Positions 1 through 64,000 of a stretch of DNA of 64,000 nucleotides are shown piece by piece. Within the stretch, counting starts at the first letter, position 1; each line of letters opens with the position of its first letter. Origin of the DNA: Thermoanaerobaculia bacterium (GTDB lineage: Bacteria; Acidobacteriota; Thermoanaerobaculia; Gp7-AA8). Made by a program: the position numbers and the translations under genes. The notes under the pieces were generated by a model. The model made no database searches, was not told where the DNA came from, and was given only the letters and a program-made list of their open reading frames with translations. Where the stretch lies: contig JADGNZ010000013.1 of assembly GCA_017883205.1 (NCBI GenBank), positions 62,001-126,000 on the forward strand, read 5' to 3'.

Positions 1-268
1 GATGCGCCGCGCGGACATCGCAGTCGGTGACGAGCGCAACGACCGTGTAGTCGCGTGACAGCACTTCTACCAGCAACGCAAGCTCGTCATCCACGCGAGG
101 CCAACTCACGACGATGGCATCGACCTCCGCGCGCGTTGGCGATGCGCGCAGTTCGTTCGTCGAGTGACAGACAGTCGCGCTCAGACCGCACGCAAGCAGC
201 GACGCTGCAACGTTCGTCGCCCACGCTTCATCCTGATCAAACAACGCGATTCGAAGGGGTTGGCTCAT
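1..268 (-). CDS. Response regulator receiver protein (C-terminus outside window)
   Basis: Reading leftwards from an ATG at 268, the protein begins MSQPLRIALFDQDEAWA. This matches the first beta strand and acidic pocket (D-x-D/E) of a CheY-like receiver domain. About 89 codons are present and the gene runs off the left edge. A possible phospho-acceptor region reads VDAIVVSWPR, where the usual Asp after the hydrophobic strand is replaced by Ser or Trp, so phosphorylation at the canonical site is doubtful. Its start lies 32 nt inside the 3' end of the upstream histidine kinase gene, so the two are probably translationally coupled and act as a pair. Family assignment is from the N-terminal half only. 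Confidence 0.65.
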   Translation of the reverse strand, partial: MSQPLRIALFDQDEAWATNVAASLLACGLSATVCHSTNELRASPTRAEVDAIVVSWPRVDDELALLVEVLSRDYTVVALVTDCDVRAAH

Positions 269-3200
269 TTTCGACACTCACCTCCCAGTCATCAGGACCC
301 GCTCTCGGAAGGCGCAACGTAAATGTTGTGCCTCGTTCAGAAGTCTGCGCCACAAAGAGTGTACCGTCATTGAACTCAGCGCGCCGAAGCGCGCTTCGCA
401 GCCCCCAACCGGTATGGCCCGGCTTCGGATGCGACGCAGTCTCGAAGTCGCGGATGTACGCCTCGTCAATCCCGCAACCCGTATCGATGACGTCGATATC
501 GACGCTCGGGGGATTATCGCGCACCGAGAACGAGAGCGTTCCGCCGTCCGGCATTGCTTCGACAGCGTTCGAAACAAGGTGGTTGAGAATCTTCGACATG
601 TCATATAGGTCGGCATAGATTATCGGCGAGGGCTTCGGGATGTCGATGACGATGTCGACGCTCTCCGGGACCTGCGCATCCTTGATGACTTTTTCGATGA
701 GGCTCTGCACGGATTTGTTTACCGGCTCGGGCACAGAGGCCATACGGTCCCGAACCGTGCGAATCAGTTCGATGGCTTTCGAGACCTCTACGTTGACTTC
801 GGCGTATTCCTTCCGTGCCTTCTCGAAGTCGTTTTGCGCAAGCGCTTGTTCGGCGAGGGTAATCCAACTCGAGACGTAATTCAGGCCGCCGAAATCGTGG
901 TGGAGATCGAGCGCATCCTGAGCCGTCGCTGACAGGATTACCGTCCGCTTCTGTTTCATTTCGCGCCGCAGGCTTTCGAACCGTTGCAGAGTCGAACCGA
1001 GCAGGTGCGCCAAACCCAAGACGAAATTCTTGTCCAGGTCTCCGAAATGATTTGGCTGTGGGTGGCTCAGCCCGACGCTTCCGTACGGCACTCCTTGGAC
1101 GATGACAGGAGCAATGAGGAGCGACCGCGTTTTCGGATCCGATAGCACGATCGCCGGCGTTCCCGGCGGCTTGTCGAGAAGATCGTCGATGCACTGCAAA
1201 TCTGCTGTTTGCATCGCCTGTCCGGTCAACCCGTCCTTCGCGTTGACGCGCGTGAAAGGGTCTTCTCCTGCGCCGGCGCGATGCTTGAGGACGAGATCGT
1301 CGTGTTGCCGATCGTACAGCCGCACGACCGCCAGGCAACCGCAGTGCGTCGCCGCAGTCTCGGCGGTGAGCTCACACGCTTCGCCGTAGTTTTCATGCGT
1401 CATCTCTGCCAGTCTCACGGCCACATTGACGATCTCCCTGCTACGCGCGATCTCGAAGGCAGTCACGGCCGCATCGCCGAAAAGCTCGAGCAGATGCTTC
1501 GAGCGTTCATCGAACGCATTCACGTACCTGCTCTCGACGTTCAGAACGCCGAGCAGCTCGCCGCTTCGGGTAAGCAGCGGCACTGCCAACTCGCAGTGGA
1601 TGCCTTCGATGCCGGCGTAGAGTGGGTCGTCCTGCGCGTCGCCCTTGGTGTAGTACGCCTGCCGCGTTTTCGCCACGTGCGCCATGATGCTGCGGACCAC
1701 GCCCTTCGGCATCGGATCGAGGCTCTTTTCGTGTACAGCCGACGGATGGCCGTCCACCATGTCGCAGAAGTACGTCTTCATCAGCTTGTTGTTCGCGTAC
1801 AGGTCGAGATCGGACCGCGTCGAATTCGTCAGCTTTAACGCATGCGTCACGACGGAGTGGACGACGGCGGTCGGATTTCCCGAAACCTGAAGCACTTGCG
1901 CCGAGAGATCGTGCAGAGCCTCGCGGTCCTTCTCCGATTTCTCGTACTCCTCAGCATTTTCGAGCGCGATCGCGATCATACCGGAAATCGCCTCCGTGAG
2001 TCGGACGGTCGACTCGTTGAATCCCGTGGGCGAATCGCTCGTCAGCAAGATCGCTCCCCACAATTTTGGCTCGCGGCGAATCGGAGCGACGATGACCGAG
2101 GGGCTGTCGCGCACGAGCCACCGTTCCGACTCGATGACCAGACCCGAAGGGTCGCCGTGGAAGAGCTGTTGCGACGTCGTTCCGATCAGACCTTCACCGA
2201 TGTGGTATCGAGTCGCGGGCGCTGGGCCGGCTCCGTAGCCGTGCGTCGTCGTCGCGACGTAGGTTCCGGTCGCGTTGTCGTACCAGAGCAACGCGCCTGC
2301 CGTCGCGCCGACTGTTCCAACGGTCTTCGTGAGCGTCACGTCGAGCAACTGAGTCGTATCGAGGTGGCCGACGGTGTCGCGAGTGAAGTCCCAGAATAGT
2401 TTGAGCTCAGCCGCGCGCGCCTCATAATCCTGGGCGCGTTTTACCGCGAGGACAAACTGCCCGGCGATGTTCCGGATGAAGTCTTGCTGCCTTACGGTGA
2501 AGGCGTTTTTGCGGTGACTCTCGAAATTCAACACTCCGATGACGCGATCGCCGTCGAGCAGCGGCACATCGAGCTCTGAGCGGGTTTTCTTACCGCCGAT
2601 GAAAAGGTTCTTCCACCGCTCCTCGTTCTTCAGATCGCGCACTAGGACAGCTTGACGGTTTTCGAAAACCCATCGCACGATGCCTTTCGAACCCGTGATC
2701 GGGCCTTTCCAGCCTACCAACTCCTTCGACTCCTCGCCGATCGCCACGAGCAACGTGAACTCTTCCCCCCTCGCGTCGGCGAGCAGCAGCGAGGCCTCTT
2801 CTGCCTGGACGTAGCCGTTCGCGAGACCCAGAATCGTATGGAGAACGTCGGCGAGCCGAGTGGTGCGATTCAGTTCAGCATCGACCCGGCGGACAATCTC
2901 CATCCCCTGGTCAAACTGTCCTTCGCGCTCTAGAAAGCGATGCGAGCTTTGAAGCGCCGTCGCCGCGAACGCAGCGAGAATCCGGATGAGGCGCTTTCGC
3001 GGTCCCCCGAATTGCTGAGGCTTCCGATAGTTGATGAACAAAACGCCGACCGTTGGGCCAACGCGCAGCGAAATTGCAGCTGCAGACGCTATCTTTTCCC
3101 GTTTCCGGAACGTACCACCTCCACCCTTCAACCCCAGCTCCGTCAGTAATGTTGACGCGTTCTCGCAGAAGATCCCACCGTCGTAATTGACGACTCGCAT

Positions 3201-4346
3201 GAGCATCGGATCGGGCCGGGAGGGCTGAAGGAAGTCCGGATCGAGGAGGTCACCGGCGACAAATGGCGGCAGGATGAACCCTTCGTCCTGGACCCAGCGA
3301 TAGAGGATGACCAAGTCGGCGCCTGAGCCTTGGCGGACGTTTTCAGCGAATGCGTGGAACGCCTCAAACGATGTCACCTCTTCGTGCAGCTGTTTTGCGA
3401 CCTGACTGATCGTGTCGAGATCGGCGAATAGCCTCAACCCATGCAGCGCCGTGGCGACCTGGTTTCGCAGCAGCTCAATCACGCGCAAGTCTTCGTTGTC
3501 GAACGGATCCGCCTGTGCCTGCTCGATCGACACGAATCCTAACGGTACGTTGCGGAAAACCATGGGGACGAAAATCTCGTCCGCTGGCTGGCCGTCGCGG
3601 ATCGGCATCCGCATCACCGAGCCGGCGAAGATCGCCTCGCGATCGATGTCGGTCAGCGGGGCGCACTCTTCCTGGATTACCCCACGGGCTCTGCTCACAT
3701 ATTTCGTGACCGAGTCGGTGATCGGATCGAGAACGCCGAGGCAGAAACGATTGCCAGCGTCGATGATGTCGCGGATGCGATCGTCGAGCAGCCGGAAGAG
3801 AGCCCCAGGGTCGTCTAGTTGCTGATTGATCTCGTGACCGAGGTCGAGCACTTTCTCGTATCGCCACGCGCGCCGAAGAATCGCGCGTGCTCGGCCGACG
3901 AACTGGCGGATGAGCTGCTCCTCCTTGTCTCCAAACGTGTGCGGCTCGCGGAAATCGATGTAGACGACCGCGAGCGGTCTCGGACGCTTCGGTAGATCGA
4001 TTTCGATGGCGATGAATGAGTGGACCTTCTCCTGCTGGGTGAACCTGCTCGCGTACTCCGGCTTTTCCCGAAGGTCTTCTACCTTGAGTACGCCGCCGGC
4101 TGCGAGAGTGTGCCGTGCGAGACCGTCTGGCCGGGGCCGGTCGAACGCGGACTGACCCTCAAGCAGTTTGCCACTCACACGTGGCGGCCAGCCGAAGTCA
4201 CCGGTAAGGGGGTTCATCGGGAAGAGCACGCTGAGGTCGCAGTCGAAGATCTGAATCGCGACCTCAAGAACTTCGTATTGAGCGCGCTCCAGATCTCCAG
4301 CGATCGGCATGGCCGGCCCGGGCAAATAGCTTTCAGACGCTGTCAC
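237..4346 (-). CDS. Multi-GAF sensor histidine kinase
   Basis: A 1369-residue cytoplasmic sensor kinase with no membrane segment. I count seven successive GAF-like domains (about residues 20-160, 180-310, 330-475, 485-640, 655-800, 805-975, 975-1115), several ending in the typical 'GVLNxES...F' strand. These are followed by a dimerisation region with LHHDFGGL (His about 1149/1150, the likely phospho-acceptor). An HATPase domain follows, with N-box NHLVSNAVEAMPDG (about 1255-1268), G1 box DTGCGI (about 1288) and GWGL (about 1313). The start is GTG with GGAG about 13 nt upstream; an internal Met 12 codons later is an alternative. GAF domains bind small ligands or haem, and which ones cannot be told from sequence. 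The stop overlaps the start of a response regulator gene, its likely partner. Confidence 0.88.
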   Translation of the reverse strand: MTASESYLPGPAMPIAGDLERAQYEVLEVAIQIFDCDLSVLFPMNPLTGDFGWPPRVSGKLLEGQSAFDRPRPDGLARHTLAAGGVLKVEDLREKPEYASRFTQQEKVHSFIAIEIDLPKRPRPLAVVYIDFREPHTFGDKEEQLIRQFVGRARAILRRAWRYEKVLDLGHEINQQLDDPGALFRLLDDRIRDIIDAGNRFCLGVLDPITDSVTKYVSRARGVIQEECAPLTDIDREAIFAGSVMRMPIRDGQPADEIFVPMVFRNVPLGFVSIEQAQADPFDNEDLRVIELLRNQVATALHGLRLFADLDTISQVAKQLHEEVTSFEAFHAFAENVRQGSGADLVILYRWVQDEGFILPPFVAGDLLDPDFLQPSRPDPMLMRVVNYDGGIFCENASTLLTELGLKGGGGTFRKREKIASAAAISLRVGPTVGVLFINYRKPQQFGGPRKRLIRILAAFAATALQSSHRFLEREGQFDQGMEIVRRVDAELNRTTRLADVLHTILGLANGYVQAEEASLLLADARGEEFTLLVAIGEESKELVGWKGPITGSKGIVRWVFENRQAVLVRDLKNEERWKNLFIGGKKTRSELDVPLLDGDRVIGVLNFESHRKNAFTVRQQDFIRNIAGQFVLAVKRAQDYEARAAELKLFWDFTRDTVGHLDTTQLLDVTLTKTVGTVGATAGALLWYDNATGTYVATTTHGYGAGPAPATRYHIGEGLIGTTSQQLFHGDPSGLVIESERWLVRDSPSVIVAPIRREPKLWGAILLTSDSPTGFNESTVRLTEAISGMIAIALENAEEYEKSEKDREALHDLSAQVLQVSGNPTAVVHSVVTHALKLTNSTRSDLDLYANNKLMKTYFCDMVDGHPSAVHEKSLDPMPKGVVRSIMAHVAKTRQAYYTKGDAQDDPLYAGIEGIHCELAVPLLTRSGELLGVLNVESRYVNAFDERSKHLLELFGDAAVTAFEIARSREIVNVAVRLAEMTHENYGEACELTAETAATHCGCLAVVRLYDRQHDDLVLKHRAGAGEDPFTRVNAKDGLTGQAMQTADLQCIDDLLDKPPGTPAIVLSDPKTRSLLIAPVIVQGVPYGSVGLSHPQPNHFGDLDKNFVLGLAHLLGSTLQRFESLRREMKQKRTVILSATAQDALDLHHDFGGLNYVSSWITLAEQALAQNDFEKARKEYAEVNVEVSKAIELIRTVRDRMASVPEPVNKSVQSLIEKVIKDAQVPESVDIVIDIPKPSPIIYADLYDMSKILNHLVSNAVEAMPDGGTLSFSVRDNPPSVDIDVIDTGCGIDEAYIRDFETASHPKPGHTGWGLRSALRRAEFNDGTLFVAQTSERGTTFTLRLPRAGPDDWEVSVENEPTPSNRVV

Positions 4347-4447
4347 GACGGCGGCTTGTCTCCGTTGATCTAAATCGTTGAATTAGGGGTGTATTGACGA
4401 TTGTACATCAGATCCGCATCCGCCTAAAACCTTCGTGGCTCGAATGT

Positions 4448-4612
4448 CTACGGCTCGTCGTCGAAGCGTTGCTCGCAAACGAGGCAACTGATCGGCGGAT
4501 CGTGCTCGTGTTGAGCCGAGTCGTGCGAAAAGCGATAGTTTCGTTCGCGGACCGCGTGGCAATGGACGTACGGATTGGTGCGACTGAGTTTGATCGTTAG
4601 TCGTCGCAGCAC
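4448..4612 (-). CDS. Possible small Cys/His-rich protein (54 aa)
   Basis: A short reading frame begins at a GTG and encodes a basic peptide with VHCHAV, HDSAQHEH and SCLVCEQRF. The spaced His and Cys pairs would suit a small zinc-binding finger. Codon third positions are GC-rich, roughly like neighbouring genes. There is no recognisable family, no clear ribosome binding site, and it lies in an otherwise gene-free decayed stretch, so it may be chance or a remnant. Confidence 0.25.
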   Translation of the reverse strand: MLRRLTIKLSRTNPYVHCHAVRERNYRFSHDSAQHEHDPPISCLVCEQRFDDEP

Positions 4613-4742
4613 GGCCGAGGCCGTGAAGTGTCTAACCCGCGTCTATTGCGCGAGTCTTCGCACGTGTGCAGACAAGTCGAGACCGAGGCAAACTGCTCTC
4701 AAAGGAGATGTCCGCGTACGTCCCGAGACAGACGCGAAAATC

Positions 4743-4782
4743 GCACTCAGGAGGTCATTGGTTCGATCCCGTTCAGCTCCAC
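4743..4782 (+). pseudogene. 3' fragment of a tRNA-Ala gene
   Basis: The segment reads like the variable loop, T-arm and acceptor 3' strand of bacterial tRNA-Ala, containing GGTTCGATCCCGTTCAGCTCCA followed by CAA. The matching 5' half (GGGGCTG... and D/anticodon arms) is absent upstream, and the T stem has a T-T mismatch. A 3' tRNA half without its 5' half is the classic scar left at one end of an integrated element (att site duplicate), or simple gene decay. The surrounding gap (4347-4858) otherwise holds only the doubtful small frame at 4448-4612. Confidence 0.55.
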
Positions 4783-4858
4783 AACCTGCTCGAAGTTCCC
4801 TCAACGTCGGCAGATGCCAGCGTTCTTGCTGCAGAGAAGTTCTGCCCTCAGCGCCCGC

Positions 4859-5970
4859 TCACCGCGGGAACGTGCGGTGGATCCCGGGCGGCACGTACGT
4901 CCCCGCGAGCGCCTTCCCTTTCGGCCCATACACCCGGAACAAGAGGCTGAACGAGGTCTTTGGCACCGGCAGCCAGTTGGCGATCGGCGCGCACCGCGGG
5001 GGATCGGCCTGGAGGTAGATCGTCACCGGTCCATCCTTCGCGGTCACGAGGCCGGGTGTGTATGAGGCGACCAGGTATTTGTCGAGGATGTTTGGGACCA
5101 GCTCGACGTATTCCGGCGTGTAGGCTGTCATCGACCAGAAGCGCTCGTACTCGGGGAGCTCTTTTTTCGCGAACTGGATCGTGTACGCGAAGCTGCTGCC
5201 GTCGAGGGGTAGGCCGCTCGCGTCGACGAACGCGTCTGCGTAGTAGGCGGCTTTGCGGTTGTTGCCGACCTGGATGTACTCGGTGAGGGCGGCGCGGTCG
5301 AGGTAGGCGGTGCCCCACTCACCGATGTTGTTGAAGTGGATCCAATTCGTCGAGCCGCGGTGCGAATGCCAGCGGTTGAGGATCGCTGCGTAGGCGGCCT
5401 GCGCGCCTCGGATGATGTCGGTGAGCGGAGCCGAGTCGTGGTTGACCTTGCCCTTGGCCGCGGCGAACGCTGCGTTGAATCGCTTCATGAGCGCACGGTC
5501 GTCGTCCGTGACCGGCTGGGTCATCGGCGACGCCATCGCTTGCTGCACCGTCGTCAGGAAGGCCTCCGGCGAGATGGTGAGACCCTCGTCGGCCATCAGC
5601 TTCACCGACGGACCGAAGAAGGAGAGCGGCAGGACGAGCGTGTGTCCGGACTTGCCGCTCGGGTCGTACGCAGCGAGAGTCTGCATCGCTAGTTTCGACC
5701 GGAACTCGTTGGCCTCGCGGATCAGGCTCTGCCCCGAGGGGGAATGCTTGTCGATGCGGATAGCGATGGTGGTGAAGGTGTACGGCATCTCGACGCGAGT
5801 GGCTTTCCGCGGGATCTTTCCCGAGTATCCATCGGCCACGAACGCGTAGATGCCTCCGCCGGACGGTGGGTCGGACGAGAGAGCGGTCGAGAGGACGTTG
5901 CCGTACACGTCCAACTGGAGGATCGAGTATTTGTTCTGATACTTCGGGATGGTGAGTGCAACAGTCCACA
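4859..5970 (-). pseudogene. 5'-truncated DUF1254/DUF1214 protein
   Basis: About 369 residues match the later part of the DUF1254-DUF1214 architecture (periplasmic proteins of unknown function, often near envelope genes). They run from WTVALTIPKYQNKYSILQLD to a natural C-terminus RVYGPKGKALAGTYVPP. The N-terminal part of DUF1254 and the signal peptide are missing. Upstream in frame the translation turns into an unrelated low-complexity sequence that is the shadow of the neighbouring peptidase gene, and no start codon lies at the junction. The gene therefore appears to have lost its 5' end, probably by deletion between it and the M61 peptidase gene. The lost edge is near the tRNA fragment, in the same decayed stretch. 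Confidence 0.7.
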
Positions 5971-6050
5971 GTGCACCGAGCGCGCAACGCTGCCGCAGGG
6001 GGGATACTGAGAGCGATCCGCAGATGACGCAGATAAAAGCTGCAGCCGGC

Positions 6051-8054
6051 CTACATTGCCGGCAGCGGTCGTTTGCTTGGCGCGAGGATCTCGTCGAGGC
6101 GGTCGGGCGTGCCGTCGACGCGCTCCAGCGACGGGATGCGCAGGCCGCCGTAGTACGGGATCGAAAACGATTTGTATTCTTCTCCGCGGCGGAACTGCAG
6201 CTCGATCGGCCGCCGGCTGTGTTCGGCTTCGATGATGGCATCGCGCAGAACTTTCGCCTCGTACGCTTTCCCATTGACGGAGATGATCAGCATGTCAGGC
6301 GTGATGCCTGCCTTGAACGCCGGACTGTTCCACAAGACGCTGCTCAGGGCATTCGATGGTGAACCCGCTGCTGGTCCGCCACGCGGGCTACCGACTGAAA
6401 AACCGAGCGAGGTCGAGAAATCGTCCCCGCCCACGGCGGTTTCCGTCCTGGTCAGCCAGGTTGGGATCTTGTCGCTGTAGACGAGTTTGTAGCCGCCGTT
6501 GGTGATTCCGTCGATGGGCACGGCTGGATGCAGCGCATACACGCGGTCGCGGAAGAATCTCATCCAGTCATACGGCGCAATCGTGTTCAGGATCTTGACG
6601 ATGTCCGGAAGATCATAGGTGCTGGTGACGAAGCTCCCGTTGAATTCGCCGAGGAACTCCGCCGCGAAGTCGTCGAGCGATTTCCGGCCGCTGGTGAGCT
6701 CGCGGATCTTCGTATCGGCGTCCAGCCAGATCAACTGGCCTTCGGTGTAATAGTTTTCCCCCAGTTGCCAACTGCCCCAGCTCATGGGACGGCGCTGCGA
6801 AACGGTGGGCTGGTTCGTGGTGTCGACCAACGGACGCCAATCCCGGCCCGGGCTGACTTCGAATCCGGCAGCAACGCGCGCAAAGACATAGCGCGCCTGC
6901 TCCGCTGTCCGGATCCCCGAACGCGCCGCAAGCACGCTCCCCCAGTACTGGGTCATGCCCTCGTAAACCCATAGCAGGTCGTCGCGCATCGGCACGTTGA
7001 AGTTCGGAGTCCAGAGGCCGGCCGGACGGCGGAACTTGCCGTTCCACGAATGCGTGTACTCGTGTGGCAGCAGGTCGGAGCGGAGGTTGCCGCGATCCCA
7101 CTCGGTGAAGTAATTCGGCCGCGAGCCGTCTTCGCTCGACTGATGATGCTCGAGTCCGACGCCACCGACAATGCTGCTGAGCAGCAGCAGGAAATCGTAA
7201 TGGTCGTAATGATGCGACTGATACAGCTTGTCGGCCTCGATGGCCAGGTTCTTGTGCTTTTCGAGGGCGTCCGGAGAGATTTCGAGATCTTTTTCATCGT
7301 CGGCGAAGACGTTCAGTCGGACGATGTCGGCCGGCGAAGGCGAAAGGTCGACGCGTTTGAAATGCACTCCGGCATAAAGCGGCGAATCCACCAGCGTGTT
7401 CAGCGTCGTCCGCTTGAACTTCACCGTGGACCCTTCCTCGGATGCCGTCTCCAGCGCAGTGGCATGTTTCCAGCCCTGCGGGAGTTTGACGCTGACGTCG
7501 AACGGAATGTGGCGGGAAAAGAAGCCCGCGGGATACATGGCCACTTCGTTCCATGCAAGATCGACCATGGCGTCGGACCACTCGATGCGGCCTTCCGCCG
7601 GCTTGATGGGCGACAGGTAGTCGAACGTGAGCTCGACCGTTCTGGCAGCAGTTCCAAGCGGAATATGGAAGGCGTACACATTGATCTGGTCGCGGATCCA
7701 CTGCACGCGCCTTCCATCGACGGTGACGACAATTCCGGCGATGCGGGAGATCGGGCCGATCGGTGAGTGGGCGCCGGGGATCCATTGCGGATACAGCAGC
7801 ACCAGCTCGCGCGCGTTGCGCTGGACGGGAATCTGCTCGCGCACGTGCGCCACGCGGTCCGTGACATTCGTCAGATCGACATCGAGCTGCACGGGGCTGG
7901 CGTAGGGCTGGTCCACCGGTGCCTCGATCGACGGCGGCATGAGCAGCGGCTGCGGCGGTGCAGGGCTCTTCACCGTTTGCGCGGCCAGCGTGGCGAAGGC
8001 AGAGATCGACAGCGATGCGATGAAAGAGAAGACGCGTAGAGGGAGCACATTCAT
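6051..8054 (-). CDS. M61 family glycyl aminopeptidase with PDZ domain, secreted
   Basis: A 667-residue protein with an N-terminal signal peptide (about 1-25, ending AFATLAAQ). It has an M61 N-terminal beta domain, a gluzincin metallopeptidase core with the zinc motif HEYTH at about residues 331-335 (Glu catalytic), and a C-terminal PDZ domain at about 560-645 (SPAFKAGITPDMLIISVNGK). The family cleaves N-terminal glycine or alanine residues from peptides, probably in the periplasm. Length is normal for the family. The gene is followed 80 bp later by the truncated DUF1254/1214 remnant. The start follows TAGACT-N10, so it could be nearly leaderless. Confidence 0.9.
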   Translation of the reverse strand: MNVLPLRVFSFIASLSISAFATLAAQTVKSPAPPQPLLMPPSIEAPVDQPYASPVQLDVDLTNVTDRVAHVREQIPVQRNARELVLLYPQWIPGAHSPIGPISRIAGIVVTVDGRRVQWIRDQINVYAFHIPLGTAARTVELTFDYLSPIKPAEGRIEWSDAMVDLAWNEVAMYPAGFFSRHIPFDVSVKLPQGWKHATALETASEEGSTVKFKRTTLNTLVDSPLYAGVHFKRVDLSPSPADIVRLNVFADDEKDLEISPDALEKHKNLAIEADKLYQSHHYDHYDFLLLLSSIVGGVGLEHHQSSEDGSRPNYFTEWDRGNLRSDLLPHEYTHSWNGKFRRPAGLWTPNFNVPMRDDLLWVYEGMTQYWGSVLAARSGIRTAEQARYVFARVAAGFEVSPGRDWRPLVDTTNQPTVSQRRPMSWGSWQLGENYYTEGQLIWLDADTKIRELTSGRKSLDDFAAEFLGEFNGSFVTSTYDLPDIVKILNTIAPYDWMRFFRDRVYALHPAVPIDGITNGGYKLVYSDKIPTWLTRTETAVGGDDFSTSLGFSVGSPRGGPAAGSPSNALSSVLWNSPAFKAGITPDMLIISVNGKAYEAKVLRDAIIEAEHSRRPIELQFRRGEEYKSFSIPYYGGLRIPSLERVDGTPDRLDEILAPSKRPLPAM

Positions 8055-8146
8055 GGCGCGCGAGAGTCTACGTCGAATCGAGCGATGGGATCGACCCCAC
8101 TTGTGCTGGGCGGACGGGAGATTGTGGCGTGATGTTTATGAGCGGC

Positions 8147-8752
8147 CTACGATTCTTCGAGCGCCTTTCTGAAATCGCGTACGGCCTGGGTGAGCGTGCC
8201 GCGATCGAGCATCGAAGCGAGCAGTTCGACGTCGAGGTCAGGAAGGAGCCGGCTGCGCTGCGTTCGGGTAGGCGTTCCCCCCGCGAGAGCGTAGATTTCA
8301 ATGACTCCTTTGCGCCAGTACCAGACTTCGTCGACGCCCAGTTTGCGGTAAATCTCCAGCTTGTCGATGCCGCCCCGCGTCCACTCGACTTCGATCGCGA
8401 GTTGTGGGCTTTCCCGCGGCTCCGTTCCAAAGGTGTAGCACTCATCGGCTTCGGCGGCGCGTTCGTTCTCTTCTCTCGTCAGCGTCCAACTGCCGAAAGG
8501 TCTCACTTCGATGCCACGATCGATGCACCACGTCTCGAGAAGATGTCCGATGTACGACTTGATCCGCTCATGATCCTTCGACGGACTCATGATCTCGACT
8601 TCCCCCTTCAGATAGCTGATGCGCGGGGCCGAGTGATCGCCACGAATGTCGAGCAGGCGCTCGTAGTCTTCCCACGTGACATCGTGCATGACGATGATGT
8701 GATCGGCGTTCGACGTGTCGTCGTGTTCGCGAAGCGCGGCAGCCCTCGACAT
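8147..8752 (-). CDS. Uma2 family (DUF820) putative endonuclease
   Basis: A 201-residue protein of the Uma2/DUF820 family, which has a PD-(D/E)xK nuclease-like fold and no settled function. Visible features are the N-terminal 'TWEDYERLLDIRGD' region, SYLKGEVEIMSPSKDHE, the acidic core residues in PQLAIEVEW, and the conserved KLEIYRKLGVDEVWYWR segment near the C-terminus. The start ATG at 8752 is chosen because a TATACT box lies 6 nt upstream; a longer frame upstream has no sequence of its own character. It stands alone, divergent from nothing and 100 bp after the UbiA-like gene on the same strand. Confidence 0.8.
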   Translation of the reverse strand: MSRAAALREHDDTSNADHIIVMHDVTWEDYERLLDIRGDHSAPRISYLKGEVEIMSPSKDHERIKSYIGHLLETWCIDRGIEVRPFGSWTLTREENERAAEADECYTFGTEPRESPQLAIEVEWTRGGIDKLEIYRKLGVDEVWYWRKGVIEIYALAGGTPTRTQRSRLLPDLDVELLASMLDRGTLTQAVRDFRKALEES

Positions 8753-8758
8753 GATGTA

Positions 8759-8764
8759 AGTATA
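8759..8764 (-). promoter_or_regulatory. -10 box (TATACT) of the Uma2 gene, leaderless type
   Basis: TATACT lies 6 nt before the ATG at 8752 on the minus strand. With the usual 6-8 nt from -10 box to transcription start, the mRNA would begin at or next to the start codon. No Shine-Dalgarno is visible. Confidence 0.5.
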
Positions 8765-8856
8765 TCGCCGGCACCCCGCAATCACGGGAAAGTTCGCGGA
8801 ATCGCACGATTGACGACGCCGCGGGTCATGCGGACGGATCTCGCGCACTTGGCTCG

Positions 8857-9768
8857 TCATTGGAGCCGCAAGAGTGCCACCACCATTGCCAGGCCGATGA
8901 CGGCGTACAACACGCGGTACCGTGCCTGCAGACGGCTGACGCTCGCGTAGGTGAGGCCCTCCTTGAGAGTCTCGCGCGACCAATAGAGTTGTACTGGATA
9001 TAGCGCGATGAGGGCCGCGAGTGGAAGGGGAAGAAGGCGCCCGAGGGCCAGCAGGAGCAGGATGACTTGCGCCATCGTGAAAAAGATGAGACTTGCGGCG
9101 AACGTGCGGCGCGGGCCGAAGATCACCGCGTTGGTCCTGATGCCATTGACGGCGTCGCCCTGATGGTCGCGGATCTCCTGGGTCAGGTGGCCGGCGACGA
9201 AGATCAGCGCGAAGAAGATGGCGATGGCGACGCCGCGACGGTCGACGGCACTGCCCAATGAGTAGCCGAGGAGGAAGTGCAGGATACCGCCGGCCAGATG
9301 AGTCACGGAGTTGAGGAGCGGCTTGCCTTTCCAATTGAATCGGGGCAGCGAGTAGAGGGCGCTCAATGTGGCAATCGCCAGCGACAGGCCGAGCGTGATC
9401 GGACCGAGGCGGCTGAAGAGAAGAAGACTGAGGACTAGCAGGCCGGCCGTCAGGACGCCCATCTCCCCGCGCCCGACTCCTCGGCTCGTGAACACGCGGG
9501 CCGCCTTGTTCGCGTCGGCGAGATCGGTGGTCAGGCCCGACCAGTCGTTGAGCATGAAGATGTGCGTCACCAGCAAGACGTTGGCGGACATGAGCATCAC
9601 CAGCGGACCGAGGTCCTGCACGGTGGGATGACGAAGAGCGAACGCAGCTCCAAGCAGCGGCGAGCCCTGAAGAACCAGGATGTCCTGCGGGCGCAGGCTG
9701 GAAAGATAGCGATGTGCGACAGCCTTAGCCGGCGGGGTGGGAACGCCCGAGGAGTTCATATTCGTCAT
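8857..9768 (-). CDS. UbiA family prenyltransferase-like membrane protein
   Basis: About 303 residues with eight or nine predicted membrane helices. It has both aspartate-rich motifs of UbiA enzymes: the first in MLNDWSGLTTDLADANK (NDxxDxxxD-like, slightly stretched) and the second in QEIRDHQGD (DxxGD). Such enzymes use Mg2+-bound isoprenyl diphosphates to prenylate an aromatic or polar acceptor, and some relatives are class I terpene cyclases. The chosen start is the ATG at 9768, so its 5' end overlaps the end of the upstream fusion gene by 44 nt, which implies coupling. A longer frame upstream only shadows that gene. The acceptor substrate cannot be read from sequence. Confidence 0.78.
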   Translation of the reverse strand: MTNMNSSGVPTPPAKAVAHRYLSSLRPQDILVLQGSPLLGAAFALRHPTVQDLGPLVMLMSANVLLVTHIFMLNDWSGLTTDLADANKAARVFTSRGVGRGEMGVLTAGLLVLSLLLFSRLGPITLGLSLAIATLSALYSLPRFNWKGKPLLNSVTHLAGGILHFLLGYSLGSAVDRRGVAIAIFFALIFVAGHLTQEIRDHQGDAVNGIRTNAVIFGPRRTFAASLIFFTMAQVILLLLALGRLLPLPLAALIALYPVQLYWSRETLKEGLTYASVSRLQARYRVLYAVIGLAMVVALLRLQ

Positions 9769-12472
9769 AGAGCCTAAGCCAGAGCGCGTACCCGACATCC
9801 TCGGACCAATAGTATCTGGAGAACGCCGCGGTGAGGTCGCCATGGTAGAGGAGCGGCGGATTCATTCGTATGAGGGCAAAGTCGTCCCTGGCGAGCTCGC
9901 GCAGCACCGCCCGGATGAGCACCGCGTCGGGCGGTGCGCCTCCGGAAGTCATCCTGCCCGCCAGCAGCCGGACGACGGACACCCAGATCTGCTGGCCTGG
10001 AACGTCCGTGCGCATTCGTGTCTCGGGCAGCTCCAGCGCGCAGCCGGCGTGGCGGAGTTCAGGGAGGCGCAGGATCAGGATCAGCGGCGTCTTTCGATAG
10101 TAGACCCATATCCGATCCTCGTTGACGAGAGGGCGAAGAGCGTTACAAAGCGCACGACCGGCCGGCGGCCGTTCTTCGAGAAGGAGCAAGAGCAGGTTCA
10201 TCTGGACGACAGTGTCGACAGGGTTCGGATCGGTGCCCGGAACGAGGCACTGGTAGGCTTCCCGTGGTGCGGGATACGTGCGGTAGAGGCCCTCGGGCGT
10301 GCGATACCGATCCATGGTCGCCAGTGCGGCCGTCAGCCGGCTCCGGTCGCTTCCGGGAGCGAGCCGCCAGACCAGAGCCGTATCGTCCGCATCCGGTGTG
10401 ATGACGCATCCAAGCGTCCCGATTCCAGGACCGTCAGGCAGGCCGTGGTAGCGCACCAATCCGGAGGGCTCGATCTGACTGGTCAGGTGTCGTCGGGCGC
10501 GCTGCAGGCTGTCTTCGAGGCCGCTCGTGGTGGCGACAGGATTGAGCAGGTCGACGAGGAGAGCGGTCAGGAAGGTGTTCATTTCCGGATGCGGATCCCG
10601 GAAGCGTGTGTCACTCGTGTAAGCGGTGAGCCAGTAACCCGGCGGCTGCTGATGCTCGCGAAGCCGGGCTGCCGCTCTCCCGAAGCTCTCGGTGAGATCG
10701 TTCTCTGCAGAGCGCTCCCCTTCTCCTGCCGATCGTCGTCCGCCCTCGGCTGACGGAGCGCCGCCCGCCGCCGGTGTAAGCACGGTCAGGGTTCGCTCTT
10801 CCAGGTAGTGACCCTCCCCTTTCCCGGAGGCCCAGGCGAAGGCGGTCAGATGGTGCTTGCCGGGAGCGAGGCTGGCTGTCTCGATCGGGATGCGCCAGCC
10901 GGCGTGACTCGCCTCGTGCAGCAAGTCGCGGACGTCGGCCCGATCGAAAAAAACGCTGGAGGCGACGCTCTGCTTGCCATCGATCGAGACGGCCACTTGT
11001 GCGGGCGTTGCGTCGCCGGCCAACGCCCAGCCGGCGACGAACGCCTCCTGCCCTGCGTGCACCTCGGAGGTGGCCCGCCCGCCGCTCTCGATGGCATCGA
11101 AACTTCCCCGCATGCGGACCGCCAAATCCGCTGGCGCGAAGCCGTGTTTCAAGGACGCGAGGAAGGATGCATTCCGCCATGCAAACGCGGCCTGCATGTC
11201 GTTCTCGAGCGGACCGCGGTCAGCGGCGTAGATCGGGAGATCGAGCGAGCCGGAGTACATGAAGGCGCCTATTGCTTCGATGGCGACAGCCACGGCGACC
11301 GCTGCCAGAAAGCACACCCGTCCGAAGCCGCGCAGTGCAGCGACCACGGGCACGAGCATCCATATGAGGAGCGGTAGAAGATCGGTCATGTAGCGCGGTC
11401 CCCAGGAGAGGCCGCCTCGCCAGTCGGCCTTGGCGTAGAGCAGGATCTGGATGACGACACAGGCGCCCATTGCCAGGGTGAGACCGCGCTCTTCGCGGCT
11501 GCGCGGCAGGTATCGCCAGGCCAGAACGAGGAAGATCAGAAAGGGTGAGAAGACGAGCAGTCCCCGAGTCGGGCTGACGAACAAACCGCCCACGCCGGTA
11601 AGCAGCTCGTGCTCAAAAAAGCGGGCTTTGCCGAGCAGCCCATAACCGCCACCGACATTGCCGGCAACATGCAGATTGTAGAGGAGCACCAGGACCACAG
11701 GCAGCGCCGCCGCGGCCAGGAGCGGCACCGCGCGGCGCCGGCCCGCCCAGAAAAGTCCGTAAGCCCCAAGTGCCGCCGCGAGGATGACGTCGGGCGGCCG
11801 GTTGCCGGCGATGAGCCCGAGCAGCAACCCCGCCGCAAGCGTCCGCGGCAAGGTGCACGGTGCGGTGAGGAACAGTAGAGCGCCGATCACCAGGAGCTCG
11901 GCCATCCCGTGCTGCCACAACGCCTGGCTGCTGATCACCCAGGTAGTGGTACCGAAGGCATACGCCAGCGTGAGCAGCAGTGCGATCGACGCCTTCGCCC
12001 GCCGGCGCAGCAGCAGATAGAGAAGCGACGCCGAGAGCGCGGCCACGAACGAGGCGGCCAGCTTCTCCATGACTCTCGCGACGTGATCGAGCCGCTGATC
12101 ACTCCAACCGCGGACATGAAGGTAAGCAACCGCGGGAAGGTAGAGCGGCGCGATGAGTACCGGCACCATCACCGGGTATAGCGAAACGATGTGGCCGTCG
12201 GGCCGATGCAGCATCCAGTACGCCCCCTCGCCTCGCCCCTGAGCCGCGACCTTCGCGACCGGATCGAGAAAGATGGTGTGGTACCGCAGGATCGCGAACG
12301 GCAGGTAGCGCGCCGGGTAGGTATCGCCTGCACTGATCGACCGCAGGTTGGCGTTATAGATCAGCAGACAACACAACCCGATCAGGATGCTCGCCCGCAG
12401 CCGATCCCATTGGCCGCCCTCGGCCTCGGGATGAGCGGCAGGCGCAGCGGTTTCACCGGCCGGCGGTGTCAC
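9725..12472 (-). CDS. GT-C-type membrane protein fused to a terpenoid-cyclase-like toroid domain
   Basis: A 915-residue fusion. The first ~420 residues have about ten membrane helices and resemble GT-C glycosyltransferases, with an early luminal acidic loop ISAGDTYPARYLPF. A beta-rich soluble domain follows at about 450-570 (VAGWALAGDATPAQVAVSID). The last ~320 residues look like an alpha-alpha toroid of the terpenoid cyclase/prenyltransferase type, containing ITPDADDTALVW. The DADDTA there (Asp 694, 696, 697) equals the DxDDTA acid motif of class II terpene cyclases. A second conserved-looking stretch is NPVDTVVQMN. The start is a GTG. The downstream UbiA-like gene overlaps its end. Glycosylation, cyclisation or simple scaffolding are all possible, and the domain calls are by pattern only. 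Confidence 0.65.
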   Translation of the reverse strand: MTPPAGETAAPAAHPEAEGGQWDRLRASILIGLCCLLIYNANLRSISAGDTYPARYLPFAILRYHTIFLDPVAKVAAQGRGEGAYWMLHRPDGHIVSLYPVMVPVLIAPLYLPAVAYLHVRGWSDQRLDHVARVMEKLAASFVAALSASLLYLLLRRRAKASIALLLTLAYAFGTTTWVISSQALWQHGMAELLVIGALLFLTAPCTLPRTLAAGLLLGLIAGNRPPDVILAAALGAYGLFWAGRRRAVPLLAAAALPVVLVLLYNLHVAGNVGGGYGLLGKARFFEHELLTGVGGLFVSPTRGLLVFSPFLIFLVLAWRYLPRSREERGLTLAMGACVVIQILLYAKADWRGGLSWGPRYMTDLLPLLIWMLVPVVAALRGFGRVCFLAAVAVAVAIEAIGAFMYSGSLDLPIYAADRGPLENDMQAAFAWRNASFLASLKHGFAPADLAVRMRGSFDAIESGGRATSEVHAGQEAFVAGWALAGDATPAQVAVSIDGKQSVASSVFFDRADVRDLLHEASHAGWRIPIETASLAPGKHHLTAFAWASGKGEGHYLEERTLTVLTPAAGGAPSAEGGRRSAGEGERSAENDLTESFGRAAARLREHQQPPGYWLTAYTSDTRFRDPHPEMNTFLTALLVDLLNPVATTSGLEDSLQRARRHLTSQIEPSGLVRYHGLPDGPGIGTLGCVITPDADDTALVWRLAPGSDRSRLTAALATMDRYRTPEGLYRTYPAPREAYQCLVPGTDPNPVDTVVQMNLLLLLLEERPPAGRALCNALRPLVNEDRIWVYYRKTPLILILRLPELRHAGCALELPETRMRTDVPGQQIWVSVVRLLAGRMTSGGAPPDAVLIRAVLRELARDDFALIRMNPPLLYHGDLTAAFSRYYWSEDVGYALWLRLYDEYELLGRSHPAG

Positions 12473-12592
12473 GGAGTCGTGCTCATTGAGCGGGCTTCGC
12501 GCGCCATCCTCGCTCTCTGCAAGGTAAGGACTTCTCGCAACTTCGCTTCGAAATCAGGGTCGCGTCGTTCCAGATAGCGAAATCGCGGGCCC

Positions 12593-13048
12593 TCAAAACG
12601 TCTTCATCCATTCGAACACCTGGTAGTGCTCCCCATTCATTCCGCACCTTGCGTACACCTGCTGCGCGACGACGTTGCGGCGATCGACGTAGAGGCGAAT
12701 GCCGCGCAGTGAGTCGTCCGCCTCGACCAGGCCCTTCACGTGCGCATACATTCCCGCGTACACACGCTGGCCGCGGAACTCCGGGCGAACGTAGACGCTC
12801 TGAATCCACCAGACCATTCCGTTGCGCCAGTCGCTCCACTCGTACGTCGTCATCAACGACGCGATCACTTCGCCGTCACTCTGCGCGAGGAAGTAGCGTC
12901 CTCGCGAGGGATCGTCGAACAGCGCCGTCACGCCGCGCGTACAAACCGCGGCATCGAGATCCAGCTCCTCGCTCTCGGCTGCCAGCTTCACCTGGAAGTC
13001 GACGATCGTGGCGATATCCGAACGTGTTGCTTCGCGGTAATCGATCAT
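12593..13048 (-). CDS. GNAT family N-acetyltransferase
   Basis: A 151-residue GNAT enzyme that would transfer an acetyl group from acetyl-CoA to an unknown amine. It begins MIDYREATRSDIATI, the usual beta1-alpha1 opening. It has the acetyl-CoA loop region VYVRPEFRGQRVYAGMY (a variant of R/Q-x-x-G-x-G/A) and the C-terminal LYVDRRNVVAQQVYARCGM typical of the family. The ATG at 13048 gives this N-terminus; upstream codons carry no family sequence. It is divergent from the EamA transporter gene, with only 28 bp between the two chosen starts. The 120 bp between this gene and the GT-C fusion start hold nothing recognisable. Confidence 0.82.
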   Translation of the reverse strand: MIDYREATRSDIATIVDFQVKLAAESEELDLDAAVCTRGVTALFDDPSRGRYFLAQSDGEVIASLMTTYEWSDWRNGMVWWIQSVYVRPEFRGQRVYAGMYAHVKGLVEADDSLRGIRLYVDRRNVVAQQVYARCGMNGEHYQVFEWMKTF

Positions 13049-13062
13049 GGTGTCCCGCCTGT

Positions 13063-13068
13063 TACTCT
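13063..13068 (+). promoter_or_regulatory. -10 box (TACTCT) of the EamA gene, leaderless type
   Basis: TACTCT ends 8 nt before the GTG at 13077. It supports that GTG over the ATG at 13047, which would share bases with the divergent GNAT start codon. Confidence 0.4.
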
Positions 13069-13076
13069 TCGCGCCC

Positions 13077-13988
13077 GTGACAGTAGCAAAAAACGATACG
13101 CATCGCGCGCTGCTCCTCATGATCGCCTCGGCCACCATGTTCGGCGCGATGGCCTACGCGGCCAAAGTGGCGTCGGCGCGGCTTCCCGGACCGGAAGTGG
13201 CGATGCTGCGCATGGCTACCGGCCTGCTCCCCTGCCTGCTCGTGCCGCGCTACCGGCGCGCCGCGCTTCGCTTCAACCGGATCGATCTCCTTCTCTATCG
13301 CGGCTTCTTCGGCGGTCTGGCGGTGCTCCTCTACTTCATCGCCATTCAGCACATCAACGTCGGCGTGGCCACATTGCTCAACTACACCGCGCCGGTCTGG
13401 AGCGGTCTCTTCTCGATGCTCTTCATCGGCGAGCACTTCAGCGCGCGCGTGCTGCTTCCATTGCCGATCGCGCTCGCCGGCGTCTTCCTCGTCGTCCATG
13501 CCCACGCGGCGCCGGGCGACATCCTCGGATTCGGACGCTGGGAGATCGCCGGCGCGCTCTCGGCGGTCGCATCAGGCGTCGCGGTCACGGCCATCCGCGC
13601 AGCGCGGCGCAGCGAAAACTCCTGGTCCGTCTACGCGAGCTTCTGCCTGATCGGAACGCTCGTATGCATGCCGCAGGGCATTGCCCAATGGAAAACGCCG
13701 CACGGCGCCGAGTGGCTTTCACTCGGCGCGACCGCGCTGTTCGCGATCGGGGCGCAGCTCCTGATGACGTTCAGCCTCCGCTGGGTCGATGCGATGACGG
13801 TCGGCGTGATCTCGCAACTGGCCGTACTCGTCTCCACCGCCCTCGGCGTCCTCTTTCTCGGCGATCACATTCCTCTCGCCGCCGCGATCGGCGGCATCCT
13901 CTGCATCAGCGGCGTCGCAGGGGTGACCTACGTGACGTCGCTATCGAAGCCCGCTGTTGACGCGGTGGAGATCGTGCCGGAAGGGTGA
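13077..13988 (+). CDS. EamA/DMT family transporter
   Basis: About 303 residues forming ten membrane helices as two EamA repeats. The first repeat ends near NVGVATLLNYTAPVWSGLFSML and the second near VISQLAVLVSTALGVLFLGD. Drug/metabolite transporters of this kind usually export amino acids, nucleosides or other small metabolites; the substrate is unknown. The chosen start is the GTG at 13077 (TACTCT box 8 nt upstream). A start at the ATG at 13047 would add ten residues and overlap the divergent GNAT start. It converges with the TonB gene across a hairpin repeat. Confidence 0.85.
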   Translation: MTVAKNDTHRALLLMIASATMFGAMAYAAKVASARLPGPEVAMLRMATGLLPCLLVPRYRRAALRFNRIDLLLYRGFFGGLAVLLYFIAIQHINVGVATLLNYTAPVWSGLFSMLFIGEHFSARVLLPLPIALAGVFLVVHAHAAPGDILGFGRWEIAGALSAVASGVAVTAIRAARRSENSWSVYASFCLIGTLVCMPQGIAQWKTPHGAEWLSLGATALFAIGAQLLMTFSLRWVDAMTVGVISQLAVLVSTALGVLFLGDHIPLAAAIGGILCISGVAGVTYVTSLSKPAVDAVEIVPEG

Positions 13989-14021
13989 TTCTTGAATGGT
14001 GAAAAGAGAACGGAGACAAGC

Positions 14022-14063
14022 GATCAGAGATCAGGAGAGCCCGGAGCGTCCTGATCTCTGATC
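14022..14063. repeat. GATCAGAGA-family hairpin, possible two-way terminator
   Basis: Inverted arms GATCAGAGATCAGGA and TCCTGATCTCTGATC enclose a 12-nt loop between the convergent EamA and TonB genes. The same words recur in the gaps at 16264-16385, 51341-51470 and 60521-60641. It lacks a strong T tract, so termination is an inference from its convergent position. Confidence 0.6.
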
Positions 14064-14081
14064 TCACCTAGCAACCGCAAC

Positions 14082-14831
14082 CTACATCGTCACCCGGAAC
14101 GTCACCGTCAAATCGAAGATCGTATCGATCTTGTTTCCGTAGAGCGTTCCCGGAGCGAACTGCCACTGCTGGACGGCGTCGATCGCGCTCTGATTGAACA
14201 TCGGCGATGAGCTGCTGAGCACGCGCGCGTCGAGCACGACGCCGGTCTTGTCGATGATGCATTCGACGACGACGGTCCCGTTCATCCGCGCGTTGAGCGC
14301 CAGGCGCGGATACAGCGGATTCACCCGATGAATGACTACCGGTGCCTTCACGTCGCCGCGAACTGGAATCGGCACGTCGGGCGTGACAGGCACTGTGTTC
14401 GCGGTTAGCGGACCATCGCCGACGTTGTCTTTCGTTCCCCAGGGGACGCCCTTCGTCTGATCGGAGCCGGTGCTGTCCGCGTTCGGTGTCGCATCACTGT
14501 TCGTCGTTGACACAGCTGGCTGCACATGTTCGGGCAGCGTGTTCGGAGCCATGTTCGCTGTTGCCATCGGAGGCTTCTCCTTCGCTGGTACCGGGGGCGT
14601 CGCCTGTTTGTGGCCGCCGTTGGGCGTACCCAGGGGAGGCGGAATCGTGAGCGGCATGGCGAAGATAGGGATGGCGTACTCGCGCGGTGAGCTTGTAGGG
14701 AAGTCGACGCTGCGAATGCCGGCCGCAAAGATGGCAATGACGACGAGCCCGTGAAACGCGAATGACAACGTCATCATCCTCGCTCGCCTCTCGCCAACGA
14801 CCTCGGCACGTATGACGGACGTCTCGAACAT
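14082..14831 (-). CDS. TonB family energy-transducing protein
   Basis: A 249-residue inner-membrane protein: a short cytoplasmic start, one membrane anchor at about 20-40 (MTLSFAFHGLVVIAIFAAG), and a Pro/Thr/Asn-rich periplasmic spacer. The C-terminal TonB domain is at about 165-249, with VNPLYPRLALNARMNGTVVV and AIDAVQQWQFAPG. TonB carries proton-motive energy from ExbBD to outer-membrane receptors, such as the one at 38.5 kb. There is a good ribosome binding site (GGCAGGAGG, 8 nt before ATG). No exbB or exbD lies nearby. Confidence 0.87.
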   Translation of the reverse strand: MFETSVIRAEVVGERRARMMTLSFAFHGLVVIAIFAAGIRSVDFPTSSPREYAIPIFAMPLTIPPPLGTPNGGHKQATPPVPAKEKPPMATANMAPNTLPEHVQPAVSTTNSDATPNADSTGSDQTKGVPWGTKDNVGDGPLTANTVPVTPDVPIPVRGDVKAPVVIHRVNPLYPRLALNARMNGTVVVECIIDKTGVVLDARVLSSSSPMFNQSAIDAVQQWQFAPGTLYGNKIDTIFDLTVTFRVTM

Positions 14832-14924
14832 GGTCCTGTCCTCCTGCCCCTGTTCGAGTAGCGGGACGCGCGATTCGAAACCGCGCGATGCAACGAAGCG
14901 GTGAACGTGAACATCAAAACGGTG

Positions 14925-15215
14925 GTTTACGTAGGTCGGACTCTCCAGTCCGACTGCACGTGATGTCGGACTAGAGAGTCCGACCTACGTAAACCCTCAT
15001 CGGCGAAGCGAAGTTGCGCGCCGCTAATGCACGAACTTCCGCCGGTTCCTGATTTAGTCCGCCAGGATGCGTTTTACGTCGGTCGGACTCTCTAGTCCGA
15101 CTGCACGTGATGTCGGACTAGAGAGTCCGACCTACGTAAACCTCTCATCGGCCAGGCGAGTTGCGCGCTAGTGCACGAACTTCCGCCGGTTGCGAATGTA
15201 GTCCGCAAGGATGTA
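14925..15215. repeat. Tandem duplication of a hairpin plus the 3' end of the VWA gene
   Basis: Two ~146-bp copies lie end to end (14925-15070 and 15071-15215). Each begins with a ~70-nt near-perfect hairpin, whose arms contain TACGTAGGTCGGACTCTC and its complement around a TGCACGTGA centre. Each continues into the last codons of the VWA gene (ending RNRRKFVH and stop). The outer copy has drifted: it contains an extra in-frame stop (ILAD-stop-IRNRRKFVH). The gap from 14832 to 15167 holds nothing else recognisable. The likely cause is slippage or unequal exchange at the hairpin. Confidence 0.85.
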
Positions 15216-16262
15216 TTCGCCCAACCTATCCGGCGACGAATAGAACGCACGGCCGCGGTTGATCTTCGAGAGCTGCTCGACAAAATTCACCAGCATCGGA
15301 TCGGTGGCCAGCATGAACGTCGTGATCGGGATGTTTGCGCGGCGGCAGCGGTCGGCTTCTTCCAGCGTTCGATTGACGATCTTCATGTCGAGGCCGAACG
15401 AGTTCGTGTAGAGGTGGCCGTTCTCCGTCAGCGCGGAAGGCTTGCCGTCGGTGATCATGAAGATCTGTTTGTTGTTGTGCTTGTGGCGGCGAAGGATGCG
15501 CTGCGCCAGTTCCAGCCCCGCCTTCGTATTCGTGTGAAACGGTCCGACCTGCACGTATGGGATCTCGGAGATCGGCACTTCCCGCGCTTCGTCGCCGAAG
15601 AGCAGCACATCGATCGAGTCCTTCGGATACTTCGTCAGAATCAGTTCCGTCAGCGCCAGCGCGACCTTCTTCGCGGGCGTGATGCGGTCCTCGCCGTAGA
15701 GAATCATCGAGTGGGAGATGTCGATCATCACCACCGTGGCGCAGCTCGAGTTGTGCTCTGTCTCAAACACTTCCAGATCATCCTCGGCCATCAAGATCGA
15801 CTCGGCAGGATCGGTGTGTTTCATCGCGTTCTGCAGCGAGCGGATCGAATCGATCGACATCGGGTCGTCGCCGAACTGGTAGGGACGCGTCTCCGTCAGG
15901 CGCTCACTCCCCTGCCCCGCCGTGTTCACGGAGTGCGAGCCGGTGAGCGACTTCTGCAAGCCGCCGAAGATCTCATCGAGCGCATCGCGGCGAATCTGCC
16001 GCTCGCCGCCAGCTGCGAGGACTACGTTGCCATCCGCATCCTGTCCGATCACGTTCTCTTCCATCAGCCGGGCGAAGAATGCATCGAGATCGATGTTCGG
16101 ATCGATGTAGCCGCGATCCTGCAACGCCCGCATCCAGCGCATGGCCTCGTCGACGTCGCCTCCGCTCTGCAGCAGCAGATGATTGAACAGCCGCCGCAGC
16201 CCCATCTCCTCGAGAAGCTGGCGGATGAGATCGGGGTCGAGGTAGGAGTAACGGTGGCGCAT
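15168..16262 (-). CDS. VWA domain protein
   Basis: About 364 residues. The first ~170 residues are helical (MRHRYSYLDPDLIRQLLEEMGLR). A von Willebrand A domain follows, with the metal-ion site DISHS (DxSxS), a later Thr/Asp region (FMITDGKPSALT) and a C-terminal RGRAFYSSPDRLGEYI. VWA proteins of this kind work with MoxR-type AAA+ ATPases as chaperone or metal-insertion pairs, and one lies two genes upstream in the same direction. The start is placed at the ATG at 16262; the earlier Met at 16289 lies inside a dispersed GATCAGAGA repeat and is unlikely to be used. The 3' end has been duplicated downstream. Confidence 0.83.
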   Translation of the reverse strand: MRHRYSYLDPDLIRQLLEEMGLRRLFNHLLLQSGGDVDEAMRWMRALQDRGYIDPNIDLDAFFARLMEENVIGQDADGNVVLAAGGERQIRRDALDEIFGGLQKSLTGSHSVNTAGQGSERLTETRPYQFGDDPMSIDSIRSLQNAMKHTDPAESILMAEDDLEVFETEHNSSCATVVMIDISHSMILYGEDRITPAKKVALALTELILTKYPKDSIDVLLFGDEAREVPISEIPYVQVGPFHTNTKAGLELAQRILRRHKHNNKQIFMITDGKPSALTENGHLYTNSFGLDMKIVNRTLEEADRCRRANIPITTFMLATDPMLVNFVEQLSKINRGRAFYSSPDRLGEYILADYIRNRRKFVH

Positions 16263-16263
16263 G

Positions 16264-16385
16264 GGGTGAGAAGCAGAGATCAGAGACAAGAGAGATCAGA
16301 GATCAGTAACTCGGTCTTTCTTATCTCTGATCCCTGATCTTTGATCTCTCTTGTCTCTGATCTCTGTATCTCTGATCTCTGTCTT
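16264..16385. repeat. GATCAGAGA-family repeat cluster
   Basis: Multiple copies of GATCAGAGA/TCTCTGATC are arranged so that the left part (AGAGATCAGAGACAAGAGAGATCAGAG words) pairs with the right part around position 16305. The cluster fills the gap between the VWA gene start and the RHH/TPR gene end inside what looks like one transcription unit, so it may attenuate or process that transcript. Confidence 0.7.
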
Positions 16386-16387
16386 AC

Positions 16388-16807
16388 TCACTTCTTCTTC
16401 CTCAACCTCTCGATCCACTTCGCGATCGTCGGATTGTTCGGCAGCGTCTCGCGGGCTTCTTCGAGTGTGGTCAGCGCGTCGGCGGTGCGATCGAGGACCA
16501 GCAGGATCTGGACGCGGAGCTCGATCAGGTTTTGATAGAGCGTGAAGTCGGTCATTTCGTCGGTAGGGAGGAACGACAGCGCGCGATTGACGAACTTGAG
16601 GGCGACCTCGGGTTTGGAGTCGTTGAGCGCGTCGGCGGCGAAGCGGTGCAGCATGCGGGGGGAGTCGCCGAGGAAGGACTTGGCGTCGACGAAGTGCGAG
16701 AGCGCCTCGCGCACGATCGCTTCCTGATCGGGGAACCAGCCGTCGCGGATGATGCGGTCGATCTGCCGCGCCAAGTCGTTGGGGATCTCGACCGTGACCT
16801 TCGCCAT
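16388..16807 (-). CDS. Ribbon-helix-helix plus TPR-like protein
   Basis: 139 residues. The N-terminus MAKVTVEIPNDLARQIDRII followed by DGWFPDQEAIVREALSHFV is a ribbon-helix-helix (CopG/MetJ-like) DNA-binding fold. The remainder (about 60-139) is helical, with TPR-like spacing (FVNRALSFLPTDEMTDFTLYQ, TADALTTLEEARETLPNNP). RHH proteins bind operator DNA as dimers and often autoregulate; here the helical tail could bind a partner. It lies 25 bp after the MoxR-like gene and before the VWA gene. It could be the regulator of this unit, or an adaptor between the ATPase and the VWA protein. Confidence 0.7.
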   Translation of the reverse strand: MAKVTVEIPNDLARQIDRIIRDGWFPDQEAIVREALSHFVDAKSFLGDSPRMLHRFAADALNDSKPEVALKFVNRALSFLPTDEMTDFTLYQNLIELRVQILLVLDRTADALTTLEEARETLPNNPTIAKWIERLRKKK

Positions 16808-16832
16808 GACGGAATTGTAGTCTGGAGATCGG

Positions 16833-18416
16833 CTACTTCACGGTCCGCAGCACATTGAACTTCATCATTTCCTGGAACGTGATCGTGGAATCGAGATCCT
16901 CGCGGGCCAGACGAAGCGACTGGTGCAGCCCCTCCAGCACCATCTCCATCCAGAATGCCAGCTCGCGATCGTGGCCCGGCTGAACGTACTTCTGCACGGT
17001 TTCCTGAAGCTTCGGCACGCGCTTCAATTCGGCGAAGTACGCGGCGAACGGCTGCTCGTCGGAGAGCGTGATCTTGTGGCCTTCGACGAACCACGCCAGG
17101 ATCAGGTCGTAGTTCGGCTCGCTCGGTGCGGCCGGCTTTTCTTCGTGACGCGGAGGCTGCTTCTGTTTTCGGCCGCGGTGGCTGGCAAAGGCGTCGTCCA
17201 ACTCCTCGTCTCCGAGGTCGGTGTATGACCGGTTGCGCTCATTCCGACCGCCGACTCCCGCGCGCTCGACCAGCGGGAACTTCGTGGCGAACAACTTCGC
17301 CACCGCCTCGCCGATCAGCTTCCGCGCGACGACCTCGGCGCCCTGCTGCTCGCCCTCGTAAACCATCTCCACTTTACCTGTGATCGCGGGCAGAAGCATG
17401 GCCAGATCGGAAAGCCGCGGAAAAACATTTCGATCGTGCGTCAGCGCAGCGCGCCGCTCCATGTTCGATTGCAGCAGCTCCATCGCCGCGATGGTCAGAC
17501 GCGCGGAGACGCCGGACGATTGGTCGACGAGCTCCGAACCGCGGGCGACGAAGGCGATCTGCTCGACCAGCGTGTTGATGTAATCGGGGATGTCGATCTC
17601 GATCGCACCCTCGCGATCCGTCCACGCTTCCTGCCGCGTGATCCGCATCGCCGTGTCGATGTTCTGCGGATAGTGCGTCAGGATCTGCGAGTCGATGCGG
17701 TCCTTGAGTGGCGTGATGATGTTGCCGCGGCTGGTGTAGTCCTCCGGGTTGGCGCTGAAGACGAGGACGACGTCCATCGGAATGCGCACCGGAAAGCCGC
17801 GGATCTGCAGGTCGCGCTCTTCGAGGATGTTCAGCAGCGCCACCTGAATACGAGGCGCCAGATCGGGCAGCTCGTTGATGGCAAAGATGCCGCGGTTCGT
17901 ACGCGGAATGATGCCGTAGTGGATCACTTCCTCGTCCGCATACGTGAGCCGCTGGTTTGCCGCTTTGATCGGATCGATGTCGCCGATGAGATCCGCGACC
18001 GTGACATCGGGCGTGGCCAGCTTCTCGCGATAGCGCTCGTCGCGCGTGAGCCACGCGATCGGCAGATCGTCGCCCTGCTCCGCCGCTAATCGCCGGCAGC
18101 GTTTGCATGTCGGGACGAGTGGCGAGTCGTTGATCTCGCATCCGGCGATGATCGGAATGCGCTCGTCGAGAAAGTTCGTCAGCGATCGAAGGATGCGCGT
18201 CTTGGCCTGGCCGCGCAGGCCCAGAAGAATGATGTCGTGACGGGAGAGGATGGCATTCTGAATGGCCGGGATGACTGTACGCTCATAACCGTGAATGCCC
18301 GGAAACAGGCTCTCACCGCGCGCGATCGCGGCGAGCAGGTTCTTCCGCATCTCGTCCTTGATCGAAGTGACGCGGTATCCGGAAGTGCGCAGCTCGCCGA
18401 GGGTGTGGATGTTCAT
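16833..18416 (-). CDS. MoxR/magnesium-chelatase-like AAA+ ATPase
   Basis: A 527-residue AAA+ ATPase related to ChlI/MoxR. Nucleotide site: the Walker A-like loop is IILLGLRGQAKTRILRSL (GxxGQAKT, with Thr/Arg where GKT/S is usual). The Walker B and sensor region is GIFAINELPDLAPRIQVALLNILEERD. The family hallmark NPEDYTSRGNIITPLKDR is clear. Such ATPases remodel or activate a client together with a VWA partner, here probably the VWA protein encoded downstream. The C-terminal ~110 residues are less conserved. Its ATG overlaps the pth stop codon (ATGA), showing tight coupling to that gene. The client protein is unknown. Confidence 0.85.
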   Translation of the reverse strand: MNIHTLGELRTSGYRVTSIKDEMRKNLLAAIARGESLFPGIHGYERTVIPAIQNAILSRHDIILLGLRGQAKTRILRSLTNFLDERIPIIAGCEINDSPLVPTCKRCRRLAAEQGDDLPIAWLTRDERYREKLATPDVTVADLIGDIDPIKAANQRLTYADEEVIHYGIIPRTNRGIFAINELPDLAPRIQVALLNILEERDLQIRGFPVRIPMDVVLVFSANPEDYTSRGNIITPLKDRIDSQILTHYPQNIDTAMRITRQEAWTDREGAIEIDIPDYINTLVEQIAFVARGSELVDQSSGVSARLTIAAMELLQSNMERRAALTHDRNVFPRLSDLAMLLPAITGKVEMVYEGEQQGAEVVARKLIGEAVAKLFATKFPLVERAGVGGRNERNRSYTDLGDEELDDAFASHRGRKQKQPPRHEEKPAAPSEPNYDLILAWFVEGHKITLSDEQPFAAYFAELKRVPKLQETVQKYVQPGHDRELAFWMEMVLEGLHQSLRLAREDLDSTITFQEMMKFNVLRTVK

Positions 18417-19030
18417 GGGGTGGGATCTTTCTCCGGTGCAACTGGCTTCGCGTCATCATCAACGATATCGCGATTGAACTCATTCATCGCTCGTTTCAGA
18501 TCACCGCGGGCAAAGAGCACGAGCGCGTCGACAGCACGCTCAATCCCTCGCTCAACCAGTGGCACCTCCTCGGCAGTGAAATCGTCGAGGACATAATCGC
18601 GGAGACGACCGTCGCCATACTCCGCGCCGCGCACACCAAATCGTAAGCGCGGAAAGCGCTCGCTCGCAAGCGCATCCACGATCGAGCGCATGCCGTTGTG
18701 CGTCCCCGCCGAGCCGCTCGGTTTGATGCGCAATCGCGCCAGCGGCAGGTCGATGTCGTCATAAACAATCATCAGGTCGTCGGTGGAATCGAGATAGGCG
18801 TTGACGAGAAGCTTCACCGCATCGCCGGAGAGATTCATGAACGTCAGCGGCTTGGCAACCTTCACGCTGCCGCCCGCGACACGACCTTCGCCGGTCATGG
18901 CGCTCTTCTCATGTTTCGTGATGTCGATCCGAAACTTCTTCGCGAACGCATCGACGATCAACCACCCGACGTTGTGCCGCGAGCGCTCATACTCCGTACC
19001 CGGATTCCCGAGACCGACGATCAATTTCAT
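18413..19030 (-). CDS. pth: Peptidyl-tRNA hydrolase
   Basis: 205 residues, normal length for bacterial Pth, which cleaves peptidyl-tRNA released from stalled ribosomes. It opens MKLIVGLGNPGTEYERSRHNVGW, containing the conserved Asn of GLGNPG and the catalytic His of RHNVG. It continues with KPLTFMNLSGDAV, MIVYDDIDLPLARLRIK (catalytic Asp region) and SAGTHNGMRSI. It is the first gene of the pth-MoxR-RHH/TPR-VWA run. The start codon has TAACCT 9 nt upstream and no ribosome binding site, consistent with a leaderless mRNA. Confidence 0.95.
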   Translation of the reverse strand: MKLIVGLGNPGTEYERSRHNVGWLIVDAFAKKFRIDITKHEKSAMTGEGRVAGGSVKVAKPLTFMNLSGDAVKLLVNAYLDSTDDLMIVYDDIDLPLARLRIKPSGSAGTHNGMRSIVDALASERFPRLRFGVRGAEYGDGRLRDYVLDDFTAEEVPLVERGIERAVDALVLFARGDLKRAMNEFNRDIVDDDAKPVAPEKDPTP

Positions 19031-19275
19031 GCGGCGGGAAGGTTAGCAGACGTGTCAGAAGCGACTACTTCCGATTGATAGTACGAAACCGGTCTCGGCC
19101 GCACACTCCGTAAACACGGAAAAACTGCTACAGTCATTCCGCTTCTGCGGTTCAGCATCGAAGGTTCCCATCCACATCACTTCTAAAGACTGTCTGATCA
19201 TCGCCAATCCATCCTGGCCACAGGCGGTCATCGGCGACGCTTCCGAGTAGTCCGCGTCGACGGGATCAGGAGAGC

Positions 19276-21156
19276 ATGGCCATGCGCAAACACCTTAATC
19301 TCGTTAGATTCCTTACCGCCTCGGTCATCGCGGGCTTGTTTTCCTCGGTTTTGCATGCCGGCGTCACGTTAGCGAAGCGATCGCCGCACGTTCTCACCGC
19401 AATCGCTCCCGTGGTGACGTCGATCAGCCCGAGGTTCGCTCCGGCGGCCGGCGGAACCGTCGTCACGATCACCGGCTCGAACTTCATCGTCGGCGCGACC
19501 ACTGTGAATTTCGGCGTCAACGCCGGCACGAGCGTGAGCTGCGCGTCGGCGACTCAGTGCACCGCCACGAGCCCGGGTGGCAGCGGCACGGTGAGCGTGC
19601 GCGTCACGAATGCCCTGGGAACGAGCGCCGACACTCCCTCGGACGACCTTACCTACACCGCACCGGCGTGTCCCGGAGTGACTTTTGGGGCACCGTTAGG
19701 CGCCTCTGCGGGTACAGGGCCGATTTCCATCGCCGTCGGCGACTTCAACAGCGACGGGAAGAACGATCTCGCCATCGCGAATTCAGGCTCGAACAACGTT
19801 TCGATTCTCCTCGGCTCGGGATCGGGAAGCTTTAGCCTTCCCACAAACTTCGCTGCAGGATCGAGTCCGTCCTCGGCGGCCATCGGTGACTTCAACGGCG
19901 ATGGCAAGAGCGATCTCGCCGTCGCGAATTCAGGCTCGAACAACGTCTCGATTCTCCTCGGCACCGGGTCGGGAACCTTTGCCCCACCCACAAACTTCGC
20001 CGTAGGCTCGGCTCCGCTCTTTGTGGCCGTCGGAGACTTCAACGGCGATGGAAATATCGATCTCGCCGTCGTAAACAACTCTTCGAACAACGTCTCGATT
20101 CTCCTCGGCGCAGGGAACGGAACCTTTGGCGCGCCCACGAACGTGGCTGTACCGAACGACCCGCGATCGTTAGCTATCGGCGATTTTGACGGCGACGGCA
20201 AGAGCGATCTCGTCGTCGCGAATGGTACTTCGAACAACATCTCGATTCTGCTCGGCACCGGTTCGGGAACGTTCGGCGCAGCCACGAACCTCACTGCAGG
20301 TACGCTCCCGCTCTCCGTGGCTGTCGGCGATTTCAACGGCGACGGTAAGAACGATCTTGCCGTTGCGAACTACTCTTCGAACAACCTCTCGATTCTGCTC
20401 GGCACAGGATCGGGAACCTTTGGAGCAGCGACGAACTTTGCCGTTGCAGCGAGTCCGCGCCTCGTGGCCATCGGCGACTTTGACGGTGACGGAAAGAGCG
20501 ATCTCGCGGTCGCCGCGGACTCAGGCCACATCTCGATTCTGCTCGGCGCAGGGTCGGGAATCTTTGGCCCGTTCACAAACTACTTTGCAGATCCGAATCC
20601 GATCGTGGCGATCGGCGACTTCAACAATGATGGTAGAAGCGATTACGCCACTGCTAACACCGCCCCGGCGTACGCAGTCGACATTCTTCTCAATACAGCA
20701 GCCTGCGCCGACGTGTCGATCACAAAGACAGCGGCCGGAGGCGCGTTCGTGACACAGGTACTCACCTACAACATCGCCGTCGCCAACGCAGGCCCAAGCG
20801 CCGCAACCACGGCCAACGTCACCGACATCCTTCCCCCGGGCGCCACATTCGTGTCGGCCACGCCAACCCAGGGAACCTGCAGCGGCACCATCACCATCAC
20901 CTGCAACCTCGGTGGTCTGGCCATCGGCGGAACCGCGAGTATCGCGCTGCGCGTCATGCCGACAGCTGCCGGTCCGTTGTCGAACACTGCCACGGTCTCC
21001 GCCGCGCCGACCGATCCGAATGGTGCAAACAACTCGTCGACCTCGGCGCTCATCGTTGCTCCCGCGTCGAACATCCCGGCGCTCGGCGGCTGGGCCCAAA
21101 TTCTGCTCGCTCTGACCACAGCGATCCTCGGTCTCTTCATGATGAAGAAGGAGTAA
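19276..21156 (+). CDS. Secreted FG-GAP/VCBS repeat protein with IPT, DUF11 and C-terminal sorting tail
   Basis: 626 residues. Signal peptide about 1-29. An IPT/TIG immunoglobulin-like domain lies at about 36-123 (VVTSISPRFAPAAGGTVVTI). Seven FG-GAP/VCBS repeats of about 49 residues follow (GDFNSDGKNDLAIANSGS type), each with a DxNxDGxxD calcium-binding loop. A DUF11 domain begins at about 478 (ADVSITKTAAGGAFVTQ). The C-terminus NIPALGGWAQILLAL plus a short Lys-rich end resembles IPTL-CTERM surface-sorting signals: a motif, one membrane helix, then basic residues. The protein is probably displayed or shed at the cell surface as a beta-propeller adhesin-like molecule. A good ribosome binding site (CAGGAGAGC then ATG) fixes the start. 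The 245 bp upstream contain a possible TACAGT box but nothing else clear. Confidence 0.82.
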   Translation: MAMRKHLNLVRFLTASVIAGLFSSVLHAGVTLAKRSPHVLTAIAPVVTSISPRFAPAAGGTVVTITGSNFIVGATTVNFGVNAGTSVSCASATQCTATSPGGSGTVSVRVTNALGTSADTPSDDLTYTAPACPGVTFGAPLGASAGTGPISIAVGDFNSDGKNDLAIANSGSNNVSILLGSGSGSFSLPTNFAAGSSPSSAAIGDFNGDGKSDLAVANSGSNNVSILLGTGSGTFAPPTNFAVGSAPLFVAVGDFNGDGNIDLAVVNNSSNNVSILLGAGNGTFGAPTNVAVPNDPRSLAIGDFDGDGKSDLVVANGTSNNISILLGTGSGTFGAATNLTAGTLPLSVAVGDFNGDGKNDLAVANYSSNNLSILLGTGSGTFGAATNFAVAASPRLVAIGDFDGDGKSDLAVAADSGHISILLGAGSGIFGPFTNYFADPNPIVAIGDFNNDGRSDYATANTAPAYAVDILLNTAACADVSITKTAAGGAFVTQVLTYNIAVANAGPSAATTANVTDILPPGATFVSATPTQGTCSGTITITCNLGGLAIGGTASIALRVMPTAAGPLSNTATVSAAPTDPNGANNSSTSALIVAPASNIPALGGWAQILLALTTAILGLFMMKKE

Positions 21157-21202
21157 GCACTCACTCACGCGCAGCGGATTCGTTGTTCCGCCCTCCTTGA
21201 TC

Positions 21203-21544
21203 TCAGCTCTTCCCCGCGCTGTACCGAAGCACCTTCACCTTCTCCATCGTCACGAGACCGTCATCGATCATCTCGTCGAGGATCGGAATCAATCGCTCGA
21301 TGTGCTCCTCGGTGTCGACGACTTCGACGACGACGGGCAGATCGCTGGAGAGGTCGAGCAGGTGCGTCGTGTGCACGATGCTGTTCGCGCCGAAGCCGGA
21401 GGTGCCGCGGAAGGCGGTCGCACCGGCGAAGCCTTCCTTGCGCAGACGCTCGAGCAGCGCGACCTCGAGCGGCTGATGCTTCCACTCGTCCGACTCGCCG
21501 AAGAAAATTCGCACCATCACCTGATCGCCCGTCAACGTTCGCAT
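21203..21544 (-). CDS. DUF190 domain protein
   Basis: 113 residues of the DUF190 family, a ferredoxin-like fold related to PII proteins and commonly encoded beside crcB. Visible features are the opening GDQVMVRIFFGESDEW, the LLERLRKEGFAGATAFRGTSGFG segment (family hallmark) and DLPVVVEVVDTEEHIERLIPIL. It starts at the ATG at 21544 behind GGGAGGT and lies 2 bp after crcB, so the two form an operon. DUF190 proteins may regulate or assist fluoride channels; the mechanism is not established. Confidence 0.88.
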   Translation of the reverse strand: MRTLTGDQVMVRIFFGESDEWKHQPLEVALLERLRKEGFAGATAFRGTSGFGANSIVHTTHLLDLSSDLPVVVEVVDTEEHIERLIPILDEMIDDGLVTMEKVKVLRYSAGKS

Positions 21545-21546
21545 CG

Positions 21547-21927
21547 TTACCTCCCGAAGAGAAGCCGCGCCAGCGCCAGCCCTGCCAGACCGGCAATCAG
21601 ACAACCGAAAAACGTGACGCCAGCATTGGCGATGCCGGTTCCCCACGCCCCGGCGCGGAAGTAGTTCGTCGTCTCGTAATTGAAGGTCGAATAGGTCGTG
21701 AAACCGCCCATCACGCCGGTCGTGAGCATGATCCGCAGATCGGGCCGGATCAACTCCGTCGCCGACGACATCTGCATGATGAAGGCGATCAGAAACGACC
21801 CGAGGATGTTGACGATCAACGTGCCAACGGGAAAGCCCGCGCCGAACACCGCAGCAGCCCCGAGCGACGTGAGATACCGCGCCCCCGTTCCGATCGCGCC
21901 GCCGAGGCAGATGAGGAAGAAGCGCAT
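21547..21927 (-). CDS. crcB: CrcB/Fluc fluoride ion channel
   Basis: 126 residues with four membrane helices, normal for Fluc channels, which act as antiparallel homodimers exporting fluoride across the inner membrane. Motifs: GGAIGTGARYLTS, GTLIVNILGSFLIAF (conserved Asn) and GVMGGFTTYSTFNYE (phenylalanine box and central sodium site). The start lies 8 nt after a TAAAGT box with no Shine-Dalgarno. No fluoride riboswitch fits in such a short leader. It is divergent from ftsE across a G-rich inverted repeat and is followed by its usual DUF190 partner. Confidence 0.93.
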   Translation of the reverse strand: MRFFLICLGGAIGTGARYLTSLGAAAVFGAGFPVGTLIVNILGSFLIAFIMQMSSATELIRPDLRIMLTTGVMGGFTTYSTFNYETTNYFRAGAWGTGIANAGVTFFGCLIAGLAGLALARLLFGR

Positions 21928-21935
21928 GGGTGTGT

Positions 21936-21941
21936 ACTTTA
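21936..21941 (-). promoter_or_regulatory. -10 box (TAAAGT) of crcB, leaderless type
   Basis: The sequence before the gene, GCTAAAGTACACACCC then ATG, closely matches GCTAAAATACAACCCA then GTG before the divergent ftsE. Both place the box 8 nt from the start codon. Confidence 0.5.
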
Positions 21942-21945
21942 GCAG

Positions 21946-22136
21946 GGGGTGGGGAGTGGGGTGTGGGGTGTGGGGTGTGGGGTGTGGCGACGGGGAATTG
22001 GATGCTCGATCGGCCCGGGCGGAAGGAAAAGCGTTTCACGCGGAGGCGCGGAGTACGCGGAGAACACCTCCGTGCTCTCCGCGTGAAACGCTTTTGACTT
22101 GCTCCCACACCCCACCCCCCACTCCCCACCCCCCAT
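21946..22136. repeat. Nested inverted repeat, G-rich outer arms and GTTTCACGCGGAG inner arms
   Basis: The outer left arm is GGGGTGTGGGGTGTGGGG-type sequence (21946-21985) and pairs with CCCACACCCCACCCCCCACT-type sequence (22102-22134). Inside lies a second palindrome with arms AAGCGTTTCACGCGGAG (from 22025) and CTCCGCGTGAAACGCTTTT (to about 22096). Both arm types recur elsewhere in the window, so this looks like one repeat inserted in another. It separates the divergent crcB and ftsE promoters. Confidence 0.8.
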
Positions 22137-22142
22137 CCACGC

Positions 22143-22148
22143 TAAAAT
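22143..22148 (+). promoter_or_regulatory. -10 box (TAAAAT) of ftsE, leaderless type
   Basis: TAAAAT ends 8 nt before the GTG at 22157; no Shine-Dalgarno lies between them. Confidence 0.5.
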
Positions 22149-22156
22149 ACAACCCA

Positions 22157-22870
22157 GTGATCCACTTCTACCACGTCACGAAGCGCTTCGATCAGTACTC
22201 GACGGCGCTTCATGACATCACCTTTCACGTCGAGAAAGGGGAGTTCGTTTTCCTCACCGGGGCGAGCGGCGCGGGGAAGTCGACGATGCTGAAACTGATC
22301 CTCCGGCAGATGCAGCCGACCGAGGGGCAGGTCGTCGTCAACGGACGGAACCTGAAGGCGATGAAGCGTTCGCACCTTCCGCCCTTTCGCCGCGAGATCG
22401 GGATGGTGTTTCAGGATTTCAAGCTCATCGAGCGGATGACCGTGTTCGAGAACCTCTCGTTCATCCTCACCGTCCTCGGACTTCCGCCGCGCGAGCACAA
22501 GAAGCGCGCGTATGCCGCTCTGCGCGCTGTGAGCCTGCACCACAAAATGAACGCCTATCCCTTGCAACTCTCGGGCGGCGAACAGCAACGTGTCGCTATC
22601 GCCCGCGCGCTGATCAACGATCCGCTGGTCATCGTCGCCGACGAGCCCACCGGCAATCTCGATCCTGACCTGACGCAGGAGATCATCCAGATCTTCAACG
22701 AGGCGAACCTGCGCGGATCGACGGTGCTGATCGCCACGCACGACCGCGAGCTGATCGAGCGCAGCGGCCGTCGCGTCATCACGCTCGATCACGGCCGCAT
22801 CACCGACGAGAAGGCGCCCGTTCCGCAACGCGCCCCGCGTGCGGAGACTCTCTTCGGGATCGGCGGCTGA
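22157..22870 (+). CDS. ftsE: Cell division ATP-binding protein FtsE
   Basis: 237-residue ABC ATPase that with FtsX links the divisome to peptidoglycan hydrolases. Walker A is [16 protein letters not shown]-loop [13 protein letters not shown], signature [15 protein letters not shown], Walker [13 protein letters not shown], and the switch His is in IATHDREL. The GTG start gives the standard FtsE opening ([12 protein letters not shown]). A longer in-frame extension upstream only translates the G-rich repeat. ftsX follows after 6 bp. Confidence 0.95.
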
Positions 22871-22876
22871 ACCGCG

Positions 22877-23800
22877 ATGCCGCCGCGCGACGAGACCCTT
22901 CCGCGGAACACGTTCACGTATTTCTTCCGCGAAGCGAGCCGGCGGATGTGGGTGTCGAAGCGGACCAGCTTCGTGGCCATCGCCATGATCGCCATCTCGC
23001 TGCTGATCGTCGGCGGCTTTCTCCTCGTCGCCGACAACCTCGGGCGCGCGGTTGCGCAAGCCGAGGGGAAGTCGCGCGTGAATATCTACTTCGATGTCGA
23101 TGCCACGCCGCAACAGATCGCAACAGTCGATGCCTGGCTTGCAACGCATCCTGACTTCACATCACGCAGCTTCGTTTCGAAAGAGGCCGCCCTGGCGCGA
23201 TTCAAACAGTACTTCGCCAACCTCTCCGACATCGTCGGACAGCTCGACGAGAATCCGTTTCCGGCATCGTTCGAGTGCGATGTCTCGCCGGTCGTTGCGC
23301 AGTCGCCGGCGTTCGCGCGTCAGGCCGCGGAGTTGCGTGCGATCGTGGGAGTTGAGCAAGTCCAGTTCGATTGGGAGTGGGTTGAAACGCTGCGAAAACT
23401 GATTCGCCTCGTCAACGTAGCCGGCCTCGTCGCCGGCGGCGTGCTGGCAGTCGCCGCCGCCTTCACGATCGCGAACGTCATCCGCCTGACGATGATGCTG
23501 TACCGCGAGGAGATCGCCATCATGCGCCTCGTCGGTGCGACGGAACGAATGATCCGCGGACCGTTTCTGATCGAGGGATTGCTGCAAGGCCTTATCGGCG
23601 CGATCGTCTCGATTGTCTTGCTCCTCGCCGCCTTCCTGGCCGGCCGCCACTTCCTGGCCCCGCGCAATTCATTAATGTGGGGATTCCTCTTCAACGGCTT
23701 CCTCCCCTGGCAGAAGGTTCTCTCCCTCCTCGCCGGCGGCATGCTCGCCGGTTACCTCGGCAGCTGGCTCTCGGTTCGCGAAAGCGGTGAAGAGACGTGA
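22877..23800 (+). CDS. ftsX: Cell division protein FtsX (ABC permease-like)
   Basis: 307 residues, four membrane helices (about 31-53, 170-195, 232-257, 280-300). A periplasmic domain between helices 1 and 2 contains VNIYFDVDATPQQI and the FVSKEAALARFKQ segment typical of FtsX. The cytoplasmic MLYREEIAIMRLVGATERMIRGPFLIEGLLQ region is the family signature. Acting with FtsE, it transmits ATP hydrolysis to cell-wall hydrolases at the septum. It is directly downstream of ftsE, in the conserved order. Confidence 0.94.
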   Translation: MPPRDETLPRNTFTYFFREASRRMWVSKRTSFVAIAMIAISLLIVGGFLLVADNLGRAVAQAEGKSRVNIYFDVDATPQQIATVDAWLATHPDFTSRSFVSKEAALARFKQYFANLSDIVGQLDENPFPASFECDVSPVVAQSPAFARQAAELRAIVGVEQVQFDWEWVETLRKLIRLVNVAGLVAGGVLAVAAAFTIANVIRLTMMLYREEIAIMRLVGATERMIRGPFLIEGLLQGLIGAIVSIVLLLAAFLAGRHFLAPRNSLMWGFLFNGFLPWQKVLSLLAGGMLAGYLGSWLSVRESGEET

Positions 23801-23930
23801 GTGGGGTGTGGGGTGTGGGGTGTGGATAGTTGGTGGTGTGGAGTGCAGAGGCGCGAAGCGCCGGAACGCTGCCGTCCCGGCGGCTGGCCCGGCGGCGTCC
23901 TCGCCGCCGACCGCGCCACTAACACCATCG
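23801..23930. repeat. G-rich repeat and GC palindromes between ftsX and ftcD
   Basis: The gap after ftsX begins with the dispersed GTGGGGTGTGGGGTGTGG word. It is followed by GC-rich short palindromes (GGCGCGAAGCGCC, and GGCTGGCCCGGCGGCG before CGCCGCC). No gene is seen between 23801 and 23986; the last part carries a TAGCCT box 9 nt before the ftcD start. Confidence 0.6.
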
Positions 23931-23986
23931 CGAGTCCGTCCCATCATTCGGCGCAAGCGCATCCAATGCGATAGCCTTCGCACCGC

Positions 23987-25669
23987 ATGAGACTCGTCGA
24001 GTGTGTGCCGAATATCTCCGAAGGACGCAGGGCGGACGTATATGAAGCGGTGGCCGCTGCGGCAGCAAGCGTCGCCGGCGTCACCCTGCTCAACGTCGAT
24101 CCCGGTGCCGACACCAACCGCACCGTCATCACATTCGTCGGCGAACCGGAGGCAGTGCTCGAAGGCGCGTTCCAGCTCATTCGTAAAGGTATCGAACTGA
24201 TCGACATGAGCACGCACCGCGGCGCACATCCACGCATCGGCGCGGTCGACGTCGTTCCCTTCATCCCCGTCTCCGGCGTGACAATGGACGACTGCGTCGA
24301 CCTCGCCCGCCGCCTCGGCGAGCGCGCCGGCCGCGAACTGCACGTCCCCGTCTACCTCTATGAATACGCGTGCAGCGCGCCGCACCGCCGCAATCTCGCC
24401 GACGTGCGCGAAGGCGAATACGAAGGCTACGCGCGCAAAGTGGCCGACCCGCGATGGGCCCCCGATTTCGGTCCGGCCACATTCGTCCCGCGCACCGGCG
24501 CCATCGTCATCGGCGCGCGCAAGTTCCTCGTCGCCTACAACGTCAACCTGAATACGCTGGACAAACGCCTGGCCACGCGCGTCGCCTTCGATGTGCGCGA
24601 GCGCGGACGGATGAAGCGCGACGACGACGGCAACCCGATCGTCGACGCGAAGGGCGAGCCGATGTGGGAGCCCGGCCTGCTCAAATCGGTGAAAGCGGTC
24701 GGCTGGGTCATACCCGAATTCGGATGCGCGCAAGTGTCGATCAACCTGACCGACCTCGACATCGCGCCGCTGCACGTCGTGTTCGACACCTGCGAGGAGC
24801 GCGCACGCGAGCGTGGCCTGCGCGTGACCGGCTCGGAGATCGTCGGCCTCGTGCCGCGCGACGTGCTGCTCGCCGCCGGCCGCCACTACCTTGCGCGCAT
24901 GGGCCGGCCGACCGGCGTCTCGGAATCCGCGCTCATGCACGCCGCCATCCGCACGCTCGGGCTGTCGGAGCTCAAGCCGTTCGACCCGAAAGAGCGCGTG
25001 ATCGAGTATCGGCTCGCCGCAGTAGCGCGTCTGGCGTCGATGACCGTGCGCGACTTCATCGATGAACTGTCGAGCGACTCGCCTGCCCCCGGCGGCGGCT
25101 CGGTCTCCGCGCTCATGGCATCGATGGCAGCAGGACTGGCATCGATGGTGGCCGTCCTGTCGCACACAAGAAAAGGATTCGAGTCGAAGCAGATGGACCT
25201 CGACCGCATCGCCGTCCGCGCGCAATCATTAAAGGATGCGCTCCTCGCCGCCGTCGACGCCGACACCGCCGCGTTCGATCAACTCCTCGACGCCATGCGC
25301 ATGCCGAAGTCGACCCCCGAGGAGCAGGCCGCGCGCGACGCCGCAATGACCGAAGCCACCGTCGCCGCCACCGAAGTCCCCCTCGGCGTCCTCGAAGCCT
25401 GTCCCGAAGTCATCGAGCTGTGTATGGAAATCGGCCGCATCGGCCTGCAGGCATCGCTATCGGACGCCGGCGTCGGCGCCCAAGCCGCCCGCGCCGCCGC
25501 GGCCGGCGCGTACCAGAACGTCTGCATCAATCTGGCAGGATTGAGCGACGCTACCCGACGCGCATCCTTGGTCCAACGTGCTGACATAGCCTGGGACCGC
25601 GCGCGGAAACTTCACGCCGAGGCGGAGGAGACGATTCTCGTTAAGCTGAGGGAAGGCGTTGCGCCGTAG
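23987..25669 (+). CDS. ftcD: Bifunctional glutamate formimidoyltransferase / formimidoyl-THF cyclodeaminase
   Basis: 560 residues, the fused length seen in animals and some bacteria. Part 1 (about 1-325) transfers the formimino group from N-formimino-glutamate to tetrahydrofolate: RLVECVPNISEGRR and the substrate/catalytic segment STHRGAHPRIGAVDVVPF. Part 2 (about 345-550) is the helical cyclodeaminase that releases ammonia to give 5,10-methenyl-THF: RDFIDELSSDSPAPGGGSVSAL and later AARAAAAGAYQNVCINL. It serves the folate branch of histidine breakdown; no other hut gene is in the window. It lies after ftsX with a repeat-filled gap. Confidence 0.95.
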   Translation: MRLVECVPNISEGRRADVYEAVAAAAASVAGVTLLNVDPGADTNRTVITFVGEPEAVLEGAFQLIRKGIELIDMSTHRGAHPRIGAVDVVPFIPVSGVTMDDCVDLARRLGERAGRELHVPVYLYEYACSAPHRRNLADVREGEYEGYARKVADPRWAPDFGPATFVPRTGAIVIGARKFLVAYNVNLNTLDKRLATRVAFDVRERGRMKRDDDGNPIVDAKGEPMWEPGLLKSVKAVGWVIPEFGCAQVSINLTDLDIAPLHVVFDTCEERARERGLRVTGSEIVGLVPRDVLLAAGRHYLARMGRPTGVSESALMHAAIRTLGLSELKPFDPKERVIEYRLAAVARLASMTVRDFIDELSSDSPAPGGGSVSALMASMAAGLASMVAVLSHTRKGFESKQMDLDRIAVRAQSLKDALLAAVDADTAAFDQLLDAMRMPKSTPEEQAARDAAMTEATVAATEVPLGVLEACPEVIELCMEIGRIGLQASLSDAGVGAQAARAAAAGAYQNVCINLAGLSDATRRASLVQRADIAWDRARKLHAEAEETILVKLREGVAP

Positions 25670-25737
25670 AAGCATGGCCGCCGCCTCGTCGGCAGGCCTT
25701 GAAGGTTAATTCAAGAGCCCACGCAACCCACCGAATA

Positions 25738-26260
25738 TGTCCATGGACAGATTCGACGGGCCAGCCGACATCAAGAAATGTCAGGCAGGCTTGTCCAATC
25801 TGTCCATGGATAGATTCGGTAGACCTTCCCGACATTTCAGTAGACCTTCCCGACACTAGAGATGTCAGTCAGACCTGTTGAAGTTGTCCATGGACATATT
25901 GGGTAGGCCTATCGACATCAAAAGATTGTCAGACAGACCTGCTCAATTTGTCCATGGACATATTCGGTAGGCCTTTCCGACATTTCGGTAGACCTTCCTG
26001 ACATTAAGAAATGTGAGTCAGACCAGTGGAAGTTGTCCATGGACATATTCGATAGGCCCACCGACATCAAAAGACGTCACGCAGGCCTGTTTAATGTGTC
26101 CATGGACAGATTCGGTAGACCTTTCCGACATTTCGGTAGACCTTCCTGACACTAAAGATGTCAGTCCGAGCTGTTTAATTTGTCCATGGACAGATTCGGT
26201 AGCCTGCCAGTCATCAAGAGATGTCAGACAAGCTGACTCAATTTGTCCATGGACATTTTG
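25738..26260. repeat. Higher-order tandem repeat built on TGTCCATGGACA palindromes
   Basis: Eight palindromes TGTCCATGGACA (one is TGTCCATGGATA) start at 25738, 25801, 25885, 25949, 26034, 26097, 26181 and 26244. Spacings alternate 63, 84, 64, 85, 63, 84 and 63 bp, so the true unit is about 147-149 bp with two half-types, repeated 3.5 times. The long half contains a doubled GGTAGACCTTCC-GACATTTC word; the short half ends in GACATCAAAAG-type sequence. The region 25670-26320 has no convincing gene; the small frames reading CPWTDSV repeats are by-products. Confidence 0.9.
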
Positions 26261-26324
26261 AGCAGCCCCACTGCCCCTCGAAATAGGTTGGTTCACAAAT
26301 TCAAGTGACGATCGGAAGAAACGA

Positions 26325-26389
26325 ACCACAGAGACACTGAGGACACAGAGATTCAAACAGTTCTCTGAGACCTCTGCGTCTCTGTGGTG
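26325..26389. repeat. CCACAGAGACAC-family hairpin, copy 1
   Basis: Arms ACCACAGAGACACTGAGG and CCTCTGCGTCTCTGTGGT form a long imperfect hairpin ending at the stop codon of acr3. It is nearly identical to the copy at 27549-27613 in the same orientation and related to the one at 44584-44646. Confidence 0.85.
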
Positions 26390-27463
26390 CTAAGAAGTCC
26401 GCGCAGGAAGGTCGAACCAGTGCTTCGTTGACACGCACATGCGGCAGACGGAGAGCATCACCGGCACTTCGACCAGGACGCCTACGACTGTGGCGAGCGC
26501 GGCGCCGGAGCCGGGTCCGTAAAGCGCGATCGCGGTGGCTACGGCCAGCTCGAAGAAGTTCGATGCCCCGATGAGCGCGCCGGGAGCGGCCACGGGATAT
26601 GGAACGCGGAACAGCTTCATCAGACCGTAAGTGAGCGAGGAGTTGAAGTAGACCTGCAGAAGGATCGGCACGGCGATGAGGAGCACGTGGAACCAGCGCG
26701 TGGTGATGTTCTCCGCCTGGAAGGCGAAGATCAGCACGAGCGTCGCTAGGAGCGCGATGATCGTCACGGGCGCGAATCGCGTCATGAGCTCGCGCTCGAA
26801 CCATTCCGCACCCTTGCGCCGAATCAGAACGGCCCGGCTGATCGCGCCGAGGGATAGGGGGATGACGACGAAGATCAGGACGGAGTAGAGCAGAACGCGG
26901 AACGGCACTTCCAACCCGGCCGCGCCGGCGATGAGGAACTTCACGATCGGCGCAAAGGCGACGAGCATGATGAGATCGTTCACCGATACCTGCACCAGCG
27001 TGTAGGCTGGGTCACCGTCGGAGAGATACGACCAGACGAACACCATCGCCGTGCACGGTGCGGCGGCGAGAATGATCACGCCGGCGATGTATTGGCTGGC
27101 CAGCTCCGGGCCGATGAGCGGCAGGAAGAGATGCCGGAAGAAGAGCCAGCCGAAGAAGGCCATCGAGAACGGCTTCACGAGCCAATTGACGACAACGGTG
27201 ATGAGGAGACCCTTCGGCTTCCGGCCGACGCGCACGATCGAGCCGAAGTCGATCTTGAGCATCATCGGATAGATCATCAGCCAGATCAGAATGGCGATCG
27301 GGATGTTGATCTGGCTGCCCGTCCCGAACTCCATCCGCTGCAAGGCGTGGACGGAACCGGGAAGCAGCTTGCCGAGGATTACTCCGGCCACCATGCAGAG
27401 CGCTACCCAGAGCGAGAGGTAACGCTCGAAGACATTCATTCGCTTCGGTGCAACAGCGTTCAT
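26390..27463 (-). CDS. acr3: ACR3 family arsenite efflux transporter
   Basis: 357 residues, about ten membrane helices, normal ACR3 length. Features: an N-terminal FERYLSLWVALCMVAGVILG; the conserved helix PMMLKIDFGSIVRVGRKPKG; AAAPCTAMVFVWSYLSDGDP with the family Cys thought to bind arsenite; and late helices VAAPGALIGASNFFELAVA. It pumps As(III) out using the proton gradient. No arsR or arsC is adjacent. It is flanked by two direct copies of a 65-bp hairpin repeat and is divergent from a Met/His-rich outer-membrane gene. A short AT-rich dyad (ATATTCGCATAAGCGTAT) before its start may be an operator, but this is weak. Confidence 0.92.
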   Translation of the reverse strand: MNAVAPKRMNVFERYLSLWVALCMVAGVILGKLLPGSVHALQRMEFGTGSQINIPIAILIWLMIYPMMLKIDFGSIVRVGRKPKGLLITVVVNWLVKPFSMAFFGWLFFRHLFLPLIGPELASQYIAGVIILAAAPCTAMVFVWSYLSDGDPAYTLVQVSVNDLIMLVAFAPIVKFLIAGAAGLEVPFRVLLYSVLIFVVIPLSLGAISRAVLIRRKGAEWFERELMTRFAPVTIIALLATLVLIFAFQAENITTRWFHVLLIAVPILLQVYFNSSLTYGLMKLFRVPYPVAAPGALIGASNFFELAVATAIALYGPGSGAALATVVGVLVEVPVMLSVCRMCVSTKHWFDLPARTS

Positions 27464-27494
27464 CGATCTTGAGAAGTCTCTCGTGTACGACGGT

Positions 27495-27518
27495 TAGTAT
27501 ATTCGCATAAGCGTATGT
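27495..27518. promoter_or_regulatory. Possible operator/promoter dyad between acr3 and the divergent gene
   Basis: An AT-rich imperfect dyad, ATATTCGCATAAGCGTATG, stands out in GC-rich DNA upstream of acr3. Its general layout resembles ArsR/SmtB operators, but the match is loose and no ArsR gene is nearby. Confidence 0.25.
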
Positions 27519-27548
27519 CGTCGCGTGTCACATCGATCGAAAACGCTG

Positions 27549-27613
27549 AACCACAGAGACACTGAGGACACAGAGATTCAAACGGTTCTCTGCGACCTCT
27601 GCGTCTCTGCGGT
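27549..27613. repeat. CCACAGAGACAC-family hairpin, copy 2
   Basis: Differs from the copy at 26325-26389 at only a few positions over ~65 bp, same orientation, so acr3 is bracketed by direct repeats. It ends 24 bp before the start of the next gene. Confidence 0.85.
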
Positions 27614-27637
27614 GATAAAACTTCGCCAGGGAAGATC

Positions 27638-28990
27638 ATGAAGCGATTCATCCTCAACTGCAGCACGTTCCTGTTCCTTCTCATCTGGCTCACGAACGTG
27701 AGCGCGGCCGAAGAGCCGGGCACGGCGCAGCAGACGATGAATGACATGCCGCCAAGTTCGCCAGGGGAACGTGCGCACGACATGAGCGGCATGCAGATGC
27801 AGAGCGACGCGACGAGCGAGCTACTGATGCGTCAGGCGTCCGGCACCAGCATGAATCCTTCTGCCGCTCCGATGCACATGGCAATGACGCAGCGCGGCGA
27901 CTGGATGCTGATGCTTCACGGGCTCGCCTTCGTCAATCAGGTGGTCCAGTCCGGCCCGCGCGGCGATGACAAACTCTTCTCGACCAACTGGATCATGGGC
28001 ATGGCGGACCATCCCCTCGGCGGCGGTCATCTCATGCTCCGTTCGATGTTGAGTCTTGAACCGCTGACGGTCGGCAAGAAGTACCCCGAGCTGTTCCAGA
28101 CCGGCGAGACCATCGGCGGCCGTCCCATCATCGACGCGCAGCACCCGCACGATTTCTTCATGGAGCTCGCCGCCGAGTACGCGCATCCATTGACCGGCAA
28201 CACCATCGGTTACATCTACGCCGCTCCGTTCGGCGATCCGTCGCTCGGACCGGTCGCCTATCCGCACCGCGCCTCCGCGTCCGAGATCCCGCAGGCCACA
28301 CTCAGCCATCACGTGCAGGACTCGACGCACATCGCCGGAAGCGTGCTCACCATCGGCGCGCAAAGCGGCACGTTTGGCTACGCCTTCAGCGGCTTTCACG
28401 GGCGCGAGCCGGACGAGAAGCGATGGGACATCGACACCGGCAAGATCGATTCGTGGGCCACGCGCTTCACGTTCGATCCGTCGCCCAACTGGACCGCACA
28501 GATATCGACCGGCCACCTCAAACATCCTGAAGCCGCGGAGCCGGGTGACGTGCAGCGGACCACGGCATCGGTCGCGTACAGCAGTGTTACGTCCATCGGC
28601 CAGTGGGACACGAGTCTGGTCTTCGGTCACAACAACAAAAGCGTTGGACACGATGGCAGTTCGTGGCTGGCAGAGTCGGTGCTGCAGCTCGCCGGGCGTA
28701 ACTACGTCACCGGCCGCGCCGAGGTCGTGGACAAGGACGAGCTGTTCGCGGAGCAGAACGTGCCGCCCGCCATCGAGCACGGTCTCTTCCGGGTGAAGGC
28801 GCTCACGCTCGGCTACTCGCGCGATCTACTCACTACGAACGAAATCACCTTCGCCCTCGGCGGAAACGTGACGCTCTATGCGTTATCTAAACAAATCAAG
28901 CCGTTCTACGGCAGCAGTCCGCACTCGGTGTACTTCTTCGTCAGGCTTCGCGGCGGCAGCGCAGGTGCGCACGGCGCGCATTCGATGTGA
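27638..28990 (+). CDS. Outer-membrane barrel-like protein with Met/His-rich N-terminus, metal-linked
   Basis: 450 residues with a signal peptide (about 1-24). The N-terminal region is rich in Met and His (HDMSGMQMQSD, SAAPMHMAMTQ), as in copper- or silver-handling proteins. It then has a long domain with alternating aromatic/hydrophobic strands and the conserved-looking IIDAQHPHDFFMELAAEYAHP, ending as a probable beta barrel (SVYFFVRLRGG). I recognise the type from metal-resistance neighbourhoods but know no assigned function. A role in periplasmic or outer-membrane copper/arsenic handling is inferred from neighbours (ACR3 and Met-rich proteins). Confidence 0.6.
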   Translation: MKRFILNCSTFLFLLIWLTNVSAAEEPGTAQQTMNDMPPSSPGERAHDMSGMQMQSDATSELLMRQASGTSMNPSAAPMHMAMTQRGDWMLMLHGLAFVNQVVQSGPRGDDKLFSTNWIMGMADHPLGGGHLMLRSMLSLEPLTVGKKYPELFQTGETIGGRPIIDAQHPHDFFMELAAEYAHPLTGNTIGYIYAAPFGDPSLGPVAYPHRASASEIPQATLSHHVQDSTHIAGSVLTIGAQSGTFGYAFSGFHGREPDEKRWDIDTGKIDSWATRFTFDPSPNWTAQISTGHLKHPEAAEPGDVQRTTASVAYSSVTSIGQWDTSLVFGHNNKSVGHDGSSWLAESVLQLAGRNYVTGRAEVVDKDELFAEQNVPPAIEHGLFRVKALTLGYSRDLLTTNEITFALGGNVTLYALSKQIKPFYGSSPHSVYFFVRLRGGSAGAHGAHSM

Positions 28991-28996
28991 GGACGA

Positions 28997-29114
28997 ATGC
29001 CGCGAATGAACTGGACAGGAACCGGCAAAGCGCTCACCGCGCTCCTCGCCGTCGTCATTTTCGTCGCCGCGTTGTGCTGCGCGATGATGATGCATTCCGG
29101 AGAGGAGACAGTCA
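28997..29114 (+). CDS. Short hydrophobic frame, possible 5' part of the next gene
   Basis: Seven bases after the previous stop an ATG opens MPRMNWTGTGKALTALLAVVIFVAALCCAMMMHSG, one clear membrane helix, then loses coding character around 29110. There the next reading frame (29115-29318) takes over with further helices. Either this is the first half of one four-helix protein broken by a frameshift, or it is a separate ~46-residue peptide whose real stop was lost. The nominal frame continues to 29362, but that tail is Arg-rich shadow sequence. Confidence 0.3.
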
Positions 29115-29318
29115 TTGCTGCCATTCGCAATCTTCATCGGCAGTGGTCTCGCAGTCACGGTGGCGTACGAGATTCACGCTCTCGCCGTCGGGCAGTGGTC
29201 CTACGCCGAAACGATGCCGGCCATCGCAGGGGTTGGCGTCCTTCCGATTCTGCAGTGGTTGCTGATTCCGATTGCGGAGCTCGCCGTGTTCCGGCTTCTC
29301 TGGCGATCGCGGGTCTAA
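29115..29318 (+). CDS. Small membrane protein, three helices (67 aa)
   Basis: A TTG start follows GGAGAGGAG by 7 nt. The protein reads LPFAIFIGSGLAVTVAYEIHALAVG, then AGVGVLPILQWLLIPIAELAVFRLLW, giving two or three membrane helices. It overlaps the shadow end of the preceding frame. Family unknown to me. It sits inside the metal-linked patch and may complete the protein begun at 28997. Confidence 0.5.
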   Translation: MLPFAIFIGSGLAVTVAYEIHALAVGQWSYAETMPAIAGVGVLPILQWLLIPIAELAVFRLLWRSRV

Positions 29319-29382
29319 CCCGCTGCGCAGGGAGACTTCCGGCACGAGCGCTTCGCCCATAGTCTCGTTCCGGGGGCAAGGG

Positions 29383-29805
29383 TCAGTGTTGGTGTTCCGC
29401 GCCAGGAGGGACCGGAGCTTTTTCTTTCATCATCGGGCAGCTGGCCATCGAGTCTGCCATCCCTTTCATCGCCCCGCTCTTCATGTGCTCCATCATGTGC
29501 TCCATCATCTTCGGCTGCATGTCCATCATCTGCTTCGCCATCATGGAGCGCTGGGCGACCAGCTCATTGATGACCGCTGCGGTCTTGTCAACCTTGGCTG
29601 AGCCCTTCGCTTTGTTCATGTCATCGACGAGGCCTTGAAGCTTCGAATCCATTTCTGCCATGTGCTTCTGCATCGCCTCGTGCTCCTGCATCATCGCCGC
29701 GCAATCGGGCATCATCGCCGGCTTCTGAGCTTCAGGCATCTGAGCGAAGAGTGATGGCACACAGAGTAGTGCCACGGCAAATCCAGCGATCATTCGTTTC
29801 ATCAT
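29383..29805 (-). CDS. Met-rich periplasmic protein
   Basis: About 140 residues. A signal peptide (MMKRMIAGFAVALLCVPSLFA) is followed by a helical, Met-rich mature chain: MMPDCAAMMQEHEAMQKHMAEMD, QMMDMQPKMMEHMMEHMKSG, SCPMMKEK and a His-rich end (GAEHQH). Met, His and Cys clusters suggest binding of soft metals such as Cu(I), Ag(I) or As(III). The start is one of two adjacent ATGs behind GGAG; upstream codons add an unrelated basic stretch. It lies near the ACR3 and Met/His-rich outer-membrane genes, so a metal-buffering role is likely but inferred. Confidence 0.62.
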   Translation of the reverse strand: MMKRMIAGFAVALLCVPSLFAQMPEAQKPAMMPDCAAMMQEHEAMQKHMAEMDSKLQGLVDDMNKAKGSAKVDKTAAVINELVAQRSMMAKQMMDMQPKMMEHMMEHMKSGAMKGMADSMASCPMMKEKAPVPPGAEHQH

Positions 29806-29885
29806 GAGCTCCAATTTCCGTTCGCAGCGCGCGGAATTGCACACGGCTTGTTCGCATCAATTTCTTTAGGACGTCTCGGGTGACG

Positions 29886-30011
29886 TTACGGGGCGCCAGC
29901 TCTGCTCCGTAGAAGCCTCACGATGACAATCACCAGGACGACCACGAGCAGCGTGCCGACGATTGTCCAGACCGACGTTGACCCCATCCAGTTGCCCATC
30001 GTGCCGTTCAT
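29886..30011 (-). CDS. Small single-span membrane protein (41 aa)
   Basis: A short frame reads MNGTMGNWMGSTSVWTIVG followed by a Val/Leu/Ile-rich helix (LLVVVLVIVIV) and a basic end RLLRSRAGAP. A Met/Gly-rich opening, one helix and Arg-rich cytoplasmic end resemble the tiny membrane proteins often found beside copper-handling genes. It lies 80 bp upstream of, and in line with, the Met-rich periplasmic gene, so the two may be co-transcribed. The gap 30012-30129 after the dehydrogenase gene shows nothing else. Confidence 0.5.
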   Translation of the reverse strand: MNGTMGNWMGSTSVWTIVGTLLVVVLVIVIVRLLRSRAGAP

Positions 30012-30129
30012 GGCATTCTCATCTGCACGAATTGATCCGAGTCTGTTTCCTGGGCGTCACGGTTCGCGGTGATGAGACTCAGCGCGAACTTCGATTGATC
30101 TTCCGAATCGGTACGCGTACGCCGCGCCT

Positions 30130-31110
30130 CTAGCCACGCGAAGGGCTTGCCGGCCACGGATCGAGAATGGCGGTTCCTGTCAGTCTTCCGTCGCGCAGAT
30201 CGGAAAGTGCTTCGTTCGCATGATCGAGTGGATAGACCGTGCGTCTCGTCTCGATCCGAAGGGAGGCGATCCGTTGGAAGAACTGCTCGCCGTCGGCGCG
30301 GGTGAGGTTGGCCACCGAACGGATGGAGCGTTCGTTCCACAGCATCTCGTACGGGAACGAAGGGATGTCGCTCATGTGAATGCCGGCGCAGATCACCGAG
30401 CCGCCTTTCACCAGGTTCCGAAGCGCCGTCACCACGAGCGAGCCGTCGGGAGCGAAGATGATGGCCGCGTCGAGTGGATGGGGCGGCGCGGCGCTGGAGC
30501 CCGATGCCCAGACCGCGCCCATGTCGCGCGCGAATTGCTGCGCGGCGGAATCGCCATCGCGCGTGAAGGCGTAGACCTCGCGGCCGTCAGCGCGCGCGAT
30601 CTGGACCAGGATCTGCGCGGCCGAGCCGAAGCCGAAGAATCCGATGCGCGCGGCGTCGCCGGTCATCCGATAGGCGCGAAATCCGATCAGACCGGCGCAC
30701 AAGAGAGGCGCAGCTTCGGCGGGCGTGTAGTTGCCGGGAATCGGAAAGCAGTAGCGGCGGTCCGCGACGGCGTACTGCGCGTATCCGCCATCGACGGTAT
30801 AGCCGGTGAACTTCGCGTTGTCGCACAGATTCTCGCGGCCGCTCCGGCAGTACGCGCAAACCCCGCACGTCCAGGCGAGCCACGGAACGCCGAAGCGCGT
30901 ATTCGTCGCTTCCTCGATCCCCACGATCTGGTGTCCGGGAATGAGCGGCAACTTCGGATCGCGCAGCTCGCCGTCGACGACATGGAGATCCGTTCGGCAG
31001 ACCGCGCAGCTCTCGACGCGGAGAAGCAGTTGCTCCGCATCCGGCTGCGGCACCGGCAGTTCGGTGAGATCGAGCGGCTTGCCAGCCTCGCGCAAGACCA
31101 TCGCGTGCAT
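30130..31110 (-). CDS. Zinc-dependent alcohol dehydrogenase
   Basis: 326 residues of the medium-chain dehydrogenase/reductase family, oxidising an alcohol (or reducing an aldehyde) with NAD(P). Catalytic zinc ligands lie in ESCAVCRTDLHVVDG and GHQIVG (GHE variant); the four structural-zinc cysteines are in WTCGVCAYCRSGRENLC. The nucleotide fold contains GFFGFGSAAQILVQIA. It most resembles the AdhP/AdhA group related to aldehyde tolerance. The start at 31110 is chosen because TACTCT sits exactly 6 nt upstream; the nominal start five codons earlier would overlap that box. The substrate is unknown. Confidence 0.85.
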   Translation of the reverse strand: MHAMVLREAGKPLDLTELPVPQPDAEQLLLRVESCAVCRTDLHVVDGELRDPKLPLIPGHQIVGIEEATNTRFGVPWLAWTCGVCAYCRSGRENLCDNAKFTGYTVDGGYAQYAVADRRYCFPIPGNYTPAEAAPLLCAGLIGFRAYRMTGDAARIGFFGFGSAAQILVQIARADGREVYAFTRDGDSAAQQFARDMGAVWASGSSAAPPHPLDAAIIFAPDGSLVVTALRNLVKGGSVICAGIHMSDIPSFPYEMLWNERSIRSVANLTRADGEQFFQRIASLRIETRRTVYPLDHANEALSDLRDGRLTGTAILDPWPASPSRG

Positions 31111-31116
31111 GCGGGA

Positions 31117-31122
31117 AGAGTA
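31117..31122 (-). promoter_or_regulatory. -10 box (TACTCT) of the alcohol dehydrogenase gene, leaderless type
   Basis: TACTCT then TCCCGC then ATG on the minus strand: the same box and spacing class as at uma2 and mutL. Confidence 0.45.
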
Positions 31123-31126
31123 CACG

Positions 31127-31168
31127 GGCGGGTGGGGTGTGGGGGGTCGGGGGTGGGAGAAAAAGACT
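31127..31168. repeat. G-rich dispersed repeat (GGGGTGTGGGGGG word)
   Basis: GGGCGGGTGGGGTGTGGGGGGTCGGGGGTGGGAG lies upstream of the dehydrogenase promoter and downstream of the BtuF-like gene. It belongs to the same family as the G-rich arms at 21946, 23801, 36600 and 51301. Confidence 0.6.
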
Positions 31169-31197
31169 GGTGTCGCGCAGCGTGACGCTGCGGGTGG

Positions 31198-32079
31198 CTA
31201 TGGCTTCTCCACCCTTGCATCGAGAATCGCGTTCAGCATCTCCGCCGCCTTGCCTACTCTTGGTCCGGGGTGCGTGAAGAGGTTCTCGTCGACGGCGACT
31301 GCTTCGACGTTCTTCGTGCCGGCACGCTCGAGCAGCGCGCGGACCTGCTCGGGCGCGACAGAGTGATTCGGATAGAGGAGCAGATCGGGGGGGCTGGCGA
31401 CGAATGATTCGAGCGAGTACTGCGGCCAGCCGTTGACCTCGACGGCGTTGCGCGCGCCGCACAGTGCGAAGAGATCGCCGGCGAAGGTATTGTTGCCGGC
31501 GACGTAGAGCGGATCGGGCCAGACGGCGAGCATCACGCGCGGCGCGTTCGTGCGCGTGCGCCGCGCGCGGCCGAGGCTGGCGTTGAGCGCGGCGACGGCG
31601 TGCGCGCTGTCGACGCCGAGCGCGGTGCCGATCGCCGTCATCGAGCGGGCGATATCGGCGAGGCGCTCGTTCGTGACCACGAGCAGCGGGATGTGGACGG
31701 CGGCCAGCGCGCGCCCGAGGTTGGGCGGGAGGCCGGCGGCGTTTGCGATGACGAGATCGGGGCGCACGGCCACAATCTTTTCGAGATTCGGCTGGATGCC
31801 GCCGACGTGCGGGAGCTTGCGTCCGGGCGTGGCTTCCGCGATGGCATCGGTGGAAAAATCATCGGTTCCGGTGATGCGGTCTCCGGCGCCGAGCACGAGC
31901 ACCATCTCCGTCACGTTCGGCGCGAGGGTGACGATCCGGCGCGGAGTCGGTTTCGGTGCGGGCTCGTTTGCGGTGCATGCGGCGATAAGAGCGAGAAGCA
32001 CAGACAAGAGTGTCTGTGCCACACAGAAACAAAAACCGCGGCGTCGTGGCCGCGGTCTGGGTGAAGCGAATGGAGTCAC
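31198..32079 (-). CDS. BtuF-like periplasmic substrate-binding lipoprotein
   Basis: About 270-293 residues. The mature part is a class III periplasmic binding protein: RRIVTLAPNVTEMVLVLGAGDRITG, HVGGIQPNLEKIVAVRPDLVI (typical of BtuF/FhuD-like proteins) and WPDPLYVAGNNTFAGDLFALCGA. Such proteins deliver vitamin B12 or siderophores to an ABC importer; no permease or ATPase is adjacent. LLALIAAC looks like a lipobox. The start is uncertain: the GTG at 32079 would make the N-terminus translate a terminator-like hairpin (RPRPRRRGF), while a GTG at 32022 lies after it. A dispersed hairpin (31998-32019) encodes part of the signal peptide. Confidence 0.75.
   Translation of the reverse strand: MTPFASPRPRPRRRGFCFCVAQTLLSVLLALIAACTANEPAPKPTPRRIVTLAPNVTEMVLVLGAGDRITGTDDFSTDAIAEATPGRKLPHVGGIQPNLEKIVAVRPDLVIANAAGLPPNLGRALAAVHIPLLVVTNERLADIARSMTAIGTALGVDSAHAVAALNASLGRARRTRTNAPRVMLAVWPDPLYVAGNNTFAGDLFALCGARNAVEVNGWPQYSLESFVASPPDLLLYPNHSVAPEQVRALLERAGTKNVEAVAVDENLFTHPGPRVGKAAEMLNAILDARVEKP
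31998..32019. repeat. Short hairpin GCACAGACA...TGTCTGTGC inside the signal-peptide codons
   Basis: A perfect 9-bp inverted repeat with a 4-nt loop encodes AQTLLSV of the BtuF-like lipoprotein. It looks like a small mobile palindrome that has become part of a signal sequence. Confidence 0.5.
32030..32055 (-). terminator. Rho-independent terminator after the coiled-coil gene
   Basis: On the minus strand CCGCGGC-CACGAC-GCCGCGG is followed by TTTTTG. It lies 28 bp beyond the stop of the coiled-coil gene and before the later possible start of the BtuF-like gene. Confidence 0.6.
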
Positions 32080-32082
32080 GTT

Positions 32083-32313
32083 CTACGACTCGCCGCCGTC
32101 GTCGTCGTCCATATCGTTGTTGATGCCAAGGCGGGAGCAGGCGGCGGCGTACATCTGCTTCGAGGCGTTGATCGCGTTCTGCAGCTCGGCGATCCTGTCC
32201 TTCACCTTCGCAAGCTCTTCTTCGATCTGGTCTTTCAGGTCGCTGATCTCCTGCTTGGTAACCTGAAGCGTCGTTTCGTAGAACTTGCGCTGCTGATCTG
32301 TGATGACCGTCAT
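32083..32313 (-). CDS. Small coiled-coil protein (76 aa)
   Basis: 76 residues, nearly all one amphipathic helix with heptad spacing (FYETTLQVTKQEISDLKDQI, AKVKDRIAELQNAIN) and a strongly acidic tail (NNDMDDDDGGES). No known domain. A strong ribosome binding site (GGAGGAG just before ATG) and position 33 bp after the kinase gene on the same strand support it as a real gene. It could be a partner or substrate of the kinase. A terminator follows. Confidence 0.65.
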   Translation of the reverse strand: MTVITDQQRKFYETTLQVTKQEISDLKDQIEEELAKVKDRIAELQNAINASKQMYAAACSRLGINNDMDDDDGGES

Positions 32314-32346
32314 TTCTCCTCCAAGTCAGTGGCGAACGGGCAGCGA

Positions 32347-35190
32347 TTATAGCTTGAAGTCGACGCGCACCGTCGTCCACGACTTCACCCGGACGCCGTC
32401 TTTGGTTCCGGGAGTAAACGTCGAGCGTTTGATCGAGTCGATCGCCGCAGTGTTGAGAACCGGCGAAGCGCTGTTGACGACACGGGTATCGATCACCTGG
32501 CCGTTCTCGTTCACGAGCGCGCTCACCACCACCGATCCCTGCATGCGCTGCACGCGGGCGATGGGCGGATATTGGGCTACCGCCTGCCGCGCAACGCGAG
32601 CGGGATTGAGTCCCTCCGTACCTTGCGCGACAAGGTCTCCGACTTGGGTGCGCGCCGCTTCGGGCTGCACGGCCGGACGCGATTCCGCGACAGGCTGCGG
32701 CGCCGGCACGACCGGTTGCGGCGCAGGCGTCGGGCGATTCTCGACAACCGGAGGCGGCACCGCTTGCGCCACCTGTGGCTGCGGCGCCGGAGGCGTTGGG
32801 GCGGTACCTCGATTCGTCGCCGTGGCAGGCGTGTTCTGCGTGCGGGCCAGTTGTTCGAGCCGCGTCTTCTCGGCGGCCATCCGTTTCTGCACTTCTTCGT
32901 TCACTTTGGAAGGATCGATTACCGGCGCGGTAGCGGACGTCGGCGTGGATCCTGTCACCGGAGCGGCCGCGGTCGTCGTCGCGATGAGCGGCTTCCCGGC
33001 GACCTGAGCTTTGCCCGGCGCGGCGACGGACGTCGTGGCCGGCTTTCGCATCATCAGACCGATGATCACCGCGATCACAACTACGCCAGCGATGGCAATC
33101 GGCACGATCGGCGGTTTCTTCGCGCCGGTCGATGCCGCTGGCGTCGCCGCGGGCATCGCGGCAGGCATGGACGCCGGCACGGCGGCGACGGCGGCCGGCT
33201 TGACTGGCCGCAGCTCATTCGCAGCCGGAGCCGGCTCCGGAGCCGGCTCGACGTGATGCGGCTCGATGGCCGTGCTGCTGGCGAGGCGGTGCATATAGAT
33301 GGCGAGGTCCGCGCTGGTCGGCGTGGGCCGGAAGCTGTAGAGCACCGCATCGAGATCCCGCTGCATCTCACCCGCCGTCTGGTAACGGTTGGCCGGATCC
33401 TTCTGCAGCGCCTTGAGCACGATGGCGTCGATCTGCGGCGTCACCTCATCGTTCAATTCAGAGGGTTTGGTGACGCGCGCCTCGCGTACCTGCTCGAGGA
33501 TCGAAAGCTCGTTGTCGCCGCCGAACAGTTTTCGCGCGGTGAGCATCTCGAACAGCACCGTGGCCAGCGCGAAGATGTCGGAGCGGCGGTCGATGTTGCG
33601 TCCCCAGGCCTGCTCGGGCGACATGTACTGCAGCTTGCCCTTGAGCGCGCCCGCCTGCGTATGCGATGCCTTCGACGCCGCTTTGGCGATGCCGAAGTCG
33701 CACAGCTTGATATCCCCTTCCTGGGAGATGAGGACGTTTTGCGGCGAGACGTCGCGATGCACGAGTCCCATCTCTTTGTCTTCGAAGTCACGCTTGCGGT
33801 GCGCGTAGTCAAGCGCCGCGGCGATCTTCGAGGCGACGAACAGCGCGATCTCGACCGAGAGCGGCTGATCGCGCTCCTGCGCTTTCTTGAGGATGTTCTT
33901 CAGATCGTACCCATCGATGTACTCCATGGCGATGTAGTACGAGCTCTGAATCTTGCCGAGGTCGTAGATGTGGATGATGTTGTTGTGATTGAGCTGCGCG
34001 GCCAGCTTCGCTTCATCGACGAACATCTCGATGAAGTCCTGGTTGTCGGAGAGATGCGGCAGGATCTTCTTGATGGCGACGATCTTCTGAAATCCCTCCA
34101 CGCCGCGCATGCGCGCTTTCCAGACCTCGGCCATTCCGCCCGTAGCGATCTTCTCGAGCAGGACGTACTGCCCGAACTTGGTGCCGTCGGAAGGCTCGTC
34201 GTCTTCGGGATGCGGCTCTGGAACGGCAACAGGGAACACCGGTTGTGCGATCGGCATCCGTTCGAGGGCAGGAATCGGGATGCGAACGGTTTCCGCCGAC
34301 GATCGGGGCAGAGGCATTGCGGCCGTCTGCGGCGGAACAGGTTGCGGACGGGGCGGAGCTGGCGGCGCCGGTGTCGGTACGGACGGAGTGGGCATCGTGC
34401 CGGGCGATGTCCGGCGCGCGTTCTTTTCCAGACCGGAGAGCGTGTCCTGAAATCGCTTGTCGAGGGCGGAAGAGCCCGGCCGCGCCTTGGTGGTCTGAGT
34501 CGCTGACGGCGTTGGCGGCGCAGGTGCTGACGGCGGCGCGGCCGGCGGGGGTGGCGAAGAAGGCGGCGGCGTATCCTTTAATGTCTTCTTCTGCTGGGGC
34601 ATCATGCCGGCCAGCGTGTCTGCCAACATCTTGTCGACGTCGTCCTTGGGGTTCATCGGTTTCCTCGCTGCGTTTGGCGTGGCTCTGTCATCGTCCAGTA
34701 GCTCGCCGAAGATTTCGTTGGAAGTGAGACCGCCCTCGGGGCCGGCCAGCTTTGTCGTCGTGCGGATGGTGAGATCGGTGTCCAGCGACGGCGACAACGG
34801 AGGGGCAATGCCGAGCATCTGCTGCACTTTGCCGAGAAACTCGCCCTCGGTATAAGGCTTCGGAAGGATGTCGGATGCGCCGAGGCGCGCGGCGTCGGCC
34901 CGCGGACTCTCACCACGATAGCCGGAAACGGTTACCAGAATCGGCGTCTTCTTCGTTGCATCGCGGCCACGGATGGCGCGGATCAGATCCGCCGTGCTGA
35001 CCTTCGGCACGACGGACGACAGGACGACGAGGCGGGGGCGGGAGTCTTCGAGAAACCGCATCGCCTCTTCGCCATCCTTTGCGAACACCGCCTGATACGC
35101 CTGCCCGGCCAGGGCATGTTTGACCCGGTCGGTATAGCGAGGCTCGTACTCGACGACGAGAATGGTTTCAGGCATGGGCGTTTGGCTCAT
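32347..35190 (-). CDS. Receiver - Ser/Thr kinase - TonB C-terminal fusion protein
   Basis: About 947 residues. A CheY-like receiver at about 7-128 is degenerate: the acidic pair is VVEYE and the phospho-acceptor strand reads LVVLSSVVPK (Ser for Asp), though the late Lys (DILPKPY) is kept. After a long Pro-rich linker comes a Hanks-type kinase (about 340-620), with a glycine loop (IATGGMAEVWK), ATP Lys in VAIKK, HRDVSPQN, DFG and SPEQAWG. Then a Pro/Ala-rich stretch, one membrane helix (about 694-714), a second Pro-rich linker and a TonB-like C-terminal domain (RVQRMQGSVVVSALVNENG). The kinase is intact and should sit in the cytoplasm with the TonB-like part in the periplasm. The start is taken at the ATG at 35190; a TTG 12 codons upstream is possible. 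Confidence 0.85.
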   Translation of the reverse strand: MSQTPMPETILVVEYEPRYTDRVKHALAGQAYQAVFAKDGEEAMRFLEDSRPRLVVLSSVVPKVSTADLIRAIRGRDATKKTPILVTVSGYRGESPRADAARLGASDILPKPYTEGEFLGKVQQMLGIAPPLSPSLDTDLTIRTTTKLAGPEGGLTSNEIFGELLDDDRATPNAARKPMNPKDDVDKMLADTLAGMMPQQKKTLKDTPPPSSPPPPAAPPSAPAPPTPSATQTTKARPGSSALDKRFQDTLSGLEKNARRTSPGTMPTPSVPTPAPPAPPRPQPVPPQTAAMPLPRSSAETVRIPIPALERMPIAQPVFPVAVPEPHPEDDEPSDGTKFGQYVLLEKIATGGMAEVWKARMRGVEGFQKIVAIKKILPHLSDNQDFIEMFVDEAKLAAQLNHNNIIHIYDLGKIQSSYYIAMEYIDGYDLKNILKKAQERDQPLSVEIALFVASKIAAALDYAHRKRDFEDKEMGLVHRDVSPQNVLISQEGDIKLCDFGIAKAASKASHTQAGALKGKLQYMSPEQAWGRNIDRRSDIFALATVLFEMLTARKLFGGDNELSILEQVREARVTKPSELNDEVTPQIDAIVLKALQKDPANRYQTAGEMQRDLDAVLYSFRPTPTSADLAIYMHRLASSTAIEPHHVEPAPEPAPAANELRPVKPAAVAAVPASMPAAMPAATPAASTGAKKPPIVPIAIAGVVVIAVIIGLMMRKPATTSVAAPGKAQVAGKPLIATTTAAAPVTGSTPTSATAPVIDPSKVNEEVQKRMAAEKTRLEQLARTQNTPATATNRGTAPTPPAPQPQVAQAVPPPVVENRPTPAPQPVVPAPQPVAESRPAVQPEAARTQVGDLVAQGTEGLNPARVARQAVAQYPPIARVQRMQGSVVVSALVNENGQVIDTRVVNSASPVLNTAAIDSIKRSTFTPGTKDGVRVKSWTTVRVDFKL

Positions 35191-35253
35191 TGAGGCCGTG
35201 ACGGGATGTTTGACATTCTGGCACAAGTGGGTTGGTGAGAGTAGAGGGGGTCG

Positions 35254-35263
35254 GGGTATAGGG
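35254..35263. other. Target site duplication, left copy (GGGTATAGGG)
   Basis: Ten bases identical to those at 36598-36607 on the other side of the IS4-family element. Confidence 0.85.
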
Positions 35264-36597
35264 CATATGCACTAACTTACCGATCCAGCGATGAACTTGG
35301 CGTCTGCGTGTTGATAGGGACGTCTGCGTTTGGAGAGAACGAAGTGCCTGGATCGATGTCGCAGATTCCGCTCGATGGCGGTTAGAGTGAGCGAGGGGCT
35401 GATGACAGCGACGATGACGTCAAGCAGAAACCTGGTTAGTCGCCAGTTGCTGATGGACCTGGATGGGGTACCCCCAGGGGGAAAAAGATTCGGCCTGATA
35501 GAGAAGCGAATCGATCAGAAGGGCGATGAGAAGCTTGGCAAAGACGTATACGCGGAGATTTTCCTGGGTCCGTGCCGGCACTTGGTCGAGATGCAGGATC
35601 GATTTGAGCGTCTTGAACTTCATCTCGATCTGCCAGCGAAAACGATAGAGTTGCAGAACGCTTTCGGCCGAGAACCCCGAGGGCAAATTGGTCAACACGA
35701 ACATGTATCCAGCTGCTTCGAGCGTGCGCACATCCACTGCCGCTCCGCCCTTTTTGCTTCGCTCGGCGAGCACCTTCTGCCGGGACTGAGCCGCGGCCAC
35801 CTCACTCTTGCGGATGGCCACCAGGCGTGCTTGGACCCATTCGCCTTTGGGTCCGAGAAATCGAACCGGAAACTCGCCGGCCTGGGCTTCAGGCAGAGAG
35901 CGAAGGGCCTCAAACAGCGAGAAGGGTTGCCCATCGGCACTCTCCAGCGGGACGTTCGACCACGCAAATCGAACCACAAAGAACGCCCCCCGGCTTGCGA
36001 CATGCGCCATACCCGCTCGATGTCCGTACCCGCGATCCCCGACCAGGATCTCGCCAGCACGAACAGAGAAGCGCTCCAAAGCCTCGCCTTCCTTCTCATT
36101 GGTCAGTTCGATCGAGTCGATGCGGTTCGATCCGAGGTCGAGCCCCAGATGCAGCCGATGGTCGGTTCCGCGTTTCCCGGCTCGGGTGATCCCGGTTGCG
36201 TCCAGAAGCCGCACCCGAATCCCGTTTGGAAGGGCGTGTTGCGGATCCACCAGCAATCCGCCCAAAAGCGCCCCCAGCCAATCGCCCGCTCTTACGAATC
36301 GCCGGACCAGCGCAACATCACTGACATCGGCCAGTCCCGCCTCCGCCGCCACCGCCGCCGTATCCATCAACGACCGTTCACCCACAGCCCACATCAAGAT
36401 CAGCCGAAGCAACACCTCAGGGCTCTCGATCTTACGGGCCCGCGTGAATGCTCCCGTCTCGACCGCTAGCGCGTTGACCCTCCCCACGCCACCCACGAAT
36501 GCCATCAGATAAGGCCACTGGAACTCTATCCACTCCCGCACATCCACCCGTTCCGTCATGCACTTAGCTTACTCTCGGCCGTAAGTTAGTGCACATG
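35264..36597 (-). mobile_element. IS4-family insertion sequence, complete
   Basis: A 1334-bp element bounded by imperfect terminal inverted repeats, CATATGCACTAACTTACCG on the left and the complement of CATGTGCACTAACTTACGG on the right. It is flanked by a 10-bp direct repeat GGGTATAGGG, and target duplications of 9-12 bp are usual for IS4-family elements. It carries a single intact transposase gene. It has inserted in a G-rich dispersed repeat between the kinase fusion gene and rho, breaking no recognisable gene. The clean target duplication argues for fairly recent transposition. Confidence 0.9.
35420..36559 (-). CDS. IS4 family transposase
   Basis: 379 residues, intact. DDE-type transposase: first Asp in RVRLLDATGI, second Asp in GEILVGDRGYGHRAG, and the IS4 signature Y-(2)-R-(3)-E-(6)-K in LYRFRWQIEMKFKTLKSI, with Glu as third catalytic residue. 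An N-terminal helical region (about 1-110) probably binds the ends. It catalyses cut-and-paste movement of its own element. The reading frame has no stop or frameshift, so the element may be active. Confidence 0.93.
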   Translation of the reverse strand: MTERVDVREWIEFQWPYLMAFVGGVGRVNALAVETGAFTRARKIESPEVLLRLILMWAVGERSLMDTAAVAAEAGLADVSDVALVRRFVRAGDWLGALLGGLLVDPQHALPNGIRVRLLDATGITRAGKRGTDHRLHLGLDLGSNRIDSIELTNEKEGEALERFSVRAGEILVGDRGYGHRAGMAHVASRGAFFVVRFAWSNVPLESADGQPFSLFEALRSLPEAQAGEFPVRFLGPKGEWVQARLVAIRKSEVAAAQSRQKVLAERSKKGGAAVDVRTLEAAGYMFVLTNLPSGFSAESVLQLYRFRWQIEMKFKTLKSILHLDQVPARTQENLRVYVFAKLLIALLIDSLLYQAESFSPWGYPIQVHQQLATNQVSA

Positions 36598-36607
36598 GGG
36601 TATAGGG
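36598..36607. other. Target site duplication, right copy (GGGTATAGGG)
   Basis: Matches 35254-35263 exactly; marks the right junction of the insertion sequence. Confidence 0.85.
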
Positions 36608-36630
36608 GGTGGGGAGTGGGAGCAGAACCT

Positions 36631-36701
36631 CAAGTAATGCGCGTCATCTGGGTAGTGCACATCATCAGGTAGTGCGCATCGTCAAGTTAGTGCTCGTCGT
36701 C
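36631..36701. repeat. Four 17-18-bp tandem words resembling the IS end
   Basis: AAGTAATGCGCGTCAT, GTAGTGCACATCATC, GTAGTGCGCATCGTC and GTTAGTGCTCGTCGTC follow one another at 17-18-bp spacing. Each resembles the element's right end AAGTTAGTGCACATG. They lie 34 bp outside the target duplication. The rest of 36598-36988 holds G-rich (36598-36625) and C-rich (36715-36760) repeat arms and no gene. Confidence 0.65.
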
Positions 36702-36988
36702 CGCGTTTTGCTACCTTCTCCCACTTCCCACACCCCACACCCCACTCCCCACCCGCAGACAAAGAAACATCACGTCCTTCTCCGACTCCCGACCCCCGAC
36801 TTCCGACTCCCACGAATCACACTTGCATTTGGAAACGACCTTCCCCATACTACGCCTCGCACCTTTCGTGCGACGATCTCAGTAAGGCATCCCGCCGGGC
36901 GTTCCAGAGAATGGTCTTCTCCGCCTGATCGTCGGCTTCCGGCCAAACTCGAATTCGAGCAATATCCAGGGTCGTTTATTGAACACGC

Positions 36989-38353
36989 ATGACACCAGAC
37001 AATCGACAACCGCGTAAGCGCCGCCGCCGCAGACGGCGAACGGGTGCACCGGGGGACGCCTCCGGGGACAGCACTGCGCAAGGCCAGCCCAACGGCAACG
37101 TCGCCCTACCAGGCGATCAACAATCCTTCAACGATGGGGCGGGCGGAGGTGCGGGCCGCAGACGCCGCAACCGTTCCCGCCGCCGCGGCGGAAAGCCGCA
37201 GGGATACGGCGGCGACGCGCAGCAGGGGCCGCTGATCGATCTCCCGCCGGGCGAGCTCGCTCCTGTCTCCGGAGTCCTCTGGATCAAGCCGAATGGCACC
37301 GGACTTCTCGTGCAGCCGTCAAACAACTATGTGCCGCAGCCCGGCGACGCCATCGTTCCGCGGCCGGTCATCGAGCGATTGCACCTGCAGGCAGGCCTGC
37401 TCCTTACGGGCAGTGCGCGCAGGGCCGGCAACAATCTCGAGTTCGTCGGCCTGGAGCAGGTCGAAGGAATGGCGCTCGAGGAGTATCGCGAGTCGCGTCG
37501 CCCCTTCTCCGAGTTGATCTCGATCGATCCGAATGAAGTGTTCAAGCTCGAGACGGAGCCGGAGCGTTTGACGACGCGCGTCATCGATCTTCTCTCTCCT
37601 CTCGGCAAAGGACAGCGCTGCCTCGTCGTCGCTCCGCCAAAAGCCGGCAAGACGACGCTGTTGAAAGACATCGCGCACGGACTCAATCTCAATCATCCCG
37701 AAGTGACCCTCTTCGTTCTTCTCGTCGATGAGCGTCCTGAGGAAGTAACCGACTTCCGCCGCTCCGTGGCCAAGGGCGAAGTCGTGGCCTCGAGCTCGGA
37801 CGAAACCGCCGAGAACCACATTCAGATCGCTGAGGTCGTGCTCGAACGTGCGCGCCGCCTCGTCGAGATGAAGCAGGACGTCGTCATCCTCTGCGACTCC
37901 ATCACCCGCATGTCGCGCGCATACAACAACGAACAGCGCGGCTCGGGAAAAATCCTCTCCGGCGGCATCGACGCACGGACGATGGAGAAGCCGCGGCGCT
38001 TTTTCGGCGCGGCACGCAACGCCGAGGATTGGGGATCGCTGACGATCATCGCCACGGCGCTCGTCGACACCGGCTCGCGCATGGACGAAGTGATCTTCCA
38101 GGAGTTTAAGGGCACGGGGAACACGGAGATCGTGCTCGACCGCGGCCTCTTCGAGCGGCGCATTTTTCCAGCCATCAACATCGCCCAGACCGGAACCCGC
38201 AAAGAGGAGAAACTGCTTCCGCCGACGGTGCTTCCGAAGACGCACACGCTGCGGCGCGCGCTCGCGGGAACCGACCCGCTGAACGCAATGAAGATGCTCC
38301 TCGAACGGCTGCAGAAGTTCTCGTCGAACGATGCGTTTTTGAAGAGTTTCTGA
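36989..38353 (+). CDS. rho: Transcription termination factor Rho
   Basis: 454 residues. It has the RNA-binding cold-shock-like domain (SGVLWIKPNGTGLLVQPSNNYV), then the hexameric ATPase: Walker A APPKAGKTTLLKDIA, Walker B VVILCDSITRMSRAYN, and Q/R-loop regions LSGGIDARTMEKPRRFFGAARN. The usual N-terminal helical Rho_N domain is replaced by an ~80-residue Arg/Gly-rich disordered stretch (RKRRRRRRRTGAPG, NRSRRRGGKPQG) that could add RNA affinity. Rho ends transcription of untranslated RNA, relevant in a genome with few intrinsic terminators. It stands alone, 391 bp after the IS. Confidence 0.96.
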   Translation: MTPDNRQPRKRRRRRRRTGAPGDASGDSTAQGQPNGNVALPGDQQSFNDGAGGGAGRRRRNRSRRRGGKPQGYGGDAQQGPLIDLPPGELAPVSGVLWIKPNGTGLLVQPSNNYVPQPGDAIVPRPVIERLHLQAGLLLTGSARRAGNNLEFVGLEQVEGMALEEYRESRRPFSELISIDPNEVFKLETEPERLTTRVIDLLSPLGKGQRCLVVAPPKAGKTTLLKDIAHGLNLNHPEVTLFVLLVDERPEEVTDFRRSVAKGEVVASSSDETAENHIQIAEVVLERARRLVEMKQDVVILCDSITRMSRAYNNEQRGSGKILSGGIDARTMEKPRRFFGAARNAEDWGSLTIIATALVDTGSRMDEVIFQEFKGTGNTEIVLDRGLFERRIFPAINIAQTGTRKEEKLLPPTVLPKTHTLRRALAGTDPLNAMKMLLERLQKFSSNDAFLKSF

Positions 38354-38527
38354 GCCCGAACAGCCCCTTCGGCAAAGCGTTTCTCTGATCCAAAAAACCG
38401 TTTTGCGCGGTCACTCCCGCTTTACCCCGAATTCGCGCAAAATCACTGTTTGTTTCCGGGCAACTAGTGTAAAAGGACGGCTACAGTCCAGCTTCCCCCA
38501 AACCCGAGTCACGACAGGAGGATTTCT

Positions 38528-41500
38528 ATGTTGCGAAACCGTACCCAACGTTTGTTCATGGCGCTGCTCTGCTGCGTCATTACCGTGGCCGCATTCGGCC
38601 AGGGAGGCAACATCACCAACGGCTCGATCAGCGGGCACGTCATCGATGGCAGCGGCGCTCCTTTACCGGGTGTGACCGTTACCGCGACCAATATCGACAC
38701 GGGCCTGAACCGGAATGACGTTACCTCGGGCACCGGCGAGTACCATCTCAACCTCCTCCCGCCGGGCCGCTATCGTGTCGACGCCGAGTTGGCCGGTCTC
38801 GGCAAGACGCGTGCGCCGAGCGTTACCGTCCTTCTCGGCAACGACACCCGCACGGACCTGAAGCTCACGCAACAGGTCACGGAGACGATCACCGTTACGG
38901 CGGTCGCGCCAATCATCGATACTCAACGTACGGGAATGGCCGCAGCGGTCACGAACAAGCAGATCGAGAATCTTCCGCTTCTCGGACGTGACTTCCGCGC
39001 GCTGGCATCCCTCACTCCCGGCGTCAGCGCGGGCTCGTTCGACGCCACTGCCATCACGGCGAACGGCGCGCGTCCGTTGTCCACCGACTACAACATCGAC
39101 GGCGCGAGCTCGAACAACGACTTCTTCGGCCAGCAGACCGGCGGCCCGCGCGCGCCGTTCACGTTCTCGCAGGCGGCCATCAAGGAGTTTCAGGTCATCC
39201 GCACGCAGTACGACGCCGAATACGGCCGCGGCGTCGGCGCCGTGGTCAACGCCATCACCAAGAGCGGTACGAACCATGTCGACGGCGAGGTGTTCTACTT
39301 CGACCGCAAGCAGGCTTGGGCGTCCACCCGTCCGCTCGTTTTCAATACCAACATCAATGGCACCGTTTATCCGCTCGCCATCTCCGACAGCTTCCTGGCA
39401 AAAAACTCCACGGAGCCCGGATTTTCACTCGGTGGGCCGCTCGTGCAGGACAGGTTCTTCTACTTCGTGAATGCTGACGGGCAGAAACAGGCGCAGCCGT
39501 TCGTGATCGGCAACGACATGCGCACGTCGGCTCAATTCCTCGCCCTCACCGCAGCGCAGCAGGCGGCGGTGCTCGCGAAAATCCAGACCAACGTCGGTGC
39601 CCCGTACGAGTCCGGCCTCAACTTTGATCAGGCAAACAAGCTGAACACCTACCTCGTGAAGTTCGATGCGAACTTCGGGGAGAAGAACCACTGGTCGTTG
39701 CGCGACAACATTACGAAGTTCGACACGACGAATAGCGGGTCCACGACGACCTTCGGACTCAATCAAACGGACGAAGTCGATAAGTTCTACCAGATCGCTC
39801 TAGAAGGTGACACGGTCATCACGAACAACATCTTCAATCAGTTCATCGGCCAAGTCGGCCGCGATCAGCGCCCGGTGACCGCGAGGACTACCGGCACCGA
39901 GTTCTCCATCAACTACGGCACGAATACACAATTCTTCGGCGCCGCTGACACCACCCCGAACACGGCTGACGAAAAGAAGTACCAGCTCAAAGACACGCTG
40001 AACTACCAATGGCACGGACAGTCGGTCAAAGTTGGCGGCGAACTGCTGCATCGCCACCTGTTCGACTCGTTCCCGCGCTTCGCAGGCGGTATGTATTCCT
40101 TCACCGGCCTGACCAACTTCGCCAACAACTTCGCCGGTAGTTTCCAGCAGGCCTACGGCCCGCAGAACGGCGACGTGGCCTGGGATACGAATCTCTGGGG
40201 ACTGTATGCCAACGACAGCTTCCACGTCGGACCGCGCCTGACCATCGACGCCGGCATTCGTTACGACCTCGAGAAAACGCCGCGTCCGCCCGGCAATGCC
40301 TATCCGCTGCATCCGGAACTCCTCACTCAGATCAAGGACGATACGAACAACATCGGGCCGCGGCTCGGATTCGCCTATGACGTCCTTGGCAACGGCCGTT
40401 CCGTTCTCCGCGGCGGCAGCGGCAAGTTCTTCGAGTACATGCCGGACATCCTTCTGGCCTCGCCGATCCAGGGCATCAGCGGCGCGCTCATCACATCAAC
40501 CTTCACCTGCACCACCACCGCGACGAACCCCTGCCCCACCTATCCCAACATTCTTTCTCCGACCGACTTCCTGGCCAAGGCAAAGCTGGGAGCCAATCTG
40601 GTCACGATCGGTTCGAACTATCAGGCTCAGGAAGCATTTCGCTCCAGCCTGCAGTTCGAGCAGCAGTTGGGACAGACGTACAGCGCCGGAGTCAGCGCCG
40701 TCTATTCGAAGCTGACGCACGTACAGGGCACGGCCAACATCAACATCGTCCCCACCGGCGTGGTCCTCGGCGGCATGCCGGTCTACGATTACTACAGCTC
40801 GACCAATCCATTGCGTCCTTACAACGACCTGGGAATCATCCGCGAGATCACCAGTAACGAGCAGGCCTGGTATCGCTCGCAGACCGTGGAGCTCCACAAG
40901 CTCGCCGTCAGCGACTCGAACCTGTCATGGGACGCCAGCTATACGCACTCGTCATCGATCGACGACGAAACGAACACGCGTTCCACGTCGACGACCTTCC
41001 TCATCGACCCCAGAAACCCCGCGCTCAGCGAAGCAGCGAGCGACAATGACGTGAAGCATCGCGTGGTTGGCGACCTTATCTATCGCCTTCCCTTCGGCTT
41101 CCAGGCGTCCGTCGTCGCCTTCTGGCACAGCGGGTTCCCATACACGGGCGCGATCAGCTTCGGCGGCTGCACTCCGAGCTGCCCCGCAAACAGCCTCACC
41201 GGCCAGGCACAAACCAGCGTGGCCGCGAATTTCACGCCGGTCTGGCTTGACTCGAGCGGACAGGTCATCGACCTCACTCAGGCTAATGGCTTCACCAAAG
41301 CGCAGTTCGCCACCTTCCTGAGCGGAGCCCATCTGGCGCGCAACACCTTCCGCATGCCAAGCGTCTGGGACGGCGACCTCCGCCTGACAAAGAGCTTCAA
41401 CCTCACGCATGGGATGCAGGTTCAACTCATCGGCGAAATGTTCAACGTCCTGAACAGGAGCATGAAGGTCGTTAGCGGCGTCAATCAGGACCTTTTCCGC

Positions 41501-41668
41501 ATTACCTACACGCAGGCTACTGACAAGTACACGATCACGAATTTCACCAACAACGTTGCTCCGACGGGTTCCCCGGCCAACCAGCAGAAGACGTTCAGTG
41601 TCCTCCAGGGATACTCGGGCGAAGTAAGTCCGCGGCAGATGCAGTTCGCGGCGAAACTCATCTTCTAG
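38528..41668 (+). CDS. TonB-dependent receptor, Oar-like
   Basis: 1046 residues. Signal peptide (about 1-24), then a carboxypeptidase-regulatory-like domain (about 28-110: GSISGHVIDGSGAPLPGVTV). A plug domain (about 115-230) contains LLGRDFRALASLTPGVSAG and YNIDGASSNNDFFG. A long 22-strand-type barrel ends in the aromatic residue of AAKLIF. This Oar/RagA-like group imports large or unknown substrates, often peptides or glycans, through the outer membrane using TonB energy. A strong ribosome binding site (CAGGAGG) fixes the start. A terminator follows. Probably energised by TonB proteins such as those at 14 kb or 32 kb. Confidence 0.92.
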   Translation: MLRNRTQRLFMALLCCVITVAAFGQGGNITNGSISGHVIDGSGAPLPGVTVTATNIDTGLNRNDVTSGTGEYHLNLLPPGRYRVDAELAGLGKTRAPSVTVLLGNDTRTDLKLTQQVTETITVTAVAPIIDTQRTGMAAAVTNKQIENLPLLGRDFRALASLTPGVSAGSFDATAITANGARPLSTDYNIDGASSNNDFFGQQTGGPRAPFTFSQAAIKEFQVIRTQYDAEYGRGVGAVVNAITKSGTNHVDGEVFYFDRKQAWASTRPLVFNTNINGTVYPLAISDSFLAKNSTEPGFSLGGPLVQDRFFYFVNADGQKQAQPFVIGNDMRTSAQFLALTAAQQAAVLAKIQTNVGAPYESGLNFDQANKLNTYLVKFDANFGEKNHWSLRDNITKFDTTNSGSTTTFGLNQTDEVDKFYQIALEGDTVITNNIFNQFIGQVGRDQRPVTARTTGTEFSINYGTNTQFFGAADTTPNTADEKKYQLKDTLNYQWHGQSVKVGGELLHRHLFDSFPRFAGGMYSFTGLTNFANNFAGSFQQAYGPQNGDVAWDTNLWGLYANDSFHVGPRLTIDAGIRYDLEKTPRPPGNAYPLHPELLTQIKDDTNNIGPRLGFAYDVLGNGRSVLRGGSGKFFEYMPDILLASPIQGISGALITSTFTCTTTATNPCPTYPNILSPTDFLAKAKLGANLVTIGSNYQAQEAFRSSLQFEQQLGQTYSAGVSAVYSKLTHVQGTANINIVPTGVVLGGMPVYDYYSSTNPLRPYNDLGIIREITSNEQAWYRSQTVELHKLAVSDSNLSWDASYTHSSSIDDETNTRSTSTTFLIDPRNPALSEAASDNDVKHRVVGDLIYRLPFGFQASVVAFWHSGFPYTGAISFGGCTPSCPANSLTGQAQTSVAANFTPVWLDSSGQVIDLTQANGFTKAQFATFLSGAHLARNTFRMPSVWDGDLRLTKSFNLTHGMQVQLIGEMFNVLNRSMKVVSGVNQDLFRITYTQATDKYTITNFTNNVAPTGSPANQQKTFSVLQGYSGEVSPRQMQFAAKLIF

Positions 41669-41690
41669 CTCCATCTCACTCGATTTCCCG

Positions 41691-41722
41691 AAGGCCGCCC
41701 GTTCGCGGGTGGCCTTTTTTCT
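41691..41722 (+). terminator. Rho-independent terminator after the TonB-dependent receptor
   Basis: AAGGCCGCCCG-TTCG-CGGGTGGCCTT with TTTTTT beyond; 22 bp after the receptor stop codon. Confidence 0.85.
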
Positions 41723-41853
41723 TGGCCTTCGCCGGCGGCAGCCGCGGAAATCGATCCCTCGAACACTACCAGGGCAGCATGGAACGGGTGCGGAAGTTCC
41801 TCTCCGGCGACCCTATCCTGCATGTACTAACTCTTCGCTTCATCGCAGTCGCG

Positions 41854-41884
41854 AACGGGAGGGCTTCGGCCCTCCCGTTTTTTT
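41854..41884 (+). terminator. Second strong rho-independent terminator
   Basis: AACGGGAGGGC-TTCG-GCCCTCCCGTT with a run of seven T. It lies ~130 bp beyond the first terminator with no clear gene between, and just upstream of the vapB promoter. It could end a short RNA made from 41723-41853. Confidence 0.85.
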
Positions 41885-41920
41885 GTCTGCGTGATCCCGG
41901 TATGGTAGTATTCCCTCGCT

Positions 41921-42214
41921 ATGGTAAAGAAAGTCACCTTCACGCTCGATGACATCACCATCCATCGGCTGAACACGGCTTCCCAGCGCCTCAGGAAACC
42001 GAAGAGCGAAGTCGTGCGCGATGCCATCGCCGACTATCACGATCGCGCCGGCAAGCTCAGCGAAGTGGAGCGCCAGCGGATGCTGCGGGTGGTTCGCGAG
42101 TTGGTTCCCACCATCCCGAAGCGTCCGTTGAAAGAAGTCGAGAACGAGATCGAAGCGGTTCGCTCCGCTCGCCGCGCCGGTGGACGTGGAGGGATGAGCA
42201 GGAGCTCACGCTGA
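41921..42214 (+). CDS. vapB: Ribbon-helix-helix antitoxin, VapB-like
   Basis: 97 residues. It opens with VKKVTFTLDDITIHRLNTAS followed by RLRKPKSEVVRDAIADYHDR, a clear ribbon-helix-helix DNA-binding and dimerising fold. The C-terminal half would wrap the toxin. It lies directly before and overlaps the PIN-domain toxin gene by 4 nt, the standard antitoxin-toxin order, and it would repress its own promoter. TAGTAT lies 9 nt before the start codon. Confidence 0.82.
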   Translation: MVKKVTFTLDDITIHRLNTASQRLRKPKSEVVRDAIADYHDRAGKLSEVERQRMLRVVRELVPTIPKRPLKEVENEIEAVRSARRAGGRGGMSRSSR

Positions 42215-42582
42215 TCGTCGTCGATACATCCGCGCTGATCGATGCTCTGACGGGGCCGCGCCGCTCCCTTCCCCGCCTCCTGGAATTCATCGACTCGGGA
42301 GAAAGGCTGATACTGCCAACGGTCGTACTCTACGAATGGCTGCGCGGTCCGCGCCTGCCGGAAGAGCTCCATGTCTGCGAAGAGCTTTTCCCGCAGGACC
42401 AGGCCGTGGTTTTCGGAGCGATGGAAGCGCACGTTGCGGCCAATCTGTATCGCAAGGTTCGCCGCCCGCGCGGGCGGGAGATCGATCTCACGATCGCCGC
42501 TTCGGCCATCCTCCGCGACGCCGCATTGTGGACGCTGAATCGCGACGACTTTCGCGATATCGAAAGCCTGCCGCTGGTCTGA
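42211..42582 (+). CDS. vapC: PIN-domain ribonuclease toxin, VapC-like, CTG start
   Basis: 123 residues. The protein begins (L/M)IVVDTSALIDALTG with the first catalytic Asp. Next come the Glu of VVLYEWLRGP, the Asp of REIDLTIAASAILRDA and the terminal NRDDFRDI, giving the four acidic residues of a PIN nuclease active site. No ATG, GTG or TTG exists in the right place. The only start that fits is CTG at 42211, which overlaps the antitoxin stop as CTGA and has GGAG 6 nt upstream. VapC toxins cut tRNA or rRNA when freed from antitoxin. It uses the same strand and codon style as vapB. Confidence 0.8.
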   Translation: MIVVDTSALIDALTGPRRSLPRLLEFIDSGERLILPTVVLYEWLRGPRLPEELHVCEELFPQDQAVVFGAMEAHVAANLYRKVRRPRGREIDLTIAASAILRDAALWTLNRDDFRDIESLPLV

Positions 42583-42594
42583 TCGCAGCGTCCG

Positions 42595-43962
42595 TTACCC
42601 GACGACCGCGCCGACCAGATCGTACGGATGCGCGTCCGTGATCGCCACGCGCGCGAACGCCGGCAGATCCTTCGGTAGCAGCTCGATGCCATCGTTGATC
42701 AGGAGACGTCCGTCGATCTCCGGCGCCTGACCGATCAGGCGACCTTCAAGCAGATGCTCAGTCTCGTCGCAAACACCGGTGATCAGCGCTTCGAATGTCT
42801 CGCCGATCTTCGCTTCGTTGCGCGAGCGTGAGATCTCCTGTTGCATCTCCATCAGCTTCTCGCGGCGGCGCTCGGCGGTTCTGCGCGTCGGTAGATCGGG
42901 CATCCGTGCCGCGATTGTTGCATCCTCGGCCGAGTAGACGAATGCGCCCATCTGATCGAACTGCGCCCACTCCACGAACTCGTGCAGCTCGCCGAAATCG
43001 CGCGGCGTCTCGCCGGGATGGCCGGTGATAAACGTCGTGCGCAGCGACAGGTCGGGCACCAGATCGCGCATCCGCGTCACCATCTCGCGGTAGTCGGAAG
43101 GCGATCCGGGACGGCGCATGATCTTCAATACGTTCGCCGAGACGTGCTGCAGCGGGATGTCGCAGTAGGAGGCGAAACGCTTCTCGCGCCCCATCAACTC
43201 GAAGAGCGACCAGTCGATCGAACCGGGATACGCGTACAAGAACCGAATCCACGGAAACCCGGTCTCGGCAAGAAGTGTCTGCACGAGCGAGGTCAGACCG
43301 TTGGCGATCCCGAGGTCTTCGCCGTAGCGCGTGGTGTCCTGGGCGACGAGACAGAGCTCTTTCACGCCCTGCGCTTCGAGCGCCTGCGCCTCGCGCACAA
43401 GCGACGCGATTCCACGGCTGCGAAACTTCCCGCGCATTTGCGGAATCGCGCAAAACGTGCACGGATTCGAGCAGCCCTCGGAGACTTTCAGATATGCATG
43501 CGACGTCCCTTGCGCGAGCACGCGCGGGAGATCTTCGTACAACCGGACCGACATCTTCCGGCGCGCCGGAGCGGCATCATCGATGACGCCCGTCACCGCA
43601 CCCGTAATCGCTTCGAGCGAATCGAGGCCGACGAACGCATCGATCTCCGGAATGGCCTGCTGCAGATCGGCGCGGTACTTCATGACCATGCATCCGGTCA
43701 CGACGAGCCGCTGCAGGCCTTTGCCCTTCCGCTCGGCAACCTCGAGGATCGTGTCGATCGACTCCTGCTTGGCCGCATCGATGAAGCCGCAGGTGTTGAC
43801 GATCACGACATCCGCCGCCTCGAGATCATTCGTAATCTCGACCTCGGACTCCTCACGCAACTGCCCCAGCATGATCTCGCTGTCGACAAGATTCTTGGGG
43901 CAGCCGAGGGAGATCATGCCGACGCGGCGAATGGGTTTGCTGATGGAAACGTCAATGCTCAT
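42595..43962 (-). CDS. rimO: Ribosomal protein uS12 methylthiotransferase RimO
   Basis: 455 residues. The UPF0004 N-terminal domain has three cluster cysteines (SLGCPKNLVDSE, NTCGFIDAA, VTGCMVMK). A radical-SAM core follows with CSNPCTFCAIPQMRGKFRSR (CxxxCxxC) and the family segment RFLYAYPGSIDWSLFELM. A TRAM domain at the end contains LLEGRLIGQAPEIDG. It adds a methylthio group to Asp 88/89 of S12; the C-terminal features favour RimO over MiaB. The start at 43962 gives the normal length; the longer upstream frame is non-homologous. It is divergent from a GNAT gene. Confidence 0.93.
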   Translation of the reverse strand: MSIDVSISKPIRRVGMISLGCPKNLVDSEIMLGQLREESEVEITNDLEAADVVIVNTCGFIDAAKQESIDTILEVAERKGKGLQRLVVTGCMVMKYRADLQQAIPEIDAFVGLDSLEAITGAVTGVIDDAAPARRKMSVRLYEDLPRVLAQGTSHAYLKVSEGCSNPCTFCAIPQMRGKFRSRGIASLVREAQALEAQGVKELCLVAQDTTRYGEDLGIANGLTSLVQTLLAETGFPWIRFLYAYPGSIDWSLFELMGREKRFASYCDIPLQHVSANVLKIMRRPGSPSDYREMVTRMRDLVPDLSLRTTFITGHPGETPRDFGELHEFVEWAQFDQMGAFVYSAEDATIAARMPDLPTRRTAERRREKLMEMQQEISRSRNEAKIGETFEALITGVCDETEHLLEGRLIGQAPEIDGRLLINDGIELLPKDLPAFARVAITDAHPYDLVGAVVG

Positions 43963-43994
43963 GGACAGGCGTTGAACAGGGAGGGGTGCACGGG

Positions 43995-44000
43995 TATTCT
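43995..44000 (+). promoter_or_regulatory. -10 box (TATTCT) of the GNAT gene, leaderless type
   Basis: TATTCT ends 8 nt before the GTG at 44009. Confidence 0.45.
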
Positions 44001-44008
44001 GCGGCGCC

Positions 44009-44551
44009 GTGTCTACGGAATCATTCCTCCTTCGCGTTGCCACTCGCGCAGACATCAAGGGCATCGCCGCGGTCATGTGCGAGTCGCTGCTGTCGCTCGG
44101 ACGCAGTGTCTACGACGAGCGCCAGATCGCCAGCGCATTGCTGTACATCGCCCGTCCGGACCAGCAGCTCATCGATGACGGAACGTATTTTGTCGCCGTC
44201 GCGGGCGCCAACATCATCGGATGCGGCGGATGGAGCCGCCGCCGCAAGGTGTACAGCGGCAGCGCGACTGCAAACGGGGAGCAAGAGCTGCTCGATCCGG
44301 ACACGGAACCAGCGCGTATCCGGGCAATGTTCGTGAGACCAGAATGGTCGCGACGCGGCATTGGCCGGCAGATTCTCCAACATGCCGAAGAGCAGGCGGC
44401 TGCAGAAGGATTCCAATCGCTTCGGCTCGTTGCCATGCGCAGCGCAGGAGCGATCTACGAAGCTGCCGGATATCGAAAGATCGAAAATTCGCCGATTACT
44501 CTCGAAGATGGCGTCGTGCTCGACTGCACGTTGATGGAGAAGAGGCTCTAA
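44009..44551 (+). CDS. GNAT family N-acetyltransferase
   Basis: 180 residues. FLLRVATRADIKGIAAVM is the usual opening. The acetyl-CoA pyrophosphate loop is RPEWSRRGIGRQILQHAE (R-x-x-G-x-G), preceded by ARIRAMFV, and the C-terminal half has LRLVAMRSAGAIYEAAGY. It would acetylate an unknown amine substrate. GTG start with a -10 box 8 nt upstream and no ribosome binding site. It converges with the hypothetical gene at 44660 across a CCACAGAGACAC hairpin. Confidence 0.88.
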   Translation: MSTESFLLRVATRADIKGIAAVMCESLLSLGRSVYDERQIASALLYIARPDQQLIDDGTYFVAVAGANIIGCGGWSRRRKVYSGSATANGEQELLDPDTEPARIRAMFVRPEWSRRGIGRQILQHAEEQAAAEGFQSLRLVAMRSAGAIYEAAGYRKIENSPITLEDGVVLDCTLMEKRL

Positions 44552-44583
44552 CCGCCTGCGAGGCCACTAGAAAACCCTTTTGA

Positions 44584-44646
44584 CCAAAGAGACGCAGAGG
44601 TCGCAGAGTGCCGGTTCAACTCCGTGTCCTCAGTGTCTCTGTGGTT
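44584..44646. repeat. CCACAGAGACAC-family hairpin, copy 3 (inverted)
   Basis: ACCAAAGAGACGCAGAGGTCGCAG and CTCAGTGTCTCTGTGGT are arms of the same hairpin that flanks acr3, here in the opposite orientation and between two convergent genes, where it could act as a terminator. Confidence 0.75.
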
Positions 44647-44659
44647 CATTCTGTCCGAC

Positions 44660-45595
44660 CTAATCGATTCGCCAGATCGCCGCGGCAGCCCCGAATGCGG
44701 CGACGTGCTTTCCCAGGCCCGTGTTCATCACCGTGGAGGCAGCGAGCAGTTGTTCGTCGGCGGCCGTGGCGGGAGACAACGACAGATCGAGCGCGCGCGT
44801 CACGCTCTCCACGGTACGGTTGTGGAGCTCGATGATCGGGGGCGTGACCGGCTTCGCGGCGTTGACTTCGTGCGTAGCGGGAAGCGCTTCTCCGCGAAGA
44901 ATGAAAACGCGGAATGACTTCGCGCGTAGCCACTCGATGGCCGCGAGAAGCGTGATGACGTGCCAGTTGCGGTGGCGCCGGTAGACCTTCGCGATCGCGC
45001 GGTTGCGCTCGCCGAGGGGCTTGTAGACGTTCGGCTGGATCTCCCATAGCAGCGCGATTTGCTGTCGCGCATCCGTCGTGCCGCTCGTTGCTCCTGCCGA
45101 GCCGGGAAGCGTGTGTTGCTGGCCCAACGCCTGGCCGAGCGCGATTGCATCCTCCAGAACCGAGGGGATCACGTCGAAGGAGATGGTCTCGCTTCGGCCG
45201 CCGAAATGAGCATTGCGGCCCTGCACCACGATCCCATCCGGAATCGGTTGGCGGTCGAGCATCCTCGCCACATTTGCCGGCACGTCGCCAAGGGGGATGG
45301 CTACGCCAGCGGCACGTCCTTCGAGAAGACGCGGGCGGTAGAAGCTCGCAGTCGGCTTCCCTTCGATCCACTTCGGATGATTGCGAATCAGGTACCGCTC
45401 CACCAGCCGGCGCCGGATCGTTGCGCAATCCTCGGGCTTGAGCATCCCCGGATCGGCGACTGATTCGGCGATGTCGCCGAAGACCTCCAGCACCTCATCC
45501 CCCATCGAGATGAAGAGGTCGAACAACGCCGCCTTCGTCTCCGCGCGGATGCCGAAGGTTTCGAAGATTCGCTCGATGTGTTCAGGGAAGGGCAT
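44660..45595 (-). CDS. Hypothetical protein (311 aa)
   Basis: No family recognised. The chosen start gives MPFPEHIERIFETFGIRAET. There is no signal peptide or membrane helix. The chain is mixed alpha/beta with FYRPRLLEGRAAGVAIPLGD in the middle. Conserved-looking charged segments include VIPSVLEDAIALGQALG, a basic VYRRHRNWHVITLLAAIEW and a final AASTVMNTGLGKHVAAFGAAAAI. Composition and codon use match neighbours. It lies 8 bp after the membrane protein gene on the same strand and is probably co-transcribed with it. Confidence 0.65.
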   Translation of the reverse strand: MPFPEHIERIFETFGIRAETKAALFDLFISMGDEVLEVFGDIAESVADPGMLKPEDCATIRRRLVERYLIRNHPKWIEGKPTASFYRPRLLEGRAAGVAIPLGDVPANVARMLDRQPIPDGIVVQGRNAHFGGRSETISFDVIPSVLEDAIALGQALGQQHTLPGSAGATSGTTDARQQIALLWEIQPNVYKPLGERNRAIAKVYRRHRNWHVITLLAAIEWLRAKSFRVFILRGEALPATHEVNAAKPVTPPIIELHNRTVESVTRALDLSLSPATAADEQLLAASTVMNTGLGKHVAAFGAAAAIWRID

Positions 45596-45603
45596 CGAAT
45601 TCG

Positions 45604-46749
45604 TCAGCCGCGGTAGAAGAGAACGTTGCACGCCAAAGCGATCCATCCGGCAGCGAGCAACGACTGCGTGGCTACGCGCCAACGCGGCGACGCCAGCGCG
45701 ATGATGCCGCCAAGGATCGTGAATTCAACCGCCACGCGAAGGAAGGCCCAGTCCTCCCACCAGAACTCAGTGCCGAGCAGGAAGACGAGCGCGGCGTACA
45801 GAAGCCACGACGCTTTGACCGCATTCGGCGCGAGCGATGAGCGGAGCGCGAGCAAAGCGATGATGCCGAAAACGACTACTGCTCCCATCTCGATCAGAAC
45901 GACCCTGCCTGCAGCGCCCGTTGATACAGCCTCGTGCGCCCGCACGAGAAAACCGCGGAAGGGCAGCATGAAGTGCTCGCCGGTGACGAACGTCATCGGC
46001 AAATGCCACAAGCGAAAGAGAAGCGCTTTCCAGCCGAAGTGCGCTGCGAAGGGAACGAGCAGCACGAAGTACATGCGCCGTCGCGGCGTCGTCGCGAGCG
46101 CCGTCAGGAGCGCGCCGAGTGCGAACAGCAGGCTGGTCTCCTTCGTCAGCGCAGCGAGCGCGAGAACGCACGCAGCGAGCACGAGCCGCTGTCGTTGCAG
46201 CAGCACGAGCGCGATCATCAGCAGCAACACTTCCAGCGGTTCGACCAGATCGCGTGACACCGAAAGGAGAAAGCCGGGATAGAGCGCAAGCGCCAGACAG
46301 CTCCAGGCCGGCACGCGCAGGTCGCGTGTCGCGATCACCGCTGCCGCTCCGATTCCGGCCAGCGCCACCAGGTTGACGGCGATCATCATCCATGGCACCG
46401 CTGAGCGATTGCCGAGCGAAAGCATCCAGACGAGAAACGGATAGCCGATTCGTTGCAGTCGATAAACGGGATAGTCGAAGTGGACTCCCGCGGCGACGGG
46501 CTGCCGCGAGAACGGATCGCAGGCGATGCGGTAGTAAAACTGCCCGTCGTATCCGGACGAGCTTGGCGCGACGAGCAAGCCGGCGGGCGCTGCCTTGTCC
46601 GTGAACTCATCGCCGGCGGTCACGAAGATCGTCGGATTGAAATCGTGGCGGCGGAGCTGCACGAAGACGAACGCGCCGTAGAGAAGCAACGTGGCAAGAG
46701 CGACGGCTGCGGCACTCTTTCGGATATCGAGACTCTTCGCCGCAGTCAT
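45604..46749 (-). CDS. Polytopic membrane protein, GT-C-like
   Basis: 381 residues with about nine to ten membrane helices. An early periplasmic loop contains APSSSGYDGQFYYRIACDPF, a pattern common in uncharacterised GT-C/GT87-like membrane glycosyltransferases. Later segments include YPGFLLSVSRDLVEPLEVLLL and LAALTKETSLLFALGALL. Catalysis would need a lipid-linked sugar donor, but no specific substrate can be read. The start at 46749 follows loss of homology upstream, where a CCTTCTCCCCC-type dispersed repeat lies (about 46795-46825). Confidence 0.7.
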   Translation of the reverse strand: MTAAKSLDIRKSAAAVALATLLLYGAFVFVQLRRHDFNPTIFVTAGDEFTDKAAPAGLLVAPSSSGYDGQFYYRIACDPFSRQPVAAGVHFDYPVYRLQRIGYPFLVWMLSLGNRSAVPWMMIAVNLVALAGIGAAAVIATRDLRVPAWSCLALALYPGFLLSVSRDLVEPLEVLLLMIALVLLQRQRLVLAACVLALAALTKETSLLFALGALLTALATTPRRRMYFVLLVPFAAHFGWKALLFRLWHLPMTFVTGEHFMLPFRGFLVRAHEAVSTGAAGRVVLIEMGAVVVFGIIALLALRSSLAPNAVKASWLLYAALVFLLGTEFWWEDWAFLRVAVEFTILGGIIALASPRWRVATQSLLAAGWIALACNVLFYRG

Positions 46750-46903
46750 GTTCACGCGCCTATTGTCGGGCAATGCCCCCTCATCCGGCTTCGCCACCTT
46801 CTCCCCCCAAAAGCAGGGAGAAGGCGCTCGATGCAAAGGAGTGGCGAGGATTTCCAGATGGCGAGGATCTCGAGATGACGTCGCACAACGGTGAGAACAC
46901 GGT

Positions 46904-47890
46904 CTACGCGGCCAACCGCTCGCGCGCCTGATCGAGCAGGCGCCGCACATCAGCCACAGAGGTGATGTCCGCCAGACCGCTGCGGATGTCTTTGCCGTGC
47001 GCGATGCCCTTCGAGAACCAGCCGATCACGGTGCGCGCTTTGTGCAGCTTCCAGTTGATGATCTGGGGCGCGTCCTCGATCTTGGCAAGGTAGCGGTGCA
47101 TGGCGTCGATGCGGCGATCGACCTCGTCCTTGTCGGTTGGGACGCCGAGGATGAGGGCTTGAATGTCGCGGAAGATGAATGGATTGTGCAGCGCCGCGCG
47201 GCCGATCATCACGCCGTCGACGCCGGTCGTCTCGAACATGCGGATGGCATCCGCGGCCGTCTTGACGTCGCCGTTGCCGAAGACCGGGATGGTCAACTCG
47301 CTCTTGATGCCGGCGATGTAATCCCAATCGCTCGCGCCGGTGTACGCCTCGTTGCGCGTGCGGCCATGAATCGCGATCGATGCCACACCGATCTCCTCGA
47401 AGCGCCGCAGCAGCGGCAGAACGTCGTCGCTCTCCCACCCTTTGCGCACTTTGACCGTGACCGGGATCTTGACGCGCCGCTTGATCTTCTCGACGACGCG
47501 CGCGGCGCGATCGAAGTCCTTCAACAACGCAGAGCCGGCGCCGCTCTTGACGACCTTCCGCACCGGGCAGCCCATGTTGACGTCGACGATATCGACTCCC
47601 TCGGCCTCGACGATCGCGGCAGCGTCATCCATCCGATCAGGATCGCCGCCGTAGATCTGGATCGCCACCGGCCGTTCCTTCTCGTCGAACTTGAGCATCT
47701 GCTTCGTCCGTACGTTGTCGCGCGTCAACCCCTCGGCGGAGATGAACTCGGAGACGACCAATCCCGCGCCGCCAAGCTCTTTCACCAGCGAGCGATAGTA
47801 CGTATCCGTCACCTCGGCCATCGGGGCGAGCGCAAGCGGCGGATCGATCAGGACTCCGCCAATGTAAAACGGCTTGTTCAGGGTGGTCAT
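46904..47890 (-). CDS. dusB: tRNA-dihydrouridine synthase (DusB-like)
   Basis: 328 residues. A TIM-barrel flavoenzyme reducing uridine in tRNA D-loops: LALAPMAEVTDTYYRSLVKEL, VDIVDVNMGCPVRKVVKSGAGSAL (catalytic Cys in GCP), VTVKVRKGW, SIAIHGRTRNEAYTG, FGNGDVKTAADA and GVMIGRAALHNPFIF (FMN site). The C-terminal helical domain contacts tRNA. The start at the ATG at 47890 gives MTTLNKPFYIGG; the frame extends five codons further from a TTG. Divergent from the chalcone-isomerase-like gene. Confidence 0.93.
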   Translation of the reverse strand: MTTLNKPFYIGGVLIDPPLALAPMAEVTDTYYRSLVKELGGAGLVVSEFISAEGLTRDNVRTKQMLKFDEKERPVAIQIYGGDPDRMDDAAAIVEAEGVDIVDVNMGCPVRKVVKSGAGSALLKDFDRAARVVEKIKRRVKIPVTVKVRKGWESDDVLPLLRRFEEIGVASIAIHGRTRNEAYTGASDWDYIAGIKSELTIPVFGNGDVKTAADAIRMFETTGVDGVMIGRAALHNPFIFRDIQALILGVPTDKDEVDRRIDAMHRYLAKIEDAPQIINWKLHKARTVIGWFSKGIAHGKDIRSGLADITSVADVRRLLDQARERLAA

Positions 47891-47993
47891 CGGAATGCTC
47901 TGCAACGCGGCGGACCGGAAGCCTGTTCCACCCTCGCGGTGCTACGATGTCCGCCCGTCCCAAAACAACGCACCAAATGAATGGAGGCTTTTC

Positions 47994-48560
47994 ATGCGCC
48001 TGAAAATGATGTCCCTGCTGCTTTCCCTGACGCTCCTCGTACCGGCTTTTGCCTTCGCCGCGTCGCTGGCCGACGTCAAACTCGACGACAAAGTGGTCGT
48101 CAACGGCCAGACGCTCTCGCTGAACGGCATCGGGCTGCGCAAGAAGTTCTTCATCAAGGTCTACGTCGGAGGCCTCTACCTCACGGCGAAATCATCCAAT
48201 CCCGCGACGATTCTGGCTGCCGACTCGCCGCGCCGCATGGTGATGCATTTCCTCTACGGCGTCGGCAAAGACAAGATGTGCGAAGCGTGGGATGAAGGGC
48301 TGGAAGCGAATACGCCGAATGCGTCCGCCGAGGTGAAGAACGCGTTCAAAACGTTGTGCTCGTGGATGGAGGAGATTCCGAAAGGCAACCGCCTCGTCCT
48401 GACGTACGTGCCAGGCACCGGCACGACGGTCGAAGTCAACGGCAAGGCAAAGGGAACGCTGCCGGGCAAAGCGACCGCCGACGCGATCGTGTCGACGTGG
48501 ATCGGACCGAAGCCAGCGATGGGCGACGACTTCAAGAACGCGATCCTCGGGAAACCGTGA
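47994..48560 (+). CDS. Chalcone isomerase-like secreted protein
   Basis: 188 residues: signal peptide about 1-22 (LLLSLTLLVPAFAFA), then a chalcone-isomerase-like fold with GQTLSLNGIGLRKKFFIKVYVGGLYL, the family hallmark, and a DSPRRMVMHFLYGVGKDKM segment. Bacterial members lack flavonoid chemistry evidence and may bind fatty acids or act as envelope proteins. A clear ribosome binding site (ATGGAGGC) precedes the ATG. A hairpin repeat follows (48590-48640). Confidence 0.85.
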   Translation: MRLKMMSLLLSLTLLVPAFAFAASLADVKLDDKVVVNGQTLSLNGIGLRKKFFIKVYVGGLYLTAKSSNPATILAADSPRRMVMHFLYGVGKDKMCEAWDEGLEANTPNASAEVKNAFKTLCSWMEEIPKGNRLVLTYVPGTGTTVEVNGKAKGTLPGKATADAIVSTWIGPKPAMGDDFKNAILGKP

Positions 48561-48589
48561 ACCTCCTGCGCTAACCTCCCATCGAGCGC

Positions 48590-48640
48590 CTTCTCCCCCA
48601 CGCTTTTCAGTGGGGGAGAAGGTGCTGAAGGCGGATGAGG
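48590..48640. repeat. CCTTCTCCCCC hairpin repeat
   Basis: CGCCTTCTCCCCCACG and GTGGGGGAGAAGG surround CTTTTCA. Related words lie at about 46795-46825 upstream of the membrane protein gene. The remaining gap to 48775 contains further GC palindromes (GCCGCCGGGCCGGCGGC, GTGCGGCGCTACGTTCGT duplicated) but no gene. Confidence 0.65.
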
Positions 48641-48775
48641 GGGGCGCACCAATCCAGCGCGCGCCGGCAATCTACGCGGCGTCTGTGAATGAAGCAAAAC
48701 CGCCAGCGAGCCGCTGGCGATACAGCCGCCGGGCCGGCGGCGCTACGTTCGTGCGGCGCTACGTTCGTACGGCCT

Positions 48776-49510
48776 CTACGATTTCTTCCTGCACACGAAG
48801 AACAGCTTCACCGTTCTTCCCTCGAACCAGGGATCGAACTCGTGCTCTTCGATCGGCTCTAATCCGCCGGCGGCCAGCGCGGCGATGATCTCGTCGCGCT
48901 CGTAGCAACGTTGCGTGTGGCGCTCACGAATGGCGACGCGCTCGCCGCGGGCGATCGCCCAACCGGTGACGAGCGCCCGGCCGAGCTTCTCGCGGCGGCG
49001 ATACGTGGTAGCGATCTCGAGATGAAAGTCCGGCCCTTCGTCAACGAACGGCTCCTTCATCCCCCAGACCTCCGGATAGATCTCCGGGTGGTTCATGTCG
49101 AAGAGGAACTGCGATCGGCCGTCCATGACCCGCGCGATCTCAGAAAACGCTAGCGCGAGATCGGATGGCTCCAGCATATGGTTGAGCGAATCGTAAAGGC
49201 AGGTGATTCGCGAGAACGTCCCGCGCAGCGGCAGCGCCCGCGTGTCGCCGGCGATCAGGCGCGCGGCGCGGCTGCGAGCCACCCGCAGCATGACCGTGGA
49301 GAGATCGACGCCGGTCGACACGAATCCGCGGCCCGCAAAAAACGGCATGGCCAGGCCGGTGCCGCAGGCGACATCGAGATGCATCCCCCCTTCGACAGGG
49401 TAACGCTGCAACACCTCGGCGAGCAGCCGCCGCACGGCGCGAAAGTATCGCTGACCAAGCGCTTGATCGTATGCGTAGGCAAACGCGCCGTAGGACTCCG
49501 AAGCGCTCAT
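48776..49510 (-). CDS. Class I SAM-dependent methyltransferase
   Basis: 244 residues. It begins with YGAFAYAYDQALGQRYF, has motif I MHLDVACGTGLAMPFF (DxACGTG, SAM-binding), GVDLSTVMLRVARSRAARLI, motif II-like RITCLYDSLNHML and a C-terminal IEEHEFDPWFEGRTVKLFFVCRK. Small-molecule methyltransferases of the Methyltransf_25/11 type look like this; the substrate is unknown. The upstream gap carries a TCGGGAGTCGG-type dispersed repeat. Confidence 0.85.
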   Translation of the reverse strand: MSASESYGAFAYAYDQALGQRYFRAVRRLLAEVLQRYPVEGGMHLDVACGTGLAMPFFAGRGFVSTGVDLSTVMLRVARSRAARLIAGDTRALPLRGTFSRITCLYDSLNHMLEPSDLALAFSEIARVMDGRSQFLFDMNHPEIYPEVWGMKEPFVDEGPDFHLEIATTYRRREKLGRALVTGWAIARGERVAIRERHTQRCYERDEIIAALAAGGLEPIEEHEFDPWFEGRTVKLFFVCRKKS

Positions 49511-49589
49511 TTGCCGGGGGTCGGGAGTCGGGAGTCGGTAATCGGAGTTTTCGGGCTCGGTTTTCTCCGACCCCCGACACCCGTCGTCG

Positions 49590-50474
49590 CTACGACCAAC
49601 GGTAAAATCCCTCGCCCGTCTTCTTGCCGAGCTTTCCGTCCGCGACCATTCGTCGCAGCAACTCGGGGGGATCGAAGCGCAAGCCGAGCGTGGAGCAGAG
49701 GTACTCCGCGATACCGAGGCGTACGTCGAGACCGACGAGATCGGTCAGCCGCAACGGACCCATCGGATGGTTGTAGCCGAGCTCCATCGCTTTATCGATG
49801 TCTGCTGCCGAGGCGACGCCGTCTTCCAGCATGCGGATCGCTTCGAGGCCGAGGGCCACGCCGAGGCGTGAGGTGGCAAAGCCGGGCGAATCGCGGACGA
49901 CGATCGCCGTCTTCCCCATCTTCTCCGCCACTTCAGTCACCTGCTCCACTGTCTCATCTGAGGTCCGCTCGCCGCGCACGACCTCGATCAGCTTCATCAG
50001 ATGCGGCGGATTGAAAAAATGGAGCCCTACGAATCGATCGCGGCGCTCCACCGATTGCGCCAGAAGCGAAATCGAGATCGACGATGTGTTCGAGGCGATG
50101 ATCGTCTCTTCTCCGCAGAAAAGATCCGCCTGCCCCAGGAGATTCTTCTTGAGATCAATATCTTCGGGCGTCGCTTCGATGATCAGATCGGCGGCACGCA
50201 CCGCAGGCTCGAGGTCGGAGGCAAGATGAAGGCGGCTGCTTGCCGCGGCGGCATCGTCAGCCGTCACCTTCCCGCGCTCAATCCCCTTTTGAAGAATCGA
50301 TTCGATCGACGCTTTGGCAGCATCGAGCGCGGCCGCATCCGCATCGTGGATGACGGTCTCGTAACCAGAGACCGCAGCGACGTACGCGATTCCGCGCCCC
50401 ATCGTGCCGGTGCCGATGACTGCGATCTGCCGGATCGGGTTCCGAATCGTCTTCCCGGTCGTCTTCCCAGTCAT
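49590..50474 (-). CDS. 3-hydroxyacyl-CoA (3-hydroxybutyryl-CoA) dehydrogenase
   Basis: 294 residues. NAD-binding fold IAVIGTGTMGRGIAYVAA, then SNTSSISISLLAQSV and the catalytic His in VGLHFFNPPHLMKLIEVV. The C-terminal helical domain contains RLGVALGLEAIRMLEDGVAS, ELGYNHPMGPLRLTDLVGLD and GKKTGEGFY. It oxidises L-3-hydroxyacyl-CoA with NAD in fatty-acid breakdown or butanoate metabolism. It lacks a fused hydratase. TAGACT lies 9 nt before the start. Confidence 0.92.
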   Translation of the reverse strand: MTGKTTGKTIRNPIRQIAVIGTGTMGRGIAYVAAVSGYETVIHDADAAALDAAKASIESILQKGIERGKVTADDAAAASSRLHLASDLEPAVRAADLIIEATPEDIDLKKNLLGQADLFCGEETIIASNTSSISISLLAQSVERRDRFVGLHFFNPPHLMKLIEVVRGERTSDETVEQVTEVAEKMGKTAIVVRDSPGFATSRLGVALGLEAIRMLEDGVASAADIDKAMELGYNHPMGPLRLTDLVGLDVRLGIAEYLCSTLGLRFDPPELLRRMVADGKLGKKTGEGFYRWS

Positions 50475-50483
50475 ATGCCGCGG

Positions 50484-50489
50484 AGTCTA
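50484..50489 (-). promoter_or_regulatory. -10 box (TAGACT) of the hydroxyacyl-CoA dehydrogenase gene
   Basis: TAGACT-N9-ATG on the minus strand. It overlaps the 3' end of the upstream hypothetical gene (stop at 50487), so the dehydrogenase may have its own promoter. Confidence 0.35.
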
Positions 50490-51254
50490 CACCGCGCGCA
50501 TGGCCAGCTTCAGGATCTCGCGGTGCGTGAAGTAGTTCACGGCGGGGTCGTCGAGGTGGAAGCTGTAGGTAAACTTCTCGTCCGTGTCGGCCACGAAGGT
50601 GAAGCGGAAGTAGCGGTTCTCCGCGCCGCCGAACTCCTTGACGCTGGCGGAGTAGCCGTCATCGGGCTCGACCTTGATGACGCGGTAGAGCCTGTGCGCG
50701 CTGATGGGAAGGTCGTCCGGCGGATAGTGGATGAACTGAATCGCGTAGATCTGTTTCGGATCGATCTCGCGCTCCGGATAGCCACCCTCGTCGCCCTCTT
50801 CTCCCTCGCCGGTGAACCAGGTCTCTTCCTCTTTGAACAGCACGAGGTTGGCCGAGCTCTCGGTCATCGGTGAGACGCCCTGATCGAGGTGAATGTGCTG
50901 CTCCGGATCGCTGGAATCGCGAAGCTGCGTGAGAAGGTCGATCATGTACTGCAGGCCTTCGCGCGTGCCGGTGAAGGCAACTTCCTCGTCTTCGTCCGAG
51001 ATCCAGACGTCGAGCCAGGCATTCTTGGGGAGTTTGACGCGGCTTTCGAGCGTGTCGAAGTTCACTGCGGCGAACCCGAGGCGCTTGGCAGCCGCGGTGA
51101 GGAAATCGTTGCAGTGAGGATCTTCGACCAGATGCGCCCGTGCGTAGTCGATCGCCGCCTCGTACGCACGTTTGCGTCCGAAATCATGCGTTAGATCGAA
51201 GGGGATGATGATTTGGTCGAGGAGCTGGTTGTATCGCTCGGCAGGTCGTGACAT
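50487..51254 (-). CDS. Hypothetical acidic protein (255 aa)
   Basis: No family recognised. It opens with ERYNQLLDQIIIPFDLTHDFG and has no signal peptide or membrane helix. It is rich in Asp/Glu (WISDEDEEVAF, FTGEGEEGDEGGYP). A C-terminal beta-rich part (RLYRVIKVEPDDGYSASVKE, RFTFVADTDEKFTYSFHLDD) ends in a short helix. Codon use looks normal. It lies 12 bp before the dehydrogenase gene on the same strand. The acidic low-complexity stretch could be a flexible linker. Confidence 0.65.
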   Translation of the reverse strand: MSRPAERYNQLLDQIIIPFDLTHDFGRKRAYEAAIDYARAHLVEDPHCNDFLTAAAKRLGFAAVNFDTLESRVKLPKNAWLDVWISDEDEEVAFTGTREGLQYMIDLLTQLRDSSDPEQHIHLDQGVSPMTESSANLVLFKEEETWFTGEGEEGDEGGYPEREIDPKQIYAIQFIHYPPDDLPISAHRLYRVIKVEPDDGYSASVKEFGGAENRYFRFTFVADTDEKFTYSFHLDDPAVNYFTHREILKLAMRAV

Positions 51255-51300
51255 AGGCGTTAGGTCACCCTGACAACGCCTTGAAATCTATCATATTTCC

Positions 51301-51495
51301 TTGGGGTGGATGGGGGTGGGGAGTGGGGTGTCGGGGGTGGGAGCAATCAGAGATTAGAGTTGCCAGAGATCAGAGACAAGCAGGAATCAGAGATCAGATC
51401 TCAGGTCAGCGATCTGATCTCTGGCGAATCTCTGATCTCCTGTCTCTGATCTCTTGTCTCACTCCCACACCCCACCCCCTACTCCCCACACCCCG
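51301..51495. repeat. Nested repeat: G-rich outer arms around GATCAGAGA words
   Basis: GGTGGATGGGGGTGGGGAGTGGGGTG (51306-) pairs with CACTCCCACACCCCACCCCCT (to about 51494). Inside lie repeated AGATCAGAGACAAG, GATCTCTGGC and CTCTGATCTC words. Two dispersed families are nested at one site, as between crcB and ftsE. It fills the gap 51255-51495; no gene seen. Confidence 0.75.
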
Positions 51496-52059
51496 TCACC
51501 CTCTGTCCCGCACCTTCCAATCCTTGTCGAGATCTGCCAGGAAGCTGGCCAGGTCCTCGGCGTGCTCCTCTTCGACGGCGAGAATCCCTTCCAGCATGCG
51601 GCGCGTGGTGTAGTCGTCGTCGCCGATGTAGCGGATCATCTCGGTGTACGAGTCGATGGCCACACGTTCCGCGACGAGATCCTCTTTGATCATGTCGAGT
51701 AGCGTGTTTCCTTCGACGTACTCGGAATGGGAGCGCAGCAGCATCCCCTCGGGGTTGAGATTCGGCGCGCCGCCGAGCTGCACGATGCGGCCGGCGAGTT
51801 GGTCGGCGTGTCCCTGCTCCTCGTTCGCGTGCTGCAGAAACTCCTGCGCGATCGGTTCCGCATGGATCCCCTGAGCCATGAAGAAATGCCGCTTGTAGCG
51901 AAGGACGCAGACGATCTCGGTCGCCAGCGCCTCGTTGAGCAGCTTGATCACGGTCTCGCGGTCGGCGCGATAGGCCTCGGTCACCGCTCCTTCTTCGATG
52001 TGCTGCCGGGCACGGCGCCGAAGCTCCTGAACGTCGGTCAAGAAAGGCTTGTCATTCAT
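51496..52059 (-). CDS. Ferritin-like / bacterioferritin family protein
   Basis: 187 residues, four-helix bundle. Iron-site residues are visible in NEALATEIVCVLRYKRHF, HANEEQGHADQLAGRI (ExxH), EDLVAERVAIDSYTEM and AVEEEHAEDLASFLADLD (second ExxH). It stores iron or protects against peroxide, and the spacing resembles bacterioferritin/DPS-like 'ferritin-like domain' proteins of this length. A ribosome binding site GAAGGAG precedes the ATG. It is the last gene of a run with the GT2 and TPR genes (35-bp and 23-bp gaps). Confidence 0.88.
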   Translation of the reverse strand: MNDKPFLTDVQELRRRARQHIEEGAVTEAYRADRETVIKLLNEALATEIVCVLRYKRHFFMAQGIHAEPIAQEFLQHANEEQGHADQLAGRIVQLGGAPNLNPEGMLLRSHSEYVEGNTLLDMIKEDLVAERVAIDSYTEMIRYIGDDDYTTRRMLEGILAVEEEHAEDLASFLADLDKDWKVRDRG

Positions 52060-52094
52060 TGTTGCGTTTCTCCTTCAGGCCTCGCTTGCAAGAA

Positions 52095-53225
52095 TCATCG
52101 CCGGTCCGCCCCGAAGCGCGTTTGGCGCGCATCATAGGTCCGTCCGCGCCAGAGCAATTTGCGCCGAACGCCGGTCAGCCACGTCGATCGAAGGAAGATC
52201 CACAGCCAGATCGCGCACATCACCGGATGCAGCAGCAGCGCGTTGTCCAGCCGATAGCGGAGCGAGCGAAAAAGGATCAGGCGCGTCGCGGTGATGACGA
52301 TGATGGTGGCGATGCTGATCCGGTCTCCCGCCACCGCGAGCAGATACGGCAGGATGTGAAAGACGAAAGAGCCGATGGCGGCCAGAAAGGCGACCACGTA
52401 GTTGCGGCCGAAGACCGCAAAAGCGTTCTTGGTGAACCCTTCGATCACTTCGCGAAGCCCGTGGTACATCCGCAGCGCGACCAGGTCGTCCGCGCGTACG
52501 ACAACGGTCAAACCGCCAGCACGGCGGATCAAACGGGCCAGTCCCACATCGTCGACGACCGAGTCTTTCAACGCCTCGTGGCCGCCCGCGGCTTCGTACG
52601 CATCACGCAGCACGAGATTCCCGGTGCCGCCGCCGATCGCCAGCGCCACGCCGCGGGTTCGGTTCGAGAGCCATGTCGGCAGAAAAGAGAAGCAGGTCAT
52701 GGCCAGCATCGGCATCGATGCGTTCTCGCCGACTCCGTGCATCTCGAAAAAGGGCAACAGCGTCAGCAGCGCCGGCCGCCTTTGCTCCATCGATGCCACA
52801 GCCGCACGCAGCGTGTCGGGGGCATAAATCACGTCGGCATCGACGAACAGGAGAATCTCGCCGTGCGCGCCGCGGCTGCCCTGGTGCAGCGCCCACGGCT
52901 TGCCCAACCAGCCGTCGCCGGGTTCCTCACCGTCGACGACGACGAGCCGCTCGTCCTCGATGCCGCGAAGAATTGCGCCGGTGGCGTCGGCGGAGCGGTC
53001 GTTGACGACGATCAGCTCGAAATGCGGATAGGTCTGCGCCAGAAACGCCCGGACCGTCCGCTCGATGACGCGCGCCTCGTCGCGAGCGGGAATGATGATC
53101 GACACCAGCGGCTCGCGCGCCGGCCGTTCATCGCGGCGCAATCGCGGAATGAGCGCGAGATTCACGACGGTGCGGAAGAACGCCAGCACCCATGCGGCGA
53201 GGACGATGAGGGTTAAGAGGCGCAA
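52095..53225 (-). CDS. Family 2 glycosyltransferase, membrane-bound
   Basis: 376 residues. An N-terminal membrane helix is followed by a GT-A fold: PLVSIIIPARDEARVIERTV, the nucleotide Asp in LIVVNDRSADAT, DxD in EILLFVDADVIYAPDT, and an acceptor/catalytic region SVVDDVGLARLIRRAG. C-terminal membrane helices lie at about 285-355. This layout is close to carotenoid/hopanoid-type glycosyltransferases (CrtQ/HpnB-like). It transfers an activated sugar to a lipid or glycan; the acceptor is unknown. Confidence 0.87.
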   Translation of the reverse strand: MRLLTLIVLAAWVLAFFRTVVNLALIPRLRRDERPAREPLVSIIIPARDEARVIERTVRAFLAQTYPHFELIVVNDRSADATGAILRGIEDERLVVVDGEEPGDGWLGKPWALHQGSRGAHGEILLFVDADVIYAPDTLRAAVASMEQRRPALLTLLPFFEMHGVGENASMPMLAMTCFSFLPTWLSNRTRGVALAIGGGTGNLVLRDAYEAAGGHEALKDSVVDDVGLARLIRRAGGLTVVVRADDLVALRMYHGLREVIEGFTKNAFAVFGRNYVVAFLAAIGSFVFHILPYLLAVAGDRISIATIIVITATRLILFRSLRYRLDNALLLHPVMCAIWLWIFLRSTWLTGVRRKLLWRGRTYDARQTRFGADRR

Positions 53226-53248
53226 GTCAGAGGCGAATGTATCCCCTG

Positions 53249-53962
53249 CTACGCCGGCCCGATCTTCCGCTGCGCTTCCAGCGCGTACGGCGAGTCGGGA
53301 AACTCCGTCACGATGCGACGGTAGGTCTCCTTCGTCTTCTCCGGGTTTCCCTGGACTTCAAAGTCGTGCGCGAGAAGCGAGAGAAGCGAGTCGGCAGGCA
53401 GTGAGGGCTCGCTCTTGCTGATCTCGGCCTGGAGCTCCTGTGCAACCTGAGGCGCCTCGCCGTTGTCGATCCGGAGCTGGTAAAGGCTGTAGCGGGCGCC
53501 GTTGACCAGAAGGTGTTTCGGATTACGGTTGATGAATTCCTGCAGCATCGTGCGGGCTCCCGCCACATCGCCCTTCCCGGCCTGAATGCGGGCCAGGTAA
53601 AGACTGGCAACATCGGATGCGTCGGTGCCGCCGTAGTTCGAGGTAACGGTTCGGAACTGCTGCTCCGCCGCGGCTGTACGCTCCGCTTCCGTCTTGAACT
53701 TCGCGTTGGGGACCGGCTGGCCTCCCGCGGCCGGCATCAGCGGCGACTCGATCGTGTCGATCGCTGTCGAAAGATCCTGCTGCGCCTTCTGCTCGCGGTT
53801 GGAGCGGTAAAAGAAAACGCCGTAGATGAGGACGGCGAGGACGACCGCGCCGCCGGCGATGAAATAGAGGAGGCGCTGGTTATCCCGCGCCCGGGACGAC
53901 AAGGAACCGATCTCGTCGACAAACTTGTCGTGTCTTAGGTCTCTGCGATGCTGGCGATCCAT
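53249..53962 (-). CDS. Membrane-anchored TPR protein, YfgM/TolA-binding-like
   Basis: 237 residues: a cytoplasmic N-terminus (HRRDLRHDKFVDEIG), one membrane helix (about 32-53, LLYFIAGGAVVLAVLIYGVFFY) and periplasmic TPR helices (VASLYLARIQAGKGDVAGAR, ARYSLYQLRIDNGEAPQ, KETYRRIVTEFPDSPYALEA). It resembles YfgM-type proteins that assist secreted-protein folding at the Sec translocon. The ATG at 53962 is preferred over a TTG seven codons upstream. It heads the TPR-GT2-ferritin run and faces the minisatellite. Confidence 0.8.
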   Translation of the reverse strand: MDRQHRRDLRHDKFVDEIGSLSSRARDNQRLLYFIAGGAVVLAVLIYGVFFYRSNREQKAQQDLSTAIDTIESPLMPAAGGQPVPNAKFKTEAERTAAAEQQFRTVTSNYGGTDASDVASLYLARIQAGKGDVAGARTMLQEFINRNPKHLLVNGARYSLYQLRIDNGEAPQVAQELQAEISKSEPSLPADSLLSLLAHDFEVQGNPEKTKETYRRIVTEFPDSPYALEAQRKIGPA

Positions 53963-54059
53963 GGAAAGGGCGGCCTCCGTCAAAAAGTGGGTGACTCTAA
54001 CCTAGCGTCGGGGAACGGTCAAATGAGGGTGGGGATTCCGTGGGGTGTCGCGTTGGCCA

Positions 54060-54540
54060 CGGCGCGTACCCCACCGGGACACGGTGGGTGTCCCAGTGGG
54101 ACACGGTCGGTGTCCCAGTGGGACATGGTCGGTGTCCCAGTGGGACACGGTCGGTGTCCCAGTGGGACATGGTCGATGTCCCAGTGGTACATGGTCGGTG
54201 TCCCAGTGGGACACGGTCGGTGTCCCAGTGGTACACGGTCGGTGTACCAGTGGGACATGGGGGGTGTACCAGTGGGACATGGGGGGTGTACCAGTGGTAC
54301 ATGGCCGGTGTTCCAGTGGGACATGGCCGGTGTTCCAGTGGGACATGGGGGTGTACCAGTGGTACATGGCCGGTATTCCAGTGGGACATGGGGGTGTATC
54401 AGTGGGACATGGCCGGTGTTCCAGTGGGACATGGGGGTGTATCAGTGGGACATGGTCGGTGTCCCAGTGGGACATTGGGGGGTGAACCAGTGGTACATGG
54501 TGGGTGTCCAGTGGGGCGGGTGGTTGTCCCACTGGTGTCT
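54060..54540. repeat. 22-bp palindromic minisatellite, about 20 copies
   Basis: The unit is GGTCGGTGTCCCAGTGGGACAT. Its core TGTCCCA-G-TGGGACA is a perfect dyad. About 20 copies start at 22-bp steps, drifting rightwards to TGTACCAGTGGTACA, TGTTCCAGTGGGACA and TGTATCAGTGGGACA types; some changes on the two arms compensate one another. A copy length of 22 shifts the frame each time, so all six frames stay open, which creates false repeat proteins. It lies between the divergent TPR and polysaccharide deacetylase genes. The remaining part to 54817 has GGGTTGCCGGG/CCCGGCAACCC palindromes and no gene. Confidence 0.93.
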
Positions 54541-54817
54541 CAACGGCCACCCAACTTCCCCCCGGTTGGCCAGCTAACAACCCCCCCTTGGAGTCTGGTC
54601 ATTGATGGGTTGCCGGGTATCGGGTTCTGGTCTGGCGGGGCATAGTCAATAGGTGGCACCCCGGAAGGCAACCCAGCAGCCCGGCAACCCGGAAAACACC
54701 GCATGATCGTGCACACATCCCCTCGTGATCGCGATACAATAACAACTGCGCTCGCGGGTACTGTTGTTGCAGAGGGGCGAACGCATTCTCCTTCACTATC
54801 GATCACTCGGAGCTCCC

Positions 54818-56047
54818 ATGGCCGCGCGGGCGTTGACAGCAGTCGTTGCATTTGCACTTTTCACCGCCTTACCTGCGGCTGCCACGCCTGCGAACATCGA
54901 TGCGGGCGCGACCATCCTCTGCTATCACATCGTCGAGTCCCCGCAGGACCCGCGGATGGAGGTTTCGCGAGAGGCATTCCGCCAGCAGATGCGCTACCTG
55001 GCGATGACCGGCTACAACGTCATCCCTCTTCGCGAGCTCTATGACTACGTAACCGGAAAGCGGGCATCGCTTCCGAAGAACGCGATCGTCATCACCTTTG
55101 ACGACGGATGGCGCAGCACCTATACGGAAGTCTTCCCGGAGATGAAGCGCTACGGATTTCCGTTCACCATCTTCATTTATCCGGCGATCGTCGGCCAGAC
55201 CTCGCACGCGATCAACTGGAAGCAGCTCAAAGAGATGTCCGACGCCGGCGTCGACATCGAGAGCCACTCCCTTTCGCATCCCTTCCTCACGCGTCGCCGC
55301 CACGCCGATCTCGACCAGAAAGCCTACAACGCCTGGCTCGAAAAGGAGCTGAGCGACAGCAAACGCCTGCTCGAGCGCGCCACCTCGAAGCCGGTGCAAT
55401 TCCTCGCCTATCCGTTCGGCGACTTCGATCACTTCCTCGTCGACAGCGTCAGCAAAGCCGGCTATGAGGCTGCGCTGACGTGTGAGTCCGGACGCGTTCG
55501 CCGCGGCAGCAATCCACTGAGGATGCGCCGTGTCGTCGTCGAGAAGAAAGTCGATTTCGTCAGCTTCCGCCATTACCTCGGCGCGGGCTCGATGCGTGTC
55601 GACGACATGACTCCGCTGCCCGGCGTGATTTACGACCCGGCGCCGATGGTCACCATCTCCGCCAAGATCCCGCATCACGAGTCGATCGATCCGAAGTCGG
55701 TCGGGATGGCGCTCCTCTCCGCTGCAGGCTCCCTCCCCTTCTCGTACGACCCCGAGACCGGCGCGATCTCCGTAGCCGCAGTCAAGGAAGCGCTGCAGGG
55801 AACCTATCAGCGCGCCCTGGTCTGGGCCAACGACATCAAGTCCGGCAAGCGCGTGGAGGCGAGCTGGGTTTTCAAGCTGCCGGAACCGCGGCTTCCCGTT
55901 CTGCCTTCGCTCGTGAGCGACCCGCAACGCGTCACTCCCGGCCCGGAAACCGCGCCGCAAGCGCAATCCGGCGCAGCGCAGGCTGTTGTCTCCAGCGGCG
56001 CAGGTTCGGGATCCGTCACGCGGCCACAGCGCGCGCCGAAGGGATAA
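54818..56047 (+). CDS. Secreted polysaccharide deacetylase
   Basis: 409 residues: signal peptide (about 1-23), then a NodB-like domain with ILCYHIVESPQDPRM, IVITFDDGWRSTYTE (catalytic base and metal Asp in TFDDGW), INWKQLKEMSDAGVDIESHSLSHP (metal His in SHSLSHP) and LAYPFGDFDHFLVD. The C-terminal ~150 residues are an extra beta domain and a Pro/Ala/Ser-rich tail. It removes N-acetyl groups from a surface glycan such as poly-N-acetylglucosamine or peptidoglycan. The start with CGGAG 5 nt upstream is chosen; the longer frame adds non-signal sequence. Confidence 0.88.
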   Translation: MAARALTAVVAFALFTALPAAATPANIDAGATILCYHIVESPQDPRMEVSREAFRQQMRYLAMTGYNVIPLRELYDYVTGKRASLPKNAIVITFDDGWRSTYTEVFPEMKRYGFPFTIFIYPAIVGQTSHAINWKQLKEMSDAGVDIESHSLSHPFLTRRRHADLDQKAYNAWLEKELSDSKRLLERATSKPVQFLAYPFGDFDHFLVDSVSKAGYEAALTCESGRVRRGSNPLRMRRVVVEKKVDFVSFRHYLGAGSMRVDDMTPLPGVIYDPAPMVTISAKIPHHESIDPKSVGMALLSAAGSLPFSYDPETGAISVAAVKEALQGTYQRALVWANDIKSGKRVEASWVFKLPEPRLPVLPSLVSDPQRVTPGPETAPQAQSGAAQAVVSSGAGSGSVTRPQRAPKG

Positions 56048-56079
56048 AGTGGTCGCTCTCTTGATGCGCTGAAAACCGT

Positions 56080-56143
56080 TTCACGCGGAGCCGCGGAGGA
56101 CGCGGAGGCTTTCTCCGCATCTCCGCATCTCCGCGTGACAAAT
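56080..56143. repeat. GTTTCACGCGGAG-family hairpin
   Basis: GTTTCACGCGGAGCCGCGGAG and its partner CTCCGCATCTCCGCGTGAC flank GACGCGGAGGCTTT. The family also occurs as the inner palindrome at 22025-22096. It sits between the convergent deacetylase and outer-membrane protein genes. Confidence 0.7.
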
Positions 56144-56158
56144 CTCTTGATCACGCCG

Positions 56159-56890
56159 CTAGAACCGCCGGCTGATCCCCGCCGACCAGAACACGTTCGG
56201 CGGTGTCGTCCCTCGGGCGCCCCAACCAATGGAGACATCGAGCTGCGTGTTGCTCCCGATGATCCTCACGGCGCCGGCGTCGACCGTCAGCGCCGTCGAG
56301 CCGCCGCGGCTCTCCGGAGACTGAAGGGCTCCGTCGACGAAGACATTGGCGTGATCCGAGAGGTTGTACTGCACGGTGAGCGCTGCCAGTCCGGCGGTGA
56401 ACCGCCCATCGCCGTCGTCGAGTGAGGCCACGCCGATGTTCGGATTCAGCGACCATCGTTCGCCGAGGTTGATGTCGGCGGCCAGGCGGAGATCGCCGGT
56501 CGTCGAGTGAGAGCGCTGGGAACCGCTGCCTGATGGGACGAAGGCCCGGACGATCACACCAAGCGAAGGCGCGTCGGCAAAATGAACCTTCGCGCCGATC
56601 GACAACGGCGCAAGCTCGTCGGTGCCGCTGGAATGAACGAAGCCGTTGCCTTCAACGCGCAGCTCGACAGCCTTCGTCAGACCGTAGCGCAGCAACAGGG
56701 GCGTCGAGATCGATACACCGTCCGAGGCATGATCGCGCTCGAGACCGGCCTCAATCTGAAAAGTGCCCCGCCCAACGACACCACTACTGTCAGCCAGGCC
56801 AGGCCGGTCCGCATTGATGAGATCCGCGTCCTGAGCATGAACGGCAGTTGCCGCCGCAGCAAAAAGAAGGAGCGCAACGAGTTTCTTCAT
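56159..56890 (-). CDS. Outer-membrane barrel protein, phenol-MetA/porin-like
   Basis: 243 residues: signal peptide (about 1-19, LLLFAAAATAVHA), then the start DLINADRPGLADSSGVVGRGTFQIEAGLE, typical of the 'transporter'/MetA-pathway group of small barrels. Amphipathic strands follow, ending in the aromatic residue of SAGISRRF. Probably a channel in the outer membrane; the solute is unknown. The ATG at 56890 (MKKLVALLL) is the clear start; sequence upstream in frame translates a dispersed inverted repeat. Confidence 0.78.
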   Translation of the reverse strand: MKKLVALLLFAAAATAVHAQDADLINADRPGLADSSGVVGRGTFQIEAGLERDHASDGVSISTPLLLRYGLTKAVELRVEGNGFVHSSGTDELAPLSIGAKVHFADAPSLGVIVRAFVPSGSGSQRSHSTTGDLRLAADINLGERWSLNPNIGVASLDDGDGRFTAGLAALTVQYNLSDHANVFVDGALQSPESRGGSTALTVDAGAVRIIGSNTQLDVSIGWGARGTTPPNVFWSAGISRRF

Positions 56891-56908
56891 GTGCAAAGAG
56901 TATCGCAA

Positions 56909-57110
56909 GGAGTGCAGGCGTCTCGCCTGCGGCCGTAGGGCGTCTCGCCCGACGGTGGTGTCCGAATCGATAAACTCCATTCGGAGGATTCCCAGAACTT
57001 GGCCAAGGTCAAAACAACGCAAGCCGGTCGATCCTACGGACCGCTCGTAGTCGTCGCGTAATTCCGTCGGGCGAGACGCCCGCCGGCCGCAGGCGAGACG
57101 CCTGCACTCC
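56909..57110. repeat. 202-bp MITE-like element with 47-bp inverted arms
   Basis: Left arm 56909-56955 and right arm 57064-57110 are inverted copies with about two differences over 47 bp. Both are made of GGAGTGCAGGCGTCTCGCC, TGCGGCCG and GGCGTCTCGCCCGACGG words. They enclose a 108-bp unique middle. One arm-like copy recurs at 62649-62705. No gene lies inside; size and structure suggest a non-autonomous mobile element or a large folded RNA. Confidence 0.8.
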
Positions 57111-57132
57111 TCTGTTACCATGCGCGCCGCAC

Positions 57133-57429
57133 ATGGCGCTCACATCAAAGCAACGGCAGTACCTCAAGGGGCTGGCCCATGCTCTTGAGCCTGTCGTGCG
57201 CGTCGGCCGCGGCGGCGCCAGTCCGTCTGTCATCGAAGAGACGAAGCGCTCGCTGGCCGCGCATGAGCTGATCAAAGTCCGCATCGAAAACGATGACTCC
57301 GCGCAGCGCCGTACACTCGGCGAGGAGCTGGCGCGCGCGTGTGATGCCGAGGTCGCGGGCAGCATCGGCAAGTTAGCGATTCTCTATCGGGCCAAAGACG
57401 AAGAGCCCGAGATCGAATTGCCCGTGTAG
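57133..57429 (+). CDS. yhbY: YhbY family RNA-binding protein (CRM domain)
   Basis: 98 residues, one CRS1/YhbY domain: LTSKQRQYLKGLAHALEPVVRVGRGGASPSVIEE (with the conserved GxGG-like loop), AHELIKVRIENDD and IGKLAILYRAKDE. It associates with the pre-50S ribosomal subunit in E. coli. Normal length. The gene is convergent with ompA across a terminator. Confidence 0.93.
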   Translation: MALTSKQRQYLKGLAHALEPVVRVGRGGASPSVIEETKRSLAAHELIKVRIENDDSAQRRTLGEELARACDAEVAGSIGKLAILYRAKDEEPEIELPV

Positions 57430-57495
57430 CGCATCGCGATCCGGGCGGCCACGCCGCCGCGCTGTCGCAAGCACAGATCGAACAGTGCTCCACAC

Positions 57496-57527
57496 AAAAC
57501 GAAGGGCAGCCTCGCGGCTGCCCTTCG
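57496..57527 (-). terminator. Rho-independent terminator of the OmpA-family gene
   Basis: A perfect 12-bp stem (CGAAGGGCAGCC with GGCTGCCCTTCG) and a 4-nt loop are followed on the minus strand by TTTTG. It lies 23 bp after the OmpA-family stop and may also stop yhbY transcripts from the other side. Confidence 0.88.
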
Positions 57528-57549
57528 CACGTAACTGCTGTGAAGATGA

Positions 57550-59013
57550 TTACGGAAGCATCAGACGAATCACTACGCGGCGATTGCGGAGGCGGCCTTC
57601 GCCGGTGGTGTTGTCGCCGACCGGCTCACGGCCGTCGCGGCCTTCGATCGTGATGCGTGCCGGATCGATTCCATGGCGCGTCACGAGGTAGTCGCGGACC
57701 GCTTCAGCGCGGCGGCGATCGAGATCCTTATTCGGACCGGTGTTTTCCTTGTCGTCGTTGTAACCGATGGCGATCGCGGTCGCAGTCGGCTCCTGCTTCA
57801 TGCGTAGAGCGACGTCATCGAGGATGGCTTTGGCGATGTTCGACAGCCGCGCCGAACCGGCTTCGAAGTGGATCTCGTCGGTACGGAGCTCGGTCGGAAC
57901 GTGCGGCACGGTCACCGGCGGCGGCTCAGGCGGAGCGACCGGCGTCGGGGGCGGTGGCGGAGGCGGCGGCTCCGGCAGCGGAGCGGGCGGCGGAGGCGGC
58001 GGGGCAACGGCTGCCAGGTGGAGCGGCGCGAAGGTGATCCCGACCAGTGCGGAGAGGCCGCAGTTATCAAGCTCCGTCACCGCGCACTCGGCGTGATCGC
58101 GGCTGTACTTCGAGGCGTTCCAGCGCACGCCGCCGTTGAGCGACCAGCCGCTGTCGCCGATCCAATGGCGCAAGCCGGTCACAAGAATGATGGGCGACTG
58201 AGGCTTCACATCGCCGCCTGTGTACGCAATTGTGTTGATCTCACTGATCCAGTTGGTCGTGCGCCAGAAGTGAAGAGGATGATTCCAGCCAGCCTCGAGG
58301 AGCAGTTCATTCGGCAGCTTCGCCGAATCGGGAACGAGGAACGGGTAGTTCGAGTTCTTGGCGCTGCGGTCGCCGGCGATCGTGTACGTACCGCCCACCG
58401 TGAACTGGCTGGCCGTGTAGTGCAGACCAGCGCCGAAGTTCGTGCTTCCGCTGGCGATGCCGCTATCGTTGTTGCCGGTTGGAAGATCCGCAAACAGCGA
58501 GACGGCCAGGTGCGAGGTGGCCGACGACGGGCCGAAGCTGAGCTTCGTGGCCAGGTGAAGAGGAGCCGTTCCACTGTCGGAGAATGGCCCTCGGTAGTAG
58601 AAGCCGTTGATGAACCCGTTGCGATCGCCTCCGTTGCCTCTGATGCGGTCAAACGGGAGCGAAGCCGTGATTTCCCAGTTGTCTGTTAAACCATACCCGA
58701 CCGACCCGCTGAGGCGATCCAGGTCGTAGCCCATGTTCTTGTGGGCGCGCGCCGACGGGATGATGAAGGGACCGGGAGCCGCGTCGAGTCCCCAGTTCTG
58801 GTAGTAGACGCCGAACGACCAGTCACCACGGCGCAACGTGTCGGCGGTGATCACGTTGAAAAGACCGGTCTCGCCCGAGGCAGTGGGCGCAACCAGCGCG
58901 GCCTGTTCTTCTGGCGTAATCGTAGCCAGTGTGCCGGCCGACTGAGCGAATAGCGACGGCACGATGAGGAAACAAAGCAACGGAAGCAAGGATCGGAGTC
59001 TCAAGCGCAACAA
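57550..59013 (-). CDS. OmpA-family outer-membrane protein
   Basis: 487 residues: signal peptide (about 1-23) and an N-terminal barrel (about 50-330: DWSFGVYYQNWGLD, VGYGLTDNWEITASLPFDR). A Pro-rich hinge (about 335-370) leads to a C-terminal OmpA domain (about 375-487) with IHFEAGSARLSNIAKAILDDV, AIAIGYNDDKENT and NKDLDRRRAEAVRDYLVT, the peptidoglycan-binding Asp and Arg region. It tethers the outer membrane to the cell wall and may form a pore. A TTG start with AGGAGG 6 nt upstream is well supported, and a terminator follows. Confidence 0.9.
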   Translation of the reverse strand: MLRLRLRSLLPLLCFLIVPSLFAQSAGTLATITPEEQAALVAPTASGETGLFNVITADTLRRGDWSFGVYYQNWGLDAAPGPFIIPSARAHKNMGYDLDRLSGSVGYGLTDNWEITASLPFDRIRGNGGDRNGFINGFYYRGPFSDSGTAPLHLATKLSFGPSSATSHLAVSLFADLPTGNNDSGIASGSTNFGAGLHYTASQFTVGGTYTIAGDRSAKNSNYPFLVPDSAKLPNELLLEAGWNHPLHFWRTTNWISEINTIAYTGGDVKPQSPIILVTGLRHWIGDSGWSLNGGVRWNASKYSRDHAECAVTELDNCGLSALVGITFAPLHLAAVAPPPPPPAPLPEPPPPPPPPTPVAPPEPPPVTVPHVPTELRTDEIHFEAGSARLSNIAKAILDDVALRMKQEPTATAIAIGYNDDKENTGPNKDLDRRRAEAVRDYLVTRHGIDPARITIEGRDGREPVGDNTTGEGRLRNRRVVIRLMLP

Positions 59014-59177
59014 GTAACACCTCCTAAGGTTCGAACGGTCTGCCCGCCATGTACTGCCCGGCGCGGTTTACAAAAAATGTGCCAGAGCCATGCGAATGAA
59101 GACGATAAAGGCTTCAACGCCTTGAGCTTACCATAACTTGATCGAGGTCAACTCAGCCTTGGATTCATTCACTTTGA

Positions 59178-59183
59178 TAGGAT
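59178..59183 (+). promoter_or_regulatory. -10 box (TAGGAT) of the Pro-rich outer-membrane gene, leaderless type
   Basis: TAGGAT then six bases then ATG at 59190. No ribosome binding site. The 176-bp divergent gap 59014-59189 also carries the AGGAGG of the OmpA-family gene. Confidence 0.4.
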
Positions 59184-59189
59184 GCCGGC

Positions 59190-60518
59190 ATGCGTATCCG
59201 CCCGACCGCCATCTCCTTCGCGGTAATTCTTGCAGCGACCGCGACGCTCGCGCAGCAGCCGGCCCCCGCGCCACCGCCGCCGACCGACACGGCTGCCCCG
59301 CAGACGACACCAGCGCCGCAGCCTCCGCAGGCGGCTCCTGTGCCATCGTTGCCGCCGCCACCCGACATCACGACACCCCCGGTCACCCCTCCGACGCCGC
59401 CGCTCTCGCTTTCACCTGTTGCCGCCACCGGCTACGACAGGCGTGACGCGCTGCCAAACATTTATCTCGCCGATGGACAGGCCAGCATCCGGCTGCGGAA
59501 GCTGATCAAGAACGTGCTGTTCGAGAGTCAGATCGACTACAAGTTCGTCACCGGCGACATCAGCACGTTCCTTCGCTACAAGTACTACGCGCAGAACTTC
59601 ACTTACAAGATCGCCGTGTTCGACTCGATCTCGTTCGGCGCCATCGGCAGCCACAGCGATGAATTCGAGCGCGTACGCGGTGGCCTGCTGCTGCTCGAGT
59701 TCCCGCGCGACTACGACCATCGCTACTTCACGCTGCTGCAGGATGACCGGCTCACGTTCGGTGACGTCACCCGCGTCGATAACCGTAAGAACAACATCTA
59801 TACGAAGTTCGGCTATCAGTACGGCACCGAGTTCGACGAACGGCTGAACGCGATCGTCGGCGAAACACGCGGACGGCAGGTGCCCGTGCTCACCGTGTTT
59901 CGCGAAGTCGGGCCGCAGAAGTTCAGCTACGCCGCCGCCCTCACCGAATCGGCAAGGTTCTCTACCGGCGACTACAAATACACGAAGTTCGAGACAGAAG
60001 CGATCCGCCGCTGGGATCTCACCGCCACACAATTCATCGTCACGCGTGGACATTTCGGCACGTTCCTGACGAAGGACACTCTCTGCGCGAAGGGCGACGT
60101 CACGACTCCCCAAGTCGAGTGCTACTCCGTCCCAGGCTACGAGATGTTCAGCCTCGGCGGACGCGAAGCGCTCCGTTCCCTCTCCACTTCCAACAGTGTT
60201 TCGGCCGGCACGAACGAGTTTCACGTCACCAACGAGTATTTCGTTCCCGTCTTCCGCAATCGCGATTTCCGCTACCATGCCCTGCACTTCAACACGATGT
60301 ATGCAATCGGCTACACCGGCTTCGGCAACGCTGCATTCACGACACGTGATGTTTTCAGAACCCGCGATTTCGCCGTCGACGCCGGCCTCGGCACCGAGAT
60401 GGCCCTGAGCGTGCGCGACTTCGACGTCCTCCTCAGCGTCCTCTACGCGCATACGTTCCGCGCGCCGGAAGAGCGCAAAGGAAACAAAGTCCAGTTCTCA
60501 ATTCACACGATACGGTGA
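59190..60518 (+). CDS. Probable outer-membrane barrel protein with Pro-rich N-terminus
   Basis: 442 residues. Signal peptide (about 1-21), then ~55 residues rich in Pro/Ala/Thr (APPPPTDTAAPQTTP), then a barrel-like domain of about 360 residues with repeated aromatic strands (NFTYKIAVFDSISFGAIG, RYFTLLQDDRLTFGDV, YTKFGYQYGTEFDERL, FVPVFRNRDFRYHALHF). The end KVQFSIHTIR lacks a terminal Phe. The last part has an Omp85/BamA-like flavour, but no POTRA domains are present. Function unknown; a lipid or protein transport role would be speculation. Confidence 0.65.
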   Translation: MRIRPTAISFAVILAATATLAQQPAPAPPPPTDTAAPQTTPAPQPPQAAPVPSLPPPPDITTPPVTPPTPPLSLSPVAATGYDRRDALPNIYLADGQASIRLRKLIKNVLFESQIDYKFVTGDISTFLRYKYYAQNFTYKIAVFDSISFGAIGSHSDEFERVRGGLLLLEFPRDYDHRYFTLLQDDRLTFGDVTRVDNRKNNIYTKFGYQYGTEFDERLNAIVGETRGRQVPVLTVFREVGPQKFSYAAALTESARFSTGDYKYTKFETEAIRRWDLTATQFIVTRGHFGTFLTKDTLCAKGDVTTPQVECYSVPGYEMFSLGGREALRSLSTSNSVSAGTNEFHVTNEYFVPVFRNRDFRYHALHFNTMYAIGYTGFGNAAFTTRDVFRTRDFAVDAGLGTEMALSVRDFDVLLSVLYAHTFRAPEERKGNKVQFSIHTIR

Positions 60519-60520
60519 GA

Positions 60521-60641
60521 ATCAGAGATCAGGGAACAGAGATCAGAGACAAGAGATCAGGGGCTGTCGCATCGTCTTCCTGATCGCTGATGTCTCTGAT
60601 CTCTGTTCCACTGATCTCTGACTTTCACTGATCTCTGACCC
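60521..60641. repeat. GATCAGAGA-family repeat cluster between convergent genes
   Basis: Left words AATCAGAGATCAGGG, ACAGAGATCAGAGACAAGAG and right words TGATGTCTCTGATCTCTG, ACTGATCTCTGACTTTC pair around position 60575. It fills the whole gap between the outer-membrane and BON genes, a likely two-way transcription stop. Confidence 0.7.
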
Positions 60642-61142
60642 TCACCTTTTCAACGACATCTGCACCGCGCGCACGCCGGCGATGTTCCGGACTACGTGAA
60701 CGGCCATGTCTTTCTGCAGCTCGTTGGAGACCGTTCCGATCAGATGGACCACTCCGTGGCTCGAGACGACCACGATCTGCGCTCCGTCGAGTCCGCGCTG
60801 GAGCGCCAGTCCGCGCTCAGCGTCACGCGCGATCCGCGCATCGTCCGGAACGGCGTCAATCAGGATGAGGTTGGCCACGCGGTTGTAGCCGAGAGTCTGC
60901 GCAACCTCAGCAGCCCGTTCGGCCGACGCCGCGTCGCTGGCGTGGCCGCGAAGAATGACGATTCCGCCGACTTCGACCGCGCGGAATCCTTCCAGGATCA
61001 CACCGCCACTGACGAAATGGGCGCTGAACTGGGCGGTGACATCGTGCGTGGCTGGCGGCTCCGCGACCGCGGAAACCGCGAATAACAGGGCCACGAGAAC
61101 CCCGGCCCACGTCATCGGATGCGGAGTCTTGTTTGCGCTCAT
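60642..61142 (-). CDS. BON-domain periplasmic protein
   Basis: About 166 residues: signal peptide (about 10-27, GVLVALLFAVSAVA), then a BON fold (bacterial OsmY and nodulation) with GGIVILRGHASDAASAERAAE, NRVANLILID and a second half VVSSHGVVHLIGTVSNELQKDMAVHVVRNIAGVRAV. BON domains bind membranes or lipids and help envelope stability; OsmY is a stress protein of this type. The ATG at 61142 is preferred to the TTG at 61154. It is probably transcribed with the small membrane protein gene just upstream. Confidence 0.85.
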   Translation of the reverse strand: MSANKTPHPMTWAGVLVALLFAVSAVAEPPATHDVTAQFSAHFVSGGVILEGFRAVEVGGIVILRGHASDAASAERAAEVAQTLGYNRVANLILIDAVPDDARIARDAERGLALQRGLDGAQIVVVSSHGVVHLIGTVSNELQKDMAVHVVRNIAGVRAVQMSLKR

Positions 61143-61217
61143 GAGAGCAAACAAAGCATCCCTGATGCCAATGTTAGTAGCCTATTGTTGGAACGAGTTA
61201 GCCGAGCGGCCGGGTTC

Positions 61218-61376
61218 TCAAGCCGCTCTGTTCGGCAAGGCAACGAGCGTTGGAGGCTCATCGCTTGCGGAGCCATGCCGATGATGTATCTCGACCTGCC
61301 AGACCAACAGAGCAAGCAGGCCGATGATCGCAACCATAGCCAGTAGCGCGGTGATGCGTCGGAGCACGTTCATCAT
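61218..61376 (-). CDS. Small single-span membrane protein (52 aa)
   Basis: MMNVLRRITALLAMVAIIG leads into LLALLVWQVEI, one membrane helix with a basic cytoplasmic start. A short His/Ser-rich outer tail (HHRHGSASDEPP) follows. A TACAAT box lies about 25 nt upstream of the start. No family recognised. It lies 76 bp upstream of the BON gene in the same direction. Confidence 0.5.
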   Translation of the reverse strand: MMNVLRRITALLAMVAIIGLLALLVWQVEIHHRHGSASDEPPTLVALPNRAA

Positions 61377-61409
61377 GAAGGCAAAGCCTGTGCCCGCTAT
61401 TGTAGCGCT

Positions 61410-61587
61410 GGGGTGTCGTGGATCGAGAGTCGGGTGTCGGAGAGGGCGGGTGGGTGGGTTGCTGGGTTGCCGGGAGGTTGCTGCCTAGCGAAAATGCCAC
61501 AAGACCACGAGACCGCGATACCCCCCGATCCAACGGTCCCACCCACCCCCACCCGCTCCGACACCCGACTCCCGATCCACGACTCCC
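61410..61587. repeat. Large inverted repeat before the quinone-oxidoreductase-like gene
   Basis: GGGGTGTCGTGGATCGAGAG... (61410-61458) is inverted relative to 61538-61587 (...ACTCCCGATCCACGACTCC). The arms are about 48 nt with a few differences, the inner part being G-rich (GGGCGGGTGGGTGGG). The middle carries a smaller GGGTTGCCGGGAGGTTGC palindrome-like stretch. The sequence belongs to the same broad GTCGGGTGTCGG family seen at 49515-49585 and 36780-36815. Confidence 0.7.
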
Positions 61588-61596
61588 CCAACCAGC

Positions 61597-61602
61597 TATC
61601 AT
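61597..61602 (+). promoter_or_regulatory. -10 box (TATCAT) of the quinone-oxidoreductase-like gene, leaderless type
   Basis: TATCAT ends 8 nt before the ATG at 61611, immediately after the inverted repeat. Confidence 0.45.
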
Positions 61603-61610
61603 CCGCGCGC

Positions 61611-62633
61611 ATGAAAGCGATTCTGATTCGCGAGCACGGTGGCCTCGACAAGCTAACGATGGCCGATGTGCCTGACCCTGTCCCGCGGCCCGGCGAGGCG
61701 GTCGTGCGCGTCCGCGCGGTCGCTCTAAACCATCTCGATCTCTGGCTGCGCCGAGGAGTTGCGGGGCACACGTTTCCGCTGCCGATGATTCCGGGGTCGG
61801 AAGTGGCCGGCGTCATCGAGCATGTCGATGATCCGAACTGGCGCGCCGGCGACGAAGTGATCGTCGCACCCGGCTACTCCTGCGGTCACTGCATCGCCTG
61901 CCTCTCAGGGAACGATCCGCTCTGCCGCCACTACGGTCTCTTCGGAGAGACGATCAGCGGCGGTGCGGCGGAGAAGATCGCCGTCCCGATTCGCAATCTC
62001 ATCCGCAAACCGGCCGCGCTTTCGTTCGCCGAGGCCGCGGCGTTTCCACTCGATATGCTCACCGCCTGGCACATGCTCATCGCTCGTGCGCAGCTCCGCA
62101 TCGGCGAGACCGTTCTCGTTCACGCCGGCGGCTCCGGCGTCGGCAGCGCTGCAATTCAGATCGCAAAGCTGTTTGGCGCGACCGTCTACGCCACGGCGGG
62201 AACCGCCGGGAAAGCCTCACGCGCCCAAGCCCTCGGCGCGGACGCAACCATCGTCTACACCGAGACCGACTTTCTCGATGACGTGCGCCGCCTGACCGGC
62301 AAGCGCGGCGTCGACGTCGTCTTCGAGCACGTCGGCGGCGAGACGTTCGAGCGCTCGCTTCGCGCCCTGGCTCGCGGCGGCCGCCTCGTCACCTGCGGCG
62401 CAACGACGCGCGGCGAAGCAACCATCAACCTCCGCCTCGTTTTCTTCAAGCTCCTCTCAATCCTCGGCTCCACGATGGGCAGCCTGGCCGAGTTGCACCA
62501 GATCGTGAAGCTCGTCGAGCAGGGACGCCTGCATCCGGTGATCGACCGCATCCTCCCCCTCGCCGAAGTCGCCGAAGGACATCGCATCCTCGAAGCGCGG
62601 GAAGCGTTCGGGAAAATCGTGTTCGAGGTGTGA
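61611..62633 (+). CDS. Zinc-binding quinone oxidoreductase/alcohol dehydrogenase-like protein
   Basis: 340 residues, medium-chain dehydrogenase/reductase family. VRAVALNHLDLWLRRG (QOR-like opening) and PMIPGSEVAGVIE are visible, as are four cysteines of a structural zinc site in APGYSCGHCIACLSGNDPLC. The NADP fold contains VLVHAGGSGVGSAAIQIAK. The catalytic-zinc Cys is missing (NHLD where Cys would be), so a zinc-free quinone/enone reductase with a structural zinc is more likely than an alcohol dehydrogenase. The substrate is unknown. The start at 61611 follows a -10 box; upstream codons translate the inverted repeat. Confidence 0.87.
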   Translation: MKAILIREHGGLDKLTMADVPDPVPRPGEAVVRVRAVALNHLDLWLRRGVAGHTFPLPMIPGSEVAGVIEHVDDPNWRAGDEVIVAPGYSCGHCIACLSGNDPLCRHYGLFGETISGGAAEKIAVPIRNLIRKPAALSFAEAAAFPLDMLTAWHMLIARAQLRIGETVLVHAGGSGVGSAAIQIAKLFGATVYATAGTAGKASRAQALGADATIVYTETDFLDDVRRLTGKRGVDVVFEHVGGETFERSLRALARGGRLVTCGATTRGEATINLRLVFFKLLSILGSTMGSLAELHQIVKLVEQGRLHPVIDRILPLAEVAEGHRILEAREAFGKIVFEV

Positions 62634-62648
62634 TGGTCAACCTTCGCG

Positions 62649-62705
62649 GACAACCACCACCGGGCGGGGACGCCCGGCGGCCGCAGGCGAGACCCCTGCA
62701 CTCCT
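62649..62705. repeat. Single arm of the GTGCAGGCGTCTCGCC family
   Basis: The complement reads GGAGTGCAGGGGTCTCGCC, TGCGGCCGCCGGGCGTCC, matching one arm of the element at 56909-57110. It lies just upstream of the mutL promoter. Confidence 0.6.
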
Positions 62706-62714
62706 CGGCCAACC

Positions 62715-62720
62715 TATAAT
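62715..62720 (+). promoter_or_regulatory. -10 box (TATAAT) of mutL, leaderless type
   Basis: A consensus TATAAT ends 6 nt before the GTG start, so the transcript should begin at or beside the start codon. No ribosome binding site is possible in that space. Confidence 0.6.
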
Positions 62721-62726
62721 CCACAA

Positions 62727-64000
62727 GTGCCCCGCATCCAACTTCTCCCCTCCGATCTCATCAACCAGATCGCGGCCGGCGAGGTCGTGGAGCGGCCGGC
62801 CTCGGTGGTCAAGGAGCTTGTCGAGAATGCCATCGACGCTGGCGCGATGGTGATCGACGTCCTGCTGGAAAACGGCGGAAAGAAACTGATCGAAGTGCGC
62901 GACAACGGCTCGGGGATGGCCCACGACGACGCGCTCCTCGCTCTCGAGCGTCACGCCACATCGAAGATTCGCGGCTTCGACGATCTCGCGCAGGTACACA
63001 CGCTCGGATTCCGCGGCGAAGCGCTTCCATCGATCGCCAGCGTCTCCCGATTCACGCTCATCACATCGACGGGCGCCGAGGAGGCGATCGAGATCGAATG
63101 CGATCCGCTGACCGGCTCGCGCAATTCGCGTCCCGCCGCGCGCGACCGCGGCACGACCATCAGCGTGCGCGAGCTGTTCGAGAACGTCCCTGCGCGGCGC
63201 AAGTTTCTCAAGTCTGCCGACGCCGAGTTTCGCGCCATCGTCACGATCGTCTCGTCGTACGCGCTGCCGCTTCCGTCGCGCGCGTTTCGCGTCGAGCACA
63301 ACGGGCGCACCGTCGTCGACCTGCCGCCGGCGGCGACGATGCGCGAGCGCGTCATCCAGATCATCGGCGACGAAGCGGCGCCGTATCTCGAGGAGATCGA
63401 CGCCACGATCGGTGCTGTCCACGCCGCCGGCTACGTGACGCGCGGCCTCCGCTTTGGCAGCCGCCGCAACCAGTACTTCTTCGTCAACGGCCGGTTGGTG
63501 AAGGACCGCGTCCTGACGCATGCCGCGAATCGAGGCGCCGAGGCGTTCGACTTTGACGGTCATCCAGCGGTGGTCCTGTTTGTCGGCATCGAACCCGAGC
63601 TCGTCGATGTGAACGTGCATCCTGCAAAGACGGAAGTGCGTTTCCGCGATTCCGGCGCCGTTCACGTCGCGGTCGAGCAGGGAATCAAGCGTGCCCTCGG
63701 CGGCGCGGAAGAAGGCTCGCAACTGCTGCAGGCCGCAGGTCCGCCATCTTCACAGGTTCCTTCTTCGCCCTCGGGCTCTCCGTCGACACTCTTTGCACCG
63801 CAACGGTTCGATGACGCGCCTGCTGGTTACCGGCCCGAGTTCACGCCGCTTTTTCAGCGACAGAGTCTCGTACAGCCGCCGCTCCGGGAGCAGACCGCGC
63901 TGATCGAATCGCCGGCGGCGGCGAAGGAGAGCGAGCCGCAGTTGGGCGATTTGCAGGGACGCGTCATCGGCCAATACCGGATGAGCTATATCGTCATCGA
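62727..64000 (+). CDS. mutL: DNA mismatch repair protein MutL (C-terminus outside window)
   Basis: The first ~424 residues of MutL. GHKL ATPase motifs: LINQIAAGEVVERPASVV (motif I), NAIDAGA, RDNGSGMAHDD (motif II), ERHATSKI, LGFRGEALPSIAS (motif III). A transducer domain follows with GTTISVRELFENVPARRKFLK, FVNGRLVKDR and VDVNVHPAKTEVRF. The last ~80 residues shown are the Pro/Ser-rich linker leading to the dimerisation domain, which lies beyond the edge. It couples mismatch recognition by MutS to strand excision. A GTG start at 62727 matches the family N-terminus. Confidence 0.95.
   Translation, partial: MPRIQLLPSDLINQIAAGEVVERPASVVKELVENAIDAGAMVIDVLLENGGKKLIEVRDNGSGMAHDDALLALERHATSKIRGFDDLAQVHTLGFRGEALPSIASVSRFTLITSTGAEEAIEIECDPLTGSRNSRPAARDRGTTISVRELFENVPARRKFLKSADAEFRAIVTIVSSYALPLPSRAFRVEHNGRTVVDLPPAATMRERVIQIIGDEAAPYLEEIDATIGAVHAAGYVTRGLRFGSRRNQYFFVNGRLVKDRVLTHAANRGAEAFDFDGHPAVVLFVGIEPELVDVNVHPAKTEVRFRDSGAVHVAVEQGIKRALGGAEEGSQLLQAAGPPSSQVPSSPSGSPSTLFAPQRFDDAPAGYRPEFTPLFQRQSLVQPPLREQTALIESPAAAKESEPQLGDLQGRVIGQYRMSYIVI

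Follow-up and report, generated by a model that had tools for sequence, protein, structure and literature searches.

A class II terpene-cyclase-like toroid on a soil-bacterial GT-C protein, inherited with a UbiA-like enzyme across several phyla, points to an undescribed surface-lipid pathway

In the GT-C glycosyltransferases PglB and ArnT, the domains that follow the last membrane helix are extracytoplasmic and lie on the periplasmic side. The UbiA family, whose active sites normally face the cytoplasm, includes Rv3806c. The known class II terpene cyclases are, to our knowledge, cytosolic or inner-face enzymes; AsDMS-type enzymes are not known to us to be periplasmic, and we know of no GT-C_A glycosyltransferase with a terpene-cyclase toroid. 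Nothing relevant to a fusion of GT-C and terpene cyclase, or to a periplasmic class II cyclase, was found in the open-access literature. The merosterolic acid synthase MstE (6sbb) is a monodomain class II cyclase, which acts on a prenylated aromatic acid by protonating its terminal double bond (PMC9401909). The catalytic residues of the drimenol synthase AsDMS are D331, D333 and Y427, all of which are essential by mutation (PMC12365925), and those of AstC are D271, D273, N324 and Y361 (PMC13244436).

The window, which is the whole 64,000-nucleotide stretch of DNA that was analysed, belongs to a Thermoanaerobaculia bacterium with a genome of 6.37 Mb. The two genes considered here, and all features within them, lie on the minus strand. 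The larger gene is an open reading frame (9725..12472) with a GTG start, which aligns with ATG in the near relatives G002 and G003. It encodes a 915-residue protein in which a GT-C membrane half, an Ig-like linker and a class II terpene-cyclase-like toroid are fused. Its 3′ end is overlapped by a gene for a UbiA-family prenyltransferase (8857..9768). Both open reading frames are present as given in a preliminary description of this DNA, and the same architecture recurs in 21 complete relatives. The overlap noted there also exists, at a smaller extent. A UbiA start at 9843 (ORF 8857-9843, with a 119-nt overlap) was rejected, since the UbiA frame of six relatives out of seven is interrupted by a stop just upstream of the equivalent of the ATG at 9766-9768 or 9757-9759. 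The start is thus probably one other than 9843, and the overlap 35-44 nt. An M61 peptidase, a GNAT protein and an EamA transporter are encoded around this copy.

The GT-C_A glycosyltransferase half (residues 20-410; 11243..12415) matches the NCBIfam model for the putative glycosyltransferases LA_3751/LA_3752 with an E-value of 1.7e-15, yet under the cut-off of that model. In structure comparisons, residues 16-443 match ALG12 (Z 24.2), yeast STT3 (8agb, Z 21.1), ArnT (5f15, Z 18.9), AftB (Z 18.8) and PglB (Z 16.8), with further matches to the GT-C proteins AglB, Pmt and AftA. The matches to ALG12, STT3 and ArnT extend over 332-342 residues, as expected for the multi-helix GT-C_A fold, so that the GT-C-like membrane half proposed earlier is borne out by the model at Z about 17-24. 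Asp50 (12323-12325), placed in the putative first external loop, is invariant in a 21-sequence alignment; it provides the acidic residue typical of GT-C_A members and, by analogy, may be catalytic. The WWD motif of oligosaccharyltransferases is absent from the 915 residues.

The matched GT-C stretch stops at model residue 409, the counterpart of residue 439 in PglB and 457 in ArnT, close to where the membrane part of each of these two enzymes finishes. It is followed by an Ig-like β domain (residues 454-566; 10775..11113), modelled as β strands between residues 454 and 565, which links the GT-C half to the toroid (residues 592-915, about 320 residues; 9728..10699). Because both domains follow the last GT-C helix, as in PglB/STT3 and ArnT, they should be periplasmic, and the toroid is likely to face outward from the membrane. 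Two pairs of cysteines weakly favour the same side: Cys742 and Cys776 are lost jointly in four toroids, in two independent events, which are too few for significance, and the same five relatives have both Cys452 and Cys486, in the Ig-like region. Since the counting of helices by hydropathy is ambiguous and allows either parity, the topology is taken from the alignment to GT-C structures and, weakly, from the Cys pairs.

The toroid was modelled by AlphaFold2 from an alignment of 22 sequences of the locus itself, with a pLDDT of 85.6 and a pTM of 0.88. Its top structural match (Foldseek, VIA-align) is the TC-β domain of AsDMS, with Z 23.7 and 3.3 Å over 275 residues at 12% identity, and the same match recurs at Z 24.4 inside the full-length model (pLDDT 81.5, pTM 0.65). 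Next are 6ij1 (Z 19.9) and MstE (Z 19.3, 18% identity), and below MstE come monodomain SHC-like enzymes, squalene-hopene cyclase (SHC, 1sqc; Z 16.9) and class II diterpene cyclases. The predicted fold is thus an α-α toroid of the β-domain type found in class II terpene cyclases (TC-β/SHC superfamily), in line with the toroid-like C-terminus, carrying DADDTA, that was first suspected. That a domain of some 320 residues might be too short for a cyclase, a doubt raised earlier, does not hold: MstE and the AsDMS TC-β domain are of single-toroid size, and since monodomain class II cyclases such as MstE exist (PMC9401909), the small toroid is no objection. An assignment to complement C3/A2M, which Foldseek also listed, was rejected because the CGEQ thioester motif is absent from the 915 residues.

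Sequence models give a different result from structure. None of the 22 members of the fusion family matches PF13243 or PF13249 (Pfam SQHop), a match that is a sequence-model criterion and no defining property of the fold or the chemistry. The toroid was unmatched in searches of Pfam and NCBIfam and in phmmer and profile searches of PDB sequences, and the genome of the window contains no match to PF13249 or PF13243. A stand-alone toroid of other Acidobacteriota (L016, L054) bridges this gap: the L016 sequence aligns to the fusion family with DADDTA and PDTDDTA in register (hhalign probability 96%) and also weakly matches squalene-hopene cyclase, with PDTDDTA on PDVDDTA. An hhalign comparison with squalene-hopene cyclases was left unused, as it paired up the wrong repeat, with a low probability. 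Counted against a cyclase are the missing matches to Pfam SQHop and PDB sequences, the departures of the window toroid from positions fixed in its relatives, and the cytosolic location of the known class II cyclases.

The acid motif DADDTA (residues 694-699; 10376..10393; consensus D[TAS]DDT) lies in the toroid model at the N terminus of helix 104-113 (DSSP), as it does in class II cyclases. Conservation of its aspartates among homologues had been named as a test, and D694 and D696, together with T698, are invariant in all 22 toroids (alignment A2), while D697 is present in 21 and is replaced by Asn in one (L033). This is the conserved DxDD/DxDT motif of class II cyclases. Judged from conservation and spacing, the candidate partners of the catalytic Asp are Asn750 (10223..10225), kept in 21 of 22 toroids, and Tyr791 and Tyr792 (10097..10102), both invariant. 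Counted from the acid, the Tyr is at +94 in AsDMS, +88 in AstC and +95/+96 in the fusion toroid, and the Asn is at +51 in AstC (N324 from D273) and +54 here, so that these residues are spaced much like those of the published protonation network, which were tested by mutation in AsDMS and AstC.

The toroid might instead have no catalytic role and serve the GT-C enzyme as a domain that binds lipid or glycan, with the cyclase fold kept and the reaction lost. GT-C enzymes often have C-terminal periplasmic substrate-binding domains, and the window toroid deviates at 9 of 136 columns that are fixed in its relatives. However, D694, D696, T698, Y791, Y792 and many further polar toroid residues are invariant, and when the groups furthest apart are compared, conservation is higher in the toroid (about 52-55%) than in the GT-C half (about 43-45%). 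The D697N change in L033 would also fit a binding domain, but an acid motif of the form DxDT, like that of AstC, does without D697 (PMC13244436). On balance, a pure binding role seems unlikely.

A second alternative is that the toroid is an (α/α)6 sugar-processing enzyme (a hydrolase, lyase or epimerase), which would trim or remodel the glycan that the GT-C half makes. It matches the glucuronyl hydrolase 3wiw, the methylmannose hydrolase MmpH, dextran dextrinase, mannosidases and epimerases in structure, and glycan genes adjoin some of the loci. The glycosidase and epimerase toroids match at the fold level only, with Z no higher than 15.2, which places them at least 8 Z units under AsDMS, and the DxDDT motif with its Tyr and Asn partners is that of the class II cyclases. 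The comparison of folds that was called for at the outset for residues 590-915 thus places class II cyclase β domains above the toroids of sugar enzymes, and a sugar-processing role is decidedly improbable.

Among 84,980 species genomes scanned, 22 loci were found, of which 21 are complete fusions and one is a fragment at a contig end. They are found in Acidobacteriota, in Lysobacteraceae including Tahibacter, in Verrucomicrobiota and in bins labelled Mesorhizobium, Variovorax and Chloroflexi; no relative was found in a scan of viral contigs. The closest relatives of the window in named collections are metagenome genomes of Acidobacteriota (Thermoanaerobaculia, Holophagales). Among 18 genomes of the same family, nine have the toroid at E < 1e-120, in every case in an open frame of 888-970 residues. 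Since the GT-C, Ig-like and toroid parts share one frame in all 21 complete relatives, across several phyla, with the Asp motif kept and pairwise dN/dS in the toroid at 0.16-0.34, the fusion appears to be more than chance.

The UbiA gene is directly downstream of the fusion in 20 of the 21 complete loci, which answers the proposed search for this neighbour across genomes. In the one exception (L040, genome G011), the UbiA orthologue is in two pieces, on contigs other than that of the fusion. No strong orthologue of this UbiA type was found in same-family relatives without the fusion. The trees of the fusion and the UbiA protein, over 15 shared rows, have 6 of 12 splits in common, against a mean of 0.13 and a maximum of 2 with shuffled names. 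The two genes are therefore inherited together, apparently also across phyla. Since the other neighbours vary between loci, the core unit is the fusion with UbiA. Glycan genes are neighbours of some fusion loci. A Dpm1-like GT2 orthologue adjoins the pair in seven loci (about 40-83% identity between loci), a divergent giant gene is present at many, with GT2, GT1 and sulfotransferase-like domains in the one copy scanned (L036), and in L047 an APS kinase gene adjoins the UbiA gene. GT2 and sulfotransferase genes were considered as core parts and rejected, as they are present only in subsets of the loci and are absent beside the window copy.

The UbiA protein matches PF01040 with an E-value of 4.5e-23 (82.3 bits against a cut-off of 34.2). 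It had been credited with both Asp-rich motifs of the family. The second, QEIRDHQGD (9154..9180), is indeed intact, with the DxxxD motif and its E, D and D invariant in 16 sequences. The first, NDWSGLTTDLAD (9514..9549), departs from the canonical NDxxDxxxD: it reads NDxxGxxxD in 16 of 16 sequences, with an invariant Gly for the middle Asp and with the N, D and following D also invariant. Even by profile, no PDB sequence matches the protein at an E-value of 0.01. It is highly doubtful that this protein makes a polyprenyl-phosphate sugar donor for the GT-C half with the toroid as an accessory, as in mycobacterial arabinan synthesis and as Rv3806c with PRPP would suggest (a phosphoribosyltransferase acting on decaprenyl phosphate; PMC10994848). 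Although the GT-C matches include AftB and AftA and UbiA is the constant partner of the fusion, the decaprenyl-phosphate phosphoribosyltransferase model matches with an E-value of only 0.0098, while the generic prenyltransferase PRK12875 reaches 1.5e-16, and the Dpm1-like GT2 of the seven loci could supply the donor instead.

The preferred reading is a two-gene membrane module of the fusion protein and the UbiA-like enzyme. At the cytoplasmic face, the UbiA-like enzyme would attach a prenyl chain to an acceptor to give a membrane isoprenoid lipid. At the periplasmic face, the GT-C half would transfer a sugar from a polyprenyl-phosphate donor; prenylation would thus take place on the side of the membrane opposite to the other two steps, and the joint prenylation, cyclisation and glycosylation first proposed would be split between the two faces. 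In the toroid, Asp696, held by Asp694, Asn750 and Tyr791/792, would protonate the terminal double bond of the isoprenoid chain and so start a cyclisation, isomerisation or hydration without a metal or cofactor. Protonation of the class II type depends on neither a metal nor a nucleotide, so the chemistry could proceed in the periplasm. The outcome would be an isoprenoid surface lipid that is both modified and glycosylated. In this scheme the architecture, the predicted fold class, the conserved acid motif and the partner gene are observed; the periplasmic side, the protonation chemistry, the UbiA-derived substrate and the order of the steps are the conjectural elements of this scheme. We consider the chances about even that the toroid is an active cyclase-type enzyme outside the cytoplasm that works with the GT-C half on a UbiA-derived isoprenoid lipid. 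The fuller proposal, in which an extracytoplasmic cyclase-type enzyme on a GT-C protein cyclises or hydrates and glycosylates the lipid of a dedicated UbiA, and in which the pathway has been transferred between phyla in one piece, is tentative and somewhat less than probable. If true, acid-initiated isoprenoid chemistry would occur outside the cytoplasm, and the existence of a new class of glycolipid at the bacterial surface would be suggested. The pair is present in named isolates, three Tahibacter species and Verrucomicrobium sp. BvORR034, which makes the idea directly testable.

Each of the described systems shares part of its features with the module. The UbiA prenyltransferases (PF01040) share the family match and the second Asp motif with the fusion partner, and differ in its NDxxGxxxD first motif. 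STT3/PglB, ArnT, AftB, ALG12 and Pmt have the GT-C fold, an Asp in the first extracytoplasmic loop and a soluble C-terminal region beyond the last helix, as the fusion does, while the oligosaccharyltransferases have the WWD motif that the fusion lacks. Squalene-hopene cyclase is similar in its toroid and in the DxDDTA motif at the start of a helix, but it has two domains and no GT-C part. MstE, at about 350 residues, is a single toroid like that of the fusion, but it stands alone and is only 18% identical; a substrate of the MstE class, a prenylated aromatic acid, is a guess for the fusion toroid. The HAD-TC-β drimenol synthases of the AsDMS type (9m7d; PMC12365925) differ in that their partner is a soluble HAD phosphatase rather than a membrane GT-C enzyme, and they have no detectable sequence match to the fusion. 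They resemble it in having a single β-type toroid fused to another catalytic domain, a DxD acid motif and a nearly equal Tyr spacing, Y427 being at D333 + 94 and the Tyr of the fusion at D696 + 95.

The toroid domain of the fusion protein in the window (residues 592–908, positions 9749–10699) was compared column by column with those of eight close relatives. It departs from them at nine of the 136 columns that are invariant among these relatives, the changes being T695A, W733Y, L734P, D744V, I756V, H759N, P799L, D805E and N878G, whereas its nearest relative departs at only two of 129 fixed columns and the GT-C half of the same fusion at two of 145. This suggests that the window copy of the toroid is under relaxed or shifted selection. 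The toroid of locus L035 (genome G009) has an in-frame insertion of about 40 additional residues (PRHPESAKRDEGSQNTKSLQFRDPSPSARLRMTG and neighbours), which looks like a translated interspersed repeat. Between the UbiA gene and the M61 peptidase gene of the window, the frame at about 8147–8750 (−) resembles, by eye, a Uma2-type (DUF820) endonuclease-like protein.

Relatives of the fusion and UbiA pair also occur on contigs L043, L047 and L049, whose bins bear the labels Mesorhizobium, Variovorax and Chloroflexi, through either misbinning or transfer. An APS kinase gene (L047:11858–12424 (−); PF01583, E 8e-61) directly adjoins the UbiA gene in L047, which suggests that sulfation is tied to the pathway in that lineage.

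Since neither SQHop_cyclase_N nor SQHop_cyclase_C has a match anywhere in the whole genome that holds the window, this genome appears to be without an ordinary squalene-hopene cyclase. Three loci from other Acidobacteriota, L016, L027 and L054, encode stand-alone toroids of about 325 residues with PDTDDTA/PDTDDS. In each of them the next gene downstream is of the sulfotransferase type, an assignment tested with Pfam for L016. A protein near the L027 toroid reads like a radical-SAM protein. The three loci resemble natural-product clusters that contain a monodomain class II cyclase-like enzyme.
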